Below are positions 1 through 64,000 of a DNA stretch of 64,000 bases, piece after piece (position 1 is the first letter of the stretch; every line of letters begins with the position of its first letter). The stretch lies in contig JAOALC010000001.1 in the NCBI GenBank assembly GCA_025153775.1, forward strand, positions 1-64,000, given 5' to 3'. The stretch is from SAR92 clade bacterium H231. GTDB taxonomy: Bacteria; Pseudomonadota; Gammaproteobacteria; Pseudomonadales; Porticoccaceae. The notes beneath the pieces were generated by a model. That model worked only from the letters and a program-made list of their open reading frames with translations, made no database searches and had not been told where the DNA came from. The translations under genes were made by a program, and so were the position numbers.

Positions 1-160
1 AGATTTTGTGAAAAAGGCGGCGTAAATTATGAATGATATCTCATCGGTTGAGTGGTACTAAACTGGGGGAAAGGTCAGTGTCGATAACGTCATCCTATTT
101 CCCGCAATCAAGCAGTCTGGAGTTCCTTGGGTTAGGATTGTTTCTTGTAGTGAAAATGAA

Positions 161-997
161 GTGGCTGACGACAATATTGCTCCCTATCTTTCTGGTTGTC
201 GTGAGGACGACGCTGCAGGGCAGGAGCGGTTCAGGCGTCGTTATCAAGAAGTGCTTAAACCTATTCATGACGAATTCAATAAGTTCCTGATACAGTGTGG
301 CGAGGCTCCATACCCGCTGGCGAACTTCGTTGAAGAGTCGCCCTACATGAATTTGTTGCTCTACCCTGAATCAGCAAAGTTTAATCGCAGTAAACCACTG
401 GACCCGAATAGGTTTCAATATTTAGAGGGATGTGTTCGGGAGGATAGTCCATTTGAAGTACCTGCCTTTGAGGTAAATTCCGAAAGCCCACTAATCTATG
501 TGAGCTTTGGTACCCTGGGGTCCAGCGATATTCAACTGATGCAACGCTTGATCGATGTACTGGGTAAGCTCCCCTACAGAGTTCTACTCAATGTAGGTGA
601 TTATATTGAGCAGTACAAAAATGTACCTAAAAACATTTATATTGCAGCCTGGTATCCACAGCCATCGGTAATACCCCATGTTGATATGGTAATACATCAC
701 GGTGGCAACAATAGTTTTACCGAATGCCTGTATTTTGGCAAGCCTGCCCTTATCATGCCCTATGTGTGGGATGGTCATGATAATGCCACGCGTGTGGAAG
801 AAACCAATCATGGGCTCAGCCTCCATCGATATAACTGGACTGATGAGCAGATGGAAAGCAGCTTACAAAGATTACTCGATGACTTAACTATTCGGGATAC
901 CCTCAAGAAAAGTTCCGAGCATATGCAACGACAGGATGGGCCCGCCAAGGCTGCTCGCATATTGACTCAAATTCTTGAGCAGAGCAGTAATACATAG
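161..997 (+). CDS. UGT/MGT-type glycosyltransferase, C-terminal part (5' end disrupted)
   Basis: Nucleotide-sugar-dependent glycosyltransferase of the UDP-glucuronosyl/macrolide (GT1) type. The acceptor cannot be deduced. The C-terminal donor-binding domain is clear: VSFGTLGSSD opens it, followed by AWYPQPSVIPHVD, HHGGNNSFTE and PYVWDGHDNATR, the classic GT1 signature. The only start in this frame is GTG 161, which has no ribosome binding site, and family homology clearly begins earlier in the same frame (VDNVILFPAIKQSGVPWVRI from about 80). A TAA at 59-61 closes that frame, and a family protein of about 400 residues should have roughly 100 more N-terminal residues. Upstream fragments appear in the other two frames, so this is either a decaying pseudogene or an assembly indel. 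Confident about the family, unsure whether it is functional. Confidence 0.6.
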   Translation: MADDNIAPYLSGCREDDAAGQERFRRRYQEVLKPIHDEFNKFLIQCGEAPYPLANFVEESPYMNLLLYPESAKFNRSKPLDPNRFQYLEGCVREDSPFEVPAFEVNSESPLIYVSFGTLGSSDIQLMQRLIDVLGKLPYRVLLNVGDYIEQYKNVPKNIYIAAWYPQPSVIPHVDMVIHHGGNNSFTECLYFGKPALIMPYVWDGHDNATRVEETNHGLSLHRYNWTDEQMESSLQRLLDDLTIRDTLKKSSEHMQRQDGPAKAARILTQILEQSSNT

Positions 998-1019
998 ACG
1001 AGTGGAAAATTAATTAGCT

Positions 1020-2018
1020 GTGAATAAGCAGGTAAGGGCAGACAGGCGTGCTCAATTTATTCAAAATAGCAGTTTTCGTGAGGCGAGAGTGGTCGCGCTG
1101 CCCTCTGACGCATCTACCCGAAGTTACTTTCGTTTGAGCGAGAGAAATCATGTTGCATTGCTTATGGATGCACCTCGCCCTGAAGAGAATATACAGGCCT
1201 TTGTTAAGATAGCACGTCATTTGCGAGCTTTAGGGTTAAGTGCTCCAGAACTGTTTGAATATAGTGAGTATGAAGGTTTTCTTATACTTGAAGATTTTGG
1301 GGATGATACCTACACGCGCCTGCTTTGCTCAGGTGCTGACGAGCAGGGTCTCTACGAACTTGCTATTGATACTCTGTGCGCTCTGCATGGCAACCCACAG
1401 GCAAGGGAAATTACATTACCAGAGTATAGCCATGGGTCATTGCTAGAAGAGGCTATGTTATTGGTCGATTGGTATCAGCCCTACATAACGGCTGGTGTAG
1501 GCAATGAGGGTGTGAAAGAACGCTATGCTGACGCCTGGATTGAAGTGCTTTCTTCATTGCCAAAGCCAACCAAGACGCTTGTACTTAGAGACTTTCACGT
1601 AGACAATTTAATGCGACTGGATGGGCGACAAGGAATATCTGCCTGCGGTTTACTGGATTTTCAAGATGCACTCATCGGTCCCAGCGCCTATGATTTGGTT
1701 TCCATTCTCGAAGATGCCCGGAGGGATCTATGTCCTGACCTGGTTTCTAAAATGCTCGATCGTTACTACGATGGCATGAAGATGGGCAAGGAGGAGGTTG
1801 CGGACTTTAATAAGTGGTATAGAGTTCTCGGCGCACAAAGGCATTGCAAGGTGCTTGGAATTTTTGTCAGGTTACTGCGCCGAGATGGCAAGGGTGCCTA
1901 TATGGAGCACCTGCCAAGAGTGCTTGAATTACTGAGAGCACAGCTGAGGCATGAAGAGCTGGCCCCGTTGAATGGGTGGTTTGAGAACGATTTCCCCGAA
2001 ATCATTGGTGTTGGATAG
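1020..2018 (+). CDS. APH-family small-molecule kinase (aminoglycoside/choline kinase-like)
   Basis: Protein-kinase-fold phosphotransferase, 332 aa, cytoplasmic. The nucleotide-binding start (SDASTRSYFRL) resembles the N-terminus of AmgK-type cell-wall sugar kinases. The catalytic loop LRDFHVDNLM (about residues 190-199) supplies the base Asp or His and the Asn, and LLDFQDA is the metal-binding DFxDA motif. Start is GTG 1020, 22 bp after the glycosyltransferase stop and in the same direction, so the two may be cotranscribed. The substrate is unknown: N-acetylmuramate/GlcNAc kinase, choline kinase and sugar kinase all fit. Aminoglycoside resistance is not implied. Confidence 0.8.
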   Translation: MNKQVRADRRAQFIQNSSFREARVVALPSDASTRSYFRLSERNHVALLMDAPRPEENIQAFVKIARHLRALGLSAPELFEYSEYEGFLILEDFGDDTYTRLLCSGADEQGLYELAIDTLCALHGNPQAREITLPEYSHGSLLEEAMLLVDWYQPYITAGVGNEGVKERYADAWIEVLSSLPKPTKTLVLRDFHVDNLMRLDGRQGISACGLLDFQDALIGPSAYDLVSILEDARRDLCPDLVSKMLDRYYDGMKMGKEEVADFNKWYRVLGAQRHCKVLGIFVRLLRRDGKGAYMEHLPRVLELLRAQLRHEELAPLNGWFENDFPEIIGVG

Positions 2019-2083
2019 TTTGGTGCAGATCAACCCCAATTAGCCGCGCGAAAGAAACCACTGGGTAATCTTCTATGCTGAAT

Positions 2084-3595
2084 TTAGACCTGACGCCCTT
2101 TTCCTGAGTAAAACCAGTCATCCGAATAGGGATACCACCAATCCTGAATCTCTGGCTTCGTATCGATCACGCCCATTTTGGTTTGACGGAACGCATCGAG
2201 TCCCTGTCGACCCATTTCTCGGCCGATACCTGACATTTTCCAGCCTCCAAAGGGCAGGGCGTCATTGTCAATAAGGGGGTTATTTACCCAGACCATACCG
2301 GCTTCCAGAATATTATAGGCTTTAAATGCTTCATCCATGCTGGATGTAAAAATAGAGGCGCCTAAGCCAAAATCTGTATGATTGGCTAAGTCTAATGCTT
2401 CCTCAAAACTACCGACCTTGCAGATAGCAGCCACAGGCCCGAATGATTCTTCGCGCATCACAGCCATATCTTTGGTGACACCGGTCAAGATAGTTGGCTC
2501 ATAGAACCAACCTTGGGTAAGATGAAGTGGAATCCTGCCACCACACTCAATGGTGGCACCATTGCTCACGGCTTCTTCGATTAAGCGAATAACTTTTTCC
2601 CGTGCAGACTCACTGACAAGTGGGCCAATCTCACTTTCTTCAAGGCCCGGGCCAATTCGCAGTTGTTTGGTCATAGCAACAAAGCGTTGAACAAATTCGT
2701 CATATATTGCTTCGTGAACAAAGAAGCGTTCAGAGGATACGCAGATCTGACCACTCAGGTGAAACGCAGACATAACGCAACCCGGGACTGCTACGTCAAG
2801 GGGGGCATGTTGCGAAATAATCATTGGATCACTGCCGCCTGCCTCAATAATAGCGGGTTTCATCTGTCGGGCGCAGCTCACAGCAATACTCCGACCTACC
2901 TCAACGCTACCGGTAAAGGCGACGGCATTAATATTTTTAGACTCAACAAGAGCTTGACCTGTTTCAGCGCCGCCAGTCACGCAGTTGACCAGCCCCGATG
3001 GGAGTATCTTAAAGTGTTCCATAAACTTAAGCGTACAGAGGGATGTTGCTTCCGAGGGTTTTACAATGCAGGCATTTCCAGCCGCTAAAGAAGCCGCCAC
3101 TGTCCAGCACATGACAATTATTGGATAGTTAAAAGGCATGATATGGGCTGACACGCCATAGGGAAAATACTTCGAAAACTGAAATGATCCAGTCTGGGTG
3201 GTGCCAGGCAACAGCCCACCTTCATCTCGCGCCATTTCTGCATAGTAGCGAAATATGGGGGCGCAGTTAGCCAGCTCTCCAATGGCTTCCGGATAAGGTT
3301 TTCCTTCCTCCAGAACCATCAATTTAGCCACCTCTGATAAATCGCCGTCCTCGATAGAGCTGGCTATTTGGTGCAGGATTCGTGCCCGGGTTTTTTCATC
3401 CTCGCGTTTCCATTTCTGTTGAGCCTCTTTCGCGCGCGAGATGACCTGTTCTACTTCTTGGGTAGAGCAGAGTGCAATAGTGCCCTCATGATTAAGATTA
3501 GCTGGGTTCAGTACCTTATGCTGATTCGGAGATTGACTAACATGATATTCATTGTCTAAAAAGATAAGACGGGAATAGGGATCAAAATTGGTCAT
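2084..3595 (-). CDS. NAD(P)-dependent aldehyde dehydrogenase
   Basis: Oxidises an aldehyde to the acid with NAD(P)+, cytoplasmic, 503 aa, full family length. Rossmann region with FTGSVEVGR near residue 220, general-base Glu in IEAGGSDP, and catalytic Cys at residue 285 within SGQICVSSERF. C-terminal PFGGWKMSGIGREMG is the usual substrate-end signature. The usual ELGG is EAGG here. It starts at ATG 3595 with an AGGAG 7 nt upstream. It lies downstream of and co-directional with two cupin genes and near a 2-oxoglutarate dioxygenase and an amine oxidase, so it may oxidise an aldehyde made by one of these. Substrate assignment within the ALDH superfamily is not possible from sequence. Confidence 0.92.
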   Translation of the reverse strand: MTNFDPYSRLIFLDNEYHVSQSPNQHKVLNPANLNHEGTIALCSTQEVEQVISRAKEAQQKWKREDEKTRARILHQIASSIEDGDLSEVAKLMVLEEGKPYPEAIGELANCAPIFRYYAEMARDEGGLLPGTTQTGSFQFSKYFPYGVSAHIMPFNYPIIVMCWTVAASLAAGNACIVKPSEATSLCTLKFMEHFKILPSGLVNCVTGGAETGQALVESKNINAVAFTGSVEVGRSIAVSCARQMKPAIIEAGGSDPMIISQHAPLDVAVPGCVMSAFHLSGQICVSSERFFVHEAIYDEFVQRFVAMTKQLRIGPGLEESEIGPLVSESAREKVIRLIEEAVSNGATIECGGRIPLHLTQGWFYEPTILTGVTKDMAVMREESFGPVAAICKVGSFEEALDLANHTDFGLGASIFTSSMDEAFKAYNILEAGMVWVNNPLIDNDALPFGGWKMSGIGREMGRQGLDAFRQTKMGVIDTKPEIQDWWYPYSDDWFYSGKGRQV

Positions 3596-3710
3596 GAGGC
3601 TGCTCCTGGTTGGTCTCGTAGCCGTCTGTATTTCTTGTAATGGTCCAATTCCGTCACAATGAGCAAGAGCGGGTGAAGTGAATTGCTAATCAATGTAATC
3701 GTTATATCCA

Positions 3711-4055
3711 TTAACGGATCATATAAATTTTGCGAACAGTCCGATGTACTCGACAGGTGCCTTTCCAGTCTTTGGGAAAGAAAGCCGCGGTATCTGGCTC
3801 AATCTCGATTATCTCACCTGACTCGTGGGTATAGGTGCAATAACCCAGCAAAAAGTGGCAAAACTCGTCGGATGTCACGTGGCAGTGCCAATATCCAGGG
3901 GTGCACACCCATATGCCGGATTCTGCTTCACCATTAGGACCCTTATGTAAAAGCACCCCAGAGGTATGCGACTGACCTTCAATCATGGTGGTTATGGGTC
4001 CCCAGTCGACCAGTTGATGGACGTCACAAGGGTTTTGTAATATCGGTGTCTTCAT
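3711..4055 (-). CDS. cupin domain protein (DUF861 / cupin_3 type)
   Basis: Small single-domain cupin, 114 aa from ATG 4055. A TTG at 4067 is possible but would overlap the preceding gene by 4 nt. The core SGIWVCTPGYWHCHV...DEFCHFLLG...IEPDTAAFFPKDWKG matches the cupin_3 fold found in ureidoglycine aminohydrolase and EutQ-like proteins (W-x-C-T-P-G-x-W and FPxxW turn motifs). It is a paralogue of the adjacent upstream gene and is read with it. Role unknown; such proteins often act on or bind small polar metabolites near catabolic genes. Confidence 0.8.
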   Translation of the reverse strand: MKTPILQNPCDVHQLVDWGPITTMIEGQSHTSGVLLHKGPNGEAESGIWVCTPGYWHCHVTSDEFCHFLLGYCTYTHESGEIIEIEPDTAAFFPKDWKGTCRVHRTVRKIYMIR

Positions 4056-4063
4056 ATTATGTC

Positions 4064-4429
4064 TCAACAGAGCATATAAACATTACGAAGGGTCTCGTAT
4101 ATCTGACACTCGCCAGTCCAACCCTGTTTAAAGTGAACTACTGTTCCTGCGGATACCTCTATAATTTCTCCCTCATCATTCCTATAGGTCGCGCGTCCCT
4201 GAATAAAATGGCAGAGTTCGTCCCTGGGTAAAGTCAGCCTCCATCTGCCGGGGGAACACACCCAGAGACCTGATTCAGAGGTACCTTCATCATTTTTCCA
4301 CAGCAAAATGCCAGAGGAGTGAGATTGCCCTTCAAGGCTGTCAGGCTGAACACCCCAATCAACCAAATTTCCGATGGTATCCGCTGGACCTAGGTGAGGG
4401 GCCGATGAGGCTGTGTTTACGATAGCCAT
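4064..4429 (-). CDS. cupin domain protein (DUF861 / cupin_3 type), paralogue
   Basis: Cytoplasmic 121-aa cupin with the same pattern as its downstream neighbour: SSGILLWKNDEG, SGLWVCSPGRWRL, DELCHFIQG, GTVVHFKQGWTG. The pair is a tandem duplication that has diverged considerably. ATG 4429 is preceded by AAGGATAAG. The gene is divergent from the dioxygenase at 4604, sharing a 174-bp intergenic region, and probably cotranscribed with the second cupin and the aldehyde dehydrogenase. No catalytic assignment is possible. Confidence 0.8.
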   Translation of the reverse strand: MAIVNTASSAPHLGPADTIGNLVDWGVQPDSLEGQSHSSGILLWKNDEGTSESGLWVCSPGRWRLTLPRDELCHFIQGRATYRNDEGEIIEVSAGTVVHFKQGWTGECQIYETLRNVYMLC

Positions 4430-4525
4430 TTGAGCTTATCCTTTCTTATCTGATCGGAAAACTGGCAACATGAAGACAGTATGTTTCGATCAGTGTCGAC
4501 AGGTGCAGAAATTTGCGTGGTTGTT

Positions 4526-4550
4526 TATATTACGACAAGTATAATATAAT
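4526..4550 (+). promoter_or_regulatory. AT-rich promoter with imperfect inverted repeat upstream of dioxygenase
   Basis: Two overlapping TATAAT -10-like hexamers (4540-4545 and 4545-4550) lie within an imperfect inverted repeat, TATTAC-GACAA-GTATAA. It resembles the inverted repeats at 7457 and 9118 (AC-N4-GT core) but has a 5-nt centre. A candidate third operator of the local TetR regulator; weak evidence. Confidence 0.3.
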
Positions 4551-4603
4551 ATAAAGATTCAGGTATTTCAACGTAATTTTTGTCGCCGAAGAGGAGATTC
4601 ATC

Positions 4604-5443
4604 ATGGCTCAGATAACGCATTTGCCGGCTAATTGCTCCATACAAGAGATTATTGAGGTTATTGAGGAACAGGGGGCTGCTATTGTAGATGATTTTGTCA
4701 GTCAGTCATGGCTGGAAAAATTCAATACATCTATAGAACCGCATATTCAGGGGTATCAGGCGATCGATCACGAGGAAGATTTTGCTAACGATTTTTTTGG
4801 GAGGCGAACTGTTCGCCTAACTGGCCTTCAACACAAAGCACCCTCTTATATCGATCTTATGACGGATGAGCGGCTCCTCGGTGTTATGGATTATTTTCTT
4901 GGGCCAAATTGTGGTCAGTTTCAGTTAAGCTCCAGTGAAATCATTCAGACACATCTTGGTGAGACGGCACAGCCGTTACATATTGATGACATACTCTGGC
5001 CGGTGAACACTTGGGCACCAGATAAACTGCTTCAGTTCAATACGCTGGTGGCTGCCACTGATTTTACTGAGGCTAATGGAGCGACACATGTCGTACCCTA
5101 CAGCCACAAGTGGGAACCGGGAAGAGAGGCCGAGCCACAGGAAATTGCCAGAGCGACCATGAGCGCTGGGAGTATCGTGCTCGTGCCAGGCAACACTTTG
5201 CATGGAGGTGGTGCTAATACTGATGGTTCGGTGCGCCGCGCAATCGTGACGTCATATTGCTTGGGCTGGTTAAGAACCTATGAGAATCACTTTTTACACA
5301 ATACGGTCGAGGAGGCGAGCCAGTGGCCCGAAAAGGCACAGCAGCTTCTGGGTTATGACCTCTACCGACATCATGATGAGAATATCAGCGGTGGTCCCTT
5401 GGGTCTTTATGAGTACGACAACCCTAAGGTGCTGTTTCAGTAG
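4604..5443 (+). CDS. phytanoyl-CoA dioxygenase family (2-oxoglutarate/Fe(II)) oxygenase
   Basis: Non-haem iron dioxygenase, 279 aa, using 2-oxoglutarate and O2 to hydroxylate or demethylate a small molecule in the cytoplasm. The facial triad is visible: H126 and D128 in PLHIDD, distal H200 in TLHGGG, with the 2-oxoglutarate-binding Arg just after (DGSVRRAI). ATG 4604 is chosen because GAGGAG lies 7 nt upstream; a TTG further out (4580) has no support. It is divergent from the cupin/aldehyde dehydrogenase genes. An alkyl or N-methyl substrate whose oxidation releases an aldehyde would fit the neighbourhood (inference). Confidence 0.88.
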   Translation: MAQITHLPANCSIQEIIEVIEEQGAAIVDDFVSQSWLEKFNTSIEPHIQGYQAIDHEEDFANDFFGRRTVRLTGLQHKAPSYIDLMTDERLLGVMDYFLGPNCGQFQLSSSEIIQTHLGETAQPLHIDDILWPVNTWAPDKLLQFNTLVAATDFTEANGATHVVPYSHKWEPGREAEPQEIARATMSAGSIVLVPGNTLHGGGANTDGSVRRAIVTSYCLGWLRTYENHFLHNTVEEASQWPEKAQQLLGYDLYRHHDENISGGPLGLYEYDNPKVLFQ

Positions 5444-5539
5444 CACCTGTTTTGATAGCTAGGCCTCCTGAAATCAGCGAGATATAAACTGGGAGAGCTT
5501 AGTCGCTATTTGAGGCGGTCTTCAGTCGTAGTTCTTTGG

Positions 5540-7018
5540 CTAAATCCAATGACCTATTATCTCTCTCGCGACAGAACGACCGCTAGCACAGGCTGCTCCT
5601 GTATGGGCGCCAGAGACATACTCCCCGGCAAGATAAAGACTTTTTTTGCCTTTTCGTTGCTCCCGAAGTACTTCTGCCATCTGGTTGATATAGCCGACCG
5701 GCATGTGGATAAGACTATCGCAACTGTGATCGACGATATCTACGACATGGGATTTTTCAAGTTGTGGGTAGAGTTGTTTAATCATCGGCCAGCAATAGTC
5801 TTCAATAGCCATATCGCTATTTTGCCATTCAGGGGTATGCTTCCGAGAGAGTGAATAGCGTACATAGGGCGGTTGATTCAGCTCAGGAACGCCAGGCATT
5901 GCTACCCAATGGTAGGTTCGGGCTTTCATAGGATCCGGATGGCCTGAAGTATAGGCACCCATAATGAGTTCTTTGGGGCCATGTTTTTCATCCAGTATCC
6001 AGTAAACAACAGGCTGCTTGGTGAAAAAACAATTATTGCTAAGGGCCTCTTGTTTTGGCGTGAGTCCCTGTACCATTGAAGCTAGGTATTTTCCCTCAAC
6101 AGCGCATACTACGACATCAGGAGTGACGCTGCGTCTTTCCAAATTTGCGGCTAGATAGTGGATGGTTCTTCGACCGTTGGAATCAGGGGGCGTGATATAG
6201 CGCACTGTGGTGCCGGTTTGTACGGGGAGAACTGAACTAAGCTTTGCAGGCAGTGTGGCAATACCACCACGGGGATAAACAAATTGTTCCTTGCTGGAAA
6301 GCCACGACAACAGTGCAATTTTAGACGTAGAGTAAGGATCCCAGCCCCATCCAGCGCAGGCAGTATCGATCTTATAATTGACAATTTCTTTGCCTGAGGC
6401 CTTGCCAAGGACTCGCTCATAGTAATCGCCCACGCTTTCATTGTCGTAAGCTGTGCCCGTTTCAAGCAGGCAGGGGTCTACCGTTGCATTGATCTCATCC
6501 ATATCTGCTTGCAATAATAAGAGTTTGTTTGATGTTTCAGGACTCAATCCAGGAATTTTACGAGTCATTTCAATATTAAAATCGCTCATGCCGCCCGGAT
6601 CATAAATACCGTGACCATTATCGAGGCCGAGACCGCTCTCTGGACTCCACACCTGATTGTAGGCTTCGCCACGAACCTGACTTTCGATGCCTAACTCTGC
6701 ACCAAGTGCGAACATTTCCCTATTGGCGTTGAATACACCTTCGGCGTGAGTAGCGCCGTGAAGGGGGCCTGTCTTTAATTCGACCATTCGGCCACCAGTG
6801 AAATTTTCCTTTTCAAAAATGGACACTTGAAATCCCGCCTTACGCAATTCCCAGGCTGCTGATAATCCGGCAATCCCAGCGCCAACAATAACCGCAGTAG
6901 GTCCTCGCCCAGCGGCAAAAAGACTGGTCGGCATTAATGCCGAAGCTAGGGTAGTAGCCCCCAGCGCTTTGATAAGCATACGTCGCTGTTGGTCTACACT
7001 AAATTTGCTCTCGCTCAT
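5540..7018 (-). CDS. Tat-exported FAD-dependent amine oxidase-type oxidoreductase
   Basis: Flavin amine oxidase/desaturase superfamily protein, 492 aa. The N-terminus QQRRMLIKALGATTLASALM is a twin-arginine signal, placing the mature protein in the periplasm. The FAD-binding Rossmann motif VIVGAGIAGLSAAWELRKAGF follows directly, with the second contact EKENFTGGRM. C-terminal YLAGEYVSGAHTGAACASGR is the FAD-tail signature. Its ATG overlaps the TGA of the cytochrome gene by 4 nt, so the two are translationally coupled; the cytochrome is the likely electron acceptor. Substrate unknown, with a primary or cyclic amine favoured by family. Confidence 0.87.
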   Translation of the reverse strand: MSESKFSVDQQRRMLIKALGATTLASALMPTSLFAAGRGPTAVIVGAGIAGLSAAWELRKAGFQVSIFEKENFTGGRMVELKTGPLHGATHAEGVFNANREMFALGAELGIESQVRGEAYNQVWSPESGLGLDNGHGIYDPGGMSDFNIEMTRKIPGLSPETSNKLLLLQADMDEINATVDPCLLETGTAYDNESVGDYYERVLGKASGKEIVNYKIDTACAGWGWDPYSTSKIALLSWLSSKEQFVYPRGGIATLPAKLSSVLPVQTGTTVRYITPPDSNGRRTIHYLAANLERRSVTPDVVVCAVEGKYLASMVQGLTPKQEALSNNCFFTKQPVVYWILDEKHGPKELIMGAYTSGHPDPMKARTYHWVAMPGVPELNQPPYVRYSLSRKHTPEWQNSDMAIEDYCWPMIKQLYPQLEKSHVVDIVDHSCDSLIHMPVGYINQMAEVLREQRKGKKSLYLAGEYVSGAHTGAACASGRSVAREIIGHWI

Positions 7019-7434
7019 TTGTTAGTCCTCGCTATACCAAATTCGATTGCCCACCATTGGCGCACGGTCTTGCAAGGTTCCGCATCTATTGTGGCGCAGC
7101 GCTGCCCACCGGGATGATTGGGTATGTTTAAAGAAAAACTTCGGACATTACCAATTTTATAAATCAAAACGTTATTCTCGGCTGAATCACCAATGGCTAG
7201 TCTTCTAAGCATTGATTCGTAGGAAATATTAGGTCTGATATAGCCTCTAGCATGGCACTTCATACACCCATTTTGCGCAAACTTGGGTGACACATTTTCC
7301 TGATAAAACGCCTTTCCTTCGGCAATAGAATTATTGGCCTCTTGTTTGTTTTCCTCTGAGCCTGTGGCCTGAAAAGAGCCGCAGAAAAGAGAAAATATCA
7401 ATAGTATTTGGGTTTGCCTGTGAATCTGTGCCAT
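7015..7434 (-). CDS. periplasmic c-type cytochrome
   Basis: 139-aa exported cytochrome c with one haem site, CMKCH, about 50 residues after the signal peptide. The C-terminal segment QRCATIDAEPCKTVRQWW resembles PSCyt-type domains. ATG 7434 is preferred because GAGGGA lies about 6 nt upstream; the signal peptide then begins MAQIHRQTQILLIFSLF. The stop overlaps the start of the FAD oxidoreductase (ATGA), indicating a dedicated redox pair: flavoenzyme to cytochrome to respiratory chain. No obvious Met axial ligand stands out. Confidence 0.85.
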   Translation of the reverse strand: MAQIHRQTQILLIFSLFCGSFQATGSEENKQEANNSIAEGKAFYQENVSPKFAQNGCMKCHARGYIRPNISYESMLRRLAIGDSAENNVLIYKIGNVRSFSLNIPNHPGGQRCATIDAEPCKTVRQWWAIEFGIARTNK

Positions 7435-7456
7435 CACTAGTCCCTCACTCATCATA

Positions 7457-7474
7457 GTATAACGAACGTATTAT
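7457..7474. promoter_or_regulatory. candidate operator (inverted repeat) upstream of cytochrome/oxidase operon
   Basis: GTATAAC-GAAC-GTATTAT: an inverted repeat with an AC-N4-GT core, lying 23 bp before the cytochrome start. It has the same architecture as 9118-9135 upstream of the TetR/MFS pair. A shared regulator is inferred. Confidence 0.4.
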
Positions 7475-7571
7475 AAAAAACTTTATGGTTTTTTGCTAAT
7501 AATATTCTTGATCTCGGATTTACCCAGTCTTACCTCGATTTGTCCCTTATTTTACCCGCAAGGCAGGGTAC

Positions 7572-8981
7572 CTATGCGGCATCCTCCAGCAAGGTAATGT
7601 TTTTCTCATGTGCTGCTCTATCCAAAGAAAACAATAACAGCGTTAGAATTGAAAGCATGAAGAAAAAGACGAGCGTAGATGCATAAAGCCAACCTAGGTT
7701 GGAGGCGACGTCGGCGCCAAGCTCAGTACCCAATGAGTCGGCAGGGAAGGCGACTAAGGTTAATATCATCCCTGCCATTGATACACCCATACCGGTTGCT
7801 ACTTTGCCCATAAAAGACTGTACGGAAAAAAGCAGGCCCTCTTCACGCCTGCCGGTATGCACAGAACGCGCGTCTACCACATCTGCCAGGACAGAACCGG
7901 TAAGTGATGAAGTAATAACAAGCAGTGTCACTTGGAAAACACCCATAACAAACATGGTGTAAAAGAGTAATTGGGTTCCAACCGCAGGAAACAGGCCGTA
8001 GAGACTCAGAAACACAGGAAGACAGTTAATGGATAACGCCACAACAGAAGTGGCAATAAGAATTGGCTTCTTGTCACGACCACGCATCAATAAAGGCAGT
8101 AAGGCAAATGCCAGCAGTGCGGAAAAAAGGTTTCCTACCAGCATCAGGCTAATCTGGTCGGAATCGAATCCCCAGTAGTACGGCTGCATGTATACCCACA
8201 GTGCGCTTGCTATACCTACAGCGCAAGCATGAAAGATGCCGGACAGAGCAATAACAGCAAAGTTTTTGTCTTTGAGTGTGACGCCTGCCTGCTTAATCAT
8301 CACAGCAACTGAGTCAACTTGAGTTGGAGGGAGGCAGAGTTTCGGAATGTATTTGCGAGTCACCTGAGTTGAGTAGCTTAGAGTAATGAAAATAAGTATT
8401 GCGGTGATAAATGCGGCGTCGATATAGCCCTCTTTGCGAAGAATACCCAGGCCATCCTGGTATTCCGGGCTATCGGCGAGCCAATAGGAATACATTGCAA
8501 TACCCATAATAGTCATAAAGAACCACATCGCCGAATAGGAAGAATTCATTAACATTGTGCGCTCTTCATAGTCTGTTGCCAGTTCGGGCAACAATGCGTT
8601 GAACGGTACCACGTGAGCGGTAAGGGAAATACGAAGAAGCACTACCATGATCAGCAAGTAGATAAAGAGGCCTGTCTGGGACAGTTCCGGTGCAGCCCAT
8701 AGTAGGTAATAACTGATACTCACTGGGACAATTGAGACGTAAAGGAATGGGTGACGACGACCCAGGCGATGATGAAGCCGATCTGACCATTGACCAATTA
8801 AGGGGTCAGACACCGCATCAAAAACCAGTGCAATCATAAGTGCGAGGCCAGCCAGTGCTGATTCTAGCCCTAGAACCTGGCTGTAATACAAAAGCAGGAA
8901 GTACGAGATACCGTTATTAATTAGACCTTGAGCTATACCAGAGGAGGCGAAAGCTAATCTGGCCCGATTATTTGATGGCAT
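7572..8981 (-). CDS. MFS transporter, GPH (MelB-like) cation symporter family
   Basis: Inner-membrane permease, 469 aa, with about 12 predicted helices. The N-terminal signature FDAVSDPLIGQWSDRLHHRLGRRHPF is diagnostic of the glycoside-pentoside-hexuronide:cation symporter family (D-x-x-x-D-P and GRR-P turn). It lies divergent from the TetR gene at 9250 with a 268-bp shared control region, a typical regulator/permease pair, and next to the cytochrome/amine oxidase operon. The substrate may not be a sugar, since marine GPH relatives often sit in non-sugar catabolic clusters. Confidence 0.88.
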   Translation of the reverse strand: MPSNNRARLAFASSGIAQGLINNGISYFLLLYYSQVLGLESALAGLALMIALVFDAVSDPLIGQWSDRLHHRLGRRHPFLYVSIVPVSISYYLLWAAPELSQTGLFIYLLIMVVLLRISLTAHVVPFNALLPELATDYEERTMLMNSSYSAMWFFMTIMGIAMYSYWLADSPEYQDGLGILRKEGYIDAAFITAILIFITLSYSTQVTRKYIPKLCLPPTQVDSVAVMIKQAGVTLKDKNFAVIALSGIFHACAVGIASALWVYMQPYYWGFDSDQISLMLVGNLFSALLAFALLPLLMRGRDKKPILIATSVVALSINCLPVFLSLYGLFPAVGTQLLFYTMFVMGVFQVTLLVITSSLTGSVLADVVDARSVHTGRREEGLLFSVQSFMGKVATGMGVSMAGMILTLVAFPADSLGTELGADVASNLGWLYASTLVFFFMLSILTLLLFSLDRAAHEKNITLLEDAA

Positions 8982-9117
8982 ATTTGAAAGACCCTTTATA
9001 AAGATAAAACTGTGTCATTGGTCAAACACTTCAAGCTGAGAAGCTTTACGATTTTTAAATACGAGATAGATACAAACATTATTCACGTTGAAGGCGCGAT
9101 TGCTGACAAATTTTATT

Positions 9118-9145
9118 GTACTACGCATGTTGTACTATAATAGTA
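9118..9145. promoter_or_regulatory. two overlapping palindromes in divergent MFS/TetR promoter
   Basis: 9118-9135 is GTAC-T-AC-GCAT-GT-T-GTAC, an 18-bp inverted repeat. It overlaps the 13-bp perfect palindrome TACTATAATAGTA at 9133-9145. A -10-like TATAAT (9136-9141) lies inside, so a bound repressor would block transcription. Probable TetR operator (autoregulation inferred). Confidence 0.5.
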
Positions 9146-9249
9146 TAACAGCGATAAGAGAAGGAAGATGCTGTTCTATTAGGGATATGCTAGGGTGCCA
9201 GCATATGTATTGGAAGAATCAGTCAATATAGCGACCGTCCGAGAGAGTC

Positions 9250-9852
9250 ATGCCGAAAATTATTGATCATGATCAACGCCGAGAAGAAATTGCTCAGCAG
9301 ATAAATAGTTTGATCTCAGAAAAAGGGATTGAAAATACTACTATTCGAGCAATTTGCCGTCGCTCAGGATTCAGTACTGGTGTTCTAGCGCATTATTTTG
9401 AGAATAGAGAGGCCATGCTGATCTACGTATTTGAATGGCATATGTTGCATGTTTACAAGCGTTTGGAATCTCTCGATAGTATCGAAACCATAGATGGATC
9501 CGCGTTACTCAACCGTGCTGTTGAGATGTTATTGCCAGGCTATGATGGTGGTCCAGGGGATGAAGAAATTATATTTTCAGCGGGACTCTGGACTTTTATG
9601 CAGAGTGAGGAGCATCGTAAAAAACTGCTTGTTAATAGCTACAAACCCATTGTCACAGTCTTAGAAAATATTCTTATTCGTCTCAATATTGCCCCAGAGC
9701 ATGCCAGAGTCAAAGCGTCTCTGCTACAGGCGACAATAGATGGTCTCTGGATTCATTGCGATGCTGGATTGATAGCCAAGGCCAGTGTCCAGAGCTTGGT
9801 AGAAGATATAGTGGCAAGTACGCTCATTCCCAGAAATAAACCTGCCACATAG
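9250..9852 (+). CDS. TetR/AcrR family regulator (BetI-like)
   Basis: 200-aa one-component repressor. The N-terminal helix-turn-helix is evident: TTIRAICRRSGFSTGVLAHYFENREAML, with the conserved AHYF recognition helix. The C-terminal ligand domain resembles BetI (ILRxFxxxLW-like GLWTFMQS). Start ATG 9250 follows GAGAG. It lies between the divergent MFS gene and a co-directional TonB receptor, both of which carry palindromes in their promoters. It is the obvious candidate regulator of the 2-12 kb cluster. The effector is unknown. Confidence 0.88.
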   Translation: MPKIIDHDQRREEIAQQINSLISEKGIENTTIRAICRRSGFSTGVLAHYFENREAMLIYVFEWHMLHVYKRLESLDSIETIDGSALLNRAVEMLLPGYDGGPGDEEIIFSAGLWTFMQSEEHRKKLLVNSYKPIVTVLENILIRLNIAPEHARVKASLLQATIDGLWIHCDAGLIAKASVQSLVEDIVASTLIPRNKPAT

Positions 9853-10012
9853 CTCTATTTCCTATCTTGTATTCAAAATATTCTTAGCATACTCATTCAC
9901 CCAAACTAGGTTGTGTAAGGCTGATGTGCCCCTGCTTAATAAAGCGGTGAAGGATAAATCTTTAAATTAATTGGCATCCTGCCCAATATTGCTAATTTTA
10001 ACCCCCTTGCAT

Positions 10013-10048
10013 ATGTCATCTGACATGCTATGCTATGTCATATGACAT
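10013..10048. promoter_or_regulatory. tandem 14-bp operators upstream of TonB receptor
   Basis: ATGTCATCTGACAT (10013-10026) and ATGTCATATGACAT (10035-10048) repeat with exactly 22-bp spacing, two helical turns. The second is a perfect palindrome; the first is perfect in its 6-bp arms. They lie 88-123 bp before the receptor start, consistent with cooperative binding of a dimeric regulator. Confidence 0.6.
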
Positions 10049-10135
10049 GCCATTCCGCGGCAGTCGTTTTAGACGATATATTGTCCTATATTCAAGACTA
10101 AAAATGATTTCATGATGTAACTGGGGGAAAATAAA

Positions 10136-12436
10136 ATGAAAAAAATAACAAAGTCGTTAACTGTTGCTGCCATAACGGGATTGATGCTCCCGCCGTTGGC
10201 TCAAGCTGAAATAGACGAAATTATTGTAACTGCGAACAAGCGCGAGCAAAGTATTCAAGATGTGCCGATAGCAATCAGTGCTTTTGATGAGTCAGCTCTC
10301 GATGAAATGGGGGCTAGCTCACTTGAGAATGTTACCAACTTCGTTCCAGGTGTTGCTCTTTTTGATGATCGAGGCGCAGGGCAGCCGACTTGGGTTATTC
10401 GAGGTGTAGGCCTAGCTGACTTTAATTCAAACAATACCCCTACCGCGGCAGTCTATTATGACGAAGCCTACATGACGTCAAACGCACTGGGTGGCATCGG
10501 CTTATATGATGTTGAGCGAATTGAAATTCTTAAAGGGCCACAAGGTGGCCTGTATGGACGCAATACCACTGGTGGCGCTATCCGAATTGCCTCCAACCGA
10601 CCTAATTTAGAGGAAGTTGAAGGCTATGTCAGTGCCGGGTATGAGGCGCGTTATGGCGGAACTCTAGTTGAGGGGGCCTATAATGCCCCTCTATCTGAGG
10701 AGATGGCTATTCGTGTTGCAATGCAGCGAAGTGATGGTGGTGGATGGCAGGATTCTTTGGTAACAGCGGAAGATGATAACCATGGTGACCGAGACAGTCT
10801 GGCATTTAGAGGACAGTTACTATACGCGCCATCAGACGAATTAGAGGTTTTATTCAAGGCTGATATTGGTCGTGATAGATCTGAGACGGTATTAGGTCGA
10901 GCTAATGGTTTCTATAGTACCGATTATTCGTTCAATCCCTGTGCAGCGATTATGGCCGGTCGGAGGGATGAGACATCCTGTATTGGTCTGCATAATTTAG
11001 TGGGTGACCCAAGATTACCTTCTGATCAAACGGCCAATGGCTCTGTGGTTTTAGCAAATTCAGAAAATAATCGATTGGATAACGAGTGGGCAGGCTATAC
11101 TCTCAGATTAGACCGTGATCTAGGGTTCGCTAATTTAGTGTCAATCTCTAGCTATCTTGACTTCGATTATGTGCAGTATTTTGATTATGACGGCACACCA
11201 CTGGATTTTGTTCAGAGTGAGGATGGAGTTCCTGATTCCGAAACCAATATCGAGCAATGGTCTCAAGAGCTCCGTTTAATCTCATCTAATGATGGTCCAG
11301 TTACTTGGCTTGCTGGCGCTTCATTTGCGAGCGACACTAACTCGACGCGAGGAAGTGCTTCGGTGAAAGGGCTTGCAGATATTGGATTCACCGAAATAAC
11401 TGCGATAGAAACTGTCTACGAGCAGAAAACTGACACCTGGGCAGTCTATGGTCAGGTTGGATATGATATTACCGATACCGTCAATATAAATGGCTCTGTT
11501 CGTTATACCGACGAAGACAGAGAGATTGACTATGTGTCAAAGATTGCCCTCGCCGATGGGGTTCTTTTTCCTTTGGGTGATATACAGGGCTTTACCACTT
11601 CACTAGAGAGTAACTGGTCCGGTCACCTTGGCATGGACTGGCGTCTCAATGATGATACCCTGCTTTACGCTAAGTTTTCTCGTGGCTTTAAATCCGGCGG
11701 TTTCTTTGCGGGCTTTACTGATAACAACGACACGCTTACACCCTATAAAGAAGAGGTCAATGACGCATATGAGATTGGGTTAAAGTCCAATCCGTCGGAT
11801 AACTTGCAAATTAATGCGGCTTTGTTCTTCTATGACTATCAAGATGCTCAAGGCAAAATTTCCACACCATCTGCCGCATCGCCCAGTGGATACCTTACTG
11901 CTCTGGGTACGTTGGGTGATGCAGAGCACACAGGCTTCGAGTTAGATGCTTTGTGGGCGCCTTCAGAATTACCTGGTTTTAGTGTTCAGTTGGCGGGTTC
12001 TTGGCTAGAGGCTGAGATTTCTGAATCCGATGAAATCTCCTTCGACCAGTTGGGTATGCCTTACTCTTTAGAGGGCATAGACCGTGACTTCTCGCCGAAA
12101 TCCAGTTATTCAATAGTAATGAGGCAGGATAAAGAAATCAGTGGTGGTCTGTTGGGTAGCGCTGCGTTGGTATACTCTTGGCGCGATGACCTAGCAGCTC
12201 GCTCTACACAACTTTCAGATACGGATTACGGTCTGCTAGGCCAAGAGGGCTATGGCATTTTGAATCTGCGCATTGCTGTAAGTAACGAGAGTGCAGGGTG
12301 GGAGCTGTCTGTTGTGGGCGAGAATATTACCGATGAGATCTATACCATTCGCGCTACAGGTGATGATACGGGCAGCTATATGGACATGATGGGTATGCCG
12401 GCTACTTGGACTTTTAATGCCCAGCTTAGCTTCTAA
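10136..12436 (+). CDS. TonB-dependent outer-membrane receptor
   Basis: 766-aa outer-membrane barrel that imports a substrate using TonB energy. Signal peptide MKKITKSLTVAAITGLM ending in LAQA, TonB box IDEIIVTANKREQSIQDVP, plug domain with WVIRGVG and ERIEILKGPQGGLYGRNTTGGAIRI, and a C-terminal strand ending in aromatic Phe (FNAQLSF). The plug type is that of the IroN/FyuA-like catabolic receptors abundant in marine gammaproteobacteria, not obviously a siderophore receptor. Two tandem operators precede it and a strong terminator follows, so it is a single transcription unit, perhaps under the adjacent TetR. Confidence 0.93.
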   Translation: MKKITKSLTVAAITGLMLPPLAQAEIDEIIVTANKREQSIQDVPIAISAFDESALDEMGASSLENVTNFVPGVALFDDRGAGQPTWVIRGVGLADFNSNNTPTAAVYYDEAYMTSNALGGIGLYDVERIEILKGPQGGLYGRNTTGGAIRIASNRPNLEEVEGYVSAGYEARYGGTLVEGAYNAPLSEEMAIRVAMQRSDGGGWQDSLVTAEDDNHGDRDSLAFRGQLLYAPSDELEVLFKADIGRDRSETVLGRANGFYSTDYSFNPCAAIMAGRRDETSCIGLHNLVGDPRLPSDQTANGSVVLANSENNRLDNEWAGYTLRLDRDLGFANLVSISSYLDFDYVQYFDYDGTPLDFVQSEDGVPDSETNIEQWSQELRLISSNDGPVTWLAGASFASDTNSTRGSASVKGLADIGFTEITAIETVYEQKTDTWAVYGQVGYDITDTVNINGSVRYTDEDREIDYVSKIALADGVLFPLGDIQGFTTSLESNWSGHLGMDWRLNDDTLLYAKFSRGFKSGGFFAGFTDNNDTLTPYKEEVNDAYEIGLKSNPSDNLQINAALFFYDYQDAQGKISTPSAASPSGYLTALGTLGDAEHTGFELDALWAPSELPGFSVQLAGSWLEAEISESDEISFDQLGMPYSLEGIDRDFSPKSSYSIVMRQDKEISGGLLGSAALVYSWRDDLAARSTQLSDTDYGLLGQEGYGILNLRIAVSNESAGWELSVVGENITDEIYTIRATGDDTGSYMDMMGMPATWTFNAQLSF

Positions 12437-12487
12437 TCCAATACAGCTACTTTGGAAAATCAACCGTTGTTACTAAAATGGTTGGCG

Positions 12488-12528
12488 TTGAGGGCAAGCT
12501 TGATAAAAGCTTGCCCTCAATTTAATTT
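12488..12528. terminator. intrinsic terminator after TonB receptor
   Basis: Perfect 14-bp stem TTGAGGGCAAGCTT / AAGCTTGCCCTCAA with a 5-nt loop, followed by TTTAATTT. It lies 51 bp after the receptor stop. Confidence 0.85.
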
Positions 12529-12620
12529 CCCATGATCGAGAGTCCTTTTGGGTGGTATATTTGTTGATCAGTTATGATGAGATTTGCACTGCATAGATTC
12601 AGAAATGTTAGGAGAGCAAT

Positions 12621-13208
12621 GTGAGATCTGTTTTTTTGACCAGGTTGATGCTTCTAATTGCAATCACAATAATGGTGATGACCATGCCCATAAATGCAGC
12701 AGAATCTGAGGATCAAAGCTTATATTTAAAGCTGCTGAAGTATGAATACGATAATCGAACCTTTGCCTACTTAGGCATGGAAAAAGCGGCCCATGTGTTA
12801 AAAGATGAGCCGGCAGGCGTTTTTTACCAGGCCTATTATGATCTTGAGGTGGTTAATCAGCAGATCTACACACGCAGTGCTATTGCATTGAATTTCGATT
12901 ATAAACCCAGCTGGTTTACGAAATTCAGAGGTCATGCCGGAGGCTTTGCAGCATATTTCATTACCTTTAGTCCAGAGTCACTGATTAAGATAATAGCTCC
13001 TTATATCCCTAAACTGGAACAGTTAAGAGATCTTGCAGATCCGAGGTATCAATCATTTTTTGCTTATATCGTGGCTCAGGAGAAGGCTCAGTTGGAAGCC
13101 AGTCAGATTGCCAAGGCTGAAGGGTGGGAGCAAGGGGCCAAGGTTCTGCGAGCATTTGTAGATAGCATTGACGTAGATAAAATAACGGTCATGCATGGTG
13201 ATAACTAA
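12621..13208 (+). CDS. hypothetical exported protein
   Basis: Not recognised. 195 aa with a hydrophobic N-terminus (LTRLMLLIAITIMVMTMPINAAES) that reads as a cleavable signal peptide ending at ...INA-AES, so it is probably periplasmic. The rest is soluble, rich in Tyr, Ala and Lys, and probably helical (KLLKYEYDNRTFAYLGMEKA; AQEKAQLEASQIAKAEGWEQGAK). No Cys pairs or metal motifs. Start is GTG 12621 with GGAG 9 nt upstream. It is isolated between a terminator and the convergent deacetylase gene. Confidence 0.6.
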   Translation: MRSVFLTRLMLLIAITIMVMTMPINAAESEDQSLYLKLLKYEYDNRTFAYLGMEKAAHVLKDEPAGVFYQAYYDLEVVNQQIYTRSAIALNFDYKPSWFTKFRGHAGGFAAYFITFSPESLIKIIAPYIPKLEQLRDLADPRYQSFFAYIVAQEKAQLEASQIAKAEGWEQGAKVLRAFVDSIDVDKITVMHGDN

Positions 13209-13235
13209 ATCTATTCAACCTTGAGTCAAGACTCC

Positions 13236-14267
13236 TTATTTCACTGATTCAAATCCTTTTAGCACTTCTAGCACGTTGATGCCTACTTCATCAATGTCGT
13301 AGCCGCCTTCCATAACGAAAAGAGTAGGTATGCTGAGTCCACCAATCATGGCGCCAGTGGTGAAGTAATCTGCTGTAGTCAGTTTAAAAAAACTGATTGG
13401 GTCATTTTCAAAAGTGTCTACACCCAGAGACACTATTAAATACTGTGGTGAAAATTCATCGAGTGCTGCTAGTGCAGCAGTCAACGACTGCTGCCACTGA
13501 GTGAAACCGGTATCCCGTGGCATGGGGTAGTTCAGATTGTAGCCCAGTCCCTTTCCTGAGCCTGTTTCATCGGCATATCCGAGAAAATAAGGGAAGGCCT
13601 GTTGCGGATCGCCATGGAGAGAACAGAACATTACATCATCGCGGTCATAAAAAATATCCTGAGTGCCATTGCCATGATGGAAGTCTATATCCAGTATGGC
13701 GGCGCGCTTTGTGCCCTGATCACACAGATATTGTGCCGCAATAGCGGCATTATTTAAAAAGCAGTAGCCACCAAACATATCGCTGGCGGCATGATGTCCA
13801 GGGGGGCGGCAAAGGGAAAATATTCCCTGCTCACCCTGGTACAAAGCCTTGGCACCCGTCAGTGCCACATCCTTAGAAGCCAATGCTGCGGCCCAGGTCC
13901 CTTCGGTAATTGAAGTCTCCGCCGCCAATGCATAGTAACCAATCTTGCCATCAATAGAAGTTGGTACCCGAGACTGCATGCGTCTCGCTGGCCAGGAGCT
14001 CGCAATTGCTTCACCGGTAAACCCGGCATCTTGCCACTCTTGCCAGGCGGTTTCTAGAAAGGCAATAAAATCGTCGCTATGGACTGCTCTAACAGGATCC
14101 ATAGTAAAGGTCTCGGGTTCTAAGATTTCGCCGAGATTCGATTGAGCGATTGCTTTGATAACTGTGTCAGCCCTTGATGGCCGCTCAAAAGGCGTGACTA
14201 ACTTGCCGCCATAGAGTTCTGTTTTAGCATCTCGCAAACGATGTTTGTCACTGTAGATAGTTTTAAT
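13236..14267 (-). CDS. acetylpolyamine amidohydrolase / HDAC-family deacetylase (non-ATG start)
   Basis: Zn-dependent deacetylase of the arginase-deacetylase fold, removing acetyl from acetylpolyamines (family knowledge: Mycoplana ramosa APAH). Zn and charge-relay residues are all present: RPPGHHAASDMFGGYCFLNNAA, LDIDFHHGNGTQD, SLGVDTFENDPI, MEGGYDID. The N-terminus IKTIYSDKHRLRDAKTELYGGKL matches the family start, but between the TAA at 14280-14282 and the TTG at 14237 there is no ATG, GTG or TTG. The best start is ATT 14267, with AAAGGAT 9 nt upstream, giving 343 aa; TTG 14237 would delete a conserved strand. Third gene of the NhaC-amidase-deacetylase operon. Confidence 0.85.
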   Translation of the reverse strand: MKTIYSDKHRLRDAKTELYGGKLVTPFERPSRADTVIKAIAQSNLGEILEPETFTMDPVRAVHSDDFIAFLETAWQEWQDAGFTGEAIASSWPARRMQSRVPTSIDGKIGYYALAAETSITEGTWAAALASKDVALTGAKALYQGEQGIFSLCRPPGHHAASDMFGGYCFLNNAAIAAQYLCDQGTKRAAILDIDFHHGNGTQDIFYDRDDVMFCSLHGDPQQAFPYFLGYADETGSGKGLGYNLNYPMPRDTGFTQWQQSLTAALAALDEFSPQYLIVSLGVDTFENDPISFFKLTTADYFTTGAMIGGLSIPTLFVMEGGYDIDEVGINVLEVLKGFESVK

Positions 14268-14308
14268 CGTCGATATCCTTTAATTGAGTAGTTGATCAAG
14301 CAGGAGGG

Positions 14309-15859
14309 TTACAGTCTTTCTTTTAGCATAGGCGGCTGATGGAGGTAAGAAGTGGCCACCTCGTAGGCCATAGCAAATTCAAGTACCTGCTGGTCTTGAC
14401 CCATAGGGCCGATAATTTGCATACCCATGGGTCTGCCGAGACGGTCGAAGCCTGCGGGCACATTGACCACAGGTAGCCCTGCCAAAGTGCCACCAATAAC
14501 GACCTCCATCCAGCGGTGATAGGTATCCATAGTCTTACCATTGATGGATTTCGGCCAGTGAATATCCGCTGAGAAGGGAAAAACCTGCGCCGTTGGTAGG
14601 GCGAGAAAGTCAAAATTTTCAAACAAACGGTGTAACGCTCGATACCAGGCTGCTCTGTCAATCGCGGCTTTATTGATCCTTGCTGCAGGCATATCAAAAC
14701 CACCTTCCATCTCCCATATTGTTTCGGGCTTTAATTGTTTTCTTATCTCTGCATTATCATATAGCGCCTTTTCAGCACCTATGGACCAGTGGCGCAGGGT
14801 GAGCCATGTCTGCCAAAGTCGATCCATGTTGTAGTCCGGCATACAGTTTTCAACAATCGCGCCTTGATAGGATAGTTTCTTCAGGGCACTTTGACATAGG
14901 TCTAATATACCGGATTCCATAGGTAGATAACTCTCATAATCACCCATCCAACCGATGCGTAGACCTTTTAAGGCAGGTTGTTCAAATGCCTCGTAGGGAG
15001 GGATTTCATCTTTTAAAGACAGAGGTGCTCGAGAATCATATCCGGCCATTGTATGGAGTAGCCGAATAGTATCTTCGGCATTTCTGCCCATAGGGCCGTC
15101 GGAGGATAGTTGATCGTAATAGAGGTCACCGGCTTCTGTGGGGCTGGGCACTCGTCCCTGACTAGGCCGAAAACCGATAATATTATTGAATACAGCGGGG
15201 TTACGCAGTGATCCCATCATATCGCTGCCATCGGCGATGGGCAGCATCTGTGTCGCAATACCAACCGCAGCACCGCCACTGCTGCCACCGGCAGTTAAGT
15301 TGGGATTGTAGGCATTTCTGGTTATGCCGAACTCTGAGTTGTAGGTATGGGAGCCCAATCCGAATTCTGGTGTATTAGTCTTGCCGATAAATATTGCCCC
15401 CTGTTGACGAATACGAGCGATATGCAGGCTATCTTTAGTTGGCATCATGCCGGCAAAGGCAGTAGAGCCATAGCTAGATTCTAAACCTTCAGCGTTAGCC
15501 AGATCTTTCACCGCGTGGGGCATGCCATGCATCCAGCCCCAGTACTCGCCTCTGTCCAGTGCCTTGTCAGCCCGTTGTGCCTGTTGCATCAGTTGATCAT
15601 CATCAAGCATGCTGACAATCGCATTGTAGACTGGGTTATAGCGGTGAATTCTCTCTAAGTAGGCTTGCATCACCTCAACGCAACGCACCCGCTTGCCCGC
15701 AATCGCAGCGGATAATTGAGTAGCGCTCATCTGGGTGATATCAGAGGGCAACTGTTTTGCCGATAGCGTATCGGATACCGGAATGGCTAGCGCGAGACTC
15801 AGCCCCGAGGTCTTGGTTAAAAATTGACGACGATTAATTCCTCTGTTGGCCTCATTCAT
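14309..15859 (-). CDS. amidase (amidase-signature family), Tat-exported
   Basis: 516-aa amide hydrolase with the Ser-cisSer-Lys triad: Lys in MPHAVKDLANAEG, cis-Ser in AGGSSGGAAVGIA and the nucleophile in DMMGSLRNPA. The N-terminus NRRQFLTKTSGLSLALAIPV is a twin-arginine signal, so the mature enzyme is periplasmic, unusual for gatA-like amidases but seen in exported peptide-amidase relatives. It lies 33 bp after the NhaC antiporter and 41 bp before the deacetylase. Two deacylating enzymes with a cation antiporter suggest use of N-acyl amines or polyamines (inference). Confidence 0.88.
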   Translation of the reverse strand: MNEANRGINRRQFLTKTSGLSLALAIPVSDTLSAKQLPSDITQMSATQLSAAIAGKRVRCVEVMQAYLERIHRYNPVYNAIVSMLDDDQLMQQAQRADKALDRGEYWGWMHGMPHAVKDLANAEGLESSYGSTAFAGMMPTKDSLHIARIRQQGAIFIGKTNTPEFGLGSHTYNSEFGITRNAYNPNLTAGGSSGGAAVGIATQMLPIADGSDMMGSLRNPAVFNNIIGFRPSQGRVPSPTEAGDLYYDQLSSDGPMGRNAEDTIRLLHTMAGYDSRAPLSLKDEIPPYEAFEQPALKGLRIGWMGDYESYLPMESGILDLCQSALKKLSYQGAIVENCMPDYNMDRLWQTWLTLRHWSIGAEKALYDNAEIRKQLKPETIWEMEGGFDMPAARINKAAIDRAAWYRALHRLFENFDFLALPTAQVFPFSADIHWPKSINGKTMDTYHRWMEVVIGGTLAGLPVVNVPAGFDRLGRPMGMQIIGPMGQDQQVLEFAMAYEVATSYLHQPPMLKERL

Positions 15860-15892
15860 TATTAACTACCTGTAAATATTGATTTGGTCTGG

Positions 15893-17245
15893 TTAAAACG
15901 CTGCTAATACTGTTAATCCAACACAGGATATCGCAGCGGCAATCAGAGCATAGGGTATTTGAGTCAGTGCATGGTCCATGACATCACAACCACTTCCCTG
16001 GGCCGCCAATACGGTGGCATCAGAATAAAAACAGGCATGACTGCCAAAAGCACTGGCGGATACCAGGGCACCGATTGCCAGTGGAATACTGACCCCTACG
16101 CTTTCCGCCAGAGGTAATATAATTGGGATAGCAATGGCGAACACCCCCCAGCTAGAACCTGTTGCAAACGAAATAAGCGCCATGGTGAGGAAGGTCAGGG
16201 CGGGAAACATCAGTGGTGTCATTAATGGGGCAACATTTGCGATCACATAGGTGGCCAATCCCAACTGGTCATTGACCTCCTTAAAGACAAAGGCCATCAC
16301 AACCATAGTCAATGCTGGTAGCATAATCTTGATACCATCGATAACAGCATCAAACATCTGGGTCCAGGCCATAAGCCGTTGTGCGCCAAACAAACAAATG
16401 GTGATAGCAACCGACATAATCACACCTATCTGCACATCCAGGTCATACCAGATACTAAAGCCCAGCAGGGCAACAATGGGCAGCACAAAGTGATAGATCT
16501 GAACCCTGTCCTCTGTATCGACCTGGCCCTCTTCTGCGGCCTCATCAAGAGGTTGCGGCGCGGCACCATTGGCCGCTCTCTGCTGTGCGGACTTCATCAT
16601 CCCCAGTGCGGGAACAATACCTACAGCGACTAATGGCACTAACAGCATGGCTACTATGGGGTAGACCATATAGGGAATAGCACTGACATAGAGCGCCATT
16701 CCCTGCCCTGATTCCGCATAACCTGAGTCCATAAATAAGCCAGCATAAAACACGGCCCAGGTAGACACTGGCACCAGAACGCAGATAGGCGCTGCGGTAG
16801 AGTCGACCACATAGGCAAGCATTTCCCTAGACACTTTAAACTTATCCGTGACCTTGCGCATGGATGAGCCGACGGCAAGGGCATTGAGATAGTCGTCAAT
16901 AAATACAACTAGCCCCAATAGCCAGGTGTAGAGCAGGGCGCTCTTGGGGTTATTGACCTTTGAGGAGATTGCTCTGCTAAAGGCATTGGCGGCACCCACT
17001 CGCATCAGTAGGGTAATCAGACTGCCCATTAGGCCGCAGACTATAATGATCCAGGCGATGGTTTCATCCATCATTACGTCGAGCAGTATGGCGGAGAAGT
17101 TACTTAGAGCGGCAGCAGGTTCAAGCATTAATAAGCCAACCATAACGCCGGCCAGCAATGATTCTATTGGCCGACGGCTCAATATGGCGGTAACAACTGT
17201 GACCAGTGCTGGAAGTAGCACTAGTAGGCTAGTTTCGGTAGCCAA
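15893..17245 (-). CDS. Na+/H+ antiporter NhaC family transporter
   Basis: Inner-membrane, 450 aa, about 11-12 hydrophobic helices. Family features are SRRPIESLLAGV near the N-terminus, FIDDYLNALAVGSSMRKVTDKFKVSREMLAY in the centre and SFATGSSWGVFAIAIPI towards the C-terminus. Starts at TTG 17245 with GGGGAG 7 nt upstream. Some NhaC relatives exchange organic acids or cations, so a role in amine or carboxylate exchange within this amidase/deacetylase operon is possible. Three inverted repeats precede it. Confidence 0.85.
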   Translation of the reverse strand: MATETSLLVLLPALVTVVTAILSRRPIESLLAGVMVGLLMLEPAAALSNFSAILLDVMMDETIAWIIIVCGLMGSLITLLMRVGAANAFSRAISSKVNNPKSALLYTWLLGLVVFIDDYLNALAVGSSMRKVTDKFKVSREMLAYVVDSTAAPICVLVPVSTWAVFYAGLFMDSGYAESGQGMALYVSAIPYMVYPIVAMLLVPLVAVGIVPALGMMKSAQQRAANGAAPQPLDEAAEEGQVDTEDRVQIYHFVLPIVALLGFSIWYDLDVQIGVIMSVAITICLFGAQRLMAWTQMFDAVIDGIKIMLPALTMVVMAFVFKEVNDQLGLATYVIANVAPLMTPLMFPALTFLTMALISFATGSSWGVFAIAIPIILPLAESVGVSIPLAIGALVSASAFGSHACFYSDATVLAAQGSGCDVMDHALTQIPYALIAAAISCVGLTVLAAF

Positions 17246-17282
17246 AAGAAATCTCCCCGATGGTTTGTAGGTTTATTATCCG

Positions 17283-17361
17283 AGACATTATTTTAATGTC
17301 TGCTGATACTCTTTACAGCTAAGCATGTTATTCCACATGCTATAGCCTGTTTTTATACAGG
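17283..17361. promoter_or_regulatory. three inverted repeats in the nhaC/MATE divergent region
   Basis: AGACATT-ATTTT-AATGTCT (17283-17301), AGCATGT-TATTCC-ACATGCT (17322-17341) and CCTGT-TTTTAT-ACAGG (17346-17361) are perfect inverted repeats inside a 244-bp divergent intergenic stretch. They are candidate operators of the NhaC operon; no regulator gene is adjacent. Confidence 0.45.
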
Positions 17362-17489
17362 GCAATTTTTGGACTTAAGTTATGAGGCAATTGCTGCCCA
17401 TCAGTCAACTTTCCAATCCATAATAGATTTCCCATAGTACCAGTAGCGGCAATAGTATTTAAATGGCTAAATTAGGCTAATATGTCGCA

Positions 17490-18851
17490 ATGAATAACGA
17501 CGCACCTAAAAATAATGATGCCCTTGAAGGGCCCATAGTTCCCACCTTTATTAAGTATATGATGCCCTCCCTGCTGGGGTTGATTGCCATGACATCCGCT
17601 TCATTGGTGGACGGCATGTTTATAGGTAACTATGAGGGAGTGACTGCTCTGGCAGCAGTTAATCTTATTATTCCCATCATAACGCTTTTATTCGGTGTCA
17701 GCATGATGATATCGATTGGTGGCTCTGTGCGCGGCGGCAAGTATCTGGGCGAGAAGAATACAGCTGCAGCATCGGCAATTTTCAGCAAAACACTGATATT
17801 TATGGTTGTCTACGGCCTGATAGTCATTGCCCTAGGGCTTATGTTTGAGGCTGAAATCTTTGCTACCCTGGGGGCCGATAAGACACTTTTTCCAGTGATG
17901 AGCGAATATTATCGAATTATTTTCCCCTTTTTGTTCTTCCAGTTTATTGTTATCCAAATATATTTCTTTATTCGCCTGGATGGTTTCCCAAACTTAGCGG
18001 CCACGGGACTTGCCATAGGTGCAGTGGTCAATATTTCTCTGGATTACCTGTTTATTGCCATCTACGGCTGGGGACTTGCTGGTGCGGCGCTGGCTACGGG
18101 GCTCTCAGAGGTCATATCCCTTGCGGTGATGCTGGCTTACTTTTTTCAGCCACAGCGAAAGATATTTTTTAGCCTGAGGCAAAAAAATTGGCGCGAGGTC
18201 TTTCAGGCGGCCTACAACGGTATCTCTGAGTTTATTAATGAAGTGTCTGGCGCGCTGATTGGTTTTATTTTTAATTGGATGCTTATTCAACGTGCGGGCG
18301 TCACAGGTGTGGCCGCCATTACCTTGGTCAACTATCTGCTGTTTATTGGGTTTATGGCGTACTTTGCTATTTCAGACTCTATTCAGGTGATTATTTCGCA
18401 AAATTATGGGGCGCGAAACCCCCAGAGAATCAGGGCATTTTTGCGTACCGCCGGCATTATGATTGTGGGGGTCAGTGCAGGCATTATCAGTCTATTGATC
18501 GCTGGTAGTGAATCACTGATCGGACTATTTATCGATATTGAGCGAGATAGCGAAACCCTTGCCTTAGCCCTAGAGTTTGTTGCCTATGTTTGGCCGGTGT
18601 TTATTTTTGCCGGTTTTACTATGCTGATATCCGGTTACCTCACTGCAGTGCATCTGCCCTTTCAGTCTGCACTGGTGGCCAGCTGCCGCAGTTTAATTAT
18701 GCCTGCGGGTTTACTGGTTCTGTTTTATATGCTGTTAGCCGATTACCGTTTTGTTGCCGCTATCTCCGTTGCTGAGGCGATCAGCTTTGTTATTGCAGTA
18801 ACTCTGTATCTCTACCACACCCCAAATAGCATCATCCGAGAGCAGGCTTAA
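17490..18851 (+). CDS. MATE family efflux transporter
   Basis: Multidrug and toxin extrusion antiporter, inner membrane, 453 aa with 12 hydrophobic segments in two repeated halves. Typical features: PTFIKYMMPSLLGLIAMTSASLVDGMFIGNYEGVTALAAVNLIIP at the N-terminus and the mirrored FINEVSGALIGFIFNWMLI...GVAAITLVNYLLF in the second half. Drives Na+- or H+-coupled export. It lies upstream of guaB in the same direction but 110 bp away, and guaB has its own promoter, so it is probably separate. Confidence 0.92.
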   Translation: MNNDAPKNNDALEGPIVPTFIKYMMPSLLGLIAMTSASLVDGMFIGNYEGVTALAAVNLIIPIITLLFGVSMMISIGGSVRGGKYLGEKNTAAASAIFSKTLIFMVVYGLIVIALGLMFEAEIFATLGADKTLFPVMSEYYRIIFPFLFFQFIVIQIYFFIRLDGFPNLAATGLAIGAVVNISLDYLFIAIYGWGLAGAALATGLSEVISLAVMLAYFFQPQRKIFFSLRQKNWREVFQAAYNGISEFINEVSGALIGFIFNWMLIQRAGVTGVAAITLVNYLLFIGFMAYFAISDSIQVIISQNYGARNPQRIRAFLRTAGIMIVGVSAGIISLLIAGSESLIGLFIDIERDSETLALALEFVAYVWPVFIFAGFTMLISGYLTAVHLPFQSALVASCRSLIMPAGLLVLFYMLLADYRFVAAISVAEAISFVIAVTLYLYHTPNSIIREQA

Positions 18852-18888
18852 GTCACTGTTTTCCCGTATAAAAGCCGGTAAATAGTTG

Positions 18889-18918
18889 TTTACCTTATTA
18901 TGGGCGCTGATTTATAAT
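18889..18918 (+). promoter_or_regulatory. sigma70-type promoter of guaB
   Basis: TTTACC (18889-18894), an 18-bp spacer, then a consensus TATAAT (18913-18918), about 44 bp before the guaB start. AGAGGT at 18945-18950 is the ribosome binding site. Confidence 0.6.
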
Positions 18919-18952
18919 GCAGCGCTTACTTTTTAAAACCTCACAGAGGTAA

Positions 18953-20437
<1,485 letters not shown>

Positions 20438-20458
20438 GCTGCTGCTGTATATGAAAAA

Positions 20459-20497
20459 GGGCTGCGTTTAATAAATACCGCAGCCTTTCTTTTTTTA
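20459..20497 (+). terminator. intrinsic terminator/attenuator between guaB and guaA
   Basis: GGCTGCG (20460-20466) pairs with CGCAGCC (20479-20485), followed by a T-rich run to 20496. It ends about 11 bp before guaA, so guaA would need read-through or a promoter inside guaB. Confidence 0.75.
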
Positions 20498-20507
20498 GGG
20501 TTAATAA

Positions 20508-22085
20508 ATGTCAGATCTACATTCGCAAAAAATTCTTATTCTCGATTTTGGGTCCCAGTACACCCAGTTGATTGCCCGTCGGGTGCGCGAGATTGGCGTG
20601 TTCTCCGAGATTCGCGCCTGGGATATCAGCGAACAAGAAATCCGCGAATTTGACCCCAAGGGTATTATTCTCTCCGGTGGCCCCGAGTCGGTGACTGGCG
20701 GTGCCCATGCACCGCGCGCACCAGACTGCGTATTTACCATGGGTTTGCCAGTGCTGGGTATTTGCTATGGCATGCAGACCATGGCTGGCCAGCTGGGGGG
20801 TAGTGTTGATACCTCAGATGTGCGTGAGTTTGGTTACGCTCAGATTAAGGTAGAGGGAGAGTCGACTCTTCTGCAAGATATTAAAGACCATGTGGGCCAC
20901 GACGGCGAATCTCTGCTTGATGTATGGATGAGCCATGGCGACAAGGTAGTGGCAATGCCCGAGGGCTTTAGTCTACTGGCCTCGACCCCATCTTGCCCCA
21001 TTGCAGGTATGGTCAATGAAGAAAAGAAATTATACGGCATTCAGTTCCACCCTGAGGTGACCCATACATTGCAAGGGCAGCGTATGTTCGAGCATTTTGC
21101 CCTGCAAATCTGTGGCTGCGATGCTCTGTGGACCGCCGCGGCGATTATTGAAGACCAGATAGCCCGAGTGCAGGAGCAGGTTGGCGACAGCCATGTGCTG
21201 TTGGGTTTATCCGGGGGTGTTGATTCCTCCGTGGTTGCTGCACTATTGCACAAGGCAATTGGTGACCAGCTGACCTGTGTGTTTGTGGACAATGGTCTGC
21301 TGCGTAAAAATGAAGGCGATATGGTGATGGAGATGTTCGCCAAAAATATGGGCGTAAAAGTGATTCGCGCCAATGCCCAAGACAAATTCCTAGATGGCTT
21401 GGTCGGCGTTAGCGACCCAGAGGCCAAGCGCAAAGTGATTGGCAATACCTTTATTGAAATCTTCGACGAAGAATCCAATAAAATTGACAATGTTAACTTC
21501 CTGGCCCAGGGCACCATCTATCCCGATGTGATTGAATCTGCCGCCTCCAAAACTGGCAAAGCCCATGTGATTAAGTCTCACCACAATGTGGGTGGCTTAC
21601 CAGATGATATGGCGCTTGAGTTAGTTGAGCCATTGCGCGAACTATTTAAAGACGAAGTGCGCAAGATCGGTGTCGAGCTGGGCCTGCCCTACGATATGGT
21701 TTACCGTCATCCATTCCCGGGCCCCGGCCTAGGCGTGCGTATTCTCGGCGAAGTAAAAAAAGACTATGCCGATATTCTGCGCGAAGCTGATGCCATCTTT
21801 ATCGAAGAGCTACACAACTCCGGTTGGTACCATAAAACCAGTCAGGCCTTTGCCGTATTTCTGCCCATTAAGTCTGTGGGTGTAGTGGGTGATGCGCGCC
21901 GCTATGAATGGGTGATTGCCCTGCGTGCAGTGGAGACCATCGACTTTATGACGGCTCGCTGGGCACACCTTCCTTATGAGCTGCTAGAGAAAGTTTCTAA
22001 TCGTATTATTAATGAGATCACCGAGGTTTCTCGGGTGACTTACGATGTATCCAGTAAGCCGCCAGCTACTATTGAGTGGGAGTAA
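20508..22085 (+). CDS. guaA: GMP synthase (glutamine-hydrolysing)
   Basis: Amidates XMP to GMP using glutamine and ATP. 525 aa. N-terminal class I glutamine amidotransferase with triad C86 (GICYGMQ), H181 and E183 (FHPEVTHT). ATP-pyrophosphatase P-loop [15 protein letters not shown], and C-terminal dimerisation domain ending in the conserved PPATIEWE. Follows guaB after 70 bp in the usual guaB-guaA order. Confidence 0.98.
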
Positions 22086-22272
22086 TAGGGTAGGCATAAT
22101 CTATCAACTAATAGTGGCTTAGGGTTTAAAAAACCGTTTTAAGGCGCAGATGTTCATTCTAGTTTGCAGTAATTAAGGGATTATCGCTGTTATCCTAATG
22201 TTTTTATGCCTTGAAAAGGGTAAGTGAACTAGAGATGATTCAAACTGACTCTATTTTCAAGGGTACAACTCG

Positions 22273-22731
22273 ATGATTAAGCAGATTCCGGCATTTTTAA
22301 TATCCCTACTGATAGCCACATTTTTATTGGTAACCCAGACCACTGCGACTAATCTAATCTGGCTTAATAGCATCAATATGCCGGTAGATTTACATATTGT
22401 GTTGTCGTCAATGGCCACAGATCTAGTAGGCATGAATTCTAAAGGTGCTTTTCCTGTGATTGGACTGATCTTTGTAGGCCTATTAATCGCCTTCGTCACC
22501 GCACGCATTATTTCTATCTGGAGCTCGATCAAAAAACCAATCCTTTATGGGTTGGCCGGAGGTGCAGCACTGCTGGCCATTGTGGTCCTAATGCCCTTGG
22601 CCTTTTATAACTTAGACTTAATTGCTGGCGCTCGCACGCTAGCGGGCAAGGTTTATTTGATATGCGCTGGCATTCTCGCTGGATATTATTTCGGCAGCCA
22701 TCCAGCAAAAGGAGTTTCTAATGAAATTTAA
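22273..22731 (+). CDS. small integral membrane protein, unknown function
   Basis: 152 aa with four hydrophobic segments: FLISLLIATFLLVTQ, VIGLIFVGLLIAFVTARII, LYGLAGGAALLAIVVLMPLAFY and VYLICAGILAGYYFG. Charged residues are few. No recognisable motif or family. Its last 11 nt overlap the start of the PQQ-type dehydrogenase, whose AAAGGAG ribosome binding site lies inside this gene, so the two are cotranscribed. A membrane partner or quinone-side component of that dehydrogenase is conceivable but unsupported. Confidence 0.7.
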   Translation: MIKQIPAFLISLLIATFLLVTQTTATNLIWLNSINMPVDLHIVLSSMATDLVGMNSKGAFPVIGLIFVGLLIAFVTARIISIWSSIKKPILYGLAGGAALLAIVVLMPLAFYNLDLIAGARTLAGKVYLICAGILAGYYFGSHPAKGVSNEI

Positions 22732-23827
22732 TAATATGCGAATATTCTGTGTAAGTTTGCTGCTTTGTAGCGGGCTAGCGGCTAGTAATGGCGAAAATTT
22801 GGATATTGAAACAGTCGTAGAGGGTTTAGAGCATCCTTGGGGTGTTACCTTTATTTCTGAGAATGAAATGTTAGTTACCGAGCTGTCGGGGAATATACGG
22901 CGGGTGTCTAACGGCTTACTAAGCCCCGAACCCATTGGCGGGGTGCCAGAGGTTTTGTATGCTGGACAGGGAGGGTTATCTGAGGTTGCTATAGACCCCA
23001 ACTTTGCAGATAACAGCCTAATCTATCTGTCATTTTCAGCACCTGATTCAGACCAGCCAAAGCTTAACCAACTCAACGTGATACAGGCTCGTCTTGATGG
23101 CAATGTGCTTGTGGACCATAAAACCATTTTCAAGTCTGACCCACCGCGTAAAACGGCGGCGCACTACGGCGCAAGATTGGCGTTTTTAGCGGATGGGACG
23201 TTACTGATTGCTTCAGGGGATGGTTTTAATTACCGAGAGCAGGCGCAATTTTTAAATAACCATTTTGGCAAGATATTGCGTATTAACACTGATGGCAGTA
23301 TCCCTCATGACAATCCTTTTTCAGCAACCCCAGATGCGCTGCCGGAAATATGGTCTTATGGGCACCGAAATCCTCAAGGACTTTTGGTCGCTGATGATGG
23401 GGCTGTCTACGAGCACGAGCACGGCCCCCAAGGTGGAGATGAAATTAATTTGATCATGCCGGGTAAAAACTATGGCTGGCCGGCCATTACCTATGGCGTC
23501 GATTATAGCGGCGCCATGATTTCTCCATTTACTGACCAGCCGGGTATGGAGCAGCCGCTCAAGTATTGGGACCCTTCCATTGCACCCTCTGGCATGATGC
23601 TTTACCAAGGAGCAATGTTTCCCCATTGGCAGGGCAGCCTGTTTATCTCTGCTTTGATTCCCGGGGATGTAAGGCGTATCGGTTTACAAGATGCCAGTAT
23701 AATTGAGGAAGAGATTTTGTTTACTGAGTTTGGCAGAATCCGAAATATTGTCTCTGCACCAGACGGCAGTTTGATACTGGTTACTGACGGTGATAACGGC
23801 AAGTTGATCAGAGTTAGCGCTCAGTAA
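22721..23827 (+). CDS. PQQ-dependent sugar dehydrogenase-like protein (soluble GDH/YliI family)
   Basis: 368-aa exported six-bladed beta-propeller; signal peptide MRIFCVSLLLCSGLAASNG. Family residues are present: catalytic-His region AAHYGARLAFLADG, PQQ-contact Arg in WSYGHRNPQGL, and EHEHGPQGGDEINLIMPGKNYGWP with the Ca/PQQ turn. Periplasmic oxidation of an aldose is the family activity; many relatives have unknown substrates. Start ATG 22721 has AAAGGAG at 22708-22713. Located after an overlapping membrane-protein gene. Confidence 0.9.
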   Translation: MKFNNMRIFCVSLLLCSGLAASNGENLDIETVVEGLEHPWGVTFISENEMLVTELSGNIRRVSNGLLSPEPIGGVPEVLYAGQGGLSEVAIDPNFADNSLIYLSFSAPDSDQPKLNQLNVIQARLDGNVLVDHKTIFKSDPPRKTAAHYGARLAFLADGTLLIASGDGFNYREQAQFLNNHFGKILRINTDGSIPHDNPFSATPDALPEIWSYGHRNPQGLLVADDGAVYEHEHGPQGGDEINLIMPGKNYGWPAITYGVDYSGAMISPFTDQPGMEQPLKYWDPSIAPSGMMLYQGAMFPHWQGSLFISALIPGDVRRIGLQDASIIEEEILFTEFGRIRNIVSAPDGSLILVTDGDNGKLIRVSAQ

Positions 23828-23849
23828 TAGCCACAGCTATATGACGCTA

Positions 23850-24014
23850 TTAATTAACAAGCGCGTCATGTAGGCTCAGACTGATATGAAGGATAAAAAA
23901 AACAATCACCATCACTGCCGCTAGTGTCACCGGTCTTGTATATGTGAAGTTTCTTGCCTTTGGCCTGAGTACCTCAGGATGATAGCAGGCGAATATTGTT
24001 AGGGGCAGTTACAA
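23850..24014 (-). pseudogene. possible C-terminal remnant of a membrane protein gene
   Basis: On the minus strand the frame before the TAA at 23850-23852 encodes FACYHPEVLRPKARN, FTYTRPVTLAAVMVIVFF and a short hydrophobic tail, a plausible C-terminal membrane anchor. No start codon exists before the upstream in-frame stop near 24020. Read as a severed gene end beside the calB-like fragment. Weak evidence. Confidence 0.25.
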
Positions 24015-24047
24015 GTTTGATGGGAGTGCCTGTAACCCCCTGTTTCG

Positions 24048-24650
24048 ATGTATCCAACCATAGTGAACAATGACCAGTACACCGCTATGGTTAATGAGCG
24101 TCATTACCAGCGCATGATGGACAACCTCAACGATGCCGAAAAGCGCAAAATCAAGATGGTCACCATCAACCCGGCCCATGAAGACTTTAAAGATAATCCT
24201 GCCCAGAAGCTTCCACCGACGCTGATTATTAACCCGGATGATGATGCCATCTGTATGCAGGATGAAATCTTTGGGCCATTGTTGCCGATTAAAACCTACA
24301 AGCACTTCGAAGAGACTATTGGCTATATCAACGATAGGCCTCGCCCACTGGCCGCCTACTACTTTGGCTACGACAAGGCTGAGGAGAAGCGCTTCCTCAC
24401 GGGCACCACCTCTGGCGGCGTCTCTATCAATGATGTGATGTTCCATATGCTGCAGAAAGACCTGCCCTTTGGCGGTGTCGGTCCCAGCGGTATGGGGGCC
24501 TATCATGGCATCGAAGGCTTTAAGACGTTCAGTCATGCCAAAGGTATCTACCGTCAGCCAAAACGCATTCCTGTGGCTAAACTGGCTGGCTTTACGCCTC
24601 CCTATGGTCCGGCTTCTGAGAAGAATATTAAGGACAAAGTAAAGCGATGA
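24048..24650 (+). pseudogene. truncated coniferyl-aldehyde-dehydrogenase-like gene (C-terminal third only)
   Basis: 200 codons homologous to the C-terminal part of CalB-type aldehyde dehydrogenases: CMQDEIFGPLLPIKTY, TTSGGVSINDVMFHM and DLPFGGVGPSGMGAYHGIEG. The NAD-binding half and catalytic Cys region are absent, ATG 24048 has no ribosome binding site, and an in-frame TAA lies just upstream (24033-24035). It cannot be an active dehydrogenase. The stop overlaps an ATGA start of a further truncated reading frame (MSTERKRARTQ). Part of a deletion scar with the fragment at 24675-24806. Confidence 0.75.
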
Positions 24651-24674
24651 GCACAGAGCGAAAACGCGCACGCA

Positions 24675-24806
24675 CTCAGGATCAAAAGCATTTTCGTCGC
24701 CAGCAAATACATTGACCTGTTCTTGAGTCACCTCGAACCAATCTGTGGGCTCGCAGATATGGCCGACGTACTGTTCAATCTCAGTTTTTTTGATAAGTTG
24801 TGGCAT
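24675..24806 (-). pseudogene. truncated MaoC-like dehydratase, N-terminal fragment
   Basis: The first 44 codons from ATG 24806 read YVGHICEPTDWFEVTQEQVNVFAGDENAFDPE, the characteristic start of MaoC/hot-dog enoyl-CoA hydratases (D-W-x-x-V-T-Q-E-x-x-x-x-F-A). After about 24675 the frame runs antisense to the calB-like fragment, so the remaining two thirds are lost. Convergent junction of two broken genes. Confidence 0.6.
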
Positions 24807-24913
24807 AGCTCTATCCTTGGGTTATTCTCTGCTCAATGGGCAATTGTCACAGAAATCGTGAAAAGCAGATCACCATTGGTAAAGGCTTTAATGGTAATAT
24901 TTCGGCTCACCAC

Positions 24914-25957
24914 TTATTTGTTAATTGTGGAATCAGCCAGATAGAAAGACATGATGCCGCTGTCAGCTAATATTGTGCTGCTGCAGTCGGCGCGCAAAAG
25001 TTCATCCTGTACATGCAGGCGAGCCTTCTCCAGCCGCTTCATCGAGCGTGCGACAAAGGGGCCATCACCAAGGTCTAATTCAAAAAACTTCTCTCCTTGG
25101 CCAGCAGCGGCAATACTTGCTCCAGCAAATGCATGATAGTTATTGATTATATAATCGAATAGCGGAAATAAGCCTTCAGGCAATTGGTCATTATCTAGCC
25201 ATCGAGTATCAGAGCGAGCGCCGCCCCAAACTCTTGCGACATAGTTCTCAAATAATTGTAAGTGCTCACCTAGCCAGGTTTTGGGCTCCGGATCTAAAAG
25301 AAAATGCGCAGCGAAGGGACCCACCAGAGCGAAGTCTGCGAGGCAGGCTCGCTCGCCCAGTAAAAAGTCATTATCTTTAAAATGAGCGACTAAAAGTTCC
25401 AATAGACGAGCGAAGTCTGCCTGTATAGCAACAGTCTTATCGGGCCCCGCGCCCTGCACCTCGCATGCTGCCGCGCCAAATGTATTGAGCATGACCTCAC
25501 CAAAGCCCTCTACCCGAGCCTCTTCATCATCGGTCAACTCAACATCAATATGCTTACTAAGCAGTATATTAGTGCCAAATCTTCTGCCAGTTACAATGAC
25601 GTTCTCTGGATAACACCATCGAGAGTGGAGGGCATGTCTTGGATACCAGTGATTGAAGAAGTCTTCCAAGATAAAGCAGGCACCTCGCTGTGACGAGCTA
25701 TCAGGGATCACTGGGCACCCATTAAAACGATCGTGTAAGAAAGGTCCAATGCTAATAGTGTCATTAATCATCCAGCCATCAGGCGTTTTTAAGACTGGTA
25801 TGAAGTTAGTGCCGACGCGGCTGTTAATCGACTCAGTTTTTTCTTGGGATTTTATCTCCCATTGATAAGGAATTTGCTGATAGCGTAATTGGGCCTCAAG
25901 TTTGCGAGTAAACATACTCATCTCCTGCCCAATTAAAGTATAGGTGCCCCTGTACAT
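24914..25957 (-). CDS. glutathione S-transferase family protein with C-terminal extension
   Basis: 347 aa. N-terminal thioredoxin-fold GST domain (TYTLIGQEMSMFTRKLEAQLRYQQIPYQW; FIPVLKTPDGWMINDTISI carries the cis-Pro) and an all-helical C-terminal domain with LLGERACLADFALVGPF. A further roughly 90 residues (FFELDLGDGPFVARSMKRLEKARLHVQDEL) exceed the usual 210-230 aa length. A similar extension occurs in the GST-like protein at 56725. ATG 25957 has GGGAGG 8 nt upstream. Probably cytoplasmic; electrophile conjugation or isomerisation is possible. Confidence 0.8.
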   Translation of the reverse strand: MYRGTYTLIGQEMSMFTRKLEAQLRYQQIPYQWEIKSQEKTESINSRVGTNFIPVLKTPDGWMINDTISIGPFLHDRFNGCPVIPDSSSQRGACFILEDFFNHWYPRHALHSRWCYPENVIVTGRRFGTNILLSKHIDVELTDDEEARVEGFGEVMLNTFGAAACEVQGAGPDKTVAIQADFARLLELLVAHFKDNDFLLGERACLADFALVGPFAAHFLLDPEPKTWLGEHLQLFENYVARVWGGARSDTRWLDNDQLPEGLFPLFDYIINNYHAFAGASIAAAGQGEKFFELDLGDGPFVARSMKRLEKARLHVQDELLRADCSSTILADSGIMSFYLADSTINK

Positions 25958-26104
25958 GTCCTAGCCTCCCCTTATTTATGCTGGCGATTATGAATTATTT
26001 TTGACCCTGGAATCTTACCATCAATACCAACTTCGTCACTGTAGTTATCCATAAAATTGACTTATCACTTAATATCTAAAAGTAGTTAGACGTCGATTCT
26101 GAAA

Positions 26105-26124
26105 TAGAGCTCAATGTTGCTCTA
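26105..26124. promoter_or_regulatory. inverted repeat upstream of acyl-CoA dehydrogenase
   Basis: TAGAGC-N8-GCTCTA, 20 bp, located 47 bp before the start codon. A candidate operator; its regulator is unknown. Confidence 0.35.
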
Positions 26125-26170
26125 ATAAATAGAGTTATTTTTCAGGGCACACAGGTAAGGATTTACTCAA

Positions 26171-27982
26171 ATGAACACTGTTACTCTCAATCGACGTGAT
26201 ATCGATTTCCTTCTCTATGAATTCCTTGATACAGAGTCACTTCTGAGTAGGGCGCGCTACGCTGAGCATTCACGAGAAAGCTTCGATGCCACGATTGATG
26301 GTGCCAAGAACATTGCCGAAAAATATTATGCGAACCACTATCACAAGGGCGATGCAGAGGAACCTGTCTTTGAGGATGATTCCGTTACATTGATCCCTGA
26401 AATCCAGGCGGCCTGGGATGCCACTGCAGAATTTGGTTTACTTGGCGCTAGCTACGATTTCGAGGAGGGTGGTGTTCAATTACCTGAAGTTATCTGTAAG
26501 GTGTGCGGGACCTATATTCAAGCTGCAAATTCAGGAAGCAGTGGTTACTACTTTGTTACTGCTGCGGCGAGCAATGTGATTCGGGCGTTTGGCAATGAGC
26601 AGCAAAAATCTCTGTTTCTAAGTTCTATGATGGATGGCCGAAGCGCAGGTACCATGGCTCTAACTGAACCCGCTCAGGGTTCAACACTCGGTGACATTAA
26701 AACCTCGGCGACATTACAGCCTGACGACAGCTACCTTATTCGAGGGCAGAAGATATATATCAGTAATGGTGACCACAGTCTATCACACAATATTGTGCAT
26801 CTGGTTTTAGCGCGGATTGAGGGTGCTCCCAAGGGAACACGCGGTATCTCTTTATTTATTGTGCCTAAATTTTTAGTCAATACTGACGGTACTATTGGGG
26901 AGAGGAATGATGTTGTCCTGGCCGGCCTGTTGCACAAAATGGGCAATCGCAGCGCCACATCCACCGTTTTAAATTTTGGTGAGCAACAAGGAGCTGTTGG
27001 TTATCTTGTAGGTGAGCCCCATCAAGGGCTACGTTATATGTTCCAAATGATGAATGACCTAAGAATTGGCGTGGGTTTGGGAGCATCGGCCCTTGCTTAC
27101 AGAGGTTATTTGCATGCTTTGGATTATGCACGTGAGAGGCCTCAGGGTCGTCTGCCATCAAACAAAGATCCCGAGACTCCTCAGGTTAAGATTATTGAGC
27201 ATGCGGACGTACGGCGCATGCTGTTGGCGCAAAAATCCTATGCTGAAGGAAGTCTGGCACTTTGTATGTATGCGGCGTCCTTAGCCGAAGACTGTAAAAC
27301 TGCAGTTTCAGCCGATGATCGTGAGCAGGCTGCCTTACTGCTGGATTTCCTGACGCCAATCGTAAAAAGCTTTCCGTCCAAATACGGCTGCATAAGTAAT
27401 GACCTTGCGATTCAGGTATTGGGCGGCTCGGGCTATATCCGAGAGTACCCAGTTGAACAGTTATATCGTGACCAGCGGTTAAACCCAATTCACGAGGGCA
27501 CTGAAGGCATTCATGGCTTAGACCTTCTCGGTCGAAAGGTTCTATCTAATAATGGCCAAAGTTATCAATTGTTCATTAGCCTGATCGAGAAGACGCTGGC
27601 TGATGCTGCCGCTCTGCCCGAGATTGCACACTTTGTACCTCCGATAAGAGAAGCGATTGATAGAACTCAGCGAGTAACTGAGTCGCTGCTATTTTCAATT
27701 AAAGAAGACCCTGATCTTGGATTGGCAAATGCTACTATTTATCTTGATATGTTCGGGCAGGTCGTTATCTCTTGGATCTGGTTAAAGCAGGCGATCATAG
27801 CCGCTGGTCAGGTAAGTTTAAATCATCCGGAGCAGGCTGATTCTGAGGTTGGTTTCTATCAGGGTAAGCTCTATGCTGCACAATATTTTATTAATAGAGA
27901 GTTACCGCAGACTATTCAGAAAGCCGCGCTATTAGGGCTAAATGACAGTACCTGTTTTTATATGTGTGATGAATATTTCTAA
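26171..27982 (+). CDS. acyl-CoA dehydrogenase (long, DmdC/AidB-like subgroup)
   Basis: FAD enzyme introducing an alpha-beta double bond in an acyl-CoA, 603 aa. Features: MALTEPAQGSTLGDIKTSA (FAD/substrate site), GQKIYISNGDHSLSHNIVHLVLARI, LNDLRIGVGLGASALAYRGYLHALDYARERPQGR-type helix, QVLGGSGYIREYPVEQLYRDQR, and catalytic base E442 in NPIHEGTEGIHGLDLLGRK. The N-terminal segment and the extra C-terminal domain (about residues 460-603) mark the 580-600 aa subgroup that includes DMSP-catabolism DmdC (family knowledge). The substrate is not inferable. Monocistronic, own promoter with an inverted repeat. Confidence 0.9.
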   Translation: MNTVTLNRRDIDFLLYEFLDTESLLSRARYAEHSRESFDATIDGAKNIAEKYYANHYHKGDAEEPVFEDDSVTLIPEIQAAWDATAEFGLLGASYDFEEGGVQLPEVICKVCGTYIQAANSGSSGYYFVTAAASNVIRAFGNEQQKSLFLSSMMDGRSAGTMALTEPAQGSTLGDIKTSATLQPDDSYLIRGQKIYISNGDHSLSHNIVHLVLARIEGAPKGTRGISLFIVPKFLVNTDGTIGERNDVVLAGLLHKMGNRSATSTVLNFGEQQGAVGYLVGEPHQGLRYMFQMMNDLRIGVGLGASALAYRGYLHALDYARERPQGRLPSNKDPETPQVKIIEHADVRRMLLAQKSYAEGSLALCMYAASLAEDCKTAVSADDREQAALLLDFLTPIVKSFPSKYGCISNDLAIQVLGGSGYIREYPVEQLYRDQRLNPIHEGTEGIHGLDLLGRKVLSNNGQSYQLFISLIEKTLADAAALPEIAHFVPPIREAIDRTQRVTESLLFSIKEDPDLGLANATIYLDMFGQVVISWIWLKQAIIAAGQVSLNHPEQADSEVGFYQGKLYAAQYFINRELPQTIQKAALLGLNDSTCFYMCDEYF

Positions 27983-28055
27983 AAAGCACTGCATGTCTAC
28001 CATATACTCATCAGATTAAGACAATAACGAATAAACTCAACATTAAGGACCTTAT

Positions 28056-28730
28056 ATGGATTTTTCGACATTTGCTCGTTCTCGTAAAAGCACCAGAGGC
28101 TTCAAGCCTGACCCCATTCCTGTAACCCTGATCGAAGAGATTATCGATACTGCAAAATGGGCCCCATCGTCCTATAACACTCAGACCTGGCATATTCATG
28201 CATTGGCAGGGGAAGTGTTGGATAAGATTCGTGCTGGAAATACCGAGAATACTCTGGCAGGCAAGCCTCATGTGCGTGATTTTCCTTATAAAGAAGAATA
28301 CGAAGCAGGGCATCGTCAGAATCAAATTGATGTCGCGGTGCAGTTATTTGAGGCTATGGGTATTGAGAGAGAAGATAAAGAAAAGCGCATGGATTGGATG
28401 TTACGGGGATTTCGTCAATTTGATGCGCCTGTGTCATTGGTGCTTACCTATGACAAGTATCTTGACCCGGCTGCGATAACCCACTTTGGTCTAGGTTCAT
28501 TGGCTTACGGTATTGTGCTTGCTGCATGGGAGCGGGGTATTGGTTGTGTCATTAACGGGCAGGGTATTATGCAGTCAGACGTGGTTCGCGAGTACGCTAA
28601 CATACCTGATGACCAAAATATTATGATCTGTATTGCGATGGGTTATCCCGCGGATGGATTTCCGGCGAATGATGTGCGATCTACACGGGCTGATAACAGC
28701 ACATTTGTCAGCTATCTAGGGTTCGATTGA
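28056..28730 (+). CDS. nitroreductase family FMN oxidoreductase
   Basis: 224 aa FMN-dependent NAD(P)H oxidoreductase. FMN phosphate-binding start RSRKSTRGFKPDPI, then TAKWAPSSYNTQTWHIH, and the C-terminal FGLGSLAYGIVLAAWERGIGCVINGQGI. ATG 28056 has AAGGA 7 nt upstream. It is followed by a shared bidirectional terminator with yghU. Actual electron acceptor unknown (quinone, nitro-compound or flavin dehalogenation chemistry are all found in this superfamily). Confidence 0.88.
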   Translation: MDFSTFARSRKSTRGFKPDPIPVTLIEEIIDTAKWAPSSYNTQTWHIHALAGEVLDKIRAGNTENTLAGKPHVRDFPYKEEYEAGHRQNQIDVAVQLFEAMGIEREDKEKRMDWMLRGFRQFDAPVSLVLTYDKYLDPAAITHFGLGSLAYGIVLAAWERGIGCVINGQGIMQSDVVREYANIPDDQNIMICIAMGYPADGFPANDVRSTRADNSTFVSYLGFD

Positions 28731-28743
28731 TGTAATTAACCAG

Positions 28744-28771
28744 CATGGGTTACGGGTTGCCGTAATCCATG
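28744..28771. terminator. bidirectional terminator hairpin (nitroreductase / yghU)
   Basis: CATGGGTTACGG-GTTG-CCGTAATCCATG, a 12-bp stem with one G-T pair, between convergent genes. A TTATTTTT tract follows on the plus strand (28778-28785). Confidence 0.7.
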
Positions 28772-28788
28772 GTCAGGTTATTTTTGAG

Positions 28789-29631
28789 CTAGTCTAAATC
28801 GCTTGCATTGTGACGATCGCGCAACTGTCTTTTCTCTTCACCCCAAACTCTATTGACTCTCAACCCTCTTTGAACTGCTGGACGATCTTGAATACATTCC
28901 GCCCAGCGAATAACATTTTTATATTGGGCGACATCTAGAAATTCTTGCGCACTATAGAGAGAGCCTGAGACCAACATGCCGTACCAAGGGTGGGTAGCCA
29001 TATCGGCGATGGTATAGTCGCTGCCCGATAGAAACTCCCGAGTCGCTAGAGTCTTATCGAGAACGTCCAGTTGGCGTTTCACTTCCATGGCATAGCGGTT
29101 GATAGGGTATTCATATTTTTCCGGCGCATAGGCATAGAAATGACCAAAACCTCCGCCTAAGAAGGCGGCACTGCCCATTTGCCAAAATAGCCAGGATAGA
29201 CACTCCGCTCGGTCTGCAGGGGCGCTGGGTATGAAGGCGCCGAATTTTTCCGACAGATACATTAAGATCGCTCCAGACTCAAACACGCGAGTGGGCTCAG
29301 GCGTGCTGTAATCAAGCAGTGCTGGAATTTTAGAATTCGGATTAATCGATACAAAGCCGCTGCCAAATTGATCTCCACTACCAATGTCCACCAACCAAGC
29401 ATCGTATTCCGCATCCTGATAGCCGAGGGCTAACAGTTCCTCAAACATAACGGTCACCTTGACCCCATTCGGTGTACCCAGGGAGTAGAGTTGATGAGGA
29501 TGTTTGCCAACGGGCAAGTCCTTGTCGTGGGTAGCACCAGCAATCGGCCGATTAGTAGAGGCAAATTTGCCGCCGCTATCTCGATCCCACTGCCATACTT
29601 TTGGGGGAATATAGGCATTTTTGTCAGTCAT
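28789..29631 (-). CDS. yghU: YghU-like glutathione-dependent disulfide-bond oxidoreductase
   Basis: Nu-class GST-like enzyme, 280 aa, closely resembling E. coli YghU: the N-terminal PPKVWQWDRDSGGKFASTNRP, KHPHQLYSLGTPNGVKVTVM, NPNSKIPALLD with cis-Pro, RVFESGAILMYLSEKFG, and FLGGGFGHFYAYAPEKYEY. The family binds two glutathiones and reduces disulfides. ATG 29631. It may be last in a minus-strand unit with the MFS and class II aldolase genes (69-bp gap). Confidence 0.93.
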   Translation of the reverse strand: MTDKNAYIPPKVWQWDRDSGGKFASTNRPIAGATHDKDLPVGKHPHQLYSLGTPNGVKVTVMFEELLALGYQDAEYDAWLVDIGSGDQFGSGFVSINPNSKIPALLDYSTPEPTRVFESGAILMYLSEKFGAFIPSAPADRAECLSWLFWQMGSAAFLGGGFGHFYAYAPEKYEYPINRYAMEVKRQLDVLDKTLATREFLSGSDYTIADMATHPWYGMLVSGSLYSAQEFLDVAQYKNVIRWAECIQDRPAVQRGLRVNRVWGEEKRQLRDRHNASDLD

Positions 29632-29700
29632 TATTACTGTACTCTCTCAATGTTTAAGCACATCTTGGTGAATCGCCGATAAGTTGTTACCCTGCGGCGT

Positions 29701-31005
29701 TTAAGAAGCTTCTGATATCTGCAGCCGTTCTTGGTCATGTTTATAACGCAGACCAGCAAATAAAAAACAGGGCATAGCGAGGAATGAAAACAGGGTAAAA
29801 CCTAACAGTGTTAAAGAATAGGGTTGATCGACCCCATAAGAGGTCATAACATCAATTGACACTCCTGTTATGGTAATACCAATGCCCATACCTACAACAT
29901 TCATCAATAGAATTGAAAATGCGATAACTGTTGACCGCACTTCGGGAGGAATTAAACACTGAATGCTCGCAAAGAAGGGTCCGAAGAACGATCCAATCTG
30001 AAACATCCCAAGGAATAAGCCAATCGGTATCCATATCGAGTCACCAGGGGCTAATCGGTACGCTATCATAAAGGGAGAACAGGCCAAAAGAATAAAGAAA
30101 AGGAACACCAGGCGCCCATAGCCTGTTTTCTGGGTAAACCAGTCGCTGCCTATACCACCCACAAAGGTACCAATAATGCCTCCGGATAAACCCATCAACC
30201 CAGTTAGTTTGGCAATTTCATCGCGATCGAAGTTACGTTCTTGAACGAACCAAAGCTGATCAAAATAACCAGCTCCAATAAATACATGCAATAGCATCGC
30301 ACCTGCCATAGCCGCCATTAGTGCAGGAGATTTTGGGATTGCAGTCATTGCAATCTTTGCAATCTGGCGAATGCTGGGTTTTTCCATTTTTTCGTTGGCA
30401 TCGATTAAGTGACGTCTGGGTGTTTCTTTTACAAAAAAGACTATTGCCGCAAGAACAAGGCCAATTCCTCCGAGCAAATAAAAACAGTTGCGCCATCCAA
30501 TGACAGGGCCGAGAAACCCGGCTAGCAAAAAGCTACCACCAGCGCCAAGAGGCGCCCCAATATAGTAAAACCCGACTGCAAAGCCCAAGCGCGACTGAGG
30601 GAAACGATCCGCTAAAAGTGACATTGCACTGGGTGATAATATGGATTCTCCGACACCTATAAACATTCGAGGAATGGCCATACTGACAAAATTCCAGGCC
30701 AGTCCTGAGGCCGCTGTTAGCGCGCTCCAAAGACTTACCCCAAAACTGATCAGCCGTGTCCGATTGACCGTATCGGCCAACATGCCCATGTACAAACCTG
30801 CAATTGAGTAGAAAATAAGAAATACCAGGCCCGTAAGCAGTCCGTACTCGGTATTGCTGAGCCCGAGATCAGGGACAATGTAATTTGCAAAAGCCGACAT
30901 CAGATTTCTATCGAGCATATTTAATACATTGAGAGAGGTCAGCAGGCATAGAAAGCCCATATCAGATGAAGAAATTGTATCTTTGCTTGGCATATCTTTA
31001 CTCAT
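29701..31005 (-). CDS. MFS transporter, spinster-like family
   Basis: 434-aa inner-membrane permease, 12 helices. The first loop has MGMLADTVNRTRLISFG (MFS A-motif) and RMFIGVGESILSPSAMSLLADRFP, the pattern of spinster-like organic-acid/lipid permeases. It is one of three paralogues in this window (also 34128 and 50004), each paired with a different catabolic set, which suggests different but chemically similar substrates. It lies 21 bp after the class II aldolase gene in the same operon. Confidence 0.9.
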   Translation of the reverse strand: MSKDMPSKDTISSSDMGFLCLLTSLNVLNMLDRNLMSAFANYIVPDLGLSNTEYGLLTGLVFLIFYSIAGLYMGMLADTVNRTRLISFGVSLWSALTAASGLAWNFVSMAIPRMFIGVGESILSPSAMSLLADRFPQSRLGFAVGFYYIGAPLGAGGSFLLAGFLGPVIGWRNCFYLLGGIGLVLAAIVFFVKETPRRHLIDANEKMEKPSIRQIAKIAMTAIPKSPALMAAMAGAMLLHVFIGAGYFDQLWFVQERNFDRDEIAKLTGLMGLSGGIIGTFVGGIGSDWFTQKTGYGRLVFLFFILLACSPFMIAYRLAPGDSIWIPIGLFLGMFQIGSFFGPFFASIQCLIPPEVRSTVIAFSILLMNVVGMGIGITITGVSIDVMTSYGVDQPYSLTLLGFTLFSFLAMPCFLFAGLRYKHDQERLQISEAS

Positions 31006-31026
31006 TGTCTTTGGCCTTATTAGCTA

Positions 31027-31761
31027 CTAGTCCTTGTAGGAAGGGTCGATCTTGTCAATCAATCGAGTAAACGCCTTAAATTCAAGTTCGCCCGTGGGCT
31101 CGCCTATCCCTTGAATAGCCACTAGCTTTTCGGACTTGGCCAGAATCTTTGGGCCGACGGGAATGCTGGGTCGATCAGTTGAGTCTATGGTCACCTGTAC
31201 CTGACAGGCGCGCTCGATAGACCAGAGATTTTGGAAGGCTTCAGGAATGGTGCGCCCGCCCGCCAATAGGCCATGATTGCGCAGAATCATCAGGCTTTTA
31301 TCACCCAGGTTGGCGACCAGGCGTGGCTTCTCGTCATCCAGAACCGTGATACCCTCAAAGTCATGGTAGGCAACTTGGTTGTACATCAGTGCCGAGTAGA
31401 AGTTATCTGTGCGCAGCCCTTCTTGAGTGCAGGCCACGGCCATACCGGCATTGGTGTGGGTATGGGCGATACATTGAATATCTGGTCGCGCGGCGTGAAT
31501 GGCGGTGTGGATAAGAATACCCGCCGGATTTACCGCGTAGTCGGTGTCTTCAACTACATTGCCATCAATATCAACCTTGACCAGATTAGAGGCTTTGACC
31601 TCGCTGTAGTGCAGGCCGAATGGGTTGATCAGGAAATGCTGTTCGGGCCCTGGCACCTTAACGGTAATATGGTTGTAGATCATTTCGCTCCAACCCATAT
31701 AGTCAAAGATTCTGTAGCAGGCTGCGAGCTTTACTCGCAGTTCTTGTTCGGTCTCTGCCAT
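31027..31761 (-). CDS. class II aldolase/adducin family protein
   Basis: 244 aa Zn-dependent aldolase fold (fuculose-phosphate aldolase/RhaD relatives). Metal ligands: H-x-H in CIAHTHTNAGMAVACT and a third His in LMILRNHGLLAGG. N-terminal YNHITVKVPGPEQHFLINPFGLHYSEVKASNLV is the family phosphate-loop region. Such adducin-like enzymes cleave or decarboxylate hydroxy acids. Cotranscribed with an MFS permease, so a retro-aldol step on an imported acid is plausible. Confidence 0.9.
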   Translation of the reverse strand: MAETEQELRVKLAACYRIFDYMGWSEMIYNHITVKVPGPEQHFLINPFGLHYSEVKASNLVKVDIDGNVVEDTDYAVNPAGILIHTAIHAARPDIQCIAHTHTNAGMAVACTQEGLRTDNFYSALMYNQVAYHDFEGITVLDDEKPRLVANLGDKSLMILRNHGLLAGGRTIPEAFQNLWSIERACQVQVTIDSTDRPSIPVGPKILAKSEKLVAIQGIGEPTGELEFKAFTRLIDKIDPSYKD

Positions 31762-31874
31762 TAGCTTGCCCCCTATAAAAACGTGCTCAGTATTAAAATC
31801 TGCGGGCCGTTTAGTCGGCCTTCTGTATGATTTTTATCATCGCTGCTGATATTGTTTATTGAATAAAATTAACT

Positions 31875-32285
31875 CTACACCACCTGCGTACTGGCAATAT
31901 TTAATTGCCCCTTCAAGCCAGCAAGACGGTGGTGATAGGCCTTAAGATATTCGGGAGAGGAAACCATATCGATAAATGATTGCAGGGTTGGATACTTGGC
32001 AATGGCCATAACATCCCAGAGTTCCTCAACTTCTCCGACTACCATGCCGTTAAATACACTGGTAAAAACCACATCACCGCCTAATTCCTTAATCAAGGAT
32101 CCAGTTACGGCACCATAGATCTGGTAGGCTTCTATGCCTGAGAGATCGGTTTCACGCCCATCTTCATACTCGGCTTTTTCTTTAAACTTCAGCAGGTTAA
32201 CCATACAGACCGGGCCACCATTATCAGCTTTGAGTAAAGCTTCCATTTGCTGTTCAGTTTTAGTGGTTGCATTAATATATTCCAT
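31875..32285 (-). CDS. DUF1330 domain-containing protein
   Basis: 136 aa, dimeric alpha-beta barrel (ferredoxin-like) protein. VCMVNLLKFKEKAEYEDGRETDLSGIEAYQIYGAV and WDVMAIAKYPTLQSFIDMVSSPEYLKAYHHRLAGL match DUF1330/EthD-like proteins. ATG 32285 is chosen because GGAG lies 6-7 nt upstream. First gene of a probable DUF1330-aldolase-MFS unit. Function unknown; some relatives are isomerases or monooxygenase accessories. Confidence 0.85.
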   Translation of the reverse strand: MEYINATTKTEQQMEALLKADNGGPVCMVNLLKFKEKAEYEDGRETDLSGIEAYQIYGAVTGSLIKELGGDVVFTSVFNGMVVGEVEELWDVMAIAKYPTLQSFIDMVSSPEYLKAYHHRLAGLKGQLNIASTQVV

Positions 32286-32693
32286 TTTAATCTCCAAATA
32301 TGACAGTGGCACTCAACGAGCTGCAGCAATAATTTAATAGCTAGTCTCTAAAAATATCGTCTGACCTTCCGACAAAAATAACTGGATAGCAAGGATCTAG
32401 AGAGCTCTTCGCTACCATTTAGATTTATAGAATATTAACTACTTCTGGCCACCTGTCTATGCATAGTTTGGTGTCGAATAATAACTAAAAGCTATGGGAT
32501 GATAACGTTTGAAAACTGAGATCATCGAGGTGATCCTAAAGCGTTTCTGCAAAGCTATTTTCCAAATAGGTATATTTCTGTAATACATTGTGATGGTGCT
32601 GAATATGATTGGCCCATCTATTTTTATCGATCGAAATACCTATAGCTCTTAATCAATTGAACTGTATTGGTAAGGCATAACAGGACGTTATCT

Positions 32694-32716
32694 ACCCATA
32701 GTGTATTCCTATGGGT
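32694..32716. promoter_or_regulatory. 8-bp inverted repeat, candidate operator
   Basis: ACCCATAG-TGTATTC-CTATGGGT is perfect in its 8-bp arms with a 7-nt spacer, 240 bp before the dioxygenase start. No T-tract follows, so an operator is favoured over a terminator. Confidence 0.4.
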
Positions 32717-32805
32717 CATAAGCTAGTGCAATGCGATACTCCTTAACTCAATGATCTCAAGAGTTCGCTTTTTTAATAAAACAATAATTAATATTCAGAG
32801 TAAAT

Positions 32806-32895
32806 ATGTTGCAGGTTACCGCCTCAATGGTTCTGATAATGTTACTTCTCTATGGGGCTAGAGAGCTGTATTCCTACATAACATTTAGTAAGTAG
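32806..32895 (+). CDS. possible 29-aa membrane micro-ORF
   Basis: ATG 32806 to TAG 32895 encodes 29 residues, a single hydrophobic helix (VTASMVLIMLLLYGA) with a polar C-terminus (RELYSYITFSK). The upstream CAGAG is a weak ribosome binding site. It lies 60 bp before the dioxygenase gene. It could be a leader peptide, a small membrane protein or chance. Confidence 0.25.
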   Translation: MLQVTASMVLIMLLLYGARELYSYITFSK

Positions 32896-32955
32896 TAAAA
32901 TGGGCTTCACTGCCTAATTTTTCTGATATTAAGGACCGAAAAAGGAGGTAATCCA

Positions 32956-34131
32956 GTGGAGGACGTTTCAGTTGTTATGGCCAATAGAGCGGCTACAAGC
33001 TCGTCGGAACATGCAGCCGCGATGGCTCCCTATATTGCTGAGGGCACAAAACGCGCGTCTCCAGCCGGTAATCGTGGTCCGTTACAGTTGGATAAAAGTG
33101 GCAAACTTCATCCTGACATTCTGAAGGTGTATAACGAAAAAGGGTTCTATATCTTTGAGGGCGTTATCGGGGCAGAGGAGTTGGACAGTCTGCGTGCCGA
33201 CGTCACCAATATGATCGACCGCGCCCCGGTGCAGCCCGGAGCGCAGGTAGATGCCAAAGGCCGTCCGGCAATGGGGCTGGATCATGCTGCCGAGCCCTAC
33301 TCCTTTATCAAACCCCTGTCGGACCCCTTTGGTGGCACGGGACTATTGAATGGCCGCCACCCGGTCCAGATGATACAGCCCGAGCCCGAAGACGATGTTC
33401 CCAATGACGTTCTTTTTTTATTGCGGGATATATGCCAGGCCATGCCGGCCTGTCTGCGCCTGTATGGACATCCACAGCTATTGGGCATTGCCGAGGCTGT
33501 TAATGGCTCCGATTTTGTCCCCTACACTGAAGTTATCTTCGTCAAACAGGCGGGCCGAGGCGGCGCGGTATCCTGGCATCAGGACGGTGTAACCCATTGG
33601 CAGTCACCCAACTGGGATCTGGGTATCCACGGTTTTAATTTTCAAGTGCAGCTCTATGATACAACCCCTGCAAATGGGTTATGGATCGTGCCTGGTAGTC
33701 ATAAGCTGGGACATATCGATATCAAAAAAAGGGTAGAGGACAATGGAGGCGAGCGATTACCGGACGCGATTCCTCTAATCTGTGCACCGGGTGATGTGAC
33801 CATCGTCAATAGACAGATGCTCCACGGCTCCTTCGCCAATACCTCGGTGGATCAGCGTATCTCTATTACCATCGGCTTTCACCGTCGAGCCTCAGTGCTG
33901 GGTCAGCGCAGCGCCCTGGCTATAGAAGGGGGCGATATTTATGACGAGCAGCGCATATTTGAGCGATCAGCGGTAATTGCCGTGGCCATCGATGCGCGGG
34001 CTCAATATTTTCCCAATGAAACTCGCTATTGCTATGAACCCTTTGTCGGGTTGGAAGAGGACTACCGCTGGAATGACGATACGTTTGAGAGGGTGATACG
34101 AAACTACAGCAGTAGGGATTTAGCAATTTGA
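32956..34131 (+). CDS. phytanoyl-CoA dioxygenase family (2-oxoglutarate/Fe(II)) oxygenase
   Basis: 391 aa, cytoplasmic non-haem iron enzyme. Fe ligands H208 and D210 in VSWHQDGVTHW and distal H290 in MLHGSFANTS, followed by the oxoglutarate Arg (DQRISITIGFHRR). Starts at GTG 32956, fixed by a near-perfect AAAGGAGGT 7 nt upstream. Its stop overlaps the TTG start of the MFS gene (TTGA), so the two are coupled: uptake and first oxidation of one substrate. Longer than the dioxygenase at 4604 and not closely related. Base composition in 33-34 kb is slightly more GC-rich than its neighbours. Confidence 0.88.
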   Translation: MEDVSVVMANRAATSSSEHAAAMAPYIAEGTKRASPAGNRGPLQLDKSGKLHPDILKVYNEKGFYIFEGVIGAEELDSLRADVTNMIDRAPVQPGAQVDAKGRPAMGLDHAAEPYSFIKPLSDPFGGTGLLNGRHPVQMIQPEPEDDVPNDVLFLLRDICQAMPACLRLYGHPQLLGIAEAVNGSDFVPYTEVIFVKQAGRGGAVSWHQDGVTHWQSPNWDLGIHGFNFQVQLYDTTPANGLWIVPGSHKLGHIDIKKRVEDNGGERLPDAIPLICAPGDVTIVNRQMLHGSFANTSVDQRISITIGFHRRASVLGQRSALAIEGGDIYDEQRIFERSAVIAVAIDARAQYFPNETRYCYEPFVGLEEDYRWNDDTFERVIRNYSSRDLAI

Positions 34132-35429
34132 CTGCGCAAGAGACAGACGCCACATCCCGAGACTATGGTTTTTTAATATTTTTGACCCTGATCAATGTAT
34201 TAAATATCGTCGATCGGCAATTAATTGCCAGCTTGGCTAACTGGATAAAGCCTGAGTTAGGCCTGAGTAATACTCAATTTGGACTTTTAACTGGGCTCGT
34301 TTTCCTGTTCTTTTATGCGGTCGCCGGGGTCTTTATGGGTATTTTGGCAGATCGGGTTGACCGAAATCGTTTGATTGCGTTTGGTTTAGTGGTGTGGAGT
34401 GCCCTCACAGCCATATCTGGTATGGCAAAAGGGTTCCTCAGTCTCGCCATCCCTAGACTATTTATCGGTATTGGCGAATCAATTATGACGCCAACTGCTA
34501 TGTCGATACTCTCGGACCGGTTTCCGTCAAAAAATCTCGGTTTTGCGGCTGGCTTTTACTACATGTCAGCGCCCCTAGGTGTGTCATTGAGTTTATTGAT
34601 TGCGGCTTATCTTGAGCCCTTGATAGGTTGGCGTGGTTGTTTTTACGCACTCGGTGCACTGGGCATCCTGTTCTGCATCATTATGGTGTTCTTGAAAGAG
34701 ACGCCTCGTAAGTCACAAATGAAAAGGCAGGGAAATCCAGTTAAGTCGCCAGAACTTCCGAGTATTAAACAAATGCTGGTCACGACCTGGAATGCTTTTG
34801 CTTGCTCTCCCGCTTTAAAGTTAACGGTGTTCGGCGCAGTGACTTTTCATGTTTTTTTGGGCGCTGCGATGTTTGAACAGATCTGGTTTGTCGAGGAGCG
34901 AGGTTTCGACCCCAATGATATCGCAGAGATAACCGGTTGGATGGCATTGGTTGCAGGCGTTGCAGGTAACCTTGCAGGTGGTATTGGAAGTGACTATTTT
35001 CTGCACAAGACAGGTATCGGTCGGCCGATGTTTATGTTCTGGATTACGCTGTTCATTATGCCGGTGATGCTTGCCTACAGATTTGTCGACCCTGCATCAC
35101 CTCTTTTTATGGTTTGCATGTTCCTGGCTCTATTTCAGTATGGCTGCCTTTTTGGTCCTGTCTTTGGCACAGTTCAGGAGCTGGTTCCGCCTCAGATTCG
35201 GGGGACTGTCACCGCTGTTGTCCTTATGATGGTTAGTGTTTTAGGTATCGGTTTTGGCGTTACTTTTACCGGAGTCTTGGTCGACTGGTTACTCGCCAAT
35301 AATATTGACAGTCCCTACACCAAAAGCCTGCTGTTCTGTACCGCAATCTCATTTTTAACCATTCCATTATTTTTCTTCGCTGGAAGGTATTTTGATCGTG
35401 ATCGGCAGGCACTTAAGGAATGGGTTTGA
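34128..35429 (+). CDS. MFS transporter, spinster-like family
   Basis: 433 aa, 12 helices, strongly similar to the genes at 29701 and 50004 (FLTLINVLNIVDRQLIASLANWIKPELGLSNTQFGLLTG; FIGIGESIMTPTAMSILSDRFP; KETPRK after helix 6). TTG start overlaps the dioxygenase stop by 4 nt, giving translational coupling. Begins the 33-42 kb catabolic run, and is probably the inner-membrane partner of the TonB receptor at 39973. Confidence 0.9.
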   Translation: MTAQETDATSRDYGFLIFLTLINVLNIVDRQLIASLANWIKPELGLSNTQFGLLTGLVFLFFYAVAGVFMGILADRVDRNRLIAFGLVVWSALTAISGMAKGFLSLAIPRLFIGIGESIMTPTAMSILSDRFPSKNLGFAAGFYYMSAPLGVSLSLLIAAYLEPLIGWRGCFYALGALGILFCIIMVFLKETPRKSQMKRQGNPVKSPELPSIKQMLVTTWNAFACSPALKLTVFGAVTFHVFLGAAMFEQIWFVEERGFDPNDIAEITGWMALVAGVAGNLAGGIGSDYFLHKTGIGRPMFMFWITLFIMPVMLAYRFVDPASPLFMVCMFLALFQYGCLFGPVFGTVQELVPPQIRGTVTAVVLMMVSVLGIGFGVTFTGVLVDWLLANNIDSPYTKSLLFCTAISFLTIPLFFFAGRYFDRDRQALKEWV

Positions 35430-35475
35430 GTACTTCCATATTAATACCTTATTTTGCTCTCAAGAGATTTGCATT

Positions 35476-36420
35476 ATGACCCGCCCCGTTCTAGTGATGA
35501 TGAGGCCTTTACCCTTGCCTTTACTGTGGGCGAATGGTGAGGAGATTGAGGTACGTCAATTTCAAGGCGACTTTAGTCTGTTTGAAGGCGCAACAGTATT
35601 GTGTTCAACCGCCCTTGATAGGGTCGATGCCGACTTTATAGCCGCTATACCTGATAGCGTAAAACTGATCGCTAATATTGGTACCGGTTATGACAATATT
35701 GATCTTGTGGCCGCGACCGCAAAAGGTATTAAGATAACCAACACACCTGTGGTTGCTGAAGATACAGCTGATCTAGCCTTCCTATTAATTTTGGCCTCTG
35801 CAAGACAATTAACTGCCAATCAAAAATTTTTACGCGCGGGTCATTGGACCTCGACTCAGCCGGCTACCCATATAGGTAAAACTGCCCATGGGACAACTCT
35901 GGGCATTGTTGGTTTTGGGCAAATAGGCCAAGCCGTTGCCAGGCGCGCAAAAGGCTTCAATATGAATGTCATTTATCACGGCCCCAGTCGCAAACCCGCG
36001 GCGGAAAAGCTGCTGGATGCAACATACTTTGAAACGCTGGAAGAGATGCTCGCCACTGCCGACATAGTCTCTTTAAATTGCGCACTGACCGCGCAAACCA
36101 AGCATATTATTAATGCTCAGACGCTAAGTGCTATGAAGTCGGATGCTGTTCTGGTCAATACAGGACGTGGTGCGCTGATTGACGAGGCTGCTCTTGTGGC
36201 TGCTATGAAAGCTGGTCACCTCAGTGCGGCAGGTTTAGATGTCTTTGAGTACGAACCGGATATTCACCCGGGCTTACTTGAACTGAATAACGTTACGCTG
36301 GCACCACATATAGGTGCTGCAACAGCGCAGTGCCATGAGGCTATTGGTGCCTGCGCAATTGAAAATATTCTGGCGCAATTTGAAGGCCGTGAATTGATAA
36401 GTTGTGTCAATCCACTATAG
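35476..36420 (+). CDS. D-isomer-specific 2-hydroxyacid dehydrogenase
   Basis: 314 aa NAD(P)-dependent enzyme interconverting 2-oxo and D-2-hydroxy acids (glyoxylate/hydroxypyruvate reductase-like). Rossmann motif GIVGFGQIGQAVARRA, catalytic Arg in VNTGRGALIDEAAL, Glu in DVFEYEPDIH, His in LAPHIGAAT. Start ATG 35476 (MTRPVLVMM) is chosen over an upstream ATG at 35392 that lies inside the MFS gene; AAGAGA precedes it. 46 bp after the MFS stop, probably cotranscribed. Confidence 0.92.
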   Translation: MTRPVLVMMRPLPLPLLWANGEEIEVRQFQGDFSLFEGATVLCSTALDRVDADFIAAIPDSVKLIANIGTGYDNIDLVAATAKGIKITNTPVVAEDTADLAFLLILASARQLTANQKFLRAGHWTSTQPATHIGKTAHGTTLGIVGFGQIGQAVARRAKGFNMNVIYHGPSRKPAAEKLLDATYFETLEEMLATADIVSLNCALTAQTKHIINAQTLSAMKSDAVLVNTGRGALIDEAALVAAMKAGHLSAAGLDVFEYEPDIHPGLLELNNVTLAPHIGAATAQCHEAIGACAIENILAQFEGRELISCVNPL

Positions 36421-36453
36421 CGCTTTTATTCAGGCCAAACACGGGCTGTTCTA

Positions 36454-36467
36454 ATGCCGACTGGCAT
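36454..36467. promoter_or_regulatory. ATGCC-GACT-GGCAT inverted repeat upstream of hydrolase
   Basis: ATGCCGACTGGCAT lies 36 bp before the alpha/beta hydrolase start. Its first 13 bases recur at 53789-53801, 15 bp before the other HSL-type hydrolase in the window, and both copies are soon followed by ATAAGA or TAAGA. Confidence 0.35.
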
Positions 36468-36503
36468 AAGATACTTAATGCGTAAATGTAAAGGAGCTAA
36501 TCC

Positions 36504-37586
36504 ATGAGTTTTAGTAAATCAAAAGTGAGGATTGCAATGTTTAGGAGTCTATTTGTGTTTCTGTTGGGCTTCTTTGGCTCAAATACAGGTTCAGTGGCAT
36601 CAGAGGGTTGGGTAGTCCCCGAGAAGCAGTTGTCGGCAGCATCAGGTCTGAGTGATGAAACGCGACAGTTACTGATAGCATTGGGTGCATCTCAATTTGA
36701 TATGAGAAAAATGACATTGGATGGCGATCTTCGACAGGGGCTTCTTGGCATCGCAGAACAAGCGATGTTGCAACAAAAAGACATAACAATTGAAACCCAT
36801 GAGAGCCAGTTTGGTGTCAAGATCCAAACGTCTGAAATGGCTGGGGTGAAGGTTTATAAAATTAGTCCTCCACAGATTAATACCGCCTTTGAAGGGCGAA
36901 TTTTTATGCATGCTCATGGTGGCGGCCACTTCTTGGGCGGTGGCGCTATGGCAGCTCAAGAGGGCGCCATGATCGCCGCTAGCGCCGGGATTGAGGTGAT
37001 CTCAGTAGACTACACATTGTCAACTGAGGGGCCATTTCCAGCTGCCTTGAACGATCTGGTTGCTGTTTATCAAGAATTACTCAAGACCTTCCCCGCCAGT
37101 GCCATTGCCGTGGGGGGTAGTTCAGCTGGCGGTAACTTGACACTGGCAACCGTTCTAAAGCTCAAAGAGTTAAAGCTCAGGGTACCCGGAGCATTATTTG
37201 TCGGTACCCCGAATGCAGATTTATTGTTTACTGGTGACAGTATCATCACTAATGAATATGTCGATAATACACTGGTGACTGTGGAAGGTATGATTCGGGC
37301 ATCTGCCAAGGTATATGCAGGTGAGTATGAGCTTACCAACCCGCTTATCTCACCACTGTATGGGGACTTCTCTGATTTTCCGCCGACTTACTTGGTTTCT
37401 GGCACCAGAGATCTATTGCTGAGTGACACGGTAAAGGTGCATCGAAAGCTGCGTGACGCAGGAGTGGAAACGGATCTCAATATCTTCGAAGGTGTTCCTC
37501 ATGGAGCCTATTTAGCGGTTCCTGGGTCAAAGGAATTTAATGGTGCGCTAGGCGATCTTAAGACGTTCCTTCAGCGCCATCTGTAA
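36504..37586 (+). CDS. exported alpha/beta hydrolase (HSL/steryl acetyl hydrolase family)
   Basis: 360 aa esterase of the hormone-sensitive-lipase family. An N-terminal hydrophobic signal (FRSLFVFLLGFFGSNTGSVAS) suggests periplasmic or lipid-anchored location. Oxyanion motif HAHGGGHFLGG, nucleophile in AVGGSSAGGNLTL, acid in SGTRDLLLSDT and His in EGVPHGAYL complete the triad. Start ATG 36504 with AAAGGAG 7 nt upstream. Probably cleaves an ester of the imported compound before the cytoplasmic steps. Confidence 0.9.
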   Translation: MSFSKSKVRIAMFRSLFVFLLGFFGSNTGSVASEGWVVPEKQLSAASGLSDETRQLLIALGASQFDMRKMTLDGDLRQGLLGIAEQAMLQQKDITIETHESQFGVKIQTSEMAGVKVYKISPPQINTAFEGRIFMHAHGGGHFLGGGAMAAQEGAMIAASAGIEVISVDYTLSTEGPFPAALNDLVAVYQELLKTFPASAIAVGGSSAGGNLTLATVLKLKELKLRVPGALFVGTPNADLLFTGDSIITNEYVDNTLVTVEGMIRASAKVYAGEYELTNPLISPLYGDFSDFPPTYLVSGTRDLLLSDTVKVHRKLRDAGVETDLNIFEGVPHGAYLAVPGSKEFNGALGDLKTFLQRHL

Positions 37587-37703
37587 AGGAGACGCTATAA
37601 CAGAGGGTTGTTAACCAATATCTCTTTGTTAATAGACTTCATTAGTGCAGCATTGTCTTATACCGCAACAAAATCTATTGATAACTAATTTACCGAGTAT
37701 CCA

Positions 37704-38750
37704 ATGAAAGTACTTCGAACGCCAGACGAGAGATTTAGAGATCTTGTCGATTTTCCATTTGCACCCAATTATCTCGATATAGATGATCAGGATGGCGGGA
37801 CATTGCGAATGCACTACCTTGATGAGGGTCCCGCTGATGGAGAATTGGTTCTCTGTATGCATGGTCAGCCGAATTGGAGTTACTCTTTTAGAAAGATGAT
37901 AGGGCCTCTGGCTAAAGCAGGTTTTAGGGTGGTGGTCCCAGATATTGTCGGCTTTGGCCGATCGGATAAACCCTCAAAGCGTTCAGATTACACCTTTGAC
38001 AGACATGTGAATTGGCTGAAAAGTTTTATTGAAGGGCTTGATCTGAAGCATATCAATCTCATTGCTCAGGATTGGGGTGGGCCAATTGCTCTGCGCAATG
38101 TCGCTGATAACCCAGATAGATTTGCGCGCATTCTGGTTACTAATACGGGCTTGGGCGATGCAAAAGGGATCCCGCTGGAAAAGTCATCTGAGTTACACAG
38201 GCTGTTAAGTGAAACGCCAGTACTGCCTATTGAAGAAGTCACTAAAAATGCCCTTGGTGCAGTAGACGGTCGCCCTGGATTCTTTTATTGGATCAAGCAC
38301 TGTGACGCCTACGCGGACTTTGACCCTGGGGAAGTTATGCGCTTTTGGCTAAATGACTGCTCAGACGAAGAGTGCAGGGCCTATGCTGCGCCATTTCCCG
38401 ACGAGTCCTATAAGCAGGGTGCTCGGCAATTCCCCACGCTGGTGCCGATTATCCCGGATAATCCATCCATTCCTGATAATAAGCGTGCATGGAAGGCACT
38501 GGAGAAATTTGATAAGCCATTTCTCACAGCGTTTTCTGCATCACCACTGCCTACAAGAGGTCCCTGTGCAACTTTTTTGGACTTCAAAATGCATAAAAAT
38601 GAGGCTCCGGCAATAGCGAGATTCCAACAGGATATTCCTGGGGCCCGTGGATTGAATCACGTCACTATCGCCGATTCGGGTCACTACACTCAGGACGACG
38701 CGGGAGAAGAGTTAGCGAGAGTGGCTATTGAGTTTTTTACTACAACATAG
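37704..38750 (+). CDS. haloalkane dehalogenase-like alpha/beta hydrolase (HLD-I type)
   Basis: 348 aa. Haloalkane dehalogenases displace halide with an Asp nucleophile. Here that is D123 in LIAQDWGGPIAL (D124 in DhlA), with the halide-binding Trp124 beside it, HGQPNWSYSFR in place of HGEPTWSY, VVPDIVGFGRSDKP, and catalytic His327 in DSGHYTQDD. The position that normally supplies the catalytic acid in HLD-I (FSDSDPIT-like) reads FSASPLPT, without Asp or Glu. Activity is therefore uncertain: divergent mechanism, or another hydrolase using the Asp nucleophile. It lies between the esterase and an SDR in one run. Confidence 0.82.
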   Translation: MKVLRTPDERFRDLVDFPFAPNYLDIDDQDGGTLRMHYLDEGPADGELVLCMHGQPNWSYSFRKMIGPLAKAGFRVVVPDIVGFGRSDKPSKRSDYTFDRHVNWLKSFIEGLDLKHINLIAQDWGGPIALRNVADNPDRFARILVTNTGLGDAKGIPLEKSSELHRLLSETPVLPIEEVTKNALGAVDGRPGFFYWIKHCDAYADFDPGEVMRFWLNDCSDEECRAYAAPFPDESYKQGARQFPTLVPIIPDNPSIPDNKRAWKALEKFDKPFLTAFSASPLPTRGPCATFLDFKMHKNEAPAIARFQQDIPGARGLNHVTIADSGHYTQDDAGEELARVAIEFFTTT

Positions 38751-38825
38751 ATGCTGGTTTTGAATTTCAGAGATAAAACATAACTCTCCAGTTCTGGAAC
38801 ACATATAAATATAAGGGTTAATTAA

Positions 38826-39665
38826 ATGGACACAAAAATCAGTAACCAAGAAGCATTTGCTAACAAGGTGGTTTGGATAACCGGTGCCTCCGCAGGTATT
38901 GGAGAGGAGATGGCGGTGGCATTTGCCCGCAGCGGATCAAAACTTGTACTTTCCGCACGCAATAGTGAGCAGCTTGAGCGAGTAGAAAAGCGCTGTTACG
39001 AAGCAGGAGCCGATCGGGAGAATGTGCTAGTGATGCCGTTAGACGTAGTGGATTTGGATGCTATGCCCGGTGCTGTCGATAAGGTTATGGAAGCCTATTC
39101 CAGAATAGATTTACTGATTAATAATGCGGGTGTTGGGGTGCGTGATTTTTGTACTGAGGTGAAATTAGATCTCTACCGGACAGCGTTAGAAGTTAACCTG
39201 ATAGGTCCTATTGCATTAACGAAACAAGTATTACCTATTATGATTAAGCAGGGTTCCGGTCATATTGCCGGGACATCGAGTGTCGCAGGTAAAGTGGGCA
39301 TTCCCCTGAGAACGGCTTACTGTGCTGCCAAATTTGGATTGATTGGCTTTCTTGACGCGCTGCGTGCCGAGGTGGCTTATCACGGCATTAAAGTCAGTAC
39401 CATTATTCCTGGACTGGTTAAAACTGGTGCAGTCGCCAATGCGATGACTGGCGATGGATCGGTGATTGGCGCCGAAGAAGGTGTCATGACTGAGGGTTTG
39501 ACAGCCGAGGAGGCCGCTGCCGCCATTTTACCGCAGTTGGCTTGCCATGCAGATGAATTCGTTATTGGTAATTGCGATTCGTCAAAGATGGTCGAGCTAA
39601 AACGCAATGACCCGATACAGATTTTTCGGGGCCTTGAGCAGATGGCAGAAAGTTTATACAGCTAA
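38826..39665 (+). CDS. SDR family oxidoreductase
   Basis: Classical short-chain dehydrogenase, 279 aa. Cofactor motif TGASAGIGEEMA, NNAGVG, active-site Ser in GTSSVAGKVG and Y-x-x-x-K in TAYCAAKFGLIG. Arg in the second strand (LVLSARN) favours NADP. ATG 38826 with AAGGG upstream. Oxidises or reduces an alcohol/ketone; it follows the dehalogenase-like gene, consistent with alcohol oxidation after hydrolytic dehalogenation (inference). Confidence 0.9.
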   Translation: MDTKISNQEAFANKVVWITGASAGIGEEMAVAFARSGSKLVLSARNSEQLERVEKRCYEAGADRENVLVMPLDVVDLDAMPGAVDKVMEAYSRIDLLINNAGVGVRDFCTEVKLDLYRTALEVNLIGPIALTKQVLPIMIKQGSGHIAGTSSVAGKVGIPLRTAYCAAKFGLIGFLDALRAEVAYHGIKVSTIIPGLVKTGAVANAMTGDGSVIGAEEGVMTEGLTAEEAAAAILPQLACHADEFVIGNCDSSKMVELKRNDPIQIFRGLEQMAESLYS

Positions 39666-39972
39666 ATTCAAACGTTGTAATCTGTCAGTCCGTTGCTATT
39701 TAAGTCAGTTGCTGCTTGAGTCATTGAGCAGTGGCAGGCTGCCTCGCATGTAACCGACAGCACAGAGAGAGCATCCTAACGACAAAAATAAATCCTTCCC
39801 AAACCTGCAAATTATTTTAATAACATAGCGTTATCTATCAATAATCCATTGCTTATAGAAGCGGAGAGTTTGAATCAACATACTTAGAGATATAGTTATA
39901 GCTAACTATATTAAATTGCGTATAGCGATTAAAAGATAAGTATAGAAAATTTGAACTTACTAGGGGCTTCTA
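39666..39972. other. 307-bp promoter region of TonB receptor
   Basis: No gene. AT-rich promoter-proximal part carries the inverted repeat at 39891-39910. A further GTATAG half-site lies near 39920. No clear terminator for the upstream SDR gene. Confidence 0.5.
39891..39910. promoter_or_regulatory. TATAGTTA-TAGC-TAACTATA operator candidate
   Basis: 8-bp perfect arms. The inner 14-mer TATAGCTAACTATA (39897-39910) is the exact reverse complement of 54996-55009 upstream of the UGSC operon, and it resembles 49955-49968. It lies 62 bp before the receptor start. Confidence 0.6.
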
Positions 39973-42282
39973 ATGAGAATGATTAAACGAGGAAAATTAT
40001 ATCAAGGCGTTGCGTTAAGTTCGCTTCTGATTGCAGGTTTAGGCGCGCCAACTGTCGCAGCACAAACTGATACTGAACTTAATGAGATTATAGTTACCGC
40101 CACTAAGAGAGACGAGCGCCTGCGTGATGTACCGATGGCCATCTCAGTGCTCGGAGAGGATGCCTTAGAAATTGCGGGGATCACTGACTCTCAAGGAATC
40201 GCGGATACCATTCCCGGTATGACCTTCAGCACGGCAGGGAACAATATTAATCCATCGTTCATAGTGCGCGGCATCGGCACCTTGTTGAATCAGGACGATT
40301 TGACTAGTCCAGTGGCCGTGTACCTAGACGAAATGCCGATGTCGGCCGCAAAGAGTACGGTCAGAATGGATTTCGGTTTATTTGACGCCGCACGGGTCGA
40401 GGTGCTGAAGGGTCCTCAGGGTACATTATTTGGGGCCGGTACCCTTGCCGGTGCGGTGAGAATCATTTCAAATAAGCCTGACCCAAGTGGATTGTCCTAC
40501 AAAATTTCCACAGATATAGGTTCGACTAGCGGCGAATTACGTCAGCGCTACAACGCGATGGTGAATATTCCCATAAGCGAAAATGCTGCTGTGCGTCTGG
40601 TTGCTTTCACAGCTGAAGATGACGGTTGGGTCAATAACCTCAGCGATGGCACCAACCCAACCAATGGTGTTACAAACACGGGATTGCGGGCGCTACTTGG
40701 CTGGCAGGTGAATGATCGGTTTAATGCCAATTTCTCATACATGTTTCAAGACACCGAAATAGACGATGGATCGACAATCAATCCGGCTCTGGGTGAAAAC
40801 TCCAGAACTGGGTTCGCCAAAGACAGCTCCGATGTTGAGATGTCTATGTTGAATATGACGCTTGAGTACGATCTTGGTTTTGCCACTCTCACCTCCTCGA
40901 CTAATTTTTCTGAGAATGATGCGGTCATGGAAGCAGATTTGAGCCCAATACTGGGCGGCATGTTCCCGTGGCTACTTCACCGGGAGCCCGATGATGAGGC
41001 GTTTGCTCAGGAGATCCGTCTGGTGTCCAGTTCAGATTCGCGACTGGACTGGGTTTTAGGTGGGTTCTTGCTTGACCGACAAACTGAGGTGGCGCAGGTG
41101 TTTTATTTCCCGCAGTCATGGATAGATGAGAGAGGAGGCGAGCCAATCGATGGCGCCATTACCTCAATGGGGGTTGATAACGCTTGGATTTATGGCGGCG
41201 ACGTCAAATATGACTATAAGGAGAGCGCATTCTTTGGGGAGCTCGGGTACCAGCTGACAGATACCATTAAAGCGACGGTGGGTTTCAGAACTGGTGACAT
41301 GGAAAACAGTAATTCGCGCCCAGGCGGCGGTTCCTCGTCATTGGGCGGGGTTCTTGGCGCGGTTGTTTTTGGGGGGGGAAGTTCCTTTACACCTGTGCCT
41401 TATACCGCGGCGTCATACGAGCCAGGCAAAACCAGCAACAATTCGGTGAAGTTGTCGGTGGCGTGGCAGTTTAACGATGAAATGAATTTTTATGCGACCG
41501 CCTCTGAGGGCTTCAGAACTAACGAAGTCAATCGCGCCGGCTTTTTAGTTGGCCTTGACGGTCGGTTGGGTTCTAGTCGTATAAACCCTGACGAAACCAC
41601 TGTGATTCCTCAGGTTTCCAGCCCAGATAGTCTCTGGAACTACGAGGTTGGCATGAAGGCGCAATGGGATTCAGTCAGTGCAAACCTTTCAATCTACAAG
41701 ATGGTCTGGGAGGATATGCAATTGAGTGCCATGCGCGGAGGGGGAGACCCCGATCAATTCATAACCAATGCGGGTGAGGCACAATCCGAGGGGATAGAGC
41801 TGGAGGTATTGGCCAATGTCGGGGGCAATTTGGAGCTTGGGCTCAATGTTGCGGTGCAGGACGCTAGGATTACTAAATTAAGTGACCAGGAGGCTCTTAT
41901 GACAGGCGCAGAGATCGGCTCTTCCTTAGTCTCGCCAGATCTGCAGTTCTCTGGACATTTTAAGTACACTGTGCCCCTAGATAGTGGCAATGAAGCGTTT
42001 GCTCGTTTGGGCTTCAGTTACACTGATGAGTTACCCAATGGGTTTCCAAATGGTGTCGGTAACCCGGACACATTGAATCCGTTTTATGCAGAAACCGATG
42101 CTTGGTCTAAGGTGGATTTCAGCTTAGGTTGGGTGTCTGATAAGTGGTCGGTGGCGCTTTACGGAGAGAACATATTGGATAACGATGACTCCACCTTTAT
42201 CATGCAGCAGAATTTTTTCGCCAACAAGCACATGACAGTGCGGCCGCGGACTTTTGGTATTAGGGTGTCGATGAATCCCTGA
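39973..42282 (+). CDS. TonB-dependent outer-membrane receptor
   Basis: 769 aa. Signal peptide (LSSLLIAGLGAPTVAAQ), TonB box LNEIIVTATKRDERLRDVPMAISV, plug motifs FIVRGIGT and RVEVLKGPQGTLFGAGTLAGAVRI, then 22-strand barrel repeats (QEIRLVSS, YEVGMKAQWDSVSANLSIYKM). The C-terminus ends ...TFGIRVSMNP rather than in the usual aromatic residue, a mild oddity for BAM recognition. Likely uptake step for the 33-39 kb enzymes; the operator it shares with the 50-64 kb cluster links the two. Confidence 0.93.
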   Translation: MRMIKRGKLYQGVALSSLLIAGLGAPTVAAQTDTELNEIIVTATKRDERLRDVPMAISVLGEDALEIAGITDSQGIADTIPGMTFSTAGNNINPSFIVRGIGTLLNQDDLTSPVAVYLDEMPMSAAKSTVRMDFGLFDAARVEVLKGPQGTLFGAGTLAGAVRIISNKPDPSGLSYKISTDIGSTSGELRQRYNAMVNIPISENAAVRLVAFTAEDDGWVNNLSDGTNPTNGVTNTGLRALLGWQVNDRFNANFSYMFQDTEIDDGSTINPALGENSRTGFAKDSSDVEMSMLNMTLEYDLGFATLTSSTNFSENDAVMEADLSPILGGMFPWLLHREPDDEAFAQEIRLVSSSDSRLDWVLGGFLLDRQTEVAQVFYFPQSWIDERGGEPIDGAITSMGVDNAWIYGGDVKYDYKESAFFGELGYQLTDTIKATVGFRTGDMENSNSRPGGGSSSLGGVLGAVVFGGGSSFTPVPYTAASYEPGKTSNNSVKLSVAWQFNDEMNFYATASEGFRTNEVNRAGFLVGLDGRLGSSRINPDETTVIPQVSSPDSLWNYEVGMKAQWDSVSANLSIYKMVWEDMQLSAMRGGGDPDQFITNAGEAQSEGIELEVLANVGGNLELGLNVAVQDARITKLSDQEALMTGAEIGSSLVSPDLQFSGHFKYTVPLDSGNEAFARLGFSYTDELPNGFPNGVGNPDTLNPFYAETDAWSKVDFSLGWVSDKWSVALYGENILDNDDSTFIMQQNFFANKHMTVRPRTFGIRVSMNP

Positions 42283-42698
42283 TTCGTTTCAAATGGGGGC
42301 TGGTGCACTTTATGTGGCGAGCCCCATCACTCATTGGCAGCTCGATTCCTAACATGCCTCGCATCTAGCAGCTTATGCATTGATAATTGGTGTTGGGGTG
42401 GGTTTTTCCTCACAGCGAAACAAGACTGTTGTTTGCGGCGCTTTGATGAGAGCTCGCACTTGGCACACTAACTGATTAATAGCCTCCCGAGTGACATGTC
42501 TTATTCACTCTATCTCGACTTTGCGTCGATTGCGAAGCGACGGTAGATCACCAGTCAAACGGAGAAAAGACTCAGCCTTAAGCCCTTGCCAATGCTAAAC
42601 AAGAAGCGCCACCTTTTGGGTGGCGTTTTTGTTATATTAATCGATAATTTGCTAGGGATAGGATCTAAAATTGAAACTTAAGAGGGGTCAATGATTAT
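42283..42698. other. 416-bp intergenic region
   Basis: No gene recognised. Contains a GGGGCT/AGCCCC hairpin about 10 bp after the receptor stop, without a T-tract, and an intrinsic terminator at 42607-42632. The 42310-42600 stretch contains nothing I can support. Confidence 0.5.
42607..42632 (+). terminator. intrinsic terminator
   Basis: CGCCACC-TTTTG-GGTGGCG followed by TTTTTGTT. It lies 325 bp after the receptor stop and 67 bp before the LysR gene, insulating the latter. Confidence 0.8.
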
Positions 42699-43586
42699 AT
42701 GGATATCAGGCAGTTGAAGCACTTTGTCGCGCTTGTGGAAACCGGAACGGCGCATGCGGCAGCAGATGACCAACATATCTCTCAGCCGGGATTAAGTAGC
42801 AGTATAAAGAGACTCGAGAACCAGTTGGGTGTCTCGCTCTTTGAGCGGCGAGGTCGAGGCATGGTGCTAAATGCCAGGGGCAGAGACTTTTATCCTCATG
42901 CCAAACGAACAATTGAGCACCTTCGACTTGCTCAAGCTGAGCTAAAAGTCAGTGACGCCAGAATTCGGATTGCTCTTGGTGATATAAGATCAAGTGATTT
43001 TATTAGTAAATTAACGACTAACCTAAGTGAGGTCCATCCTTTAATTGCTGTGGAATTTTATGAATCGCACTATGAAAGTATTTTCTCAGATTTAGAGGAA
43101 GGCATTGTTGATATCGCCTTTGCCAGTATTCCTGCAAATGGCAAAATACCGTCCTCACTGCTTTCTAAATTGATGACTCGTAGTCACTTTGGTGTTTTCT
43201 GTGCGGCAGATCATCCATTGGGGAAACTTGACCGCCAGATAACAGGTGATGACCTGCAGGCCTACCCTTGGATGTACAATACTAAAGCGCCGGCCATTAC
43301 GCCTCATTATCCAAGGTTAAAAGAGAGCCCTGGTATCGTAAAAAATAAACTAAAAATTGTGACTATAGATTCGTTGCATATGGGCAAAGAGCTAGTCATT
43401 AATTCACATTGCCTCTGTCATACGCCAGAACTTGCAATGGCTGTAGAGTTATACAAAGGAAAAGTAATAAAACTTAATGTACCCACCAAACGAATTAGCA
43501 CTGACATAATGGGGTTGCGGCATCGGGATATTAGATCTCCTCTGTTGGATCAGGTTTTTTCTCTAGCAGCGAAGTGCTTTAGTTAA
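42699..43586 (+). CDS. LysR family transcriptional regulator
   Basis: 295 aa. The N-terminal winged HTH is clear: MDIRQLKHFVALVETG, HISQPGLSSSIKRLENQLGVSLFERRGRGM, and it is followed by a periplasmic-binding-protein-like effector domain. ATG 42699 after GAGGGG. Located upstream of, and co-directional with, the hydratase at 43678 and near the minus-strand acyl-CoA synthetase operon. Target and effector unknown. Confidence 0.92.
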   Translation: MDIRQLKHFVALVETGTAHAAADDQHISQPGLSSSIKRLENQLGVSLFERRGRGMVLNARGRDFYPHAKRTIEHLRLAQAELKVSDARIRIALGDIRSSDFISKLTTNLSEVHPLIAVEFYESHYESIFSDLEEGIVDIAFASIPANGKIPSSLLSKLMTRSHFGVFCAADHPLGKLDRQITGDDLQAYPWMYNTKAPAITPHYPRLKESPGIVKNKLKIVTIDSLHMGKELVINSHCLCHTPELAMAVELYKGKVIKLNVPTKRISTDIMGLRHRDIRSPLLDQVFSLAAKCFS

Positions 43587-43677
43587 AAAATCCTATAAAA
43601 ATATAACTCTGAATGGAGTCGAGCAGCTGTGAGGGTTCCGCGTCTAGTTACAATTTCTTGCTGAGGATTAATCAAAA

Positions 43678-44454
43678 TTGTTCGATTCTACTGTGCTGGC
43701 AGATGCTTTTTTCCACGCTTTTTACTCCAATACATGGCGCCTTGATGACTCGTCGGTAGACGGTCTATCCGTTTTGGAATCCTATCAAATTCAGAATCTT
43801 GTATGCGAGAAAAGAATACAGCTAGGGGAGAGAGTGGTTGGGTATAAGGTAGGATGCACAAGCCATGCGATTCGCTCTCAATTTGGTATCAGTGAGCCTA
43901 TTTCAGGGCGATTATTTGCTCCCCATGTTCAGGGTGAAGGCATGCCTATTGATCGGAGGGCCTATGCTAATTGTGCCATTGAGCCAGAAATGGTTTTCAC
44001 TATGGGTTGTGATCTCTTTGGCAGTGACTTCTCTGATCAAGAGTTAATTGAGGCGATTGGCCATGTTAGCCCTGGCATTGAGCTGCATAACTACAGGTTC
44101 TGGCATCAGCCTCCAAGCCTGCAAGAGCTTATCTGCTCTGGGGGTATTCATGCGGGTCTAATAGTAGGCAATAGGAAGATGTCTGCAGATGCGCTCAATT
44201 TTAAGCATGAAGCTTTTTCTGTGTATCAGGATAAAAAGCTGATCACATCGGCCCCCGCCAGTGAGATTATGGGAGGACCTCTTGAATCCTTGCGCTGGCT
44301 AGTTAATTCGCTCTCTAGCAGCGGAGAGGGGCTAAAAAGCGGCTCTATGGTGATTCCAGGGTCACCGACAGAACTAATCGCAATTAACCATGACTCTGAG
44401 ATACAGGTGGTTATCGAGAATCTGGGTCAGGTAAGTGCAATATTTCATTCCTAG
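43678..44454 (+). CDS. 2-keto-4-pentenoate hydratase / fumarylacetoacetate hydrolase family
   Basis: 258 aa. Similar to MhpD/XylJ-type hydratases and oxaloacetate decarboxylases: LGERVVGYKVGCTSHAIRSQFGISEPISGRLF, metal-binding Glu pair in CAIEPEMVFTMG, and VSPGIELHNYRFW. TTG 43678 is the only workable start, with GAGGA some 12 nt upstream. Hydrates an unsaturated keto acid in meta-cleavage-type pathways, but no ring-cleavage dioxygenase is in this window, so the keto acid source is open. Confidence 0.85.
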   Translation: MFDSTVLADAFFHAFYSNTWRLDDSSVDGLSVLESYQIQNLVCEKRIQLGERVVGYKVGCTSHAIRSQFGISEPISGRLFAPHVQGEGMPIDRRAYANCAIEPEMVFTMGCDLFGSDFSDQELIEAIGHVSPGIELHNYRFWHQPPSLQELICSGGIHAGLIVGNRKMSADALNFKHEAFSVYQDKKLITSAPASEIMGGPLESLRWLVNSLSSSGEGLKSGSMVIPGSPTELIAINHDSEIQVVIENLGQVSAIFHS

Positions 44455-44528
44455 TTGATGATATCGTTGGCCACAGTTTTATAGGGTTCAACGGGCAGTA
44501 TTATTTCGAACCCAGATTAGAACTCACA

Positions 44529-45323
44529 TTAGAACAATGAATTATGCTGACCCCCGTCAATAACAATATTCTGCCCGACGATATAGCGCGACAATGGACT
44601 GCATAGAAGAGCGGCCATGGGGGCCATATCATCGGCATTGGCTGCGAAGCCTGCAGGGATTTTGTTATGTTGTTGGAAGTGCTCGGCAATAACATCATTA
44701 TCTAGCTCAAGACCAAATGCCTTGGCGTAAGCGGCAGTATTTTCCTCTGAGCCTTCTGTCGCAAACATCCCCGGCAATATGTTATTAATATTCACGCCGT
44801 ACTGCGCTATCTCTCGGGAGACGCTGGCAGTGTAATTAATTAAAGCCGATCGAGCAGGCCCAGACATCAGGCGCCAGATCATTGGATTTTTAGCTGAGAA
44901 TGTCGCGATATTTAATAGCCTGCCCCAGCCTTTGTCTTTCATCTGAGGGATATAGTGGCGCATAATTTCAATGGGACCTAGCAGTGTTATCTCTATTGAC
45001 TCCCGCCACATTTCAGGCGTGACCTGAAGAAAGTCTCCATTGGGATCTGGTGGTTTGATGGTAATGGCAACAATATCGGGGTCTGGGCAGGCCGCAAATA
45101 ATATTGCCCGGCCCTCATCGGTGGAGGAATCAGCAACAATGGGCGTTACTGTAGTCGCGTATGTTTGCGAAATTTCTTTTGCGGCCTTTATCAGCCTTTC
45201 TTCACGCCGCGCCGATATATAGAGCTCAACACCGGCTTCAGCTAAGCGTTCAGCAGTAGCTCGTCCCATGCCAGCGCTACCGCCAGCCATCAGTGCTTTT
45301 TTTCCTGCAATTCTAAGGTCCAA
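44529..45323 (-). CDS. SDR family protein, divergent active site
   Basis: 264 aa. Cofactor-binding ALMAGGSAGMGRATAERL is intact, but the Tyr-x-x-x-Lys position reads MSGPARSALINYTA, without the catalytic Tyr and Lys. This occurs in a known divergent SDR subgroup annotated as 3-oxoacyl-ACP reductase or hydroxysteroid-dehydrogenase-like. TTG 45323 with AAGGAG 6 nt upstream. Last gene of the acyl-CoA synthetase / DsbA-like operon. Confidence 0.85.
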   Translation of the reverse strand: MDLRIAGKKALMAGGSAGMGRATAERLAEAGVELYISARREERLIKAAKEISQTYATTVTPIVADSSTDEGRAILFAACPDPDIVAITIKPPDPNGDFLQVTPEMWRESIEITLLGPIEIMRHYIPQMKDKGWGRLLNIATFSAKNPMIWRLMSGPARSALINYTASVSREIAQYGVNINNILPGMFATEGSEENTAAYAKAFGLELDNDVIAEHFQQHNKIPAGFAANADDMAPMAALLCSPLSRYIVGQNIVIDGGQHNSLF

Positions 45324-45424
45324 TCTCTTCTCCTTGGTTTAAATTAGCGACTAAATATAACCACATCAAAAATGCCTTTTGATCCATCACTAAGGGCATC
45401 AGCGCTCGAGTTAAAGTCAGTTGA

Positions 45425-46798
45425 TCAGGTTTTACCCTTTCTCAATTGCCGTTGAATCTCGTCAGCGATACGCCATAGACGATCCTGCCCCCAGAGAGCG
45501 AGCAGCTCAGTGCCGTCGGCGTTGAGAAGCCTGAAGCTTGGTGTCCCCCAGATGCCGGCGTTATAGAGACATAGTCTATTCTCTTCTAACATACGCTCTC
45601 CCTCGGGATCACCCAGTCGAGCTCTGGCTTGGTGCCAGTCCAAACCAGCCTGTTCGACTACTTTACGCAGTCCTCTGGTATTGTTGGTATTGACGCCATT
45701 AACAAATGCACAGGCATAGAATGCGCTCATCAGCTCGGCTGCTTTACCTTGCTCAGTAGCCCAGGGCAAAAGGGAACAGCAGAGCCTGACTGGCTCGCCG
45801 ACTGGATCATAGATATTGCCAAAGGGTACACCGGCAACACGAGCCTCACGTCCGGTATCCCAAAAGATATAGGGACCTTTGATGGCTGTAGTTGGAACGC
45901 CCCTCATTACCATAGGTAGAACGGGTCGAAGCACCAGTGCAACGCCAGTTGCTTTGGCCAGCGCGACGGTTCGATCGAACACAATTGAACTGTAAGGGCT
46001 GCGCAGGGTTGGGAAAAACTCCAGCGTCAGCGTGCCATTGTCTCGCAGCGGGCCTGCAGGTGTTTCAGGTCTGGGCGCTATTAGGGGTTGTCCAGGCTGA
46101 TTATCTGCATTCAGTTCAGCAAGACGTGTTTCAAGATGATAGAGCCGGTCAACACCCCAGTACCATTCGCCTGCATAATAAAACATGGCGCCTGAATAAT
46201 GTTTTAGCTGAGCCCGTCTCGCATTGCCTATGGCAATTTTCTCAGCAACTTCAGGCGATGCCAGCGAGCCATATTGCTTGTCCAGAGCCTGTAAATTTCT
46301 CTTGTCATCCGACCACAGCGCCTGACCTACCTTTGCAGCACAGGCTACAAAGTGATCACTGTCCTGGGCAGACAGGATGGCGTTAGCCGTCTGTGATAGC
46401 TGTCTGTCGGGAGGGTCCGAGCGCTGTGCAAATGCCAGGCCGTAATAGTCGGCAATTTGATGGGCGTCATAGCGCGATAACTTCATCAGCATATCGAGTT
46501 CTGGGGCGTTATCTCCCGGCGGCTCGCTGACTAAATAACAGCTGAGTTCGATATTATAGCGGGCCACAAAAGCCTGCAAAATCTGTGCGGCCAGATGGCT
46601 GTAGGGATCATCGACATAGTGGAAATACTCGACTCTGTGAGGCGATTTTTCCTTTACTCTTTTCTTTTCCTCCTTGATACGCCTTTTATCAGTGCCACCG
46701 AAGCTGACATAATTCTTTAGCATCTGCGATGCTATCCAGCGTTTGTAAGCTGGTGGGTCCATGGTAGATACGCCACCCTGCTCTTTGAATCGTGCCAT
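45425..46798 (-). CDS. tandem DsbA-like (HCCA isomerase/kappa-GST type) protein
   Basis: 457 aa containing two thioredoxin-fold domains of the 2-hydroxychromene-2-carboxylate isomerase type: FHYVDDPYSHLAAQILQAF (about residue 50) and FFPTLRSPYSSIVFDRTVAL (about residue 255). Neither carries CxxC; the SPYS turn replaces it, as in glutathione-using HCCA isomerases. The usual GTPSF cis-Pro region occurs as WGTPSFRLLNADG near the C-terminus. ATG 46798 is chosen (GGGAG 9 nt upstream). Follows the acyl-CoA synthetase by 43 bp. A two-domain fusion acting on a glutathione- or CoA-linked aromatic is plausible. Confidence 0.78.
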   Translation of the reverse strand: MARFKEQGGVSTMDPPAYKRWIASQMLKNYVSFGGTDKRRIKEEKKRVKEKSPHRVEYFHYVDDPYSHLAAQILQAFVARYNIELSCYLVSEPPGDNAPELDMLMKLSRYDAHQIADYYGLAFAQRSDPPDRQLSQTANAILSAQDSDHFVACAAKVGQALWSDDKRNLQALDKQYGSLASPEVAEKIAIGNARRAQLKHYSGAMFYYAGEWYWGVDRLYHLETRLAELNADNQPGQPLIAPRPETPAGPLRDNGTLTLEFFPTLRSPYSSIVFDRTVALAKATGVALVLRPVLPMVMRGVPTTAIKGPYIFWDTGREARVAGVPFGNIYDPVGEPVRLCCSLLPWATEQGKAAELMSAFYACAFVNGVNTNNTRGLRKVVEQAGLDWHQARARLGDPEGERMLEENRLCLYNAGIWGTPSFRLLNADGTELLALWGQDRLWRIADEIQRQLRKGKT

Positions 46799-46841
46799 TT
46801 GTGACAACTCCCTCGTATTATTTTAAACAGGCTTACCAGAT

Positions 46842-48782
46842 TTATGCGTTCGTATCGATTAATTCCCAGTGCTGGGTGAAGTGCTTTAGCACCTCCGGCA
46901 GCTGACTGCGAAAATCATCTTGGCCATCGGTATCAATTGCCTCAAGCATGACTTTAATACCAAGGCGTTTATCATCGGCAATATGAACCATAAATTCCGT
47001 TTCGGAAAATGCAGCTTTTAAGGCTGTGTGGAAGGCGGCTTCTATAGCTCTTTTTCTGAGTTCCGGTTTGTATATTTTACCCACAGCGGTCACAGGCAGA
47101 ACATCACAGATAGTCACGTCGACCGGTGCGGCCGCTCGCTCGCTAATATGATCACGGGCGAAAGTTTTCAATTCGTTCTCACTGACGGTGGCGCCTTCTA
47201 CTAGCTGCACAAAGGCTACGGGAACCTCGCCGGAGTGGGTGTCAGGGCGACCTACTGCAGCTGCTACCTCGACCGAAGAGTGAGCCGCGAGCGCGTCCTC
47301 GGTGACCAGAGGATCGATATTATGACCGCCGCGAATGATCAAGTCCTTGGCGCGTCCCACCAGCCAGAGATAGCCCTCTTCATCCAATCGGCCCATATCG
47401 CCACTGTTAAATAAATCATCTTCTGGCCATACAGCCAGATTGGCCTCTTGCTGTTTATAGCCCGGGAAAGTACTTATACCTGAGTGAAGAATCGCGCCTA
47501 TTTCGTTAGTGTCGCAATCTTTAATGATATTGCCACTGTCATCGATATTGGCGATTCTAATTGTCTGGTAGGGGATACGCATTCCCACTGACCCGATCTT
47601 GCGATCGCCAAAAAAATAATGGGTCGTTGCCACGGCGATGGTCTCTGTCATGCCGTAGCCCTCCATAATGTCAGCGCCAGTGCGCTGGGCAAAATTTTCC
47701 AACAAACTCACCGGCATAGGGGCCGCACCGCAGCCGCAATTGAGAAGACTGGAGGTATCAAAATTATCAATGGGCCTTTCCAGCAAAGTGGCATAAATTG
47801 TGGGGACAGCTGCAAAGAAGGTGATTCTGTATTGTTCAATCAGGCGCCAGAAATCTTCAATAAGCTGCGGATTGCGAAAGCCATTAGGGCCGGCAAGAAT
47901 GACTTCGCCAGCTCCCAAAATTGCATTTAAAGCGGTGACGAACGCTGCATTCACATGGAACAGGGGCAGGGTGCAGAGAATTTTGTCACAGTCTGAAAAA
48001 CCATTACTGGTTTTTCCGCGCGGCCCTGTCAGCTGCATTTGGCAAACGTTAAGTACCTGCATTCGATGTGTGTGTTGAGCAAGTTTTGGCGCTCCTGTGG
48101 TGCCCCCAGTGTGAAAATATGAGGCTATTTCATCTCCGGTTATTGGCCGATCGAATATCAGTCGATCGGCTGGTTGTTGCTCTGTCACTTGGGTCCAGCT
48201 CAGGCTGTCCTCGGCAACACTTGCGCCAACCGTGATGATGGACTCTAGGCTTGGAACCGCATCTTTCGCCAACAGGGCTTTGCGCCAAAGCTCTTCGCCT
48301 CCCGGCTCTGTTGGTGCCAGAGTCACAAGGATTCGAGCATTTGCCGATCTCGCGATGCCAGCGATATGCTCGACTTCTAAATAGGGATTGATGGGGGCAG
48401 CGATACCAGCTATTTGCGCTCCCCAAAGGCCAAATAGCAACTGTGGCACGTTGGGCAGCAAAAAAATAACTGACTGATCTGCCTGTAATCCCAAATCATG
48501 GAATAAATTGGCGGCCCGATTGACTTCCTGTTGGTACTGGAGATAGCTCCAGCGGGTTGGTCTATCGGATGCGCTGCCATTTGGAAGATAAGTTAGCGCT
48601 ACTTCGTCGGGGAAGAACTCGCTCGTGAGCGCTAGCGCATCGCGAGGAGACTGGCAGGGAAATCGCTCATCAGCCGGTATTTGCTCGATCTTTTCAATAT
48701 CCTTATTGTTGCGGAGTAATTCCGGATCACTCGTAAATCGACGTATAAAGAGTTCCCTCAGCTCAGTCCGGTTGTTGGGCAT
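46842..48782 (-). CDS. acyl-CoA synthetase (AMP-forming)
   Basis: 646 aa ANL-superfamily ligase making an acyl-CoA from a carboxylate, CoA and ATP. P-loop YFHTGGTTGAPKLAQHTHR, MEGYGMTETIAVAT, NSGDMGRLDEEGYLWLVGRAKDLIIRGGHNI, and adenylation Lys in AVGKIYKPELRK. The C-terminal roughly 65 residues (FMVHIADDKRLGIKVMLEAI) exceed the usual end, typical of a long subgroup with such a tail. Starts at ATG 48782. First gene of a unit with the twin DsbA-like protein and the divergent SDR. Confidence 0.92.
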   Translation of the reverse strand: MPNNRTELRELFIRRFTSDPELLRNNKDIEKIEQIPADERFPCQSPRDALALTSEFFPDEVALTYLPNGSASDRPTRWSYLQYQQEVNRAANLFHDLGLQADQSVIFLLPNVPQLLFGLWGAQIAGIAAPINPYLEVEHIAGIARSANARILVTLAPTEPGGEELWRKALLAKDAVPSLESIITVGASVAEDSLSWTQVTEQQPADRLIFDRPITGDEIASYFHTGGTTGAPKLAQHTHRMQVLNVCQMQLTGPRGKTSNGFSDCDKILCTLPLFHVNAAFVTALNAILGAGEVILAGPNGFRNPQLIEDFWRLIEQYRITFFAAVPTIYATLLERPIDNFDTSSLLNCGCGAAPMPVSLLENFAQRTGADIMEGYGMTETIAVATTHYFFGDRKIGSVGMRIPYQTIRIANIDDSGNIIKDCDTNEIGAILHSGISTFPGYKQQEANLAVWPEDDLFNSGDMGRLDEEGYLWLVGRAKDLIIRGGHNIDPLVTEDALAAHSSVEVAAAVGRPDTHSGEVPVAFVQLVEGATVSENELKTFARDHISERAAAPVDVTICDVLPVTAVGKIYKPELRKRAIEAAFHTALKAAFSETEFMVHIADDKRLGIKVMLEAIDTDGQDDFRSQLPEVLKHFTQHWELIDTNA

Positions 48783-49082
48783 TATTGATCCTTAATCCAT
48801 ATTAGAAAAGTAAACAGTTATCCGCTCAATAATTGGCGATACGTTGTTTGCGAAACTGCATGAAACGCGAGCTCGGGTCACCAGTCTATAAAGATTTGGA
48901 TATTAAATGATAAGAAACTGTTATTCTCAGGAAGCTAGTCTGCCCGATTATTCATGGGCACAGGGACTATTTTGAGAGAGGATTTGAGCGGCTGGCGTAA
49001 AATATTATCAGGCTAGCTGGTCAATGTTGACAGGCCAATATGCTGTGACCAAGGGCCGACAGTATCGGCCTCGATAGCTGCT
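48783..49082. other. 300-bp intergenic region between acyl-CoA synthetase and tetR
   Basis: Contains a hairpin GGCCGA-CAGTA-TCGGCC at 49054-49070, 13 bp after the TetR stop on the minus strand, possibly its terminator although no T-tract follows. The rest should hold the synthetase promoter. Nothing else recognised. Confidence 0.45.
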
Positions 49083-49724
49083 TTAGGGCCTTGGCAATTT
49101 TATGTAACTGGAGAATATTTTCTCGATATCGTCAATAACACTCAGACTTTCAGCGAGTAGCGCATGGTTAAAATCGAGTATATCTTTAGCAGTGTCCAAA
49201 CCAGCACTTCGTTTCATAGCGGCTTCATTGCCTGACCACAGCATGCAGGCTACCAAGCGTGGTAGGCGATCAACTTTTGGGTCCATCTCAAAATCTTGAG
49301 CCAGGTATTCTGCCAATAGATCTTCATAACCCGAATAAACAACAAGCAGGTAATTATCGTTTAGTAGAGAAGAGGCCGAACGAGCTTGTTCCTGTTTATA
49401 GGTACCAATGCCGAGATCAGTAAGGTATGAAACAGTGTCTTTAATCCATTCTCGCCAAATTGCGAAGGTGGATTGGCTTGGGAATTTCTCTTCAAACCTT
49501 GTTCTACAGTCTTTTACAACTACCTCAGCTGAGGCTATTGCAAGCTCCTCCTTGGTTTTGAAATGTTTGTAAAGTGTCTGCACATGCACGCCAGCATGAC
49601 GAGCAACATCGTTAAGAGTGGTACTCATGTGGCCATTGCGAGAAAAGAGAGTTGCTGCTGCCACCACTAGTTTTTCGCGATTCAGGTTTTTCTTGAGGGT
49701 GCGTTTCGGATATTGAACCGGCAT
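49083..49724 (-). CDS. TetR/AcrR family regulator
   Basis: 213 aa. HTH region LVVAAATLFSRNGHMSTTLNDVARHAGVHVQTLYKHFKTKEELAIA is canonical. ATG 49724 is preferred (AAGAGA upstream); a TTG at 49769 would add 15 unsupported residues. The gene is divergent from the MFS gene, and the intergenic region contains the perfect 14-bp palindrome TATAGTCGACTATA. Related sequences precede two TonB receptors and the UGSC operon, so this is the best candidate for a cluster-wide repressor (inference). Confidence 0.9.
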   Translation of the reverse strand: MPVQYPKRTLKKNLNREKLVVAAATLFSRNGHMSTTLNDVARHAGVHVQTLYKHFKTKEELAIASAEVVVKDCRTRFEEKFPSQSTFAIWREWIKDTVSYLTDLGIGTYKQEQARSASSLLNDNYLLVVYSGYEDLLAEYLAQDFEMDPKVDRLPRLVACMLWSGNEAAMKRSAGLDTAKDILDFNHALLAESLSVIDDIEKIFSSYIKLPRP

Positions 49725-49954
49725 AACATCAGTCTCTTTAGGGTGTAAGATAATCTCAGATACAACCAAAAGTCTTCCGGTCAGATCTTAGTTTATGTTC
49801 TTTTTTGCTCTTCCTACTTACTTCTAGCTGTTAATAGCGGTTTTTACTAGCCGCCAAAAAAACAGTCAATACACCATTATATTAGCTTTGTTTGTCGATA
49901 GGAAACTCCTTCATTGGCGGGCGTATCAACATAGATAAATGCGTATTTATTGGG

Positions 49955-49968
49955 TATAGTCGACTATA
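49955..49968. promoter_or_regulatory. 14-bp perfect palindrome, probable TetR operator
   Basis: TATAGTCGACTATA lies 36 bp before the MFS start and 230 bp from the divergent TetR start. It is a relative of the sites at 39897 and 54996. Confidence 0.6.
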
Positions 49969-50003
49969 TTAATATAAAAATGTCCACGTGTTTAAGGATG
50001 GTC

Positions 50004-51302
50004 GTGCCTTTGCCTAAAAATCATAATGAATCTGTGCGAGCCGCTGATGTAGGATTTCTGCTGCTCCTTACCTTGCTCAATGTTATCAGCTATATCGATC
50101 GTCAGATGATCGCCAGCTTTGCAAATTGGATTGTCCCTGAGTTAGGGCTAAGCAACTTTGAGTTTGGCTTGGTGACTGGAATTGCGTTCCTATTTTTTTA
50201 CGCTATCGGTGGTCTGTTTATGGGTGTGGTTGCCGATCGCGTTAATCGTACTCGCCTCATTGCTTTTGGCCTTGGTCTTTGGAGTCTTCTCACCGTATTT
50301 TCTGGCGCCGCAAGAAGTTTGGTCAGTTTAGTGGTGCCCCGGATGTTTATAGGTGTTGGAGAATCCATATTAACGCCAGCTGCCCTTTCTTTGCTGGGTG
50401 ATAGATTTCCAGTCAGATGGCAAGGTTTGGTGGTTGGGATCTATGGAATGGGCGTATCCATTGGCTTAGCGGCTAGTTTGTTTGTTGTTGCCTACGTAGA
50501 GCCCTGGTTGGGCTGGAGGGGCTGTTTTTACGCACTGGGCGCCATTGGTTTGATATTGGCCCTGCTTATGCTTTTTGTCAAAGAGACTCCAAGAAAGGTC
50601 TCTGCTTCCGAATTGGCCGCTGCGCAAAAGAGCTTTTCCCTTAAAGCGGCATTGGGTTCATTGCGTGAGTTATTGATTGCTTCTCCTTCTCTGATGGCGA
50701 CAATTTTTGGCTCAATGCTGTTTAGCTTGATTCTTGGTGCCTCTGGTTTTGAGCAGCTGTGGCTGGTACAGGAGAGAGGCTTTGATAGAAGTGAAATTGC
50801 TGCAATAACCGCATGGATCTCTATATTTGCCGGAATTCTAGGTAGTTTAGTCGGCGGTTATGGTGGCGATTTATTCCTGCGATGGACGGGGGTTGGCAGG
50901 CCAGCTTTTTTGGCCCTCATAATGATCTGTCTTGCGCCCATGACTCTAGCCTATCGCATGGTTGATCAGGATTGTCTTTGGTTTTGGGCGGGGGTGTTTG
51001 CTATGTACTTTCAAGTCGGCTGCTTCTATGCCCCGGCATTCGCTACCATCCAAGAATTGGTCCCAGCTAACAAAAGGGCAACCGTATTTGGGTTTGTTGT
51101 ATTGATGATCCAGCTGGTAGGCGCTGGTATAGGCAATGCAACAGCTGGGCTGATGATAGATAAACTTCAGCATGCGGGCGTTGCAGAGCCATATTCGGTC
51201 ACCCTGATTATCTACACGCTAATTTCACTACTATCGATTCCTATGTTTGTATTTGCCGGTCGCCGTTTTAAGCGGGACAAGCAGGCGCTTCGAAATCTAT
51301 AA
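50004..51302 (+). CDS. MFS transporter, spinster-like family
   Basis: 432 aa from GTG 50004, chosen because AAGGA lies 5 nt upstream and the length then equals its paralogues (434 and 433 aa); ATG 49980 and TTG 49950 are alternatives without a ribosome binding site. 12 helices, with LLTLLNVISYIDRQMIASFANWIVPELGLSNFEFGLVTG, MGVVADRVNRTRL and FIGVGESILTPAALSLLGDRFP. Presumed inner-membrane importer of the compound brought in by the receptor at 51441. Confidence 0.88.
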   Translation: MPLPKNHNESVRAADVGFLLLLTLLNVISYIDRQMIASFANWIVPELGLSNFEFGLVTGIAFLFFYAIGGLFMGVVADRVNRTRLIAFGLGLWSLLTVFSGAARSLVSLVVPRMFIGVGESILTPAALSLLGDRFPVRWQGLVVGIYGMGVSIGLAASLFVVAYVEPWLGWRGCFYALGAIGLILALLMLFVKETPRKVSASELAAAQKSFSLKAALGSLRELLIASPSLMATIFGSMLFSLILGASGFEQLWLVQERGFDRSEIAAITAWISIFAGILGSLVGGYGGDLFLRWTGVGRPAFLALIMICLAPMTLAYRMVDQDCLWFWAGVFAMYFQVGCFYAPAFATIQELVPANKRATVFGFVVLMIQLVGAGIGNATAGLMIDKLQHAGVAEPYSVTLIIYTLISLLSIPMFVFAGRRFKRDKQALRNL

Positions 51303-51355
51303 GTTACCTGTTAATAGGTAAAATAAACTATTGCGTTCATTACAAATCGGCGTCT

Positions 51356-51379
51356 ATACTTGAGTATACAAAACTATAC
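51356..51379. promoter_or_regulatory. TATACT/AGTATA inverted repeat upstream of TonB receptor
   Basis: Perfect arms TATACT and AGTATA around a very short centre (51356-51368), overlapping a second inverted pair GTATA-N6-TATAC (51364-51379). A weaker relative of the TATAGT-type operators. Confidence 0.4.
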
Positions 51380-51440
51380 CGAAGTAGCCATCCAGTAATT
51401 ATAATCAAAAACTGGTTTTTTTAAAAAGAGGGGAGATGTG

Positions 51441-53612
51441 ATGAAAAATAATTTAAAAAGTCGGCCTTGCGCTCTGTTCGCGGCCTTAAGTATGTTGGTG
51501 CCAGGCGCTGCAGTTAGCGCTGACCTTGAGGAAATTATTGTTACCGGTCTCAAGCGTGAGTCAACTGTAATGGAAACACCAAGTGCAATTACTGCTCTGA
51601 GTGCAAGCGATCTTTCAGCAAAAGGCCTTAGCGATATCAGGCAGATTCAATATGCTGTGCCAAGCTTGCATTTTGGCGAATCCTATAACAACCGTAATAT
51701 CTCAATTAGAGGCATAGGCGGTTTTCTGGAGCAGCCAGGCGTAATTACTAGTATTAATGGTGTGACACAAGCCAATGATGCGAGCTCTCAGTTAGGTCAG
51801 TTGGATCTTAATCGAGTTGAGGTGCTCAGAGGGCCGCAAGGTACTTTGTATGGTCGAAATGCAGTTGGCGGAGCGGTGAATTTTATTGCGGCCAGCCCAA
51901 CTGATGAGATGTATGGCAAGGTCATGGTCGGTTTAGCGGATTTTGACCAAACCTCTGCTGAGATCGTTCTTAGTGGTCCCGTTTCTGATTCTGTTGGCGT
52001 CCGTTTGGCCGCTAGTCATGTCGATGCTGGCGAGGGATGGATTGAAAACCTGATGCCGGGTTTCGATGACCTTATGAAAGGTGAAAAAACCAATGTTCGG
52101 CTTATTGTGGCAGCGGAGCTAAGTGATGCTGTTGATGCGGAGTTAATGCTGGGGCGCAGCGAGCAGAGCGGTCGATGGACCCATTGGGCGATGATTAAAG
52201 AGGATATAGCTTTTGGTGTTGCAACCTTTTTGCCTGCGGTAAGCGTAAGAGATAACCCTGATGGTGACCCCATTTTATTTACCGAAGAGCCACACAAGGT
52301 CTATATGCGTGGGCCGACGAGCACAGATCGTGAACTAGACATATACAGCTTGACGCTAAACTGGGATCTAGAAGATTTTTCCGTCAAATCAATTACCTCA
52401 AAGCAAGATTGGAGCAACGCCGAACAAACGCCTGCGGATTCGACGAGCAGCGGCATTCTGATGAGATCATCTGAGGGAACTAACGAGACATTTTCGCAAG
52501 AAATCACCCTATCGGGCCAAACTGACAAGCTCAATTGGATACTGGGTGGTTTTTACATGGATGATGAGCGGACTGATATGCTAGATATACAGTTCCAAGA
52601 GAATATTGCTTTTGGATTTGCACCTTTCTTTAATAATAGTCGGCCCCGTTATGAAAACGAAGTGACCGCAGTGTTTGCAGATGCCACGTATTCAATGTCC
52701 GAAGATATTCGATTGGGTTTAGGTGTGCGTGATACGACAGAGAAGAAGGTCCATAGTACTTTTGCCGCTGGTTTTATGCCTTTTTGTGGTGGGGCCGAAC
52801 CATTCGTCCAAGAATGGGAAGACTCATCTACGACTATGAGAGCCTCTGCAGAGTATGACATGTCAGAAAACGGTATGATGTATGTTTCCTATTCTGAGGG
52901 TTTTAAGGCGGGTGGCGCTAATAATGGCGACTGCAACGCCCCATATAGCCCGGAAACCTTAGAGGCCTCAGAAATAGGCTTTAAGTCAACTTTTTCAGGC
53001 GGTTCAACAACGCTTAGAGCGGCGGCCTTTCAATACGATTATTCTGATTTCCAAATTTTGCAAGTCAAGGATTTTGCTGCGAACTATCTTAACGCAGATG
53101 ATGCTGAAATAACTGGGATGGAGCTTGAGTTAACTTCGGTTCTTAACGACAGCTGGATGGTTAATGCAGGATTAACGTTGCTCGAAACCGAGTATGGTGA
53201 ATTCTTGCAGGAGGACTTGTCTGTCTTTGACGGTGTGAAAGTTCAGATAGCTGGTAATCCTCTGAATAATGCCCCTCAGGCTAGTCTGATTTTGGGTGTT
53301 ACTTACGACACAATACTCAGCTCAGGTTCTAAGTTGTCTCTCAGCGTAGATGGCGCTTATCGTTCACGGGTTTACTTTAGAGAGTTTGGCAATGTAGATG
53401 ACTCACAAGAGGGCTATACCATTGTGAACTTCAATGCCAATTGGGTGAGTGCTGATGAAGACTATGCGGCACGCTTCTTTGTTAGTAACCTGACGGATAA
53501 AGCCCATGTAACTGGGATGTATGCTCTGCAAACTACCTATGGGCGTCAGGGAACTTGGAACATGCCACGCCAGGCGGGTTTTGAGATAACCAAGTTCTTT
53601 GGAGCACGTTAA
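51441..53612 (+). CDS. TonB-dependent outer-membrane receptor
   Basis: 723 aa from ATG 51441 (GGGGAG 6 nt upstream; the adjacent GTG 51438 would add one residue). Signal peptide LFAALSMLVPGAAVSA, TonB box LEEIIVTGLKRESTVMETPSAI, plug motifs ISIRGIGG and RVEVLRGPQGTLYGRNAVGGAVNF, barrel ending EITKFFGAR. Follows the MFS importer and is followed by a terminator. Likely outer-membrane gate for the substrate of the 54-64 kb enzymes. Confidence 0.93.
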   Translation: MKNNLKSRPCALFAALSMLVPGAAVSADLEEIIVTGLKRESTVMETPSAITALSASDLSAKGLSDIRQIQYAVPSLHFGESYNNRNISIRGIGGFLEQPGVITSINGVTQANDASSQLGQLDLNRVEVLRGPQGTLYGRNAVGGAVNFIAASPTDEMYGKVMVGLADFDQTSAEIVLSGPVSDSVGVRLAASHVDAGEGWIENLMPGFDDLMKGEKTNVRLIVAAELSDAVDAELMLGRSEQSGRWTHWAMIKEDIAFGVATFLPAVSVRDNPDGDPILFTEEPHKVYMRGPTSTDRELDIYSLTLNWDLEDFSVKSITSKQDWSNAEQTPADSTSSGILMRSSEGTNETFSQEITLSGQTDKLNWILGGFYMDDERTDMLDIQFQENIAFGFAPFFNNSRPRYENEVTAVFADATYSMSEDIRLGLGVRDTTEKKVHSTFAAGFMPFCGGAEPFVQEWEDSSTTMRASAEYDMSENGMMYVSYSEGFKAGGANNGDCNAPYSPETLEASEIGFKSTFSGGSTTLRAAAFQYDYSDFQILQVKDFAANYLNADDAEITGMELELTSVLNDSWMVNAGLTLLETEYGEFLQEDLSVFDGVKVQIAGNPLNNAPQASLILGVTYDTILSSGSKLSLSVDGAYRSRVYFREFGNVDDSQEGYTIVNFNANWVSADEDYAARFFVSNLTDKAHVTGMYALQTTYGRQGTWNMPRQAGFEITKFFGAR

Positions 53613-53620
53613 CTGAGCAG

Positions 53621-53669
53621 GGCTCAGGCATAACTAAATATTAGCTATGTCTGAGCCTGTTTTCTCTTT
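53621..53669 (+). terminator. intrinsic terminator after TonB receptor
   Basis: GGCTCAGGCATA pairs with TATGTCTGAGCC (one mismatch) across a 13-nt loop, followed by TGTTTTCTCTTT. Begins 9 bp after the stop. Confidence 0.75.
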
Positions 53670-53788
53670 AGACTCCTATACAAATACTGGCTGCCCCATA
53701 GGCATGAATCATCGATGGGGCGGTATCAATGTTCATAACTCTAGGTTAACTATATGCCTATTGATGAGCTATCTAGGTTTATTAAATG

Positions 53789-53801
53789 ATGCCGACTGGC
53801 A
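53789..53801. promoter_or_regulatory. second copy of ATGCCGACTGGCA element
   Basis: Identical 13-mer to 36454-36466, again immediately upstream of an HSL-type alpha/beta hydrolase gene. A TAACTATA half-site of the TetR-like motif also lies at 53747-53754. Confidence 0.3.
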
Positions 53802-53816
53802 ATAAGAAATAATAAT

Positions 53817-54899
53817 ATGGCTGAGTTTGATGTTACATTGCCAGGTAGACTTGGCAATCCTGATATGACGCTTTTTGATGATCCCAGGTTAGATCCGCGA
53901 ATCCTTAAAGCCTTTGCCTCTATGGTCCCGCCATCAGAGGAATTGTTACCGCCCGCATTGACCATTGATCCTAGCTATCAAGAGAGCCTGAGTTTTGTCG
54001 GTTACATGCACAGGCTTATGTGCAGTCAATACGCTTCAGCTGAAGCTCAAATGCCCCTATTCAGCAATATTCATTCTTCGCAGACGTTGATTCCCGGGCC
54101 TGCTGGTAATGATATTGATTTATTTATAGATAGACCGAATCAAAGCTTAGAAAGTCTGCCATGTATTGTTCATTTGCACGGTGGCGGTATGTCATTTGAT
54201 TCGGCTAAAAATCCTCATACAGTCAGATGGCGTAAATCGTTGGCCCAAATGGGTACAGTAGTGATTGGCGTTGAGTTTAGCAGTGAAACTCTTCGGACAG
54301 AGAATCAACCTTTTCCCGCTGGGCTAAACGACTGTGCTGCAGCGGTACGCTGGGCTGAAGATAATAAGGATCAGCTAGGGATTTCCTCATTGATCATTAT
54401 TGGAGAATCTGGTGGCGGAAACTTGGCGGTAGCTACTGCTATAAAGGCAAATATCGAAGGTTGGGTTGATGCTATCGACGGTGTCTATGCTATGGCACCC
54501 ATGATCTTGGGTTTTTATGGAGGCACACCTCCTGACTTAATGTCGTGGCGGGAAAATCTAAATTATCAGGGATCTCTAGAGATGATTCGCGCTATGACCA
54601 AGGTTTATGACCCATTGGATCAGCATGAGACCAACCCTATGGCCTGGCCCTTCCATGCTGGCGAGGATTGTTTGCGTGGTCTACCTCCTCATATCATTCT
54701 CAATTATGAGTTAGATCTTATTAGGGATGATGGGGTCACCTATGCCCGCAATCTCCGAGCTGCGGGAGTTGAGGCTACCTCGATCACGGTGGCAGGCATC
54801 CACCATGTTCCAGAGATTGCCATGCCTGATGCTGTGCCTGAATTAACCCGAGACACCATCGCCTCCATTGCTGCGTTTGCTAAGGGGTGCGTGGGTTAG
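53817..54899 (+). CDS. alpha/beta hydrolase (HSL family), cytoplasmic
   Basis: 360 aa esterase with oxyanion motif HLHGGGMSFD, nucleophile in IGESGGGNLAVA, acid in LDLIRDDG and His in AGIHHVPE. Unlike the hydrolase at 36504 it has no signal peptide, and the N-terminal roughly 100 residues form a cap. ATG 53817 with a weak AAGAAA. It stands between the receptor terminator and the UGSC operon and may act early in that pathway by cleaving an ester or lactone. Confidence 0.87.
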   Translation: MAEFDVTLPGRLGNPDMTLFDDPRLDPRILKAFASMVPPSEELLPPALTIDPSYQESLSFVGYMHRLMCSQYASAEAQMPLFSNIHSSQTLIPGPAGNDIDLFIDRPNQSLESLPCIVHLHGGGMSFDSAKNPHTVRWRKSLAQMGTVVIGVEFSSETLRTENQPFPAGLNDCAAAVRWAEDNKDQLGISSLIIIGESGGGNLAVATAIKANIEGWVDAIDGVYAMAPMILGFYGGTPPDLMSWRENLNYQGSLEMIRAMTKVYDPLDQHETNPMAWPFHAGEDCLRGLPPHIILNYELDLIRDDGVTYARNLRAAGVEATSITVAGIHHVPEIAMPDAVPELTRDTIASIAAFAKGCVG

Positions 54900-54995
54900 T
54901 CGCTGAGCTTGATGGGCATATTAAATATTTATGCTGATGATCTGGGCGCAAGTGCCCTATCCATCAAAGCGCTTTACTTTTACCATCCATTTAAA

Positions 54996-55009
54996 TATAG
55001 TTAGCTATA
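54996..55009. promoter_or_regulatory. TATAGTTAGCTATA operator candidate of UGSC operon
   Basis: Exact reverse complement of the 14-mer at 39897-39910 and close to the palindrome at 49955-49968. It lies 34 bp before the selenoprotein start, in the core-promoter position. Confidence 0.6.
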
Positions 55010-55043
55010 CGTAAGTGGGTGAGAATATTTTTTAGGAGTTCAC

Positions 55044-55580
55044 ATGATTAAATTTGTTGATCCCAGAGGGGAAGTTGCAACGCCGGAGCAATCCTATGAC
55101 CTATCCCGAGATGTGCGTCTCAACGACGGTGAAGGCATCACCGTGGCATTACTTGCCAATGGTTTTCCTGATTCCGAGTTGTTTACCAAAAAGGTGGGTC
55201 TGGCGCTTGAGAAGAGGCTACCCAAGATTCAAACGCTTTTTTGGAATAAACATAACGCGGGAGTTGCCGCCAATGATGAGATGCTCGATGAAATTTTTCC
55301 TCAATGTGACGTTGCTGTAGCTGCATACGGACACTGAGGCAGTTGTACTACCGGCACCGTGCGTGACGGATATAACATTGCTCAGCGAGGATTTCCGGTG
55401 GTGTCACTGATTACTGAAGATTTTTGGGATCAGGGGCAATTTGTCGCTAAATCTCTGGGTATGCCAAATGTCCCCAGAGTGAAGTTGCCACATCCGGTTG
55501 CTGGACTGGGAGAGGCAAAGATAGAGATTATTGCAGCGAGCATTATTGAGGACATAATAAATAGTTTTGCCAATGAGTGA
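55044..55580 (+). CDS. UGSC-family selenoprotein (in-frame TGA = selenocysteine 98)
   Basis: 178 aa if the TGA at 55335-55337 is decoded as selenocysteine. The context is ...VAVAAYGH-U-GSCTTGTVRDG, the UGSC motif of a selenoprotein family first noticed in marine metagenomes (established knowledge; function not known to me). Support: the same frame stays open for 80 codons after the TGA to a second TGA at 55578-55580; the downstream part reads as protein (QRGFPVVSLITEDFWDQGQFVAKSLGMPNVPRVKLPHPV); a SECIS-like hairpin sits 20 nt after the codon; and the next gene overlaps the true stop. A strong AGGAG (55034-55038) precedes ATG 55044. A gene caller would wrongly split it into 55044-55337 and 55359-55580. 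Presumably cytoplasmic; U98 and the Cys three residues on form a redox or nucleophilic UxxC centre. Requires selA-D elsewhere in the genome. Confidence 0.85.
55351..55369 (+). promoter_or_regulatory. bacterial SECIS-like hairpin
   Basis: CCGGCAC-CGTGC-GTGACGG: a stem of 3+3 bp around one G-A mismatch with a 5-nt loop whose second base is G. The loop begins 20 nt after the TGA. Bacterial SECIS elements have their apical loop about 16-37 nt after UGA with a G among the first two loop bases, so it fits the model. Inference without folding software. Confidence 0.55.
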
Positions 55581-56655
55581 TTTTTTAGACGCTGAAAACG
55601 AAGAGATGGCGCTGGAGCAACTCCATGATATGGGTTGCACAGATGGCCTGCCTGTCGTAATTCCCACGCAGGAGCGAGTTATCCGCTGTATTCTCGCCAG
55701 TGGGTTAGATGGCGATATGGTGCTTGGTGAATTAGGTCCGGGTATGGGCATTGCCACGGTAGAAAAAGTTGCCACGGCAGCCGTGATGGCAGGGTGTAAG
55801 TCTGACTATATGCCACTGGTGATAGCTGCGGTAAAAGCAGCGGCCAAGCCTGAGTTTGATCTCGCGGAATTACAGGCAACGACCCACTGCACTGCGCCAT
55901 TGATTATTGTAAATGGCCCAGCTCGCGAAACCTGTGGGCCGGTCGCATCGGGTTACGGCGCGCTGGGCCCAGGGCATAGAGCCAATGCCAGTATTGGTCG
56001 AGCCCTCAGGCTTTGTCTGATTAATATTGGCGGCGGTAGGCCAGGTATTTCCGATATGGCAATCCATGGCCATCCCGGAAAATTCACCTATTGTCTGGCA
56101 GAGGCAGAAGAGGAATCACCCTTTCCGCCCATGCATACCAGTCTGGGTTTTGACAAATCTGATAGTGTTGTCACTCTTTTAGGCTGTGAAGCGCCCCACT
56201 CCTGTCTTTATAGCGACAATGCAGATGACCCTGAGGATGCTGAGAAGCTTCTGAAAATTCTGTCCGTCGGCCTGACCAATATAGCTACTAATAATGCTGT
56301 TTTTGCCTCGGGAATGGCGCTCGTTTGTCTAGGCCCCAAGCACGCAAATGTGTTGGCCCGATCTGGTCATAGCAGAGAGTCGATACAACAGAGGCTCTGG
56401 GAACTGACGCATCTTTTAAAAGCCGATCATATCCGTTATGGCGGTGAATTCGGCAAAGCTTTTAGAGATAACCCCGAGGGGACTTACCCTGCGTTTAAAG
56501 TCCCACAACATATTCTGCTGATGGTCGCCGGCGGTATCGGATTGTATTCGATGGTGATGCCAAACTGGGGTGGGGCGGGTCATCAAAATTCTGCAGTCAG
56601 TGTGCAGGTTGAAAGTGACTTCTTTTGCGCTATCCCAGGGTTGGGAGGCGCTTAG
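55573..56655 (+). CDS. conserved partner protein of the UGSC selenoprotein, unknown function
   Basis: 360 aa from ATG 55573, which overlaps the selenoprotein stop by 8 nt; there is no separate ribosome binding site close by, so translation is probably coupled. The N-terminus LHDMGCTDGLPVVIPTQERV resembles a motif I associate with UGSC-containing proteins (recollection, not checked). Later motifs: TTHCTAPLIIVNGPARETCG, GALGPGHRANASIGRALRLCLINIGGGRPG, CEAPHSCLYSD. Many Gly and Cys residues and an AIGRA-type helix suggest an enzyme subunit. I cannot assign a fold. Likely forms a complex with the selenoprotein. Confidence 0.75.
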   Translation: MSDFLDAENEEMALEQLHDMGCTDGLPVVIPTQERVIRCILASGLDGDMVLGELGPGMGIATVEKVATAAVMAGCKSDYMPLVIAAVKAAAKPEFDLAELQATTHCTAPLIIVNGPARETCGPVASGYGALGPGHRANASIGRALRLCLINIGGGRPGISDMAIHGHPGKFTYCLAEAEEESPFPPMHTSLGFDKSDSVVTLLGCEAPHSCLYSDNADDPEDAEKLLKILSVGLTNIATNNAVFASGMALVCLGPKHANVLARSGHSRESIQQRLWELTHLLKADHIRYGGEFGKAFRDNPEGTYPAFKVPQHILLMVAGGIGLYSMVMPNWGGAGHQNSAVSVQVESDFFCAIPGLGGA

Positions 56656-56724
56656 TGTCCCAAATAATTTTAAATTTGGTTTTTTAGAGATTCAATCTAA
56701 ACCGCAGTCATTAAGGAAATTTTG

Positions 56725-57834
56725 ATGGATCCAATTACATTGTATGGAGGCGCATTTTCTCTCTATACCGGGCGAGCACGCAGCTATTTAATAAAATCTA
56801 AAATTGATTATAGAGAGGAGCCGCACTCCTCAGCGTACTTTTACGACGTAGTGCTACCAAAGGCTGGAGGTCGACGGGGGATACCCACTATCGAGTTCCC
56901 CAATGGTGATGTTATCCGTGATGGTGTTGCGATAATAGATCATTACGAAAGCACTAATGGTGGACAATTTTCCCCCGAAACCCCAAAGCAAAGAATTTTA
57001 AGCCTGCTATTTGATGTGATCGGTGCCGAGGGCATGTTGCGGCCTTGCATGCATTATCGCTTTAATCAGGGTGAAGAGGAGGGCGAGTTTCTGTTCTTTC
57101 ACTTTTCTACCGTTTATCCCGAAAAAGATGGTGCTAAAGATAGAATTGCCTTTATTAAAAGTACCGTTTTGCCGGCTTGGGGTGTAAGGCCCAATACCAA
57201 AGACCTTATTGAAACCATGCATTTTAAGACATTAAAAAAATTGAATGCACACTTTTCAAATTATCCCTATCTGTTCGGAAATAAACCCAGCATCGGTGAT
57301 TTTGGCATGATAGCCCCTCTTTACGGGCATCTTGGTAGAGATCCTGTGCCGCTTTCGTTAATGCAAATAAATGCGCCCAGATTGTTCCGGTGGGTTGAGA
57401 GAATGAATAGGTCAGAGCCAGATATTGGTGAGTTTGCGGATAAAAGCACCAACTATCTTGCTAATGATGAGATTCCTGAAACGCTCATTGATGTGCTTAA
57501 GCACTTTGCGACAGATTTTATTCCAGAAAGTGTGGCGGCTTATAACTGTGTAAGTCACTGGCTAGAGGCAAATAAAGATTTACCCGCCGGCACTGTGGCT
57601 GAGCGAGAGGTCGGGAGCTGCACCTTTGAGATCGATGGTATCGAGATCAATGCGGTTGCTCAGCCATTTCGGTTCTATTTACTGCATCGCCTGCAAAAGG
57701 AATTTGATAGCTTAAGCGAGGCAGACAGAGAAGATGTGCGCCAGCTGCTGAAGGATTGTCATATGGACGAGGTGCTCAACTTAAGGCTATCTCGTGAAAT
57801 GGGCAGAGCGAATAATCTGGAAGTCTGGCTTTAA
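56725..57834 (+). CDS. glutathione S-transferase-like protein with long C-terminal extension
   Basis: 369 aa. N-terminal thioredoxin-like domain (ITLYGGAFSLYTGRARSYLIKSKIDYRE; RRGIPTIEFPNGDVIRDGVAIIDHYE) and helical domain with YLFGNKPSIGDFGMIAPLYGHLGRDP. The last roughly 110 residues (TFEIDGIEINAVAQPFRFYLLHRLQKEF) resemble the extension of the protein at 24914, so both belong to an extended GST subgroup. ATG 56725 with AAGGAA 8 nt upstream. It lies in the UGSC operon and might deliver glutathione chemistry to the same substrate. Confidence 0.8.
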   Translation: MDPITLYGGAFSLYTGRARSYLIKSKIDYREEPHSSAYFYDVVLPKAGGRRGIPTIEFPNGDVIRDGVAIIDHYESTNGGQFSPETPKQRILSLLFDVIGAEGMLRPCMHYRFNQGEEEGEFLFFHFSTVYPEKDGAKDRIAFIKSTVLPAWGVRPNTKDLIETMHFKTLKKLNAHFSNYPYLFGNKPSIGDFGMIAPLYGHLGRDPVPLSLMQINAPRLFRWVERMNRSEPDIGEFADKSTNYLANDEIPETLIDVLKHFATDFIPESVAAYNCVSHWLEANKDLPAGTVAEREVGSCTFEIDGIEINAVAQPFRFYLLHRLQKEFDSLSEADREDVRQLLKDCHMDEVLNLRLSREMGRANNLEVWL

Positions 57835-58613
57835 TGCAAAATCCAGATGATACAGGTGGCCAGCGGCTCAAGCACAAAACTGCTTTGATTACCGGTGCTA
57901 GTCGCGGCATTGGTTATGCCATTGCCAAGTCGTTTGCTAGTCAAGGGGCAAACTTAGTTCTCAGTGCCTTTAATGAAGCCGGGCTTGTGAAAGCCAAGGC
58001 CGAACTTGATGGCTACGGTGTGGATATCTCCTACCTGGCCACGGATATTAGTTCGCCAGATTCAATAGAAGCGTTATTTGCTTTTGCCGTGGAGCGTCAT
58101 CCACAGCTGGATATACTGGTCAACAATGCCGGTATTCACATTGCAAAACCTTTTACCGATCACGGTTTGGACGAGTTTGATCACCTGATGAAGACTAATG
58201 TCTACTCGGTTTTCCAGCTTACTCAACAGGCGATTAGACATATGCAAAACTTGGGTCGCGGCAAGGTCATCAATGTGGCCTCTGTAGCTGGTCTGCGGGG
58301 CAGTATGAATTCGGCGGCCTACAATACTTCAAAGCATGCAATTGTGGGCCTAACCCGCTGTGTCGCACTGGAGAATGCAAAGAATGGCATCAATGTTAAT
58401 GCCATCTGCCCTGGCATTGTCGAGACCGATCTTATTAAAGGGGTCGAACAGCGTATGGAGACCCAAGGCATGCCGCCTGAGGAGTTCCGCGAGCGAATTC
58501 TTGCTCAAATACCCATTGGCAGGCTGTTACAGCCAGAGGAAATAGCCAATATAGCGGTCTTTCTCGCCAGCAGTGAATCCGATGGCATGAGCGGTGAGAC
58601 CATCAGTATTTAG
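57834..58613 (+). CDS. SDR family oxidoreductase
   Basis: 259 aa classical short-chain dehydrogenase with intact cofactor motif TALITGASRGIGYAIA, LVNNAGIH, Ser in NVASVAGLRGSMNS and Y-x-x-x-K in AAYNTSKHAIVG; resembles 3-hydroxyacyl-CoA/3-oxoacyl reductases. Its ATG shares one base with the preceding stop (TAATG), showing coupling. Within the UGSC operon it would oxidise a hydroxyl to a ketone. Confidence 0.92.
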   Translation: MQNPDDTGGQRLKHKTALITGASRGIGYAIAKSFASQGANLVLSAFNEAGLVKAKAELDGYGVDISYLATDISSPDSIEALFAFAVERHPQLDILVNNAGIHIAKPFTDHGLDEFDHLMKTNVYSVFQLTQQAIRHMQNLGRGKVINVASVAGLRGSMNSAAYNTSKHAIVGLTRCVALENAKNGINVNAICPGIVETDLIKGVEQRMETQGMPPEEFRERILAQIPIGRLLQPEEIANIAVFLASSESDGMSGETISI

Positions 58614-58651
58614 CGGCAAAAGACCCAATAAAAGACCACAGCGAGTTTTAA

Positions 58652-61078
58652 GTGACTGCACAGAATACTATTAAAAATTCACCCTTTCAGGACCTTCTGG
58701 TCGTCGACATTGGAGGCACAGTTGCCAGTGGCTACGCCGGTAAGCTATTTGCTGATTATGGGGCGAGGGTAGTCAACCTGGAACCATCGCAGGGGTTTTC
58801 TACTCGCCGGATTGAGCCACTATTAAATAATGGCAACAGTGCTATCCACGGGTATCTTCATGCCAATAAGGAAAGTGTATGCTGCGATGATCCCGTGACG
58901 GGCCATCCAGCCATTGCCGCTGCAGATTTGGTGCTGCTGGACCTGAGTACTTTGCCCTCAACTGTATCCATTGATGATTTTGATACTAATGTCTGCGCTA
59001 TTAGTTGGTATGGATTGAATGGGCCTTATGCGGATTTTAACGGCTCCAATGCGTCGATTTATGCGCTCACTGGGCTGATGCAGGGTGTCGGCGAATCTCA
59101 GGGTCCACCGATTATTCCTACGGGGTACCAACCGCAAATTGTAGGCGGCTTGAGTGCTTTTAATGGTGCGACAGGCTATCTATTGGGTCAGCACCTCAAG
59201 GGAGATGATAAGCTCGCCGCTTTTTGTCTTGATGCCTCAATCTTGGAGGCTAACATGTGCCTCACCGATATTGGTGCGGCCATGAGTTTTAATCAGGAAC
59301 CCCTGCCACAAAGAATGGGTATCAATCGCTTTGCCCCAACATATCCTCTGGGCATATGGCCTTGCAAGGATGGCTGGCTGGGGGTGACTGTACTCAATCC
59401 TGCGCAATGGTTCGCTTTTTGTGAATTATTGGGTCTAGATGATTTCGCTGCTGAACCCAAATATCAGAACAGCTTGGCCAGATTAGAGGATGTGGAAATA
59501 CTGGAGCCTCGAATTCTTGAGGCCCTGTCACGGCACAGTGCCGAGGATCTGTTCTACAGAGGGCAGGGCATGCGCATTCCACTTGCGCGGGTGCCAACCA
59601 TGGAAGAGTTATTAATGGTTGATCAATATGTCCAGCGTCAGGCTTTTAGTGAATACAGTTGCGATGGTGATACTTTTCAAGCGCCTTCCTGCCCCTTTAG
59701 GCTCTTGGAGACGCCACCACTGTTTGGTGGAGAGGCTGCCAATCTTGGAGCAGATAATCAGGGCTGGGATACTGAGAGTCTATCTACCAAAGATTCACTG
59801 GATACGAGCCAGTGCTGCAGCAAGGGAGAAGGCGACTCAACTATCTCGCAAGGACCACTTGAGGGCATTACCATTGTCGACCTTTCAATGGGCTGGGCTG
59901 GGCCTTTGGCGACACGCAATTTGGCTGATTTAGGTGCCACCGTTATTAAAATAGAGAGCTGCACGCGTTTTGACTGGTTTCGAAGCTGGGAGGCCAGTCA
60001 AGAGTGGATAGACAACAATGGCGCCGAGAAAGAGGTACGGTTTATTAATCTCAACCGTAATAAACTGGATGTCACTCTGGACTTTGAATCGAAAGTTGGC
60101 AGAGATCTACTACTGCGATTAGTGGCTAAAGCAGACGCCGTGATTGAAAACTACTCTGGCGGTGTACTACCTAAACTTAAACTGAATTATCCGGTGCTTA
60201 GAGAGGTTAATCCTCAATTGGTGATGGTGTCCATGCCCGCCTTTGGTGGTACAGGGCCCTGGGCTAAATTTCGTGCCTATGGTTCTACCGTTGAACAGTC
60301 GGCAGGGTTGCCCCATTTGCAGGGCAGCGAGCACCAACCGCCGACCATGCTGCATGTTGCCTTTGGTGATGCCATTGCCGGTCTCTATGGCAGCGCTGCG
60401 CTGCTCACGGCTCTTTTTCATAAAAAGAAAACTGGCCAGGGCCAGTTTGTAGATCTTAGTCAGGTCGAGTGCCTGTTGCCCCATGCAGTGCATGGTGTGG
60501 TGCATCAGTCGGTCAATAATAAGCCACCTTTGCGTCAGGGAAATTTTCATCCGAACTATTTTATTCATGCTGTCTTTGCCTGCGAGGGCGAAGAGCAATG
60601 GATACTGATTCAAGTGGAAACCGAACAGCAGTGGAATTCAGCCGCCGAGCAAATACCGACTCTCCAGCAGTTTGATAAATTAAGCCCAGACCAGCGGCGG
60701 GCCAGTTTTAAAGATATACAGCAGTCTCTGACTGATTGGACTGCGACCCAGCAGGCCAAGGGATTGATGCATAAGCTGCAATCCGTCGGTGTGATCGCGA
60801 TTGCCCTTAACAGTGCCTCTGACTTAATGGATGATCCCCATCTGCTTGCTCGTGGCTATATGCAATTTATTACGCGAGATTTTATGGGTGAGCAGCCCCA
60901 TCCCAGTTCTCCCTGGAGACCCGGCAGAGAGGCGATTCCGATCAGGACACCAGCGCCTACGTTAGGGCAACATAACCAGCAGTTGCTCGGTGGGCTTTTG
61001 GGACTCTCCGACAGTCAATTAGAAATATTAAATCAAGACGGCATCATTGGTAACAAACCACGACTTGCCGAGCGCTAA
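58652..61078 (+). CDS. CaiB/BaiF-type CoA-transferase, tandem fusion
   Basis: 808 aa made of two family III CoA-transferase modules. First, residues about 10-370, starts FQDLLVVDIGGTVASGYAGKLFADYGARVVNLE; second, about 405-800, starts LEGITIVDLSMGWAGPLATRNLADLGATVIKIE, joined by a Ser/Asp-rich linker. Candidate catalytic Asp residues appear in both (CLDASILEAN and FVDLSQVECLLPH). Moves CoA between acids without ATP. GTG 58652. Doubled length is known in this family. It indicates that the pathway intermediates are CoA thioesters. Confidence 0.9.
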   Translation: MTAQNTIKNSPFQDLLVVDIGGTVASGYAGKLFADYGARVVNLEPSQGFSTRRIEPLLNNGNSAIHGYLHANKESVCCDDPVTGHPAIAAADLVLLDLSTLPSTVSIDDFDTNVCAISWYGLNGPYADFNGSNASIYALTGLMQGVGESQGPPIIPTGYQPQIVGGLSAFNGATGYLLGQHLKGDDKLAAFCLDASILEANMCLTDIGAAMSFNQEPLPQRMGINRFAPTYPLGIWPCKDGWLGVTVLNPAQWFAFCELLGLDDFAAEPKYQNSLARLEDVEILEPRILEALSRHSAEDLFYRGQGMRIPLARVPTMEELLMVDQYVQRQAFSEYSCDGDTFQAPSCPFRLLETPPLFGGEAANLGADNQGWDTESLSTKDSLDTSQCCSKGEGDSTISQGPLEGITIVDLSMGWAGPLATRNLADLGATVIKIESCTRFDWFRSWEASQEWIDNNGAEKEVRFINLNRNKLDVTLDFESKVGRDLLLRLVAKADAVIENYSGGVLPKLKLNYPVLREVNPQLVMVSMPAFGGTGPWAKFRAYGSTVEQSAGLPHLQGSEHQPPTMLHVAFGDAIAGLYGSAALLTALFHKKKTGQGQFVDLSQVECLLPHAVHGVVHQSVNNKPPLRQGNFHPNYFIHAVFACEGEEQWILIQVETEQQWNSAAEQIPTLQQFDKLSPDQRRASFKDIQQSLTDWTATQQAKGLMHKLQSVGVIAIALNSASDLMDDPHLLARGYMQFITRDFMGEQPHPSSPWRPGREAIPIRTPAPTLGQHNQQLLGGLLGLSDSQLEILNQDGIIGNKPRLAER

Positions 61079-61131
61079 AGGTTATTACAAACCATTGGCG
61101 ATAATTAAAGCCATCAGCGGGGATAAAATTT

Positions 61132-64000
61132 ATGCAGTCTCAAGGAATACTTATCGCCAACCGAGGCGAGATATCAATCCGAATTGCACGCGCCGCAGCG
61201 GATATGGGTATCAGGTCGGTAGCCGTTTATTCGAGCGATGACCACAATAGTCTGCACACCAAGATTGCCAATGAAGCTGTATTACTTCCCGGAACGGGCG
61301 CTCAGGCTTACCTTGATATTGAGCAGATTATACTGGCAGCTCAAGCAGCTAACTGTGATGCTATCCACCCGGGATACGGATTTTTATCTGAGCGTGCAGA
61401 TCTGGCGGCAGGCTGTGTGGCGGCAGGAATTACCTTTATCGGGCCCAGTGAAGCGCACCTAAAACTCTTCGGTGACAAAGGTGCCGCAAGGCGAGCAGCG
61501 ATTGACGCCGGAGTGCCGGTGTTAGCGGGAACGGATCATGCTGTGACCCTAGAGCAGCTAACTGAATTTTTCGATACTGTTAATGGATCCATTATTATCA
61601 AAGCCGTTGCCGGTGGTGGTGGCCGCGGCACTCGCATAGTACACAAAAAAGAAGATCTCGAAGAGGCCTTTGCGCGATGCCAATCTGAAGCGACGGCAGC
61701 CTTTGGTCTCGGCGATGTCTATGTCGAAGAATTTTTGGCGCGTGCCAGACATATTGAAGTGCAAATACTGGGTGATTCGATGGGTAATATCGTTCACTTT
61801 GGAGAGCGGGAATGCTCTGTTCAGCGGCGCAACCAAAAAGTCGTCGAAATTGCGCCGGCGCCGAATCTATCAGCCAGTCTGCGGGACAAGATTATTAGTG
61901 CCGCGGTTAGTTTTGCTCAGCAGCAAAAGTATACAAGCCTCGGCACCTTTGAGTTTTTAGTCGATGACAGTGGCTCAAATGCTGGCGATTCCGGTGACAC
62001 AATCGCAGATGATCAGTTTGTCTTTATCGAGGCCAATGCTCGGCTACAGGTGGAGCATACAGTGACCGAGGAAGTTACAGGTTTTGATCTGGTGCGCGGT
62101 CAGATCCAGATTGCCCTGGGGTCTTCGCTGGCCGAGCTTGGTCTGGATGCCAAGGCATCGCTGAGCATATCCGGGTTTGCCATACAGGCTAGGGTCAATT
62201 TAGAAACCATCAATAGCGATGGCACTGTTATGCCAGGCTCTGGCATCTTAGCCAGATATGAACCGCCCAACGGTCCTGGTGTGCGGACTGATGGCTTTGG
62301 CTATGTAGGTTACAATACCAGCACCGCGTTTGATTCGCTGCTGGCGAAAGTGATTGTCCATGAACGCTCAGCGCAGTTTGAAGATGCCGCTAGAAAAACT
62401 ATCAGAGCACTCTCTGAATTTCATCTAGAGGGGGTCAGAAATAATATTTCCTTCCTTAAAAATATTATCTCCCACCGCGACTTTATCGAAGGTGCTGTTC
62501 ACACTCGCTGGGTTGAGGAGCAGATCGATCAGTTAACCACCGACTGGCAGGGTCCAGACCTCTTTGTGGCCTCAGCGCCCACAGACAAGGCCAATGATGG
62601 TATTGTCGGTACAGCTGTAAACACCAATGACCCTCTGGCCCTGTTCACCCATAAAAATGCATCGGTACAGGCGACAGCAAATGAGCCCCAGAGTATTGAT
62701 ACACCCGATGGCCTGCAGGCGGTCTGCTCACCCATTCAGGGCACTATCGTTGCTATTGAGGCTGGGGTCGGTGAGCAGGTCAGAGCTGGTGATGCAGTGG
62801 TAGTAGTCGAAGCGATGAAAATGGAGCATGTGATTGTCGCTGAGTGCGATGCGGTTGTTCGCCAAGTGACTATGGAAGTGGGCCATGTTGTTCGGGAAGG
62901 GTATCCAATTTTATTCCTTGAAGAAGCGGAAGTAGCAGAGAGAGACGAGATTTATAAAGAGCAGTTAGATCTGAATTATATTCGCCCCGACTTACAGGAA
63001 AACTTTGATCGCCATGCCTATACGCTGGACGAACAGAGACCTGAGGCAGTGGCAAAAAGAAGGGCGCGCGGTGGTCGTATGGCTCGGGAAAATATTGCCG
63101 AATTAGTCGATCAGGACTCCTTTAAAGAGTACTGGCCCCTAGTGGTTGCGCGCCAGCATCAGCGCCATGATATGGAGACATTGCGCAAGCGCACCCCGGC
63201 GGACGGATTGATCGGTGGAACCGCTACCATTAACGCAGATCTGTTCGGCGATGAGGCCTCCTCGGCCATGGTGGTGCATTACGATTACACAGTGCTGGCA
63301 GGGACTCAGGGCGGCAGAAACCACTACAAACAAGATCGACTATTTGAACTTGCCTTAAGATTTCGTATGCCTTTGGTACTGTTCAGTGAGGGTGGCGGCG
63401 GACGTCCGGGAGACGACGATTTAGGTCCCGGTGTCTCCTTCGATACCCATACATTTACGCAGTTTGCCAAGCTATCTGGTGCGGTCCCCATGATTGGCGT
63501 CAACCATGGGCGCTGCTTCGCAGGCAATACCGTATTGCTGGCCTGTTGTGATGTCATTATAGCGACCAAAGATTCCACCATAGGTATGGGTGGCCCGGCA
63601 ATGATCGAGGGCGGTGGTTTGGGTGTCTACACACCCGAAGAGGTGGGCCCCATGTCATTCCAGGTGCCCAATGGAGTGGTTGATATTCTGGTTGATGACG
63701 AAGCTGAAGCGGTATCGGTGGCGAAGAAATATCTGTCCTACTTTCAGGGAACTATTGATCGTTGGGAAGCACCAGATCAGCTGAGTTTGCGTCATGTTAT
63801 CCCTGAAAATCGACTGCGGCTCTACGACATGCGAGAGGTTATCGAGACGCTGGCAGATGTCGATTCGGTGTTAGAAGTTAGAGAAAAATTTGGTATTGGA
63901 GTTATCACTGCATTAATCCGCATCGAGGGTAAACCCATGGGAGTGATCGCCAATAATCCCCACCATCTCTCCGGTGCTATTGATTCTGACGGTGCGGACA
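61132..64000 (+). CDS. biotin-dependent acyl-CoA carboxylase, BC-BCCP-CT fusion (3' end outside window)
   Basis: Open to the right edge; 956 codons visible. Biotin carboxylase domain (ILIANRGEISIRIARAA, HPGYGFLSERADLA, VVAGGGGRGTR-type loop as VAGGGGRGTRI, EANARLQVEHTVTEEVTGFD), biotinyl domain with attachment Lys563 in VVEAMKMEHVI, then a carboxyltransferase (LFSEGGGGRPGDDD, IGVNHGRCFAGNTVLLACCDVIIA). A roughly 15-residue acidic insertion (DDSGSNAGDSGDTIADDQ) interrupts the strand pair before the EANARLQ motif. ATG 61132 with GGGGAT upstream, 53 bp after the CoA-transferase. Carboxylates an acyl-CoA such as propionyl-, methylcrotonyl- or geranyl-CoA; which one is not inferable. Confidence 0.92.
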   Translation, partial: MQSQGILIANRGEISIRIARAAADMGIRSVAVYSSDDHNSLHTKIANEAVLLPGTGAQAYLDIEQIILAAQAANCDAIHPGYGFLSERADLAAGCVAAGITFIGPSEAHLKLFGDKGAARRAAIDAGVPVLAGTDHAVTLEQLTEFFDTVNGSIIIKAVAGGGGRGTRIVHKKEDLEEAFARCQSEATAAFGLGDVYVEEFLARARHIEVQILGDSMGNIVHFGERECSVQRRNQKVVEIAPAPNLSASLRDKIISAAVSFAQQQKYTSLGTFEFLVDDSGSNAGDSGDTIADDQFVFIEANARLQVEHTVTEEVTGFDLVRGQIQIALGSSLAELGLDAKASLSISGFAIQARVNLETINSDGTVMPGSGILARYEPPNGPGVRTDGFGYVGYNTSTAFDSLLAKVIVHERSAQFEDAARKTIRALSEFHLEGVRNNISFLKNIISHRDFIEGAVHTRWVEEQIDQLTTDWQGPDLFVASAPTDKANDGIVGTAVNTNDPLALFTHKNASVQATANEPQSIDTPDGLQAVCSPIQGTIVAIEAGVGEQVRAGDAVVVVEAMKMEHVIVAECDAVVRQVTMEVGHVVREGYPILFLEEAEVAERDEIYKEQLDLNYIRPDLQENFDRHAYTLDEQRPEAVAKRRARGGRMARENIAELVDQDSFKEYWPLVVARQHQRHDMETLRKRTPADGLIGGTATINADLFGDEASSAMVVHYDYTVLAGTQGGRNHYKQDRLFELALRFRMPLVLFSEGGGGRPGDDDLGPGVSFDTHTFTQFAKLSGAVPMIGVNHGRCFAGNTVLLACCDVIIATKDSTIGMGGPAMIEGGGLGVYTPEEVGPMSFQVPNGVVDILVDDEAEAVSVAKKYLSYFQGTIDRWEAPDQLSLRHVIPENRLRLYDMREVIETLADVDSVLEVREKFGIGVITALIRIEGKPMGVIANNPHHLSGAIDSDGAD

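Follow-up and report, generated by a model that had tools for sequence, protein, structure and literature searches.

The open frame at 55044-55580 of the window (the whole stretch of DNA analysed, 64,000 nucleotides) is, by the evidence of sequence comparison, a genuine selenoprotein gene of the UGSC family, in which an in-frame TGA is taken to encode selenocysteine (Sec, U). The UGSC family was already in print by 2008 as part of the GOS selenoproteome (PMC2398784), so the selenoprotein claim is itself not new; what we offer in addition is a link to the reductase subunits GrdB and PrdB, a constant partner protein and a thioredoxin setting. The GOS family (PF24696/NF041046) shares with the present protein the same domain, the UGSC motif, the exchange of Sec for Cys and the occurrence of fusions with a second domain, the 2008 passage on UGSC naming such a fusion domain 'Unknown_1' (PMC2398784). 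The present protein differs in that it is stand-alone and accompanied by a separate, overlapping partner gene, and Unknown_1 is not equated here with this partner. A figure of 8.2% of selenoprotein genes is given for UGSC in a passage of a further report (PMC9402790). The initial annotation described the reaction of the family as undescribed, in agreement with the UGSC passages of PMC2398784, PMC13188914, PMC9312934, PMC7539508, PMC5029168 and PMC9402790, none of which assigns a function. A link between UGSC and GrdB/PrdB was likewise not found in the accessible portions of the openly licensed literature, and an earlier report elsewhere is possible. With a link to GrdB/PrdB, a partner that is constant and a likely reductant, UGSC gains a chemistry that is open to test. 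The features discussed are listed in Table 1.

Table 1. Features of the UGSC locus in the window and on the adjoining part of the same contig (C1).
Feature	Position	Strand	Evidence or remark
Alpha/beta hydrolase (Abhydrolase_3), upstream of UGSC	53817..54899	+	3/5 close relatives
Shine-Dalgarno-like AGGAG upstream of UGSC start	55034..55038	+	sequence read by eye
UGSC-family selenoprotein gene, 178 residues, stop TGA 55578-55580	55044..55580	+	translation, profile matches, homologues
In-frame TGA, predicted selenocysteine U98; Cys101 completes UxxC	55335..55337	+	translation, relatives
Putative bacterial SECIS	55350..55370	+	hairpin 55351-55369, loop CGUGC 55358-55362, G in second place
Partner protein, 360 residues; 8-bp overlap with UGSC gene	55573..56655	+	BLAST, HMM against fused proteins
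GST-like protein (GST_N, GST_C matches)	56725..57834	+	beside UGSC in 3/5 close relatives
Short-chain dehydrogenase	57834..58613	+	5/5 close relatives
Long class III CoA-transferase (CaiB type)	58652..61078	+	CoA_transf_3, 3 stretches; 5/5 close relatives
Biotin-dependent carboxylase, fused domains	61132..64000	+	past window end, C1:61132-64536
selA	C1:64617-66032		downstream of window; 577.7 bits
selB	C1:66029-67960		after selA; 402.5 bits
selC (tRNA-Sec)	C1:67965-68058		after selB; 69.3

The UGSC gene and its in-frame TGA

Translation of 55044-55580 with TGA as U gives a frame that starts at ATG 55044, carries a single internal TGA at U98 in the context AAYGH-U-GSC and runs on for 80 codons, which confirms the initial annotation of one TGA placed exactly at the U of U-G-S-C and followed by good protein sequence. 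Given both the U98 codon and the terminal TGA, the same triplet would serve as Sec codon and as stop within one gene. The search against UGSC-family profiles suggested at the time returns PF24696 (UGSC) over residues 5-174 at 144.2 bits (E 6e-42), well above its gathering score of 25. The NF041046 model scores the window protein at 100.1 bits, which is under its equivalog cut-off of 125, and a pipeline that holds to this cut-off would therefore leave the gene unnamed even with read-through; among ten homologues scanned singly, the cut-off is reached by L027 only. The expectation that annotation misses or splits such genes is borne out by two plasmids with incomplete gene tables. Acidovorax p2-T1 has only the 97-codon first piece annotated, under the name of a hypothetical protein; the UGSC gene of Paracoccus pFER4 appears as two short hypothetical proteins. 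Copies of UGSC can be overlooked either through the NCBI cut-off or through a split at the TGA.

The columns of U98 and C101 are invariant in an alignment of 21 UGSC rows (Sec shown as C), and the 43 UGSC loci that carry a U or C motif divide into 30 with U and 13 with C. The TGA is retained at the U98 codon by all five close relatives compared (72-96% identical; titled SAR92 clade, Porticoccaceae, Halieaceae, Luminiphilus and Gammaproteobacteria), none of which has another stop or a frameshift in the gene. The dN/dS ratio after the TGA is 0.045-0.089 in these relatives (dS 0.38-2.6, partly saturated), and before the TGA it is 0.048 and 0.060 in the two of five for which it could be computed, dS being undefined in the other three. 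The conservation of the TGA and the purifying selection downstream of it uphold the earlier argument that the TGA did not arise by chance. The reading of the TGA as a true stop, created by nonsense mutation or sequencing error and leaving two pieces or a pseudogene, has the standard code and the existence of one broken UGSC gene (in the relative G662) on its side, but it is highly improbable, as the TGA is retained in five other records, selection persists past it, Sec machinery is present, Cys takes the Sec position in 13 homologues, and the G662 gene has Cys at the site, no SelB found, and its damage (a frame change and a later stop) elsewhere.

Selenocysteine machinery

The initial annotation proposed a search for selA, selB, selC and selD in the same genome and named the absence of selB or selC as evidence against a selenoprotein; all four genes are present in the window genome (G000; 2.93 Mb, 97.8% complete). 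The selA-selB-selC run starts 617 bp beyond the window end (Table 1), the SelB match (C1:66029-67915) spans model positions 1-578, and selD (445) lies on another contig. At the Rfam gathering threshold nothing is detected within the window, and the tRNA-Sec downstream is detected.

UGSC occurs in six of the 36 relatives searched, with SelB above cut-off in five of these and in two pieces in the sixth (G020); one relative (G033) has SelB without UGSC. In a phylum sample of 398 genomes (SelB at E 1e-65), UGSC is found in 5 and SelB in 52. The TGA forms in this sample (G000, G526 and G695) all coincide with SelB, and the Cys forms (G530 and G662) occur without it, G530 having one 114-bit stretch. 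Among the 17 TGA-form genomes tested, SelB is above cut-off in 14, in two pieces in two (G020 and G785), and without a match in one (G170), where the UGSC gene sits on a 3.1-kb contig. One of the three Cys-form genomes tested (G372) carries a partial SelB below cut-off. These distributions indicate that the Sec machinery and the Sec form of UGSC go together.

The two are also close neighbours in several genomes. UGSC lies at most 10 kb from a selA/selB match on one contig in G000, G001 (where the selB match is an N-terminal piece), G002, G020, G022, G349, G367 and G695, and within 10 kb of selB on the Paracoccus plasmids pFER4 and pBEN; it is not within 10 kb of selA/selB in G025, G126 and G526. 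The position of UGSC beside selA/selB in several lineages may explain why the Sec trait was kept or transferred there. Both plasmids (pFER4, L052; pBEN, L065) carry a TGA-form UGSC gene, the partner gene and selB, the last ~4.5 kb from UGSC. In G020, the two-piece SelB match (G020:C5:63571-65509) contains internal stops and lies ~2.5 kb from a TGA-form UGSC gene, which may be an error of assembly or a sign that the Sec trait has begun to decay.

Candidate SECIS element

The bacterial SECIS model, as stated in a passage of PMC13188914, calls for a loop of 3-9 nt with G in one of the first two places, a distance of 16-37 nt from the UGA and an energy of at most -7.5 kcal/mol. The window hairpin, 20 nt after the TGA, fits this model in loop size, G and spacing. 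Its core, at -6.0 kcal/mol, is short of -7.5, and with the outer stem it attains -10.2 kcal/mol, a value no better than that of shuffles (z -0.33). The -7.5 level is reached by 21 of the 30 TGA forms versus 3 of the 13 Cys forms, and a place in the best 5% against synonymous recodings by 13/30 and 3/13, respectively, with the window outside at 0.107; one TGA form (L039) has no hairpin that follows the rule. A different signature is given by the silent sites after the TGA, which are frozen in codons +5 to +11 (7/7 codons identical in L010-L014 and L016, 5/6 in L028), compared with 34-44% identical codons elsewhere at identical residues in five distant genes and 70-78% in the two nearest. The silent-site freeze argues strongly for a constraint on the putative element, and the hairpin energy alone argues for it weakly.

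A second group of UGSC genes (eight chosen loci) shares an 8-pair hairpin with 93.8% of cells paired and five cells changed on both sides, as high as in 0 of 500 shuffles. A G-C to C-G exchange is seen in 4/8 loci; pairs that are altered on both sides number two, which 68/500 shuffles reach. The USxC-type genes (again eight chosen loci) give a weaker result, with one both-sides-changed pair that is reached by 407/500, and their pair counts are not independent events, because a single genome contributes seven of the eight genes and the same sequences served to derive the structures.

The partner protein

The partner gene starts at ATG 55573. Its product has no Pfam or NCBIfam match, and none of the matches was convincing for the 16 homologues scanned. 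By BLAST and HMM comparison, it is the stand-alone form of the domain that lies C-terminal to UGSC in fused proteins. The partner is present at 42 of the 43 UGSC loci (24/25 + 18/18), the sole exception (L018) stopping at a contig edge; two of the loci, in Paracoccus ferrooxidans (L052) and Haloterrigena (L068), were found through the partner search and thus contain it by choice. For this count, 11 of 19 plasmid records were fetched, a Vibrio europaeus fusion (L066; weak partial match, no motif found) was left out, and the weak matches L022-L024, which have the look of FAD proteins, were dropped. UGSC and partner are fused in one frame at 11 loci, nine of which are in G367. The constant association suggests, on sequence grounds, that UGSC and the partner are the two subunits of one enzyme that would form a complex.

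G367, a 3.5-Mb genome of the same class, holds its nine UGSC-partner fusion genes at loci L029, L033-L040 and L079, all with TGA at the Sec site, and one UGSC copy lies between selB and selA. On two haloarchaeal plasmids (L051 and L062), partner genes flank a Cys-form UGSC gene on both sides. The fold prediction for the partner was unusable (pLDDT 34.7), and no credible relative (best E 0.038) emerged when the PDB was searched by sequence with UGSC, the UGSC profile, a PrdB-like protein and the partner. A thioredoxin-like N-terminus that was noticed by eye in the G695 partner (CHTC motif) was not upheld by Pfam (best E 0.063).

Similarity to glycine and proline reductases

The UGSC motif itself pointed to GrdB and PrdB. 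When 21 UGSC domains were scanned with E values of up to 10 admitted, TIGR01917 (GrdB) matches seven (best 2.6e-6) and TIGR04483 (PrdB) five (best 6.7e-4); the window protein has no match to either model in the same scan, and the Pfam model GRDB (PF07355) matches none of the 21 at E 10. The cut-off of the GrdB model is reached by none, the best TIGR01917 match scoring 26.6 bits versus 602.2. Because the scan also lists unrelated models at E 0.002-0.2, no more than the top two or three matches to GrdB/PrdB rise above the noise. The best TIGR01917 match covers model positions 322-407 of 431, i.e. the Sec end; in the clostridial proteins, as given in a passage of PMC3091704, Sec is at 350 of 436 in GrdB and at 152 of 242 in PrdB. 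A single comparison of the window protein with GrdB of Acetoanaerobium noterae yields E 6e-4 and places U98 on U350 and C101 on C353. The UGSC family profile pairs with GrdB with a probability of 95.9% and a pairwise E of 6.5e-9, and the UGSC HMM, with E values scaled to a nominal 1000 sequences, yields 6e-8 for GrdB, 4e-5 for PrdB and 1e-4, 0.009 and 0.03 for three PrdB-like proteins. The best true decoy, the IMP dehydrogenase of the window (E 0.008), outranks two of these three PrdB-like proteins; the 189 'decoys' of this control included two real UGSC genes. Among 400 shuffled proteins the lowest E is 5.1.

On sequence likeness, UGSC appears to be distantly homologous to the Sec domain of GrdB and PrdB, without being a member of either family. 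With GrdB (TIGR01917, PF07355) UGSC has in common the Sec-Gly-x-Cys site, a GIPVV turn after the site and a PHP-G stretch, but the likeness is limited to the C-terminal part of GrdB and the partner differs. PrdB (TIGR04483) is also a small Sec protein, with a UGTC site, and works with a separate larger subunit. That subunit type is not recognizable in the UGSC partner, as no match to PF09338 (Gly_reductase), which would mark pyruvoyl-forming GrdE/PrdA-type subunits, was found in 16 partner proteins at E 10. As a parallel to the FabH-like GrdC, genes resembling FabH close to UGSC in G022 and G025 were considered and, with two cases only, not used. A stand-alone GrdB/PrdB-type candidate selenoprotein is encoded in G126 (L045:1195-2103), where a PrdB-like protein has an in-frame TGA at a UPVC site.

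Gene neighbourhood

UGSC, partner, short-chain dehydrogenase and CoA-transferase stay together in all five relatives of the window lineage, and the carboxylase starts within the fetched flank in two of the five. Wider comparison was made over 25 UGSC regions, i.e. loci with longer flanks (mostly 5 kb or more per side; one genome supplies two of them). CaiB CoA-transferases are present in 11 of the 25, six of which are the window lineage. Thioredoxin reductase homologues are present in 8 of the 25, a count that is drawn from UGSC regions only; these are the regions of Roseovarius, Variovorax, Arthrobacter, Neorhizobium, Paracoccus versutus and Haloterrigena and two in G367. Six of the eight matches supplied the query themselves and only L064 and L065 were found with the query of another. 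The Roseovarius, Variovorax and Arthrobacter proteins are above the TIGR01292 cut-off, and the Arthrobacter region also has trxA. Neither the window nor C1:60000-79000 yielded a homologue of thioredoxin reductase. In glycine reductase, according to a passage of PMC3091704, electrons pass from NADPH to thioredoxin reductase and on to thioredoxin.

Elsewhere in the window, an open frame at 24048-24650 resembles, by eye, the C-terminal part of an aldehyde dehydrogenase; no N-terminal part is seen just upstream, and the frame is possibly a truncated gene.

Proposed enzyme

The gene, its Sec codon, the Sec machinery, the association with the partner, the similarity of the Sec domain and the presence of thioredoxin reductase near UGSC elsewhere can be read from the sequences, and from these we infer complex formation, the bond cleaved, the reaction, the substrate and the electron donor in the window organism. 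We propose, at what we would call even chances, a selenol enzyme that is fed by thioredoxin, has a partner to bind the substrate and, in the manner of glycine reductase, reductively breaks a carbon-heteroatom bond, here of an organic acid. In such an enzyme, the UGA at 55335-55337 would be read as Sec with the use of the selA, selB and selC encoded nearby downstream, and the UGSC protein would pair with the product of the overlapping gene at 55573-56655. With the substrate bound to the partner subunit, the selenol of Sec98 would attack the carbon-heteroatom bond, as homology with GrdB/PrdB suggests. The leaving group would then depart, the selenide would be resolved through Cys101, and the enzyme would be re-reduced by a thioredoxin-type donor. 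The organic acid product may enter central metabolism by way of the neighbouring CoA-transferase and carboxylase. A broader reading, to which we give less than even odds, counts UGSC and its partner as relatives of the glycine and proline reductases of clostridia that are widespread and tolerate oxygen. The pair would then use Sec (or Cys) to break a carbon-heteroatom bond of an acyl-CoA or an organic acid and would supply CoA-dependent catabolism in haloarchaea as well as in bacteria of sea and soil. It would also be a possible reason for the keeping or transfer of the Sec trait in those lineages where it lies beside selA and selB.

The roles of the two proteins could also be divided the other way, with the partner as the catalytic subunit and UGSC as a dedicated electron-transfer subunit that draws on thioredoxin or glutathione, as has been proposed for PrdC to PrdB. 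The partner is indeed more conserved than UGSC in L012-L014 (87-89% versus 72-74%), two haloarchaeal plasmids have two partner genes per one UGSC gene, and at L067 a partner occurs without UGSC within 6 kb. We regard this division as doubtful: UGSC aligns with the Sec domain of GrdB and PrdB, and it is these subunits that make contact with the substrate.

Predicted fold and a general redox role

The AlphaFold model of UGSC, a confident one (pLDDT 84; six close sequences), shows alternating strands and helices, with Sec98 predicted between strand 90-96 and helix 99-114. The best 50 matches of this model in the PDB are weak (query TM 0.31-0.52) and comprise mostly flavodoxin-like and other alpha/beta folds, together with some unrelated entries; none of the 50 is named thioredoxin. 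The predicted fold gives no support to the thioredoxin-like suggestion of 2008, without proving another fold.

The fold bears on a third assignment, already proposed in print for UGSC, in which this protein would have a thioredoxin-like fold and act as a general thiol-disulphide oxidoreductase or peroxidase, with the partner as its client or regulator. We consider this unlikely. UGSC does have a UxxC motif, a list of Trx-like fold proteins in PMC13188914 includes it, and a peroxidase activity of GrdB is reported, by the title of one paper. The alternating alpha/beta topology of the model and the lack of a thioredoxin among its best 50 PDB matches stand against such an assignment, and the general redox role is further disfavoured because the same partner is constant at 42/43 loci, an association that a general redox protein would not need.
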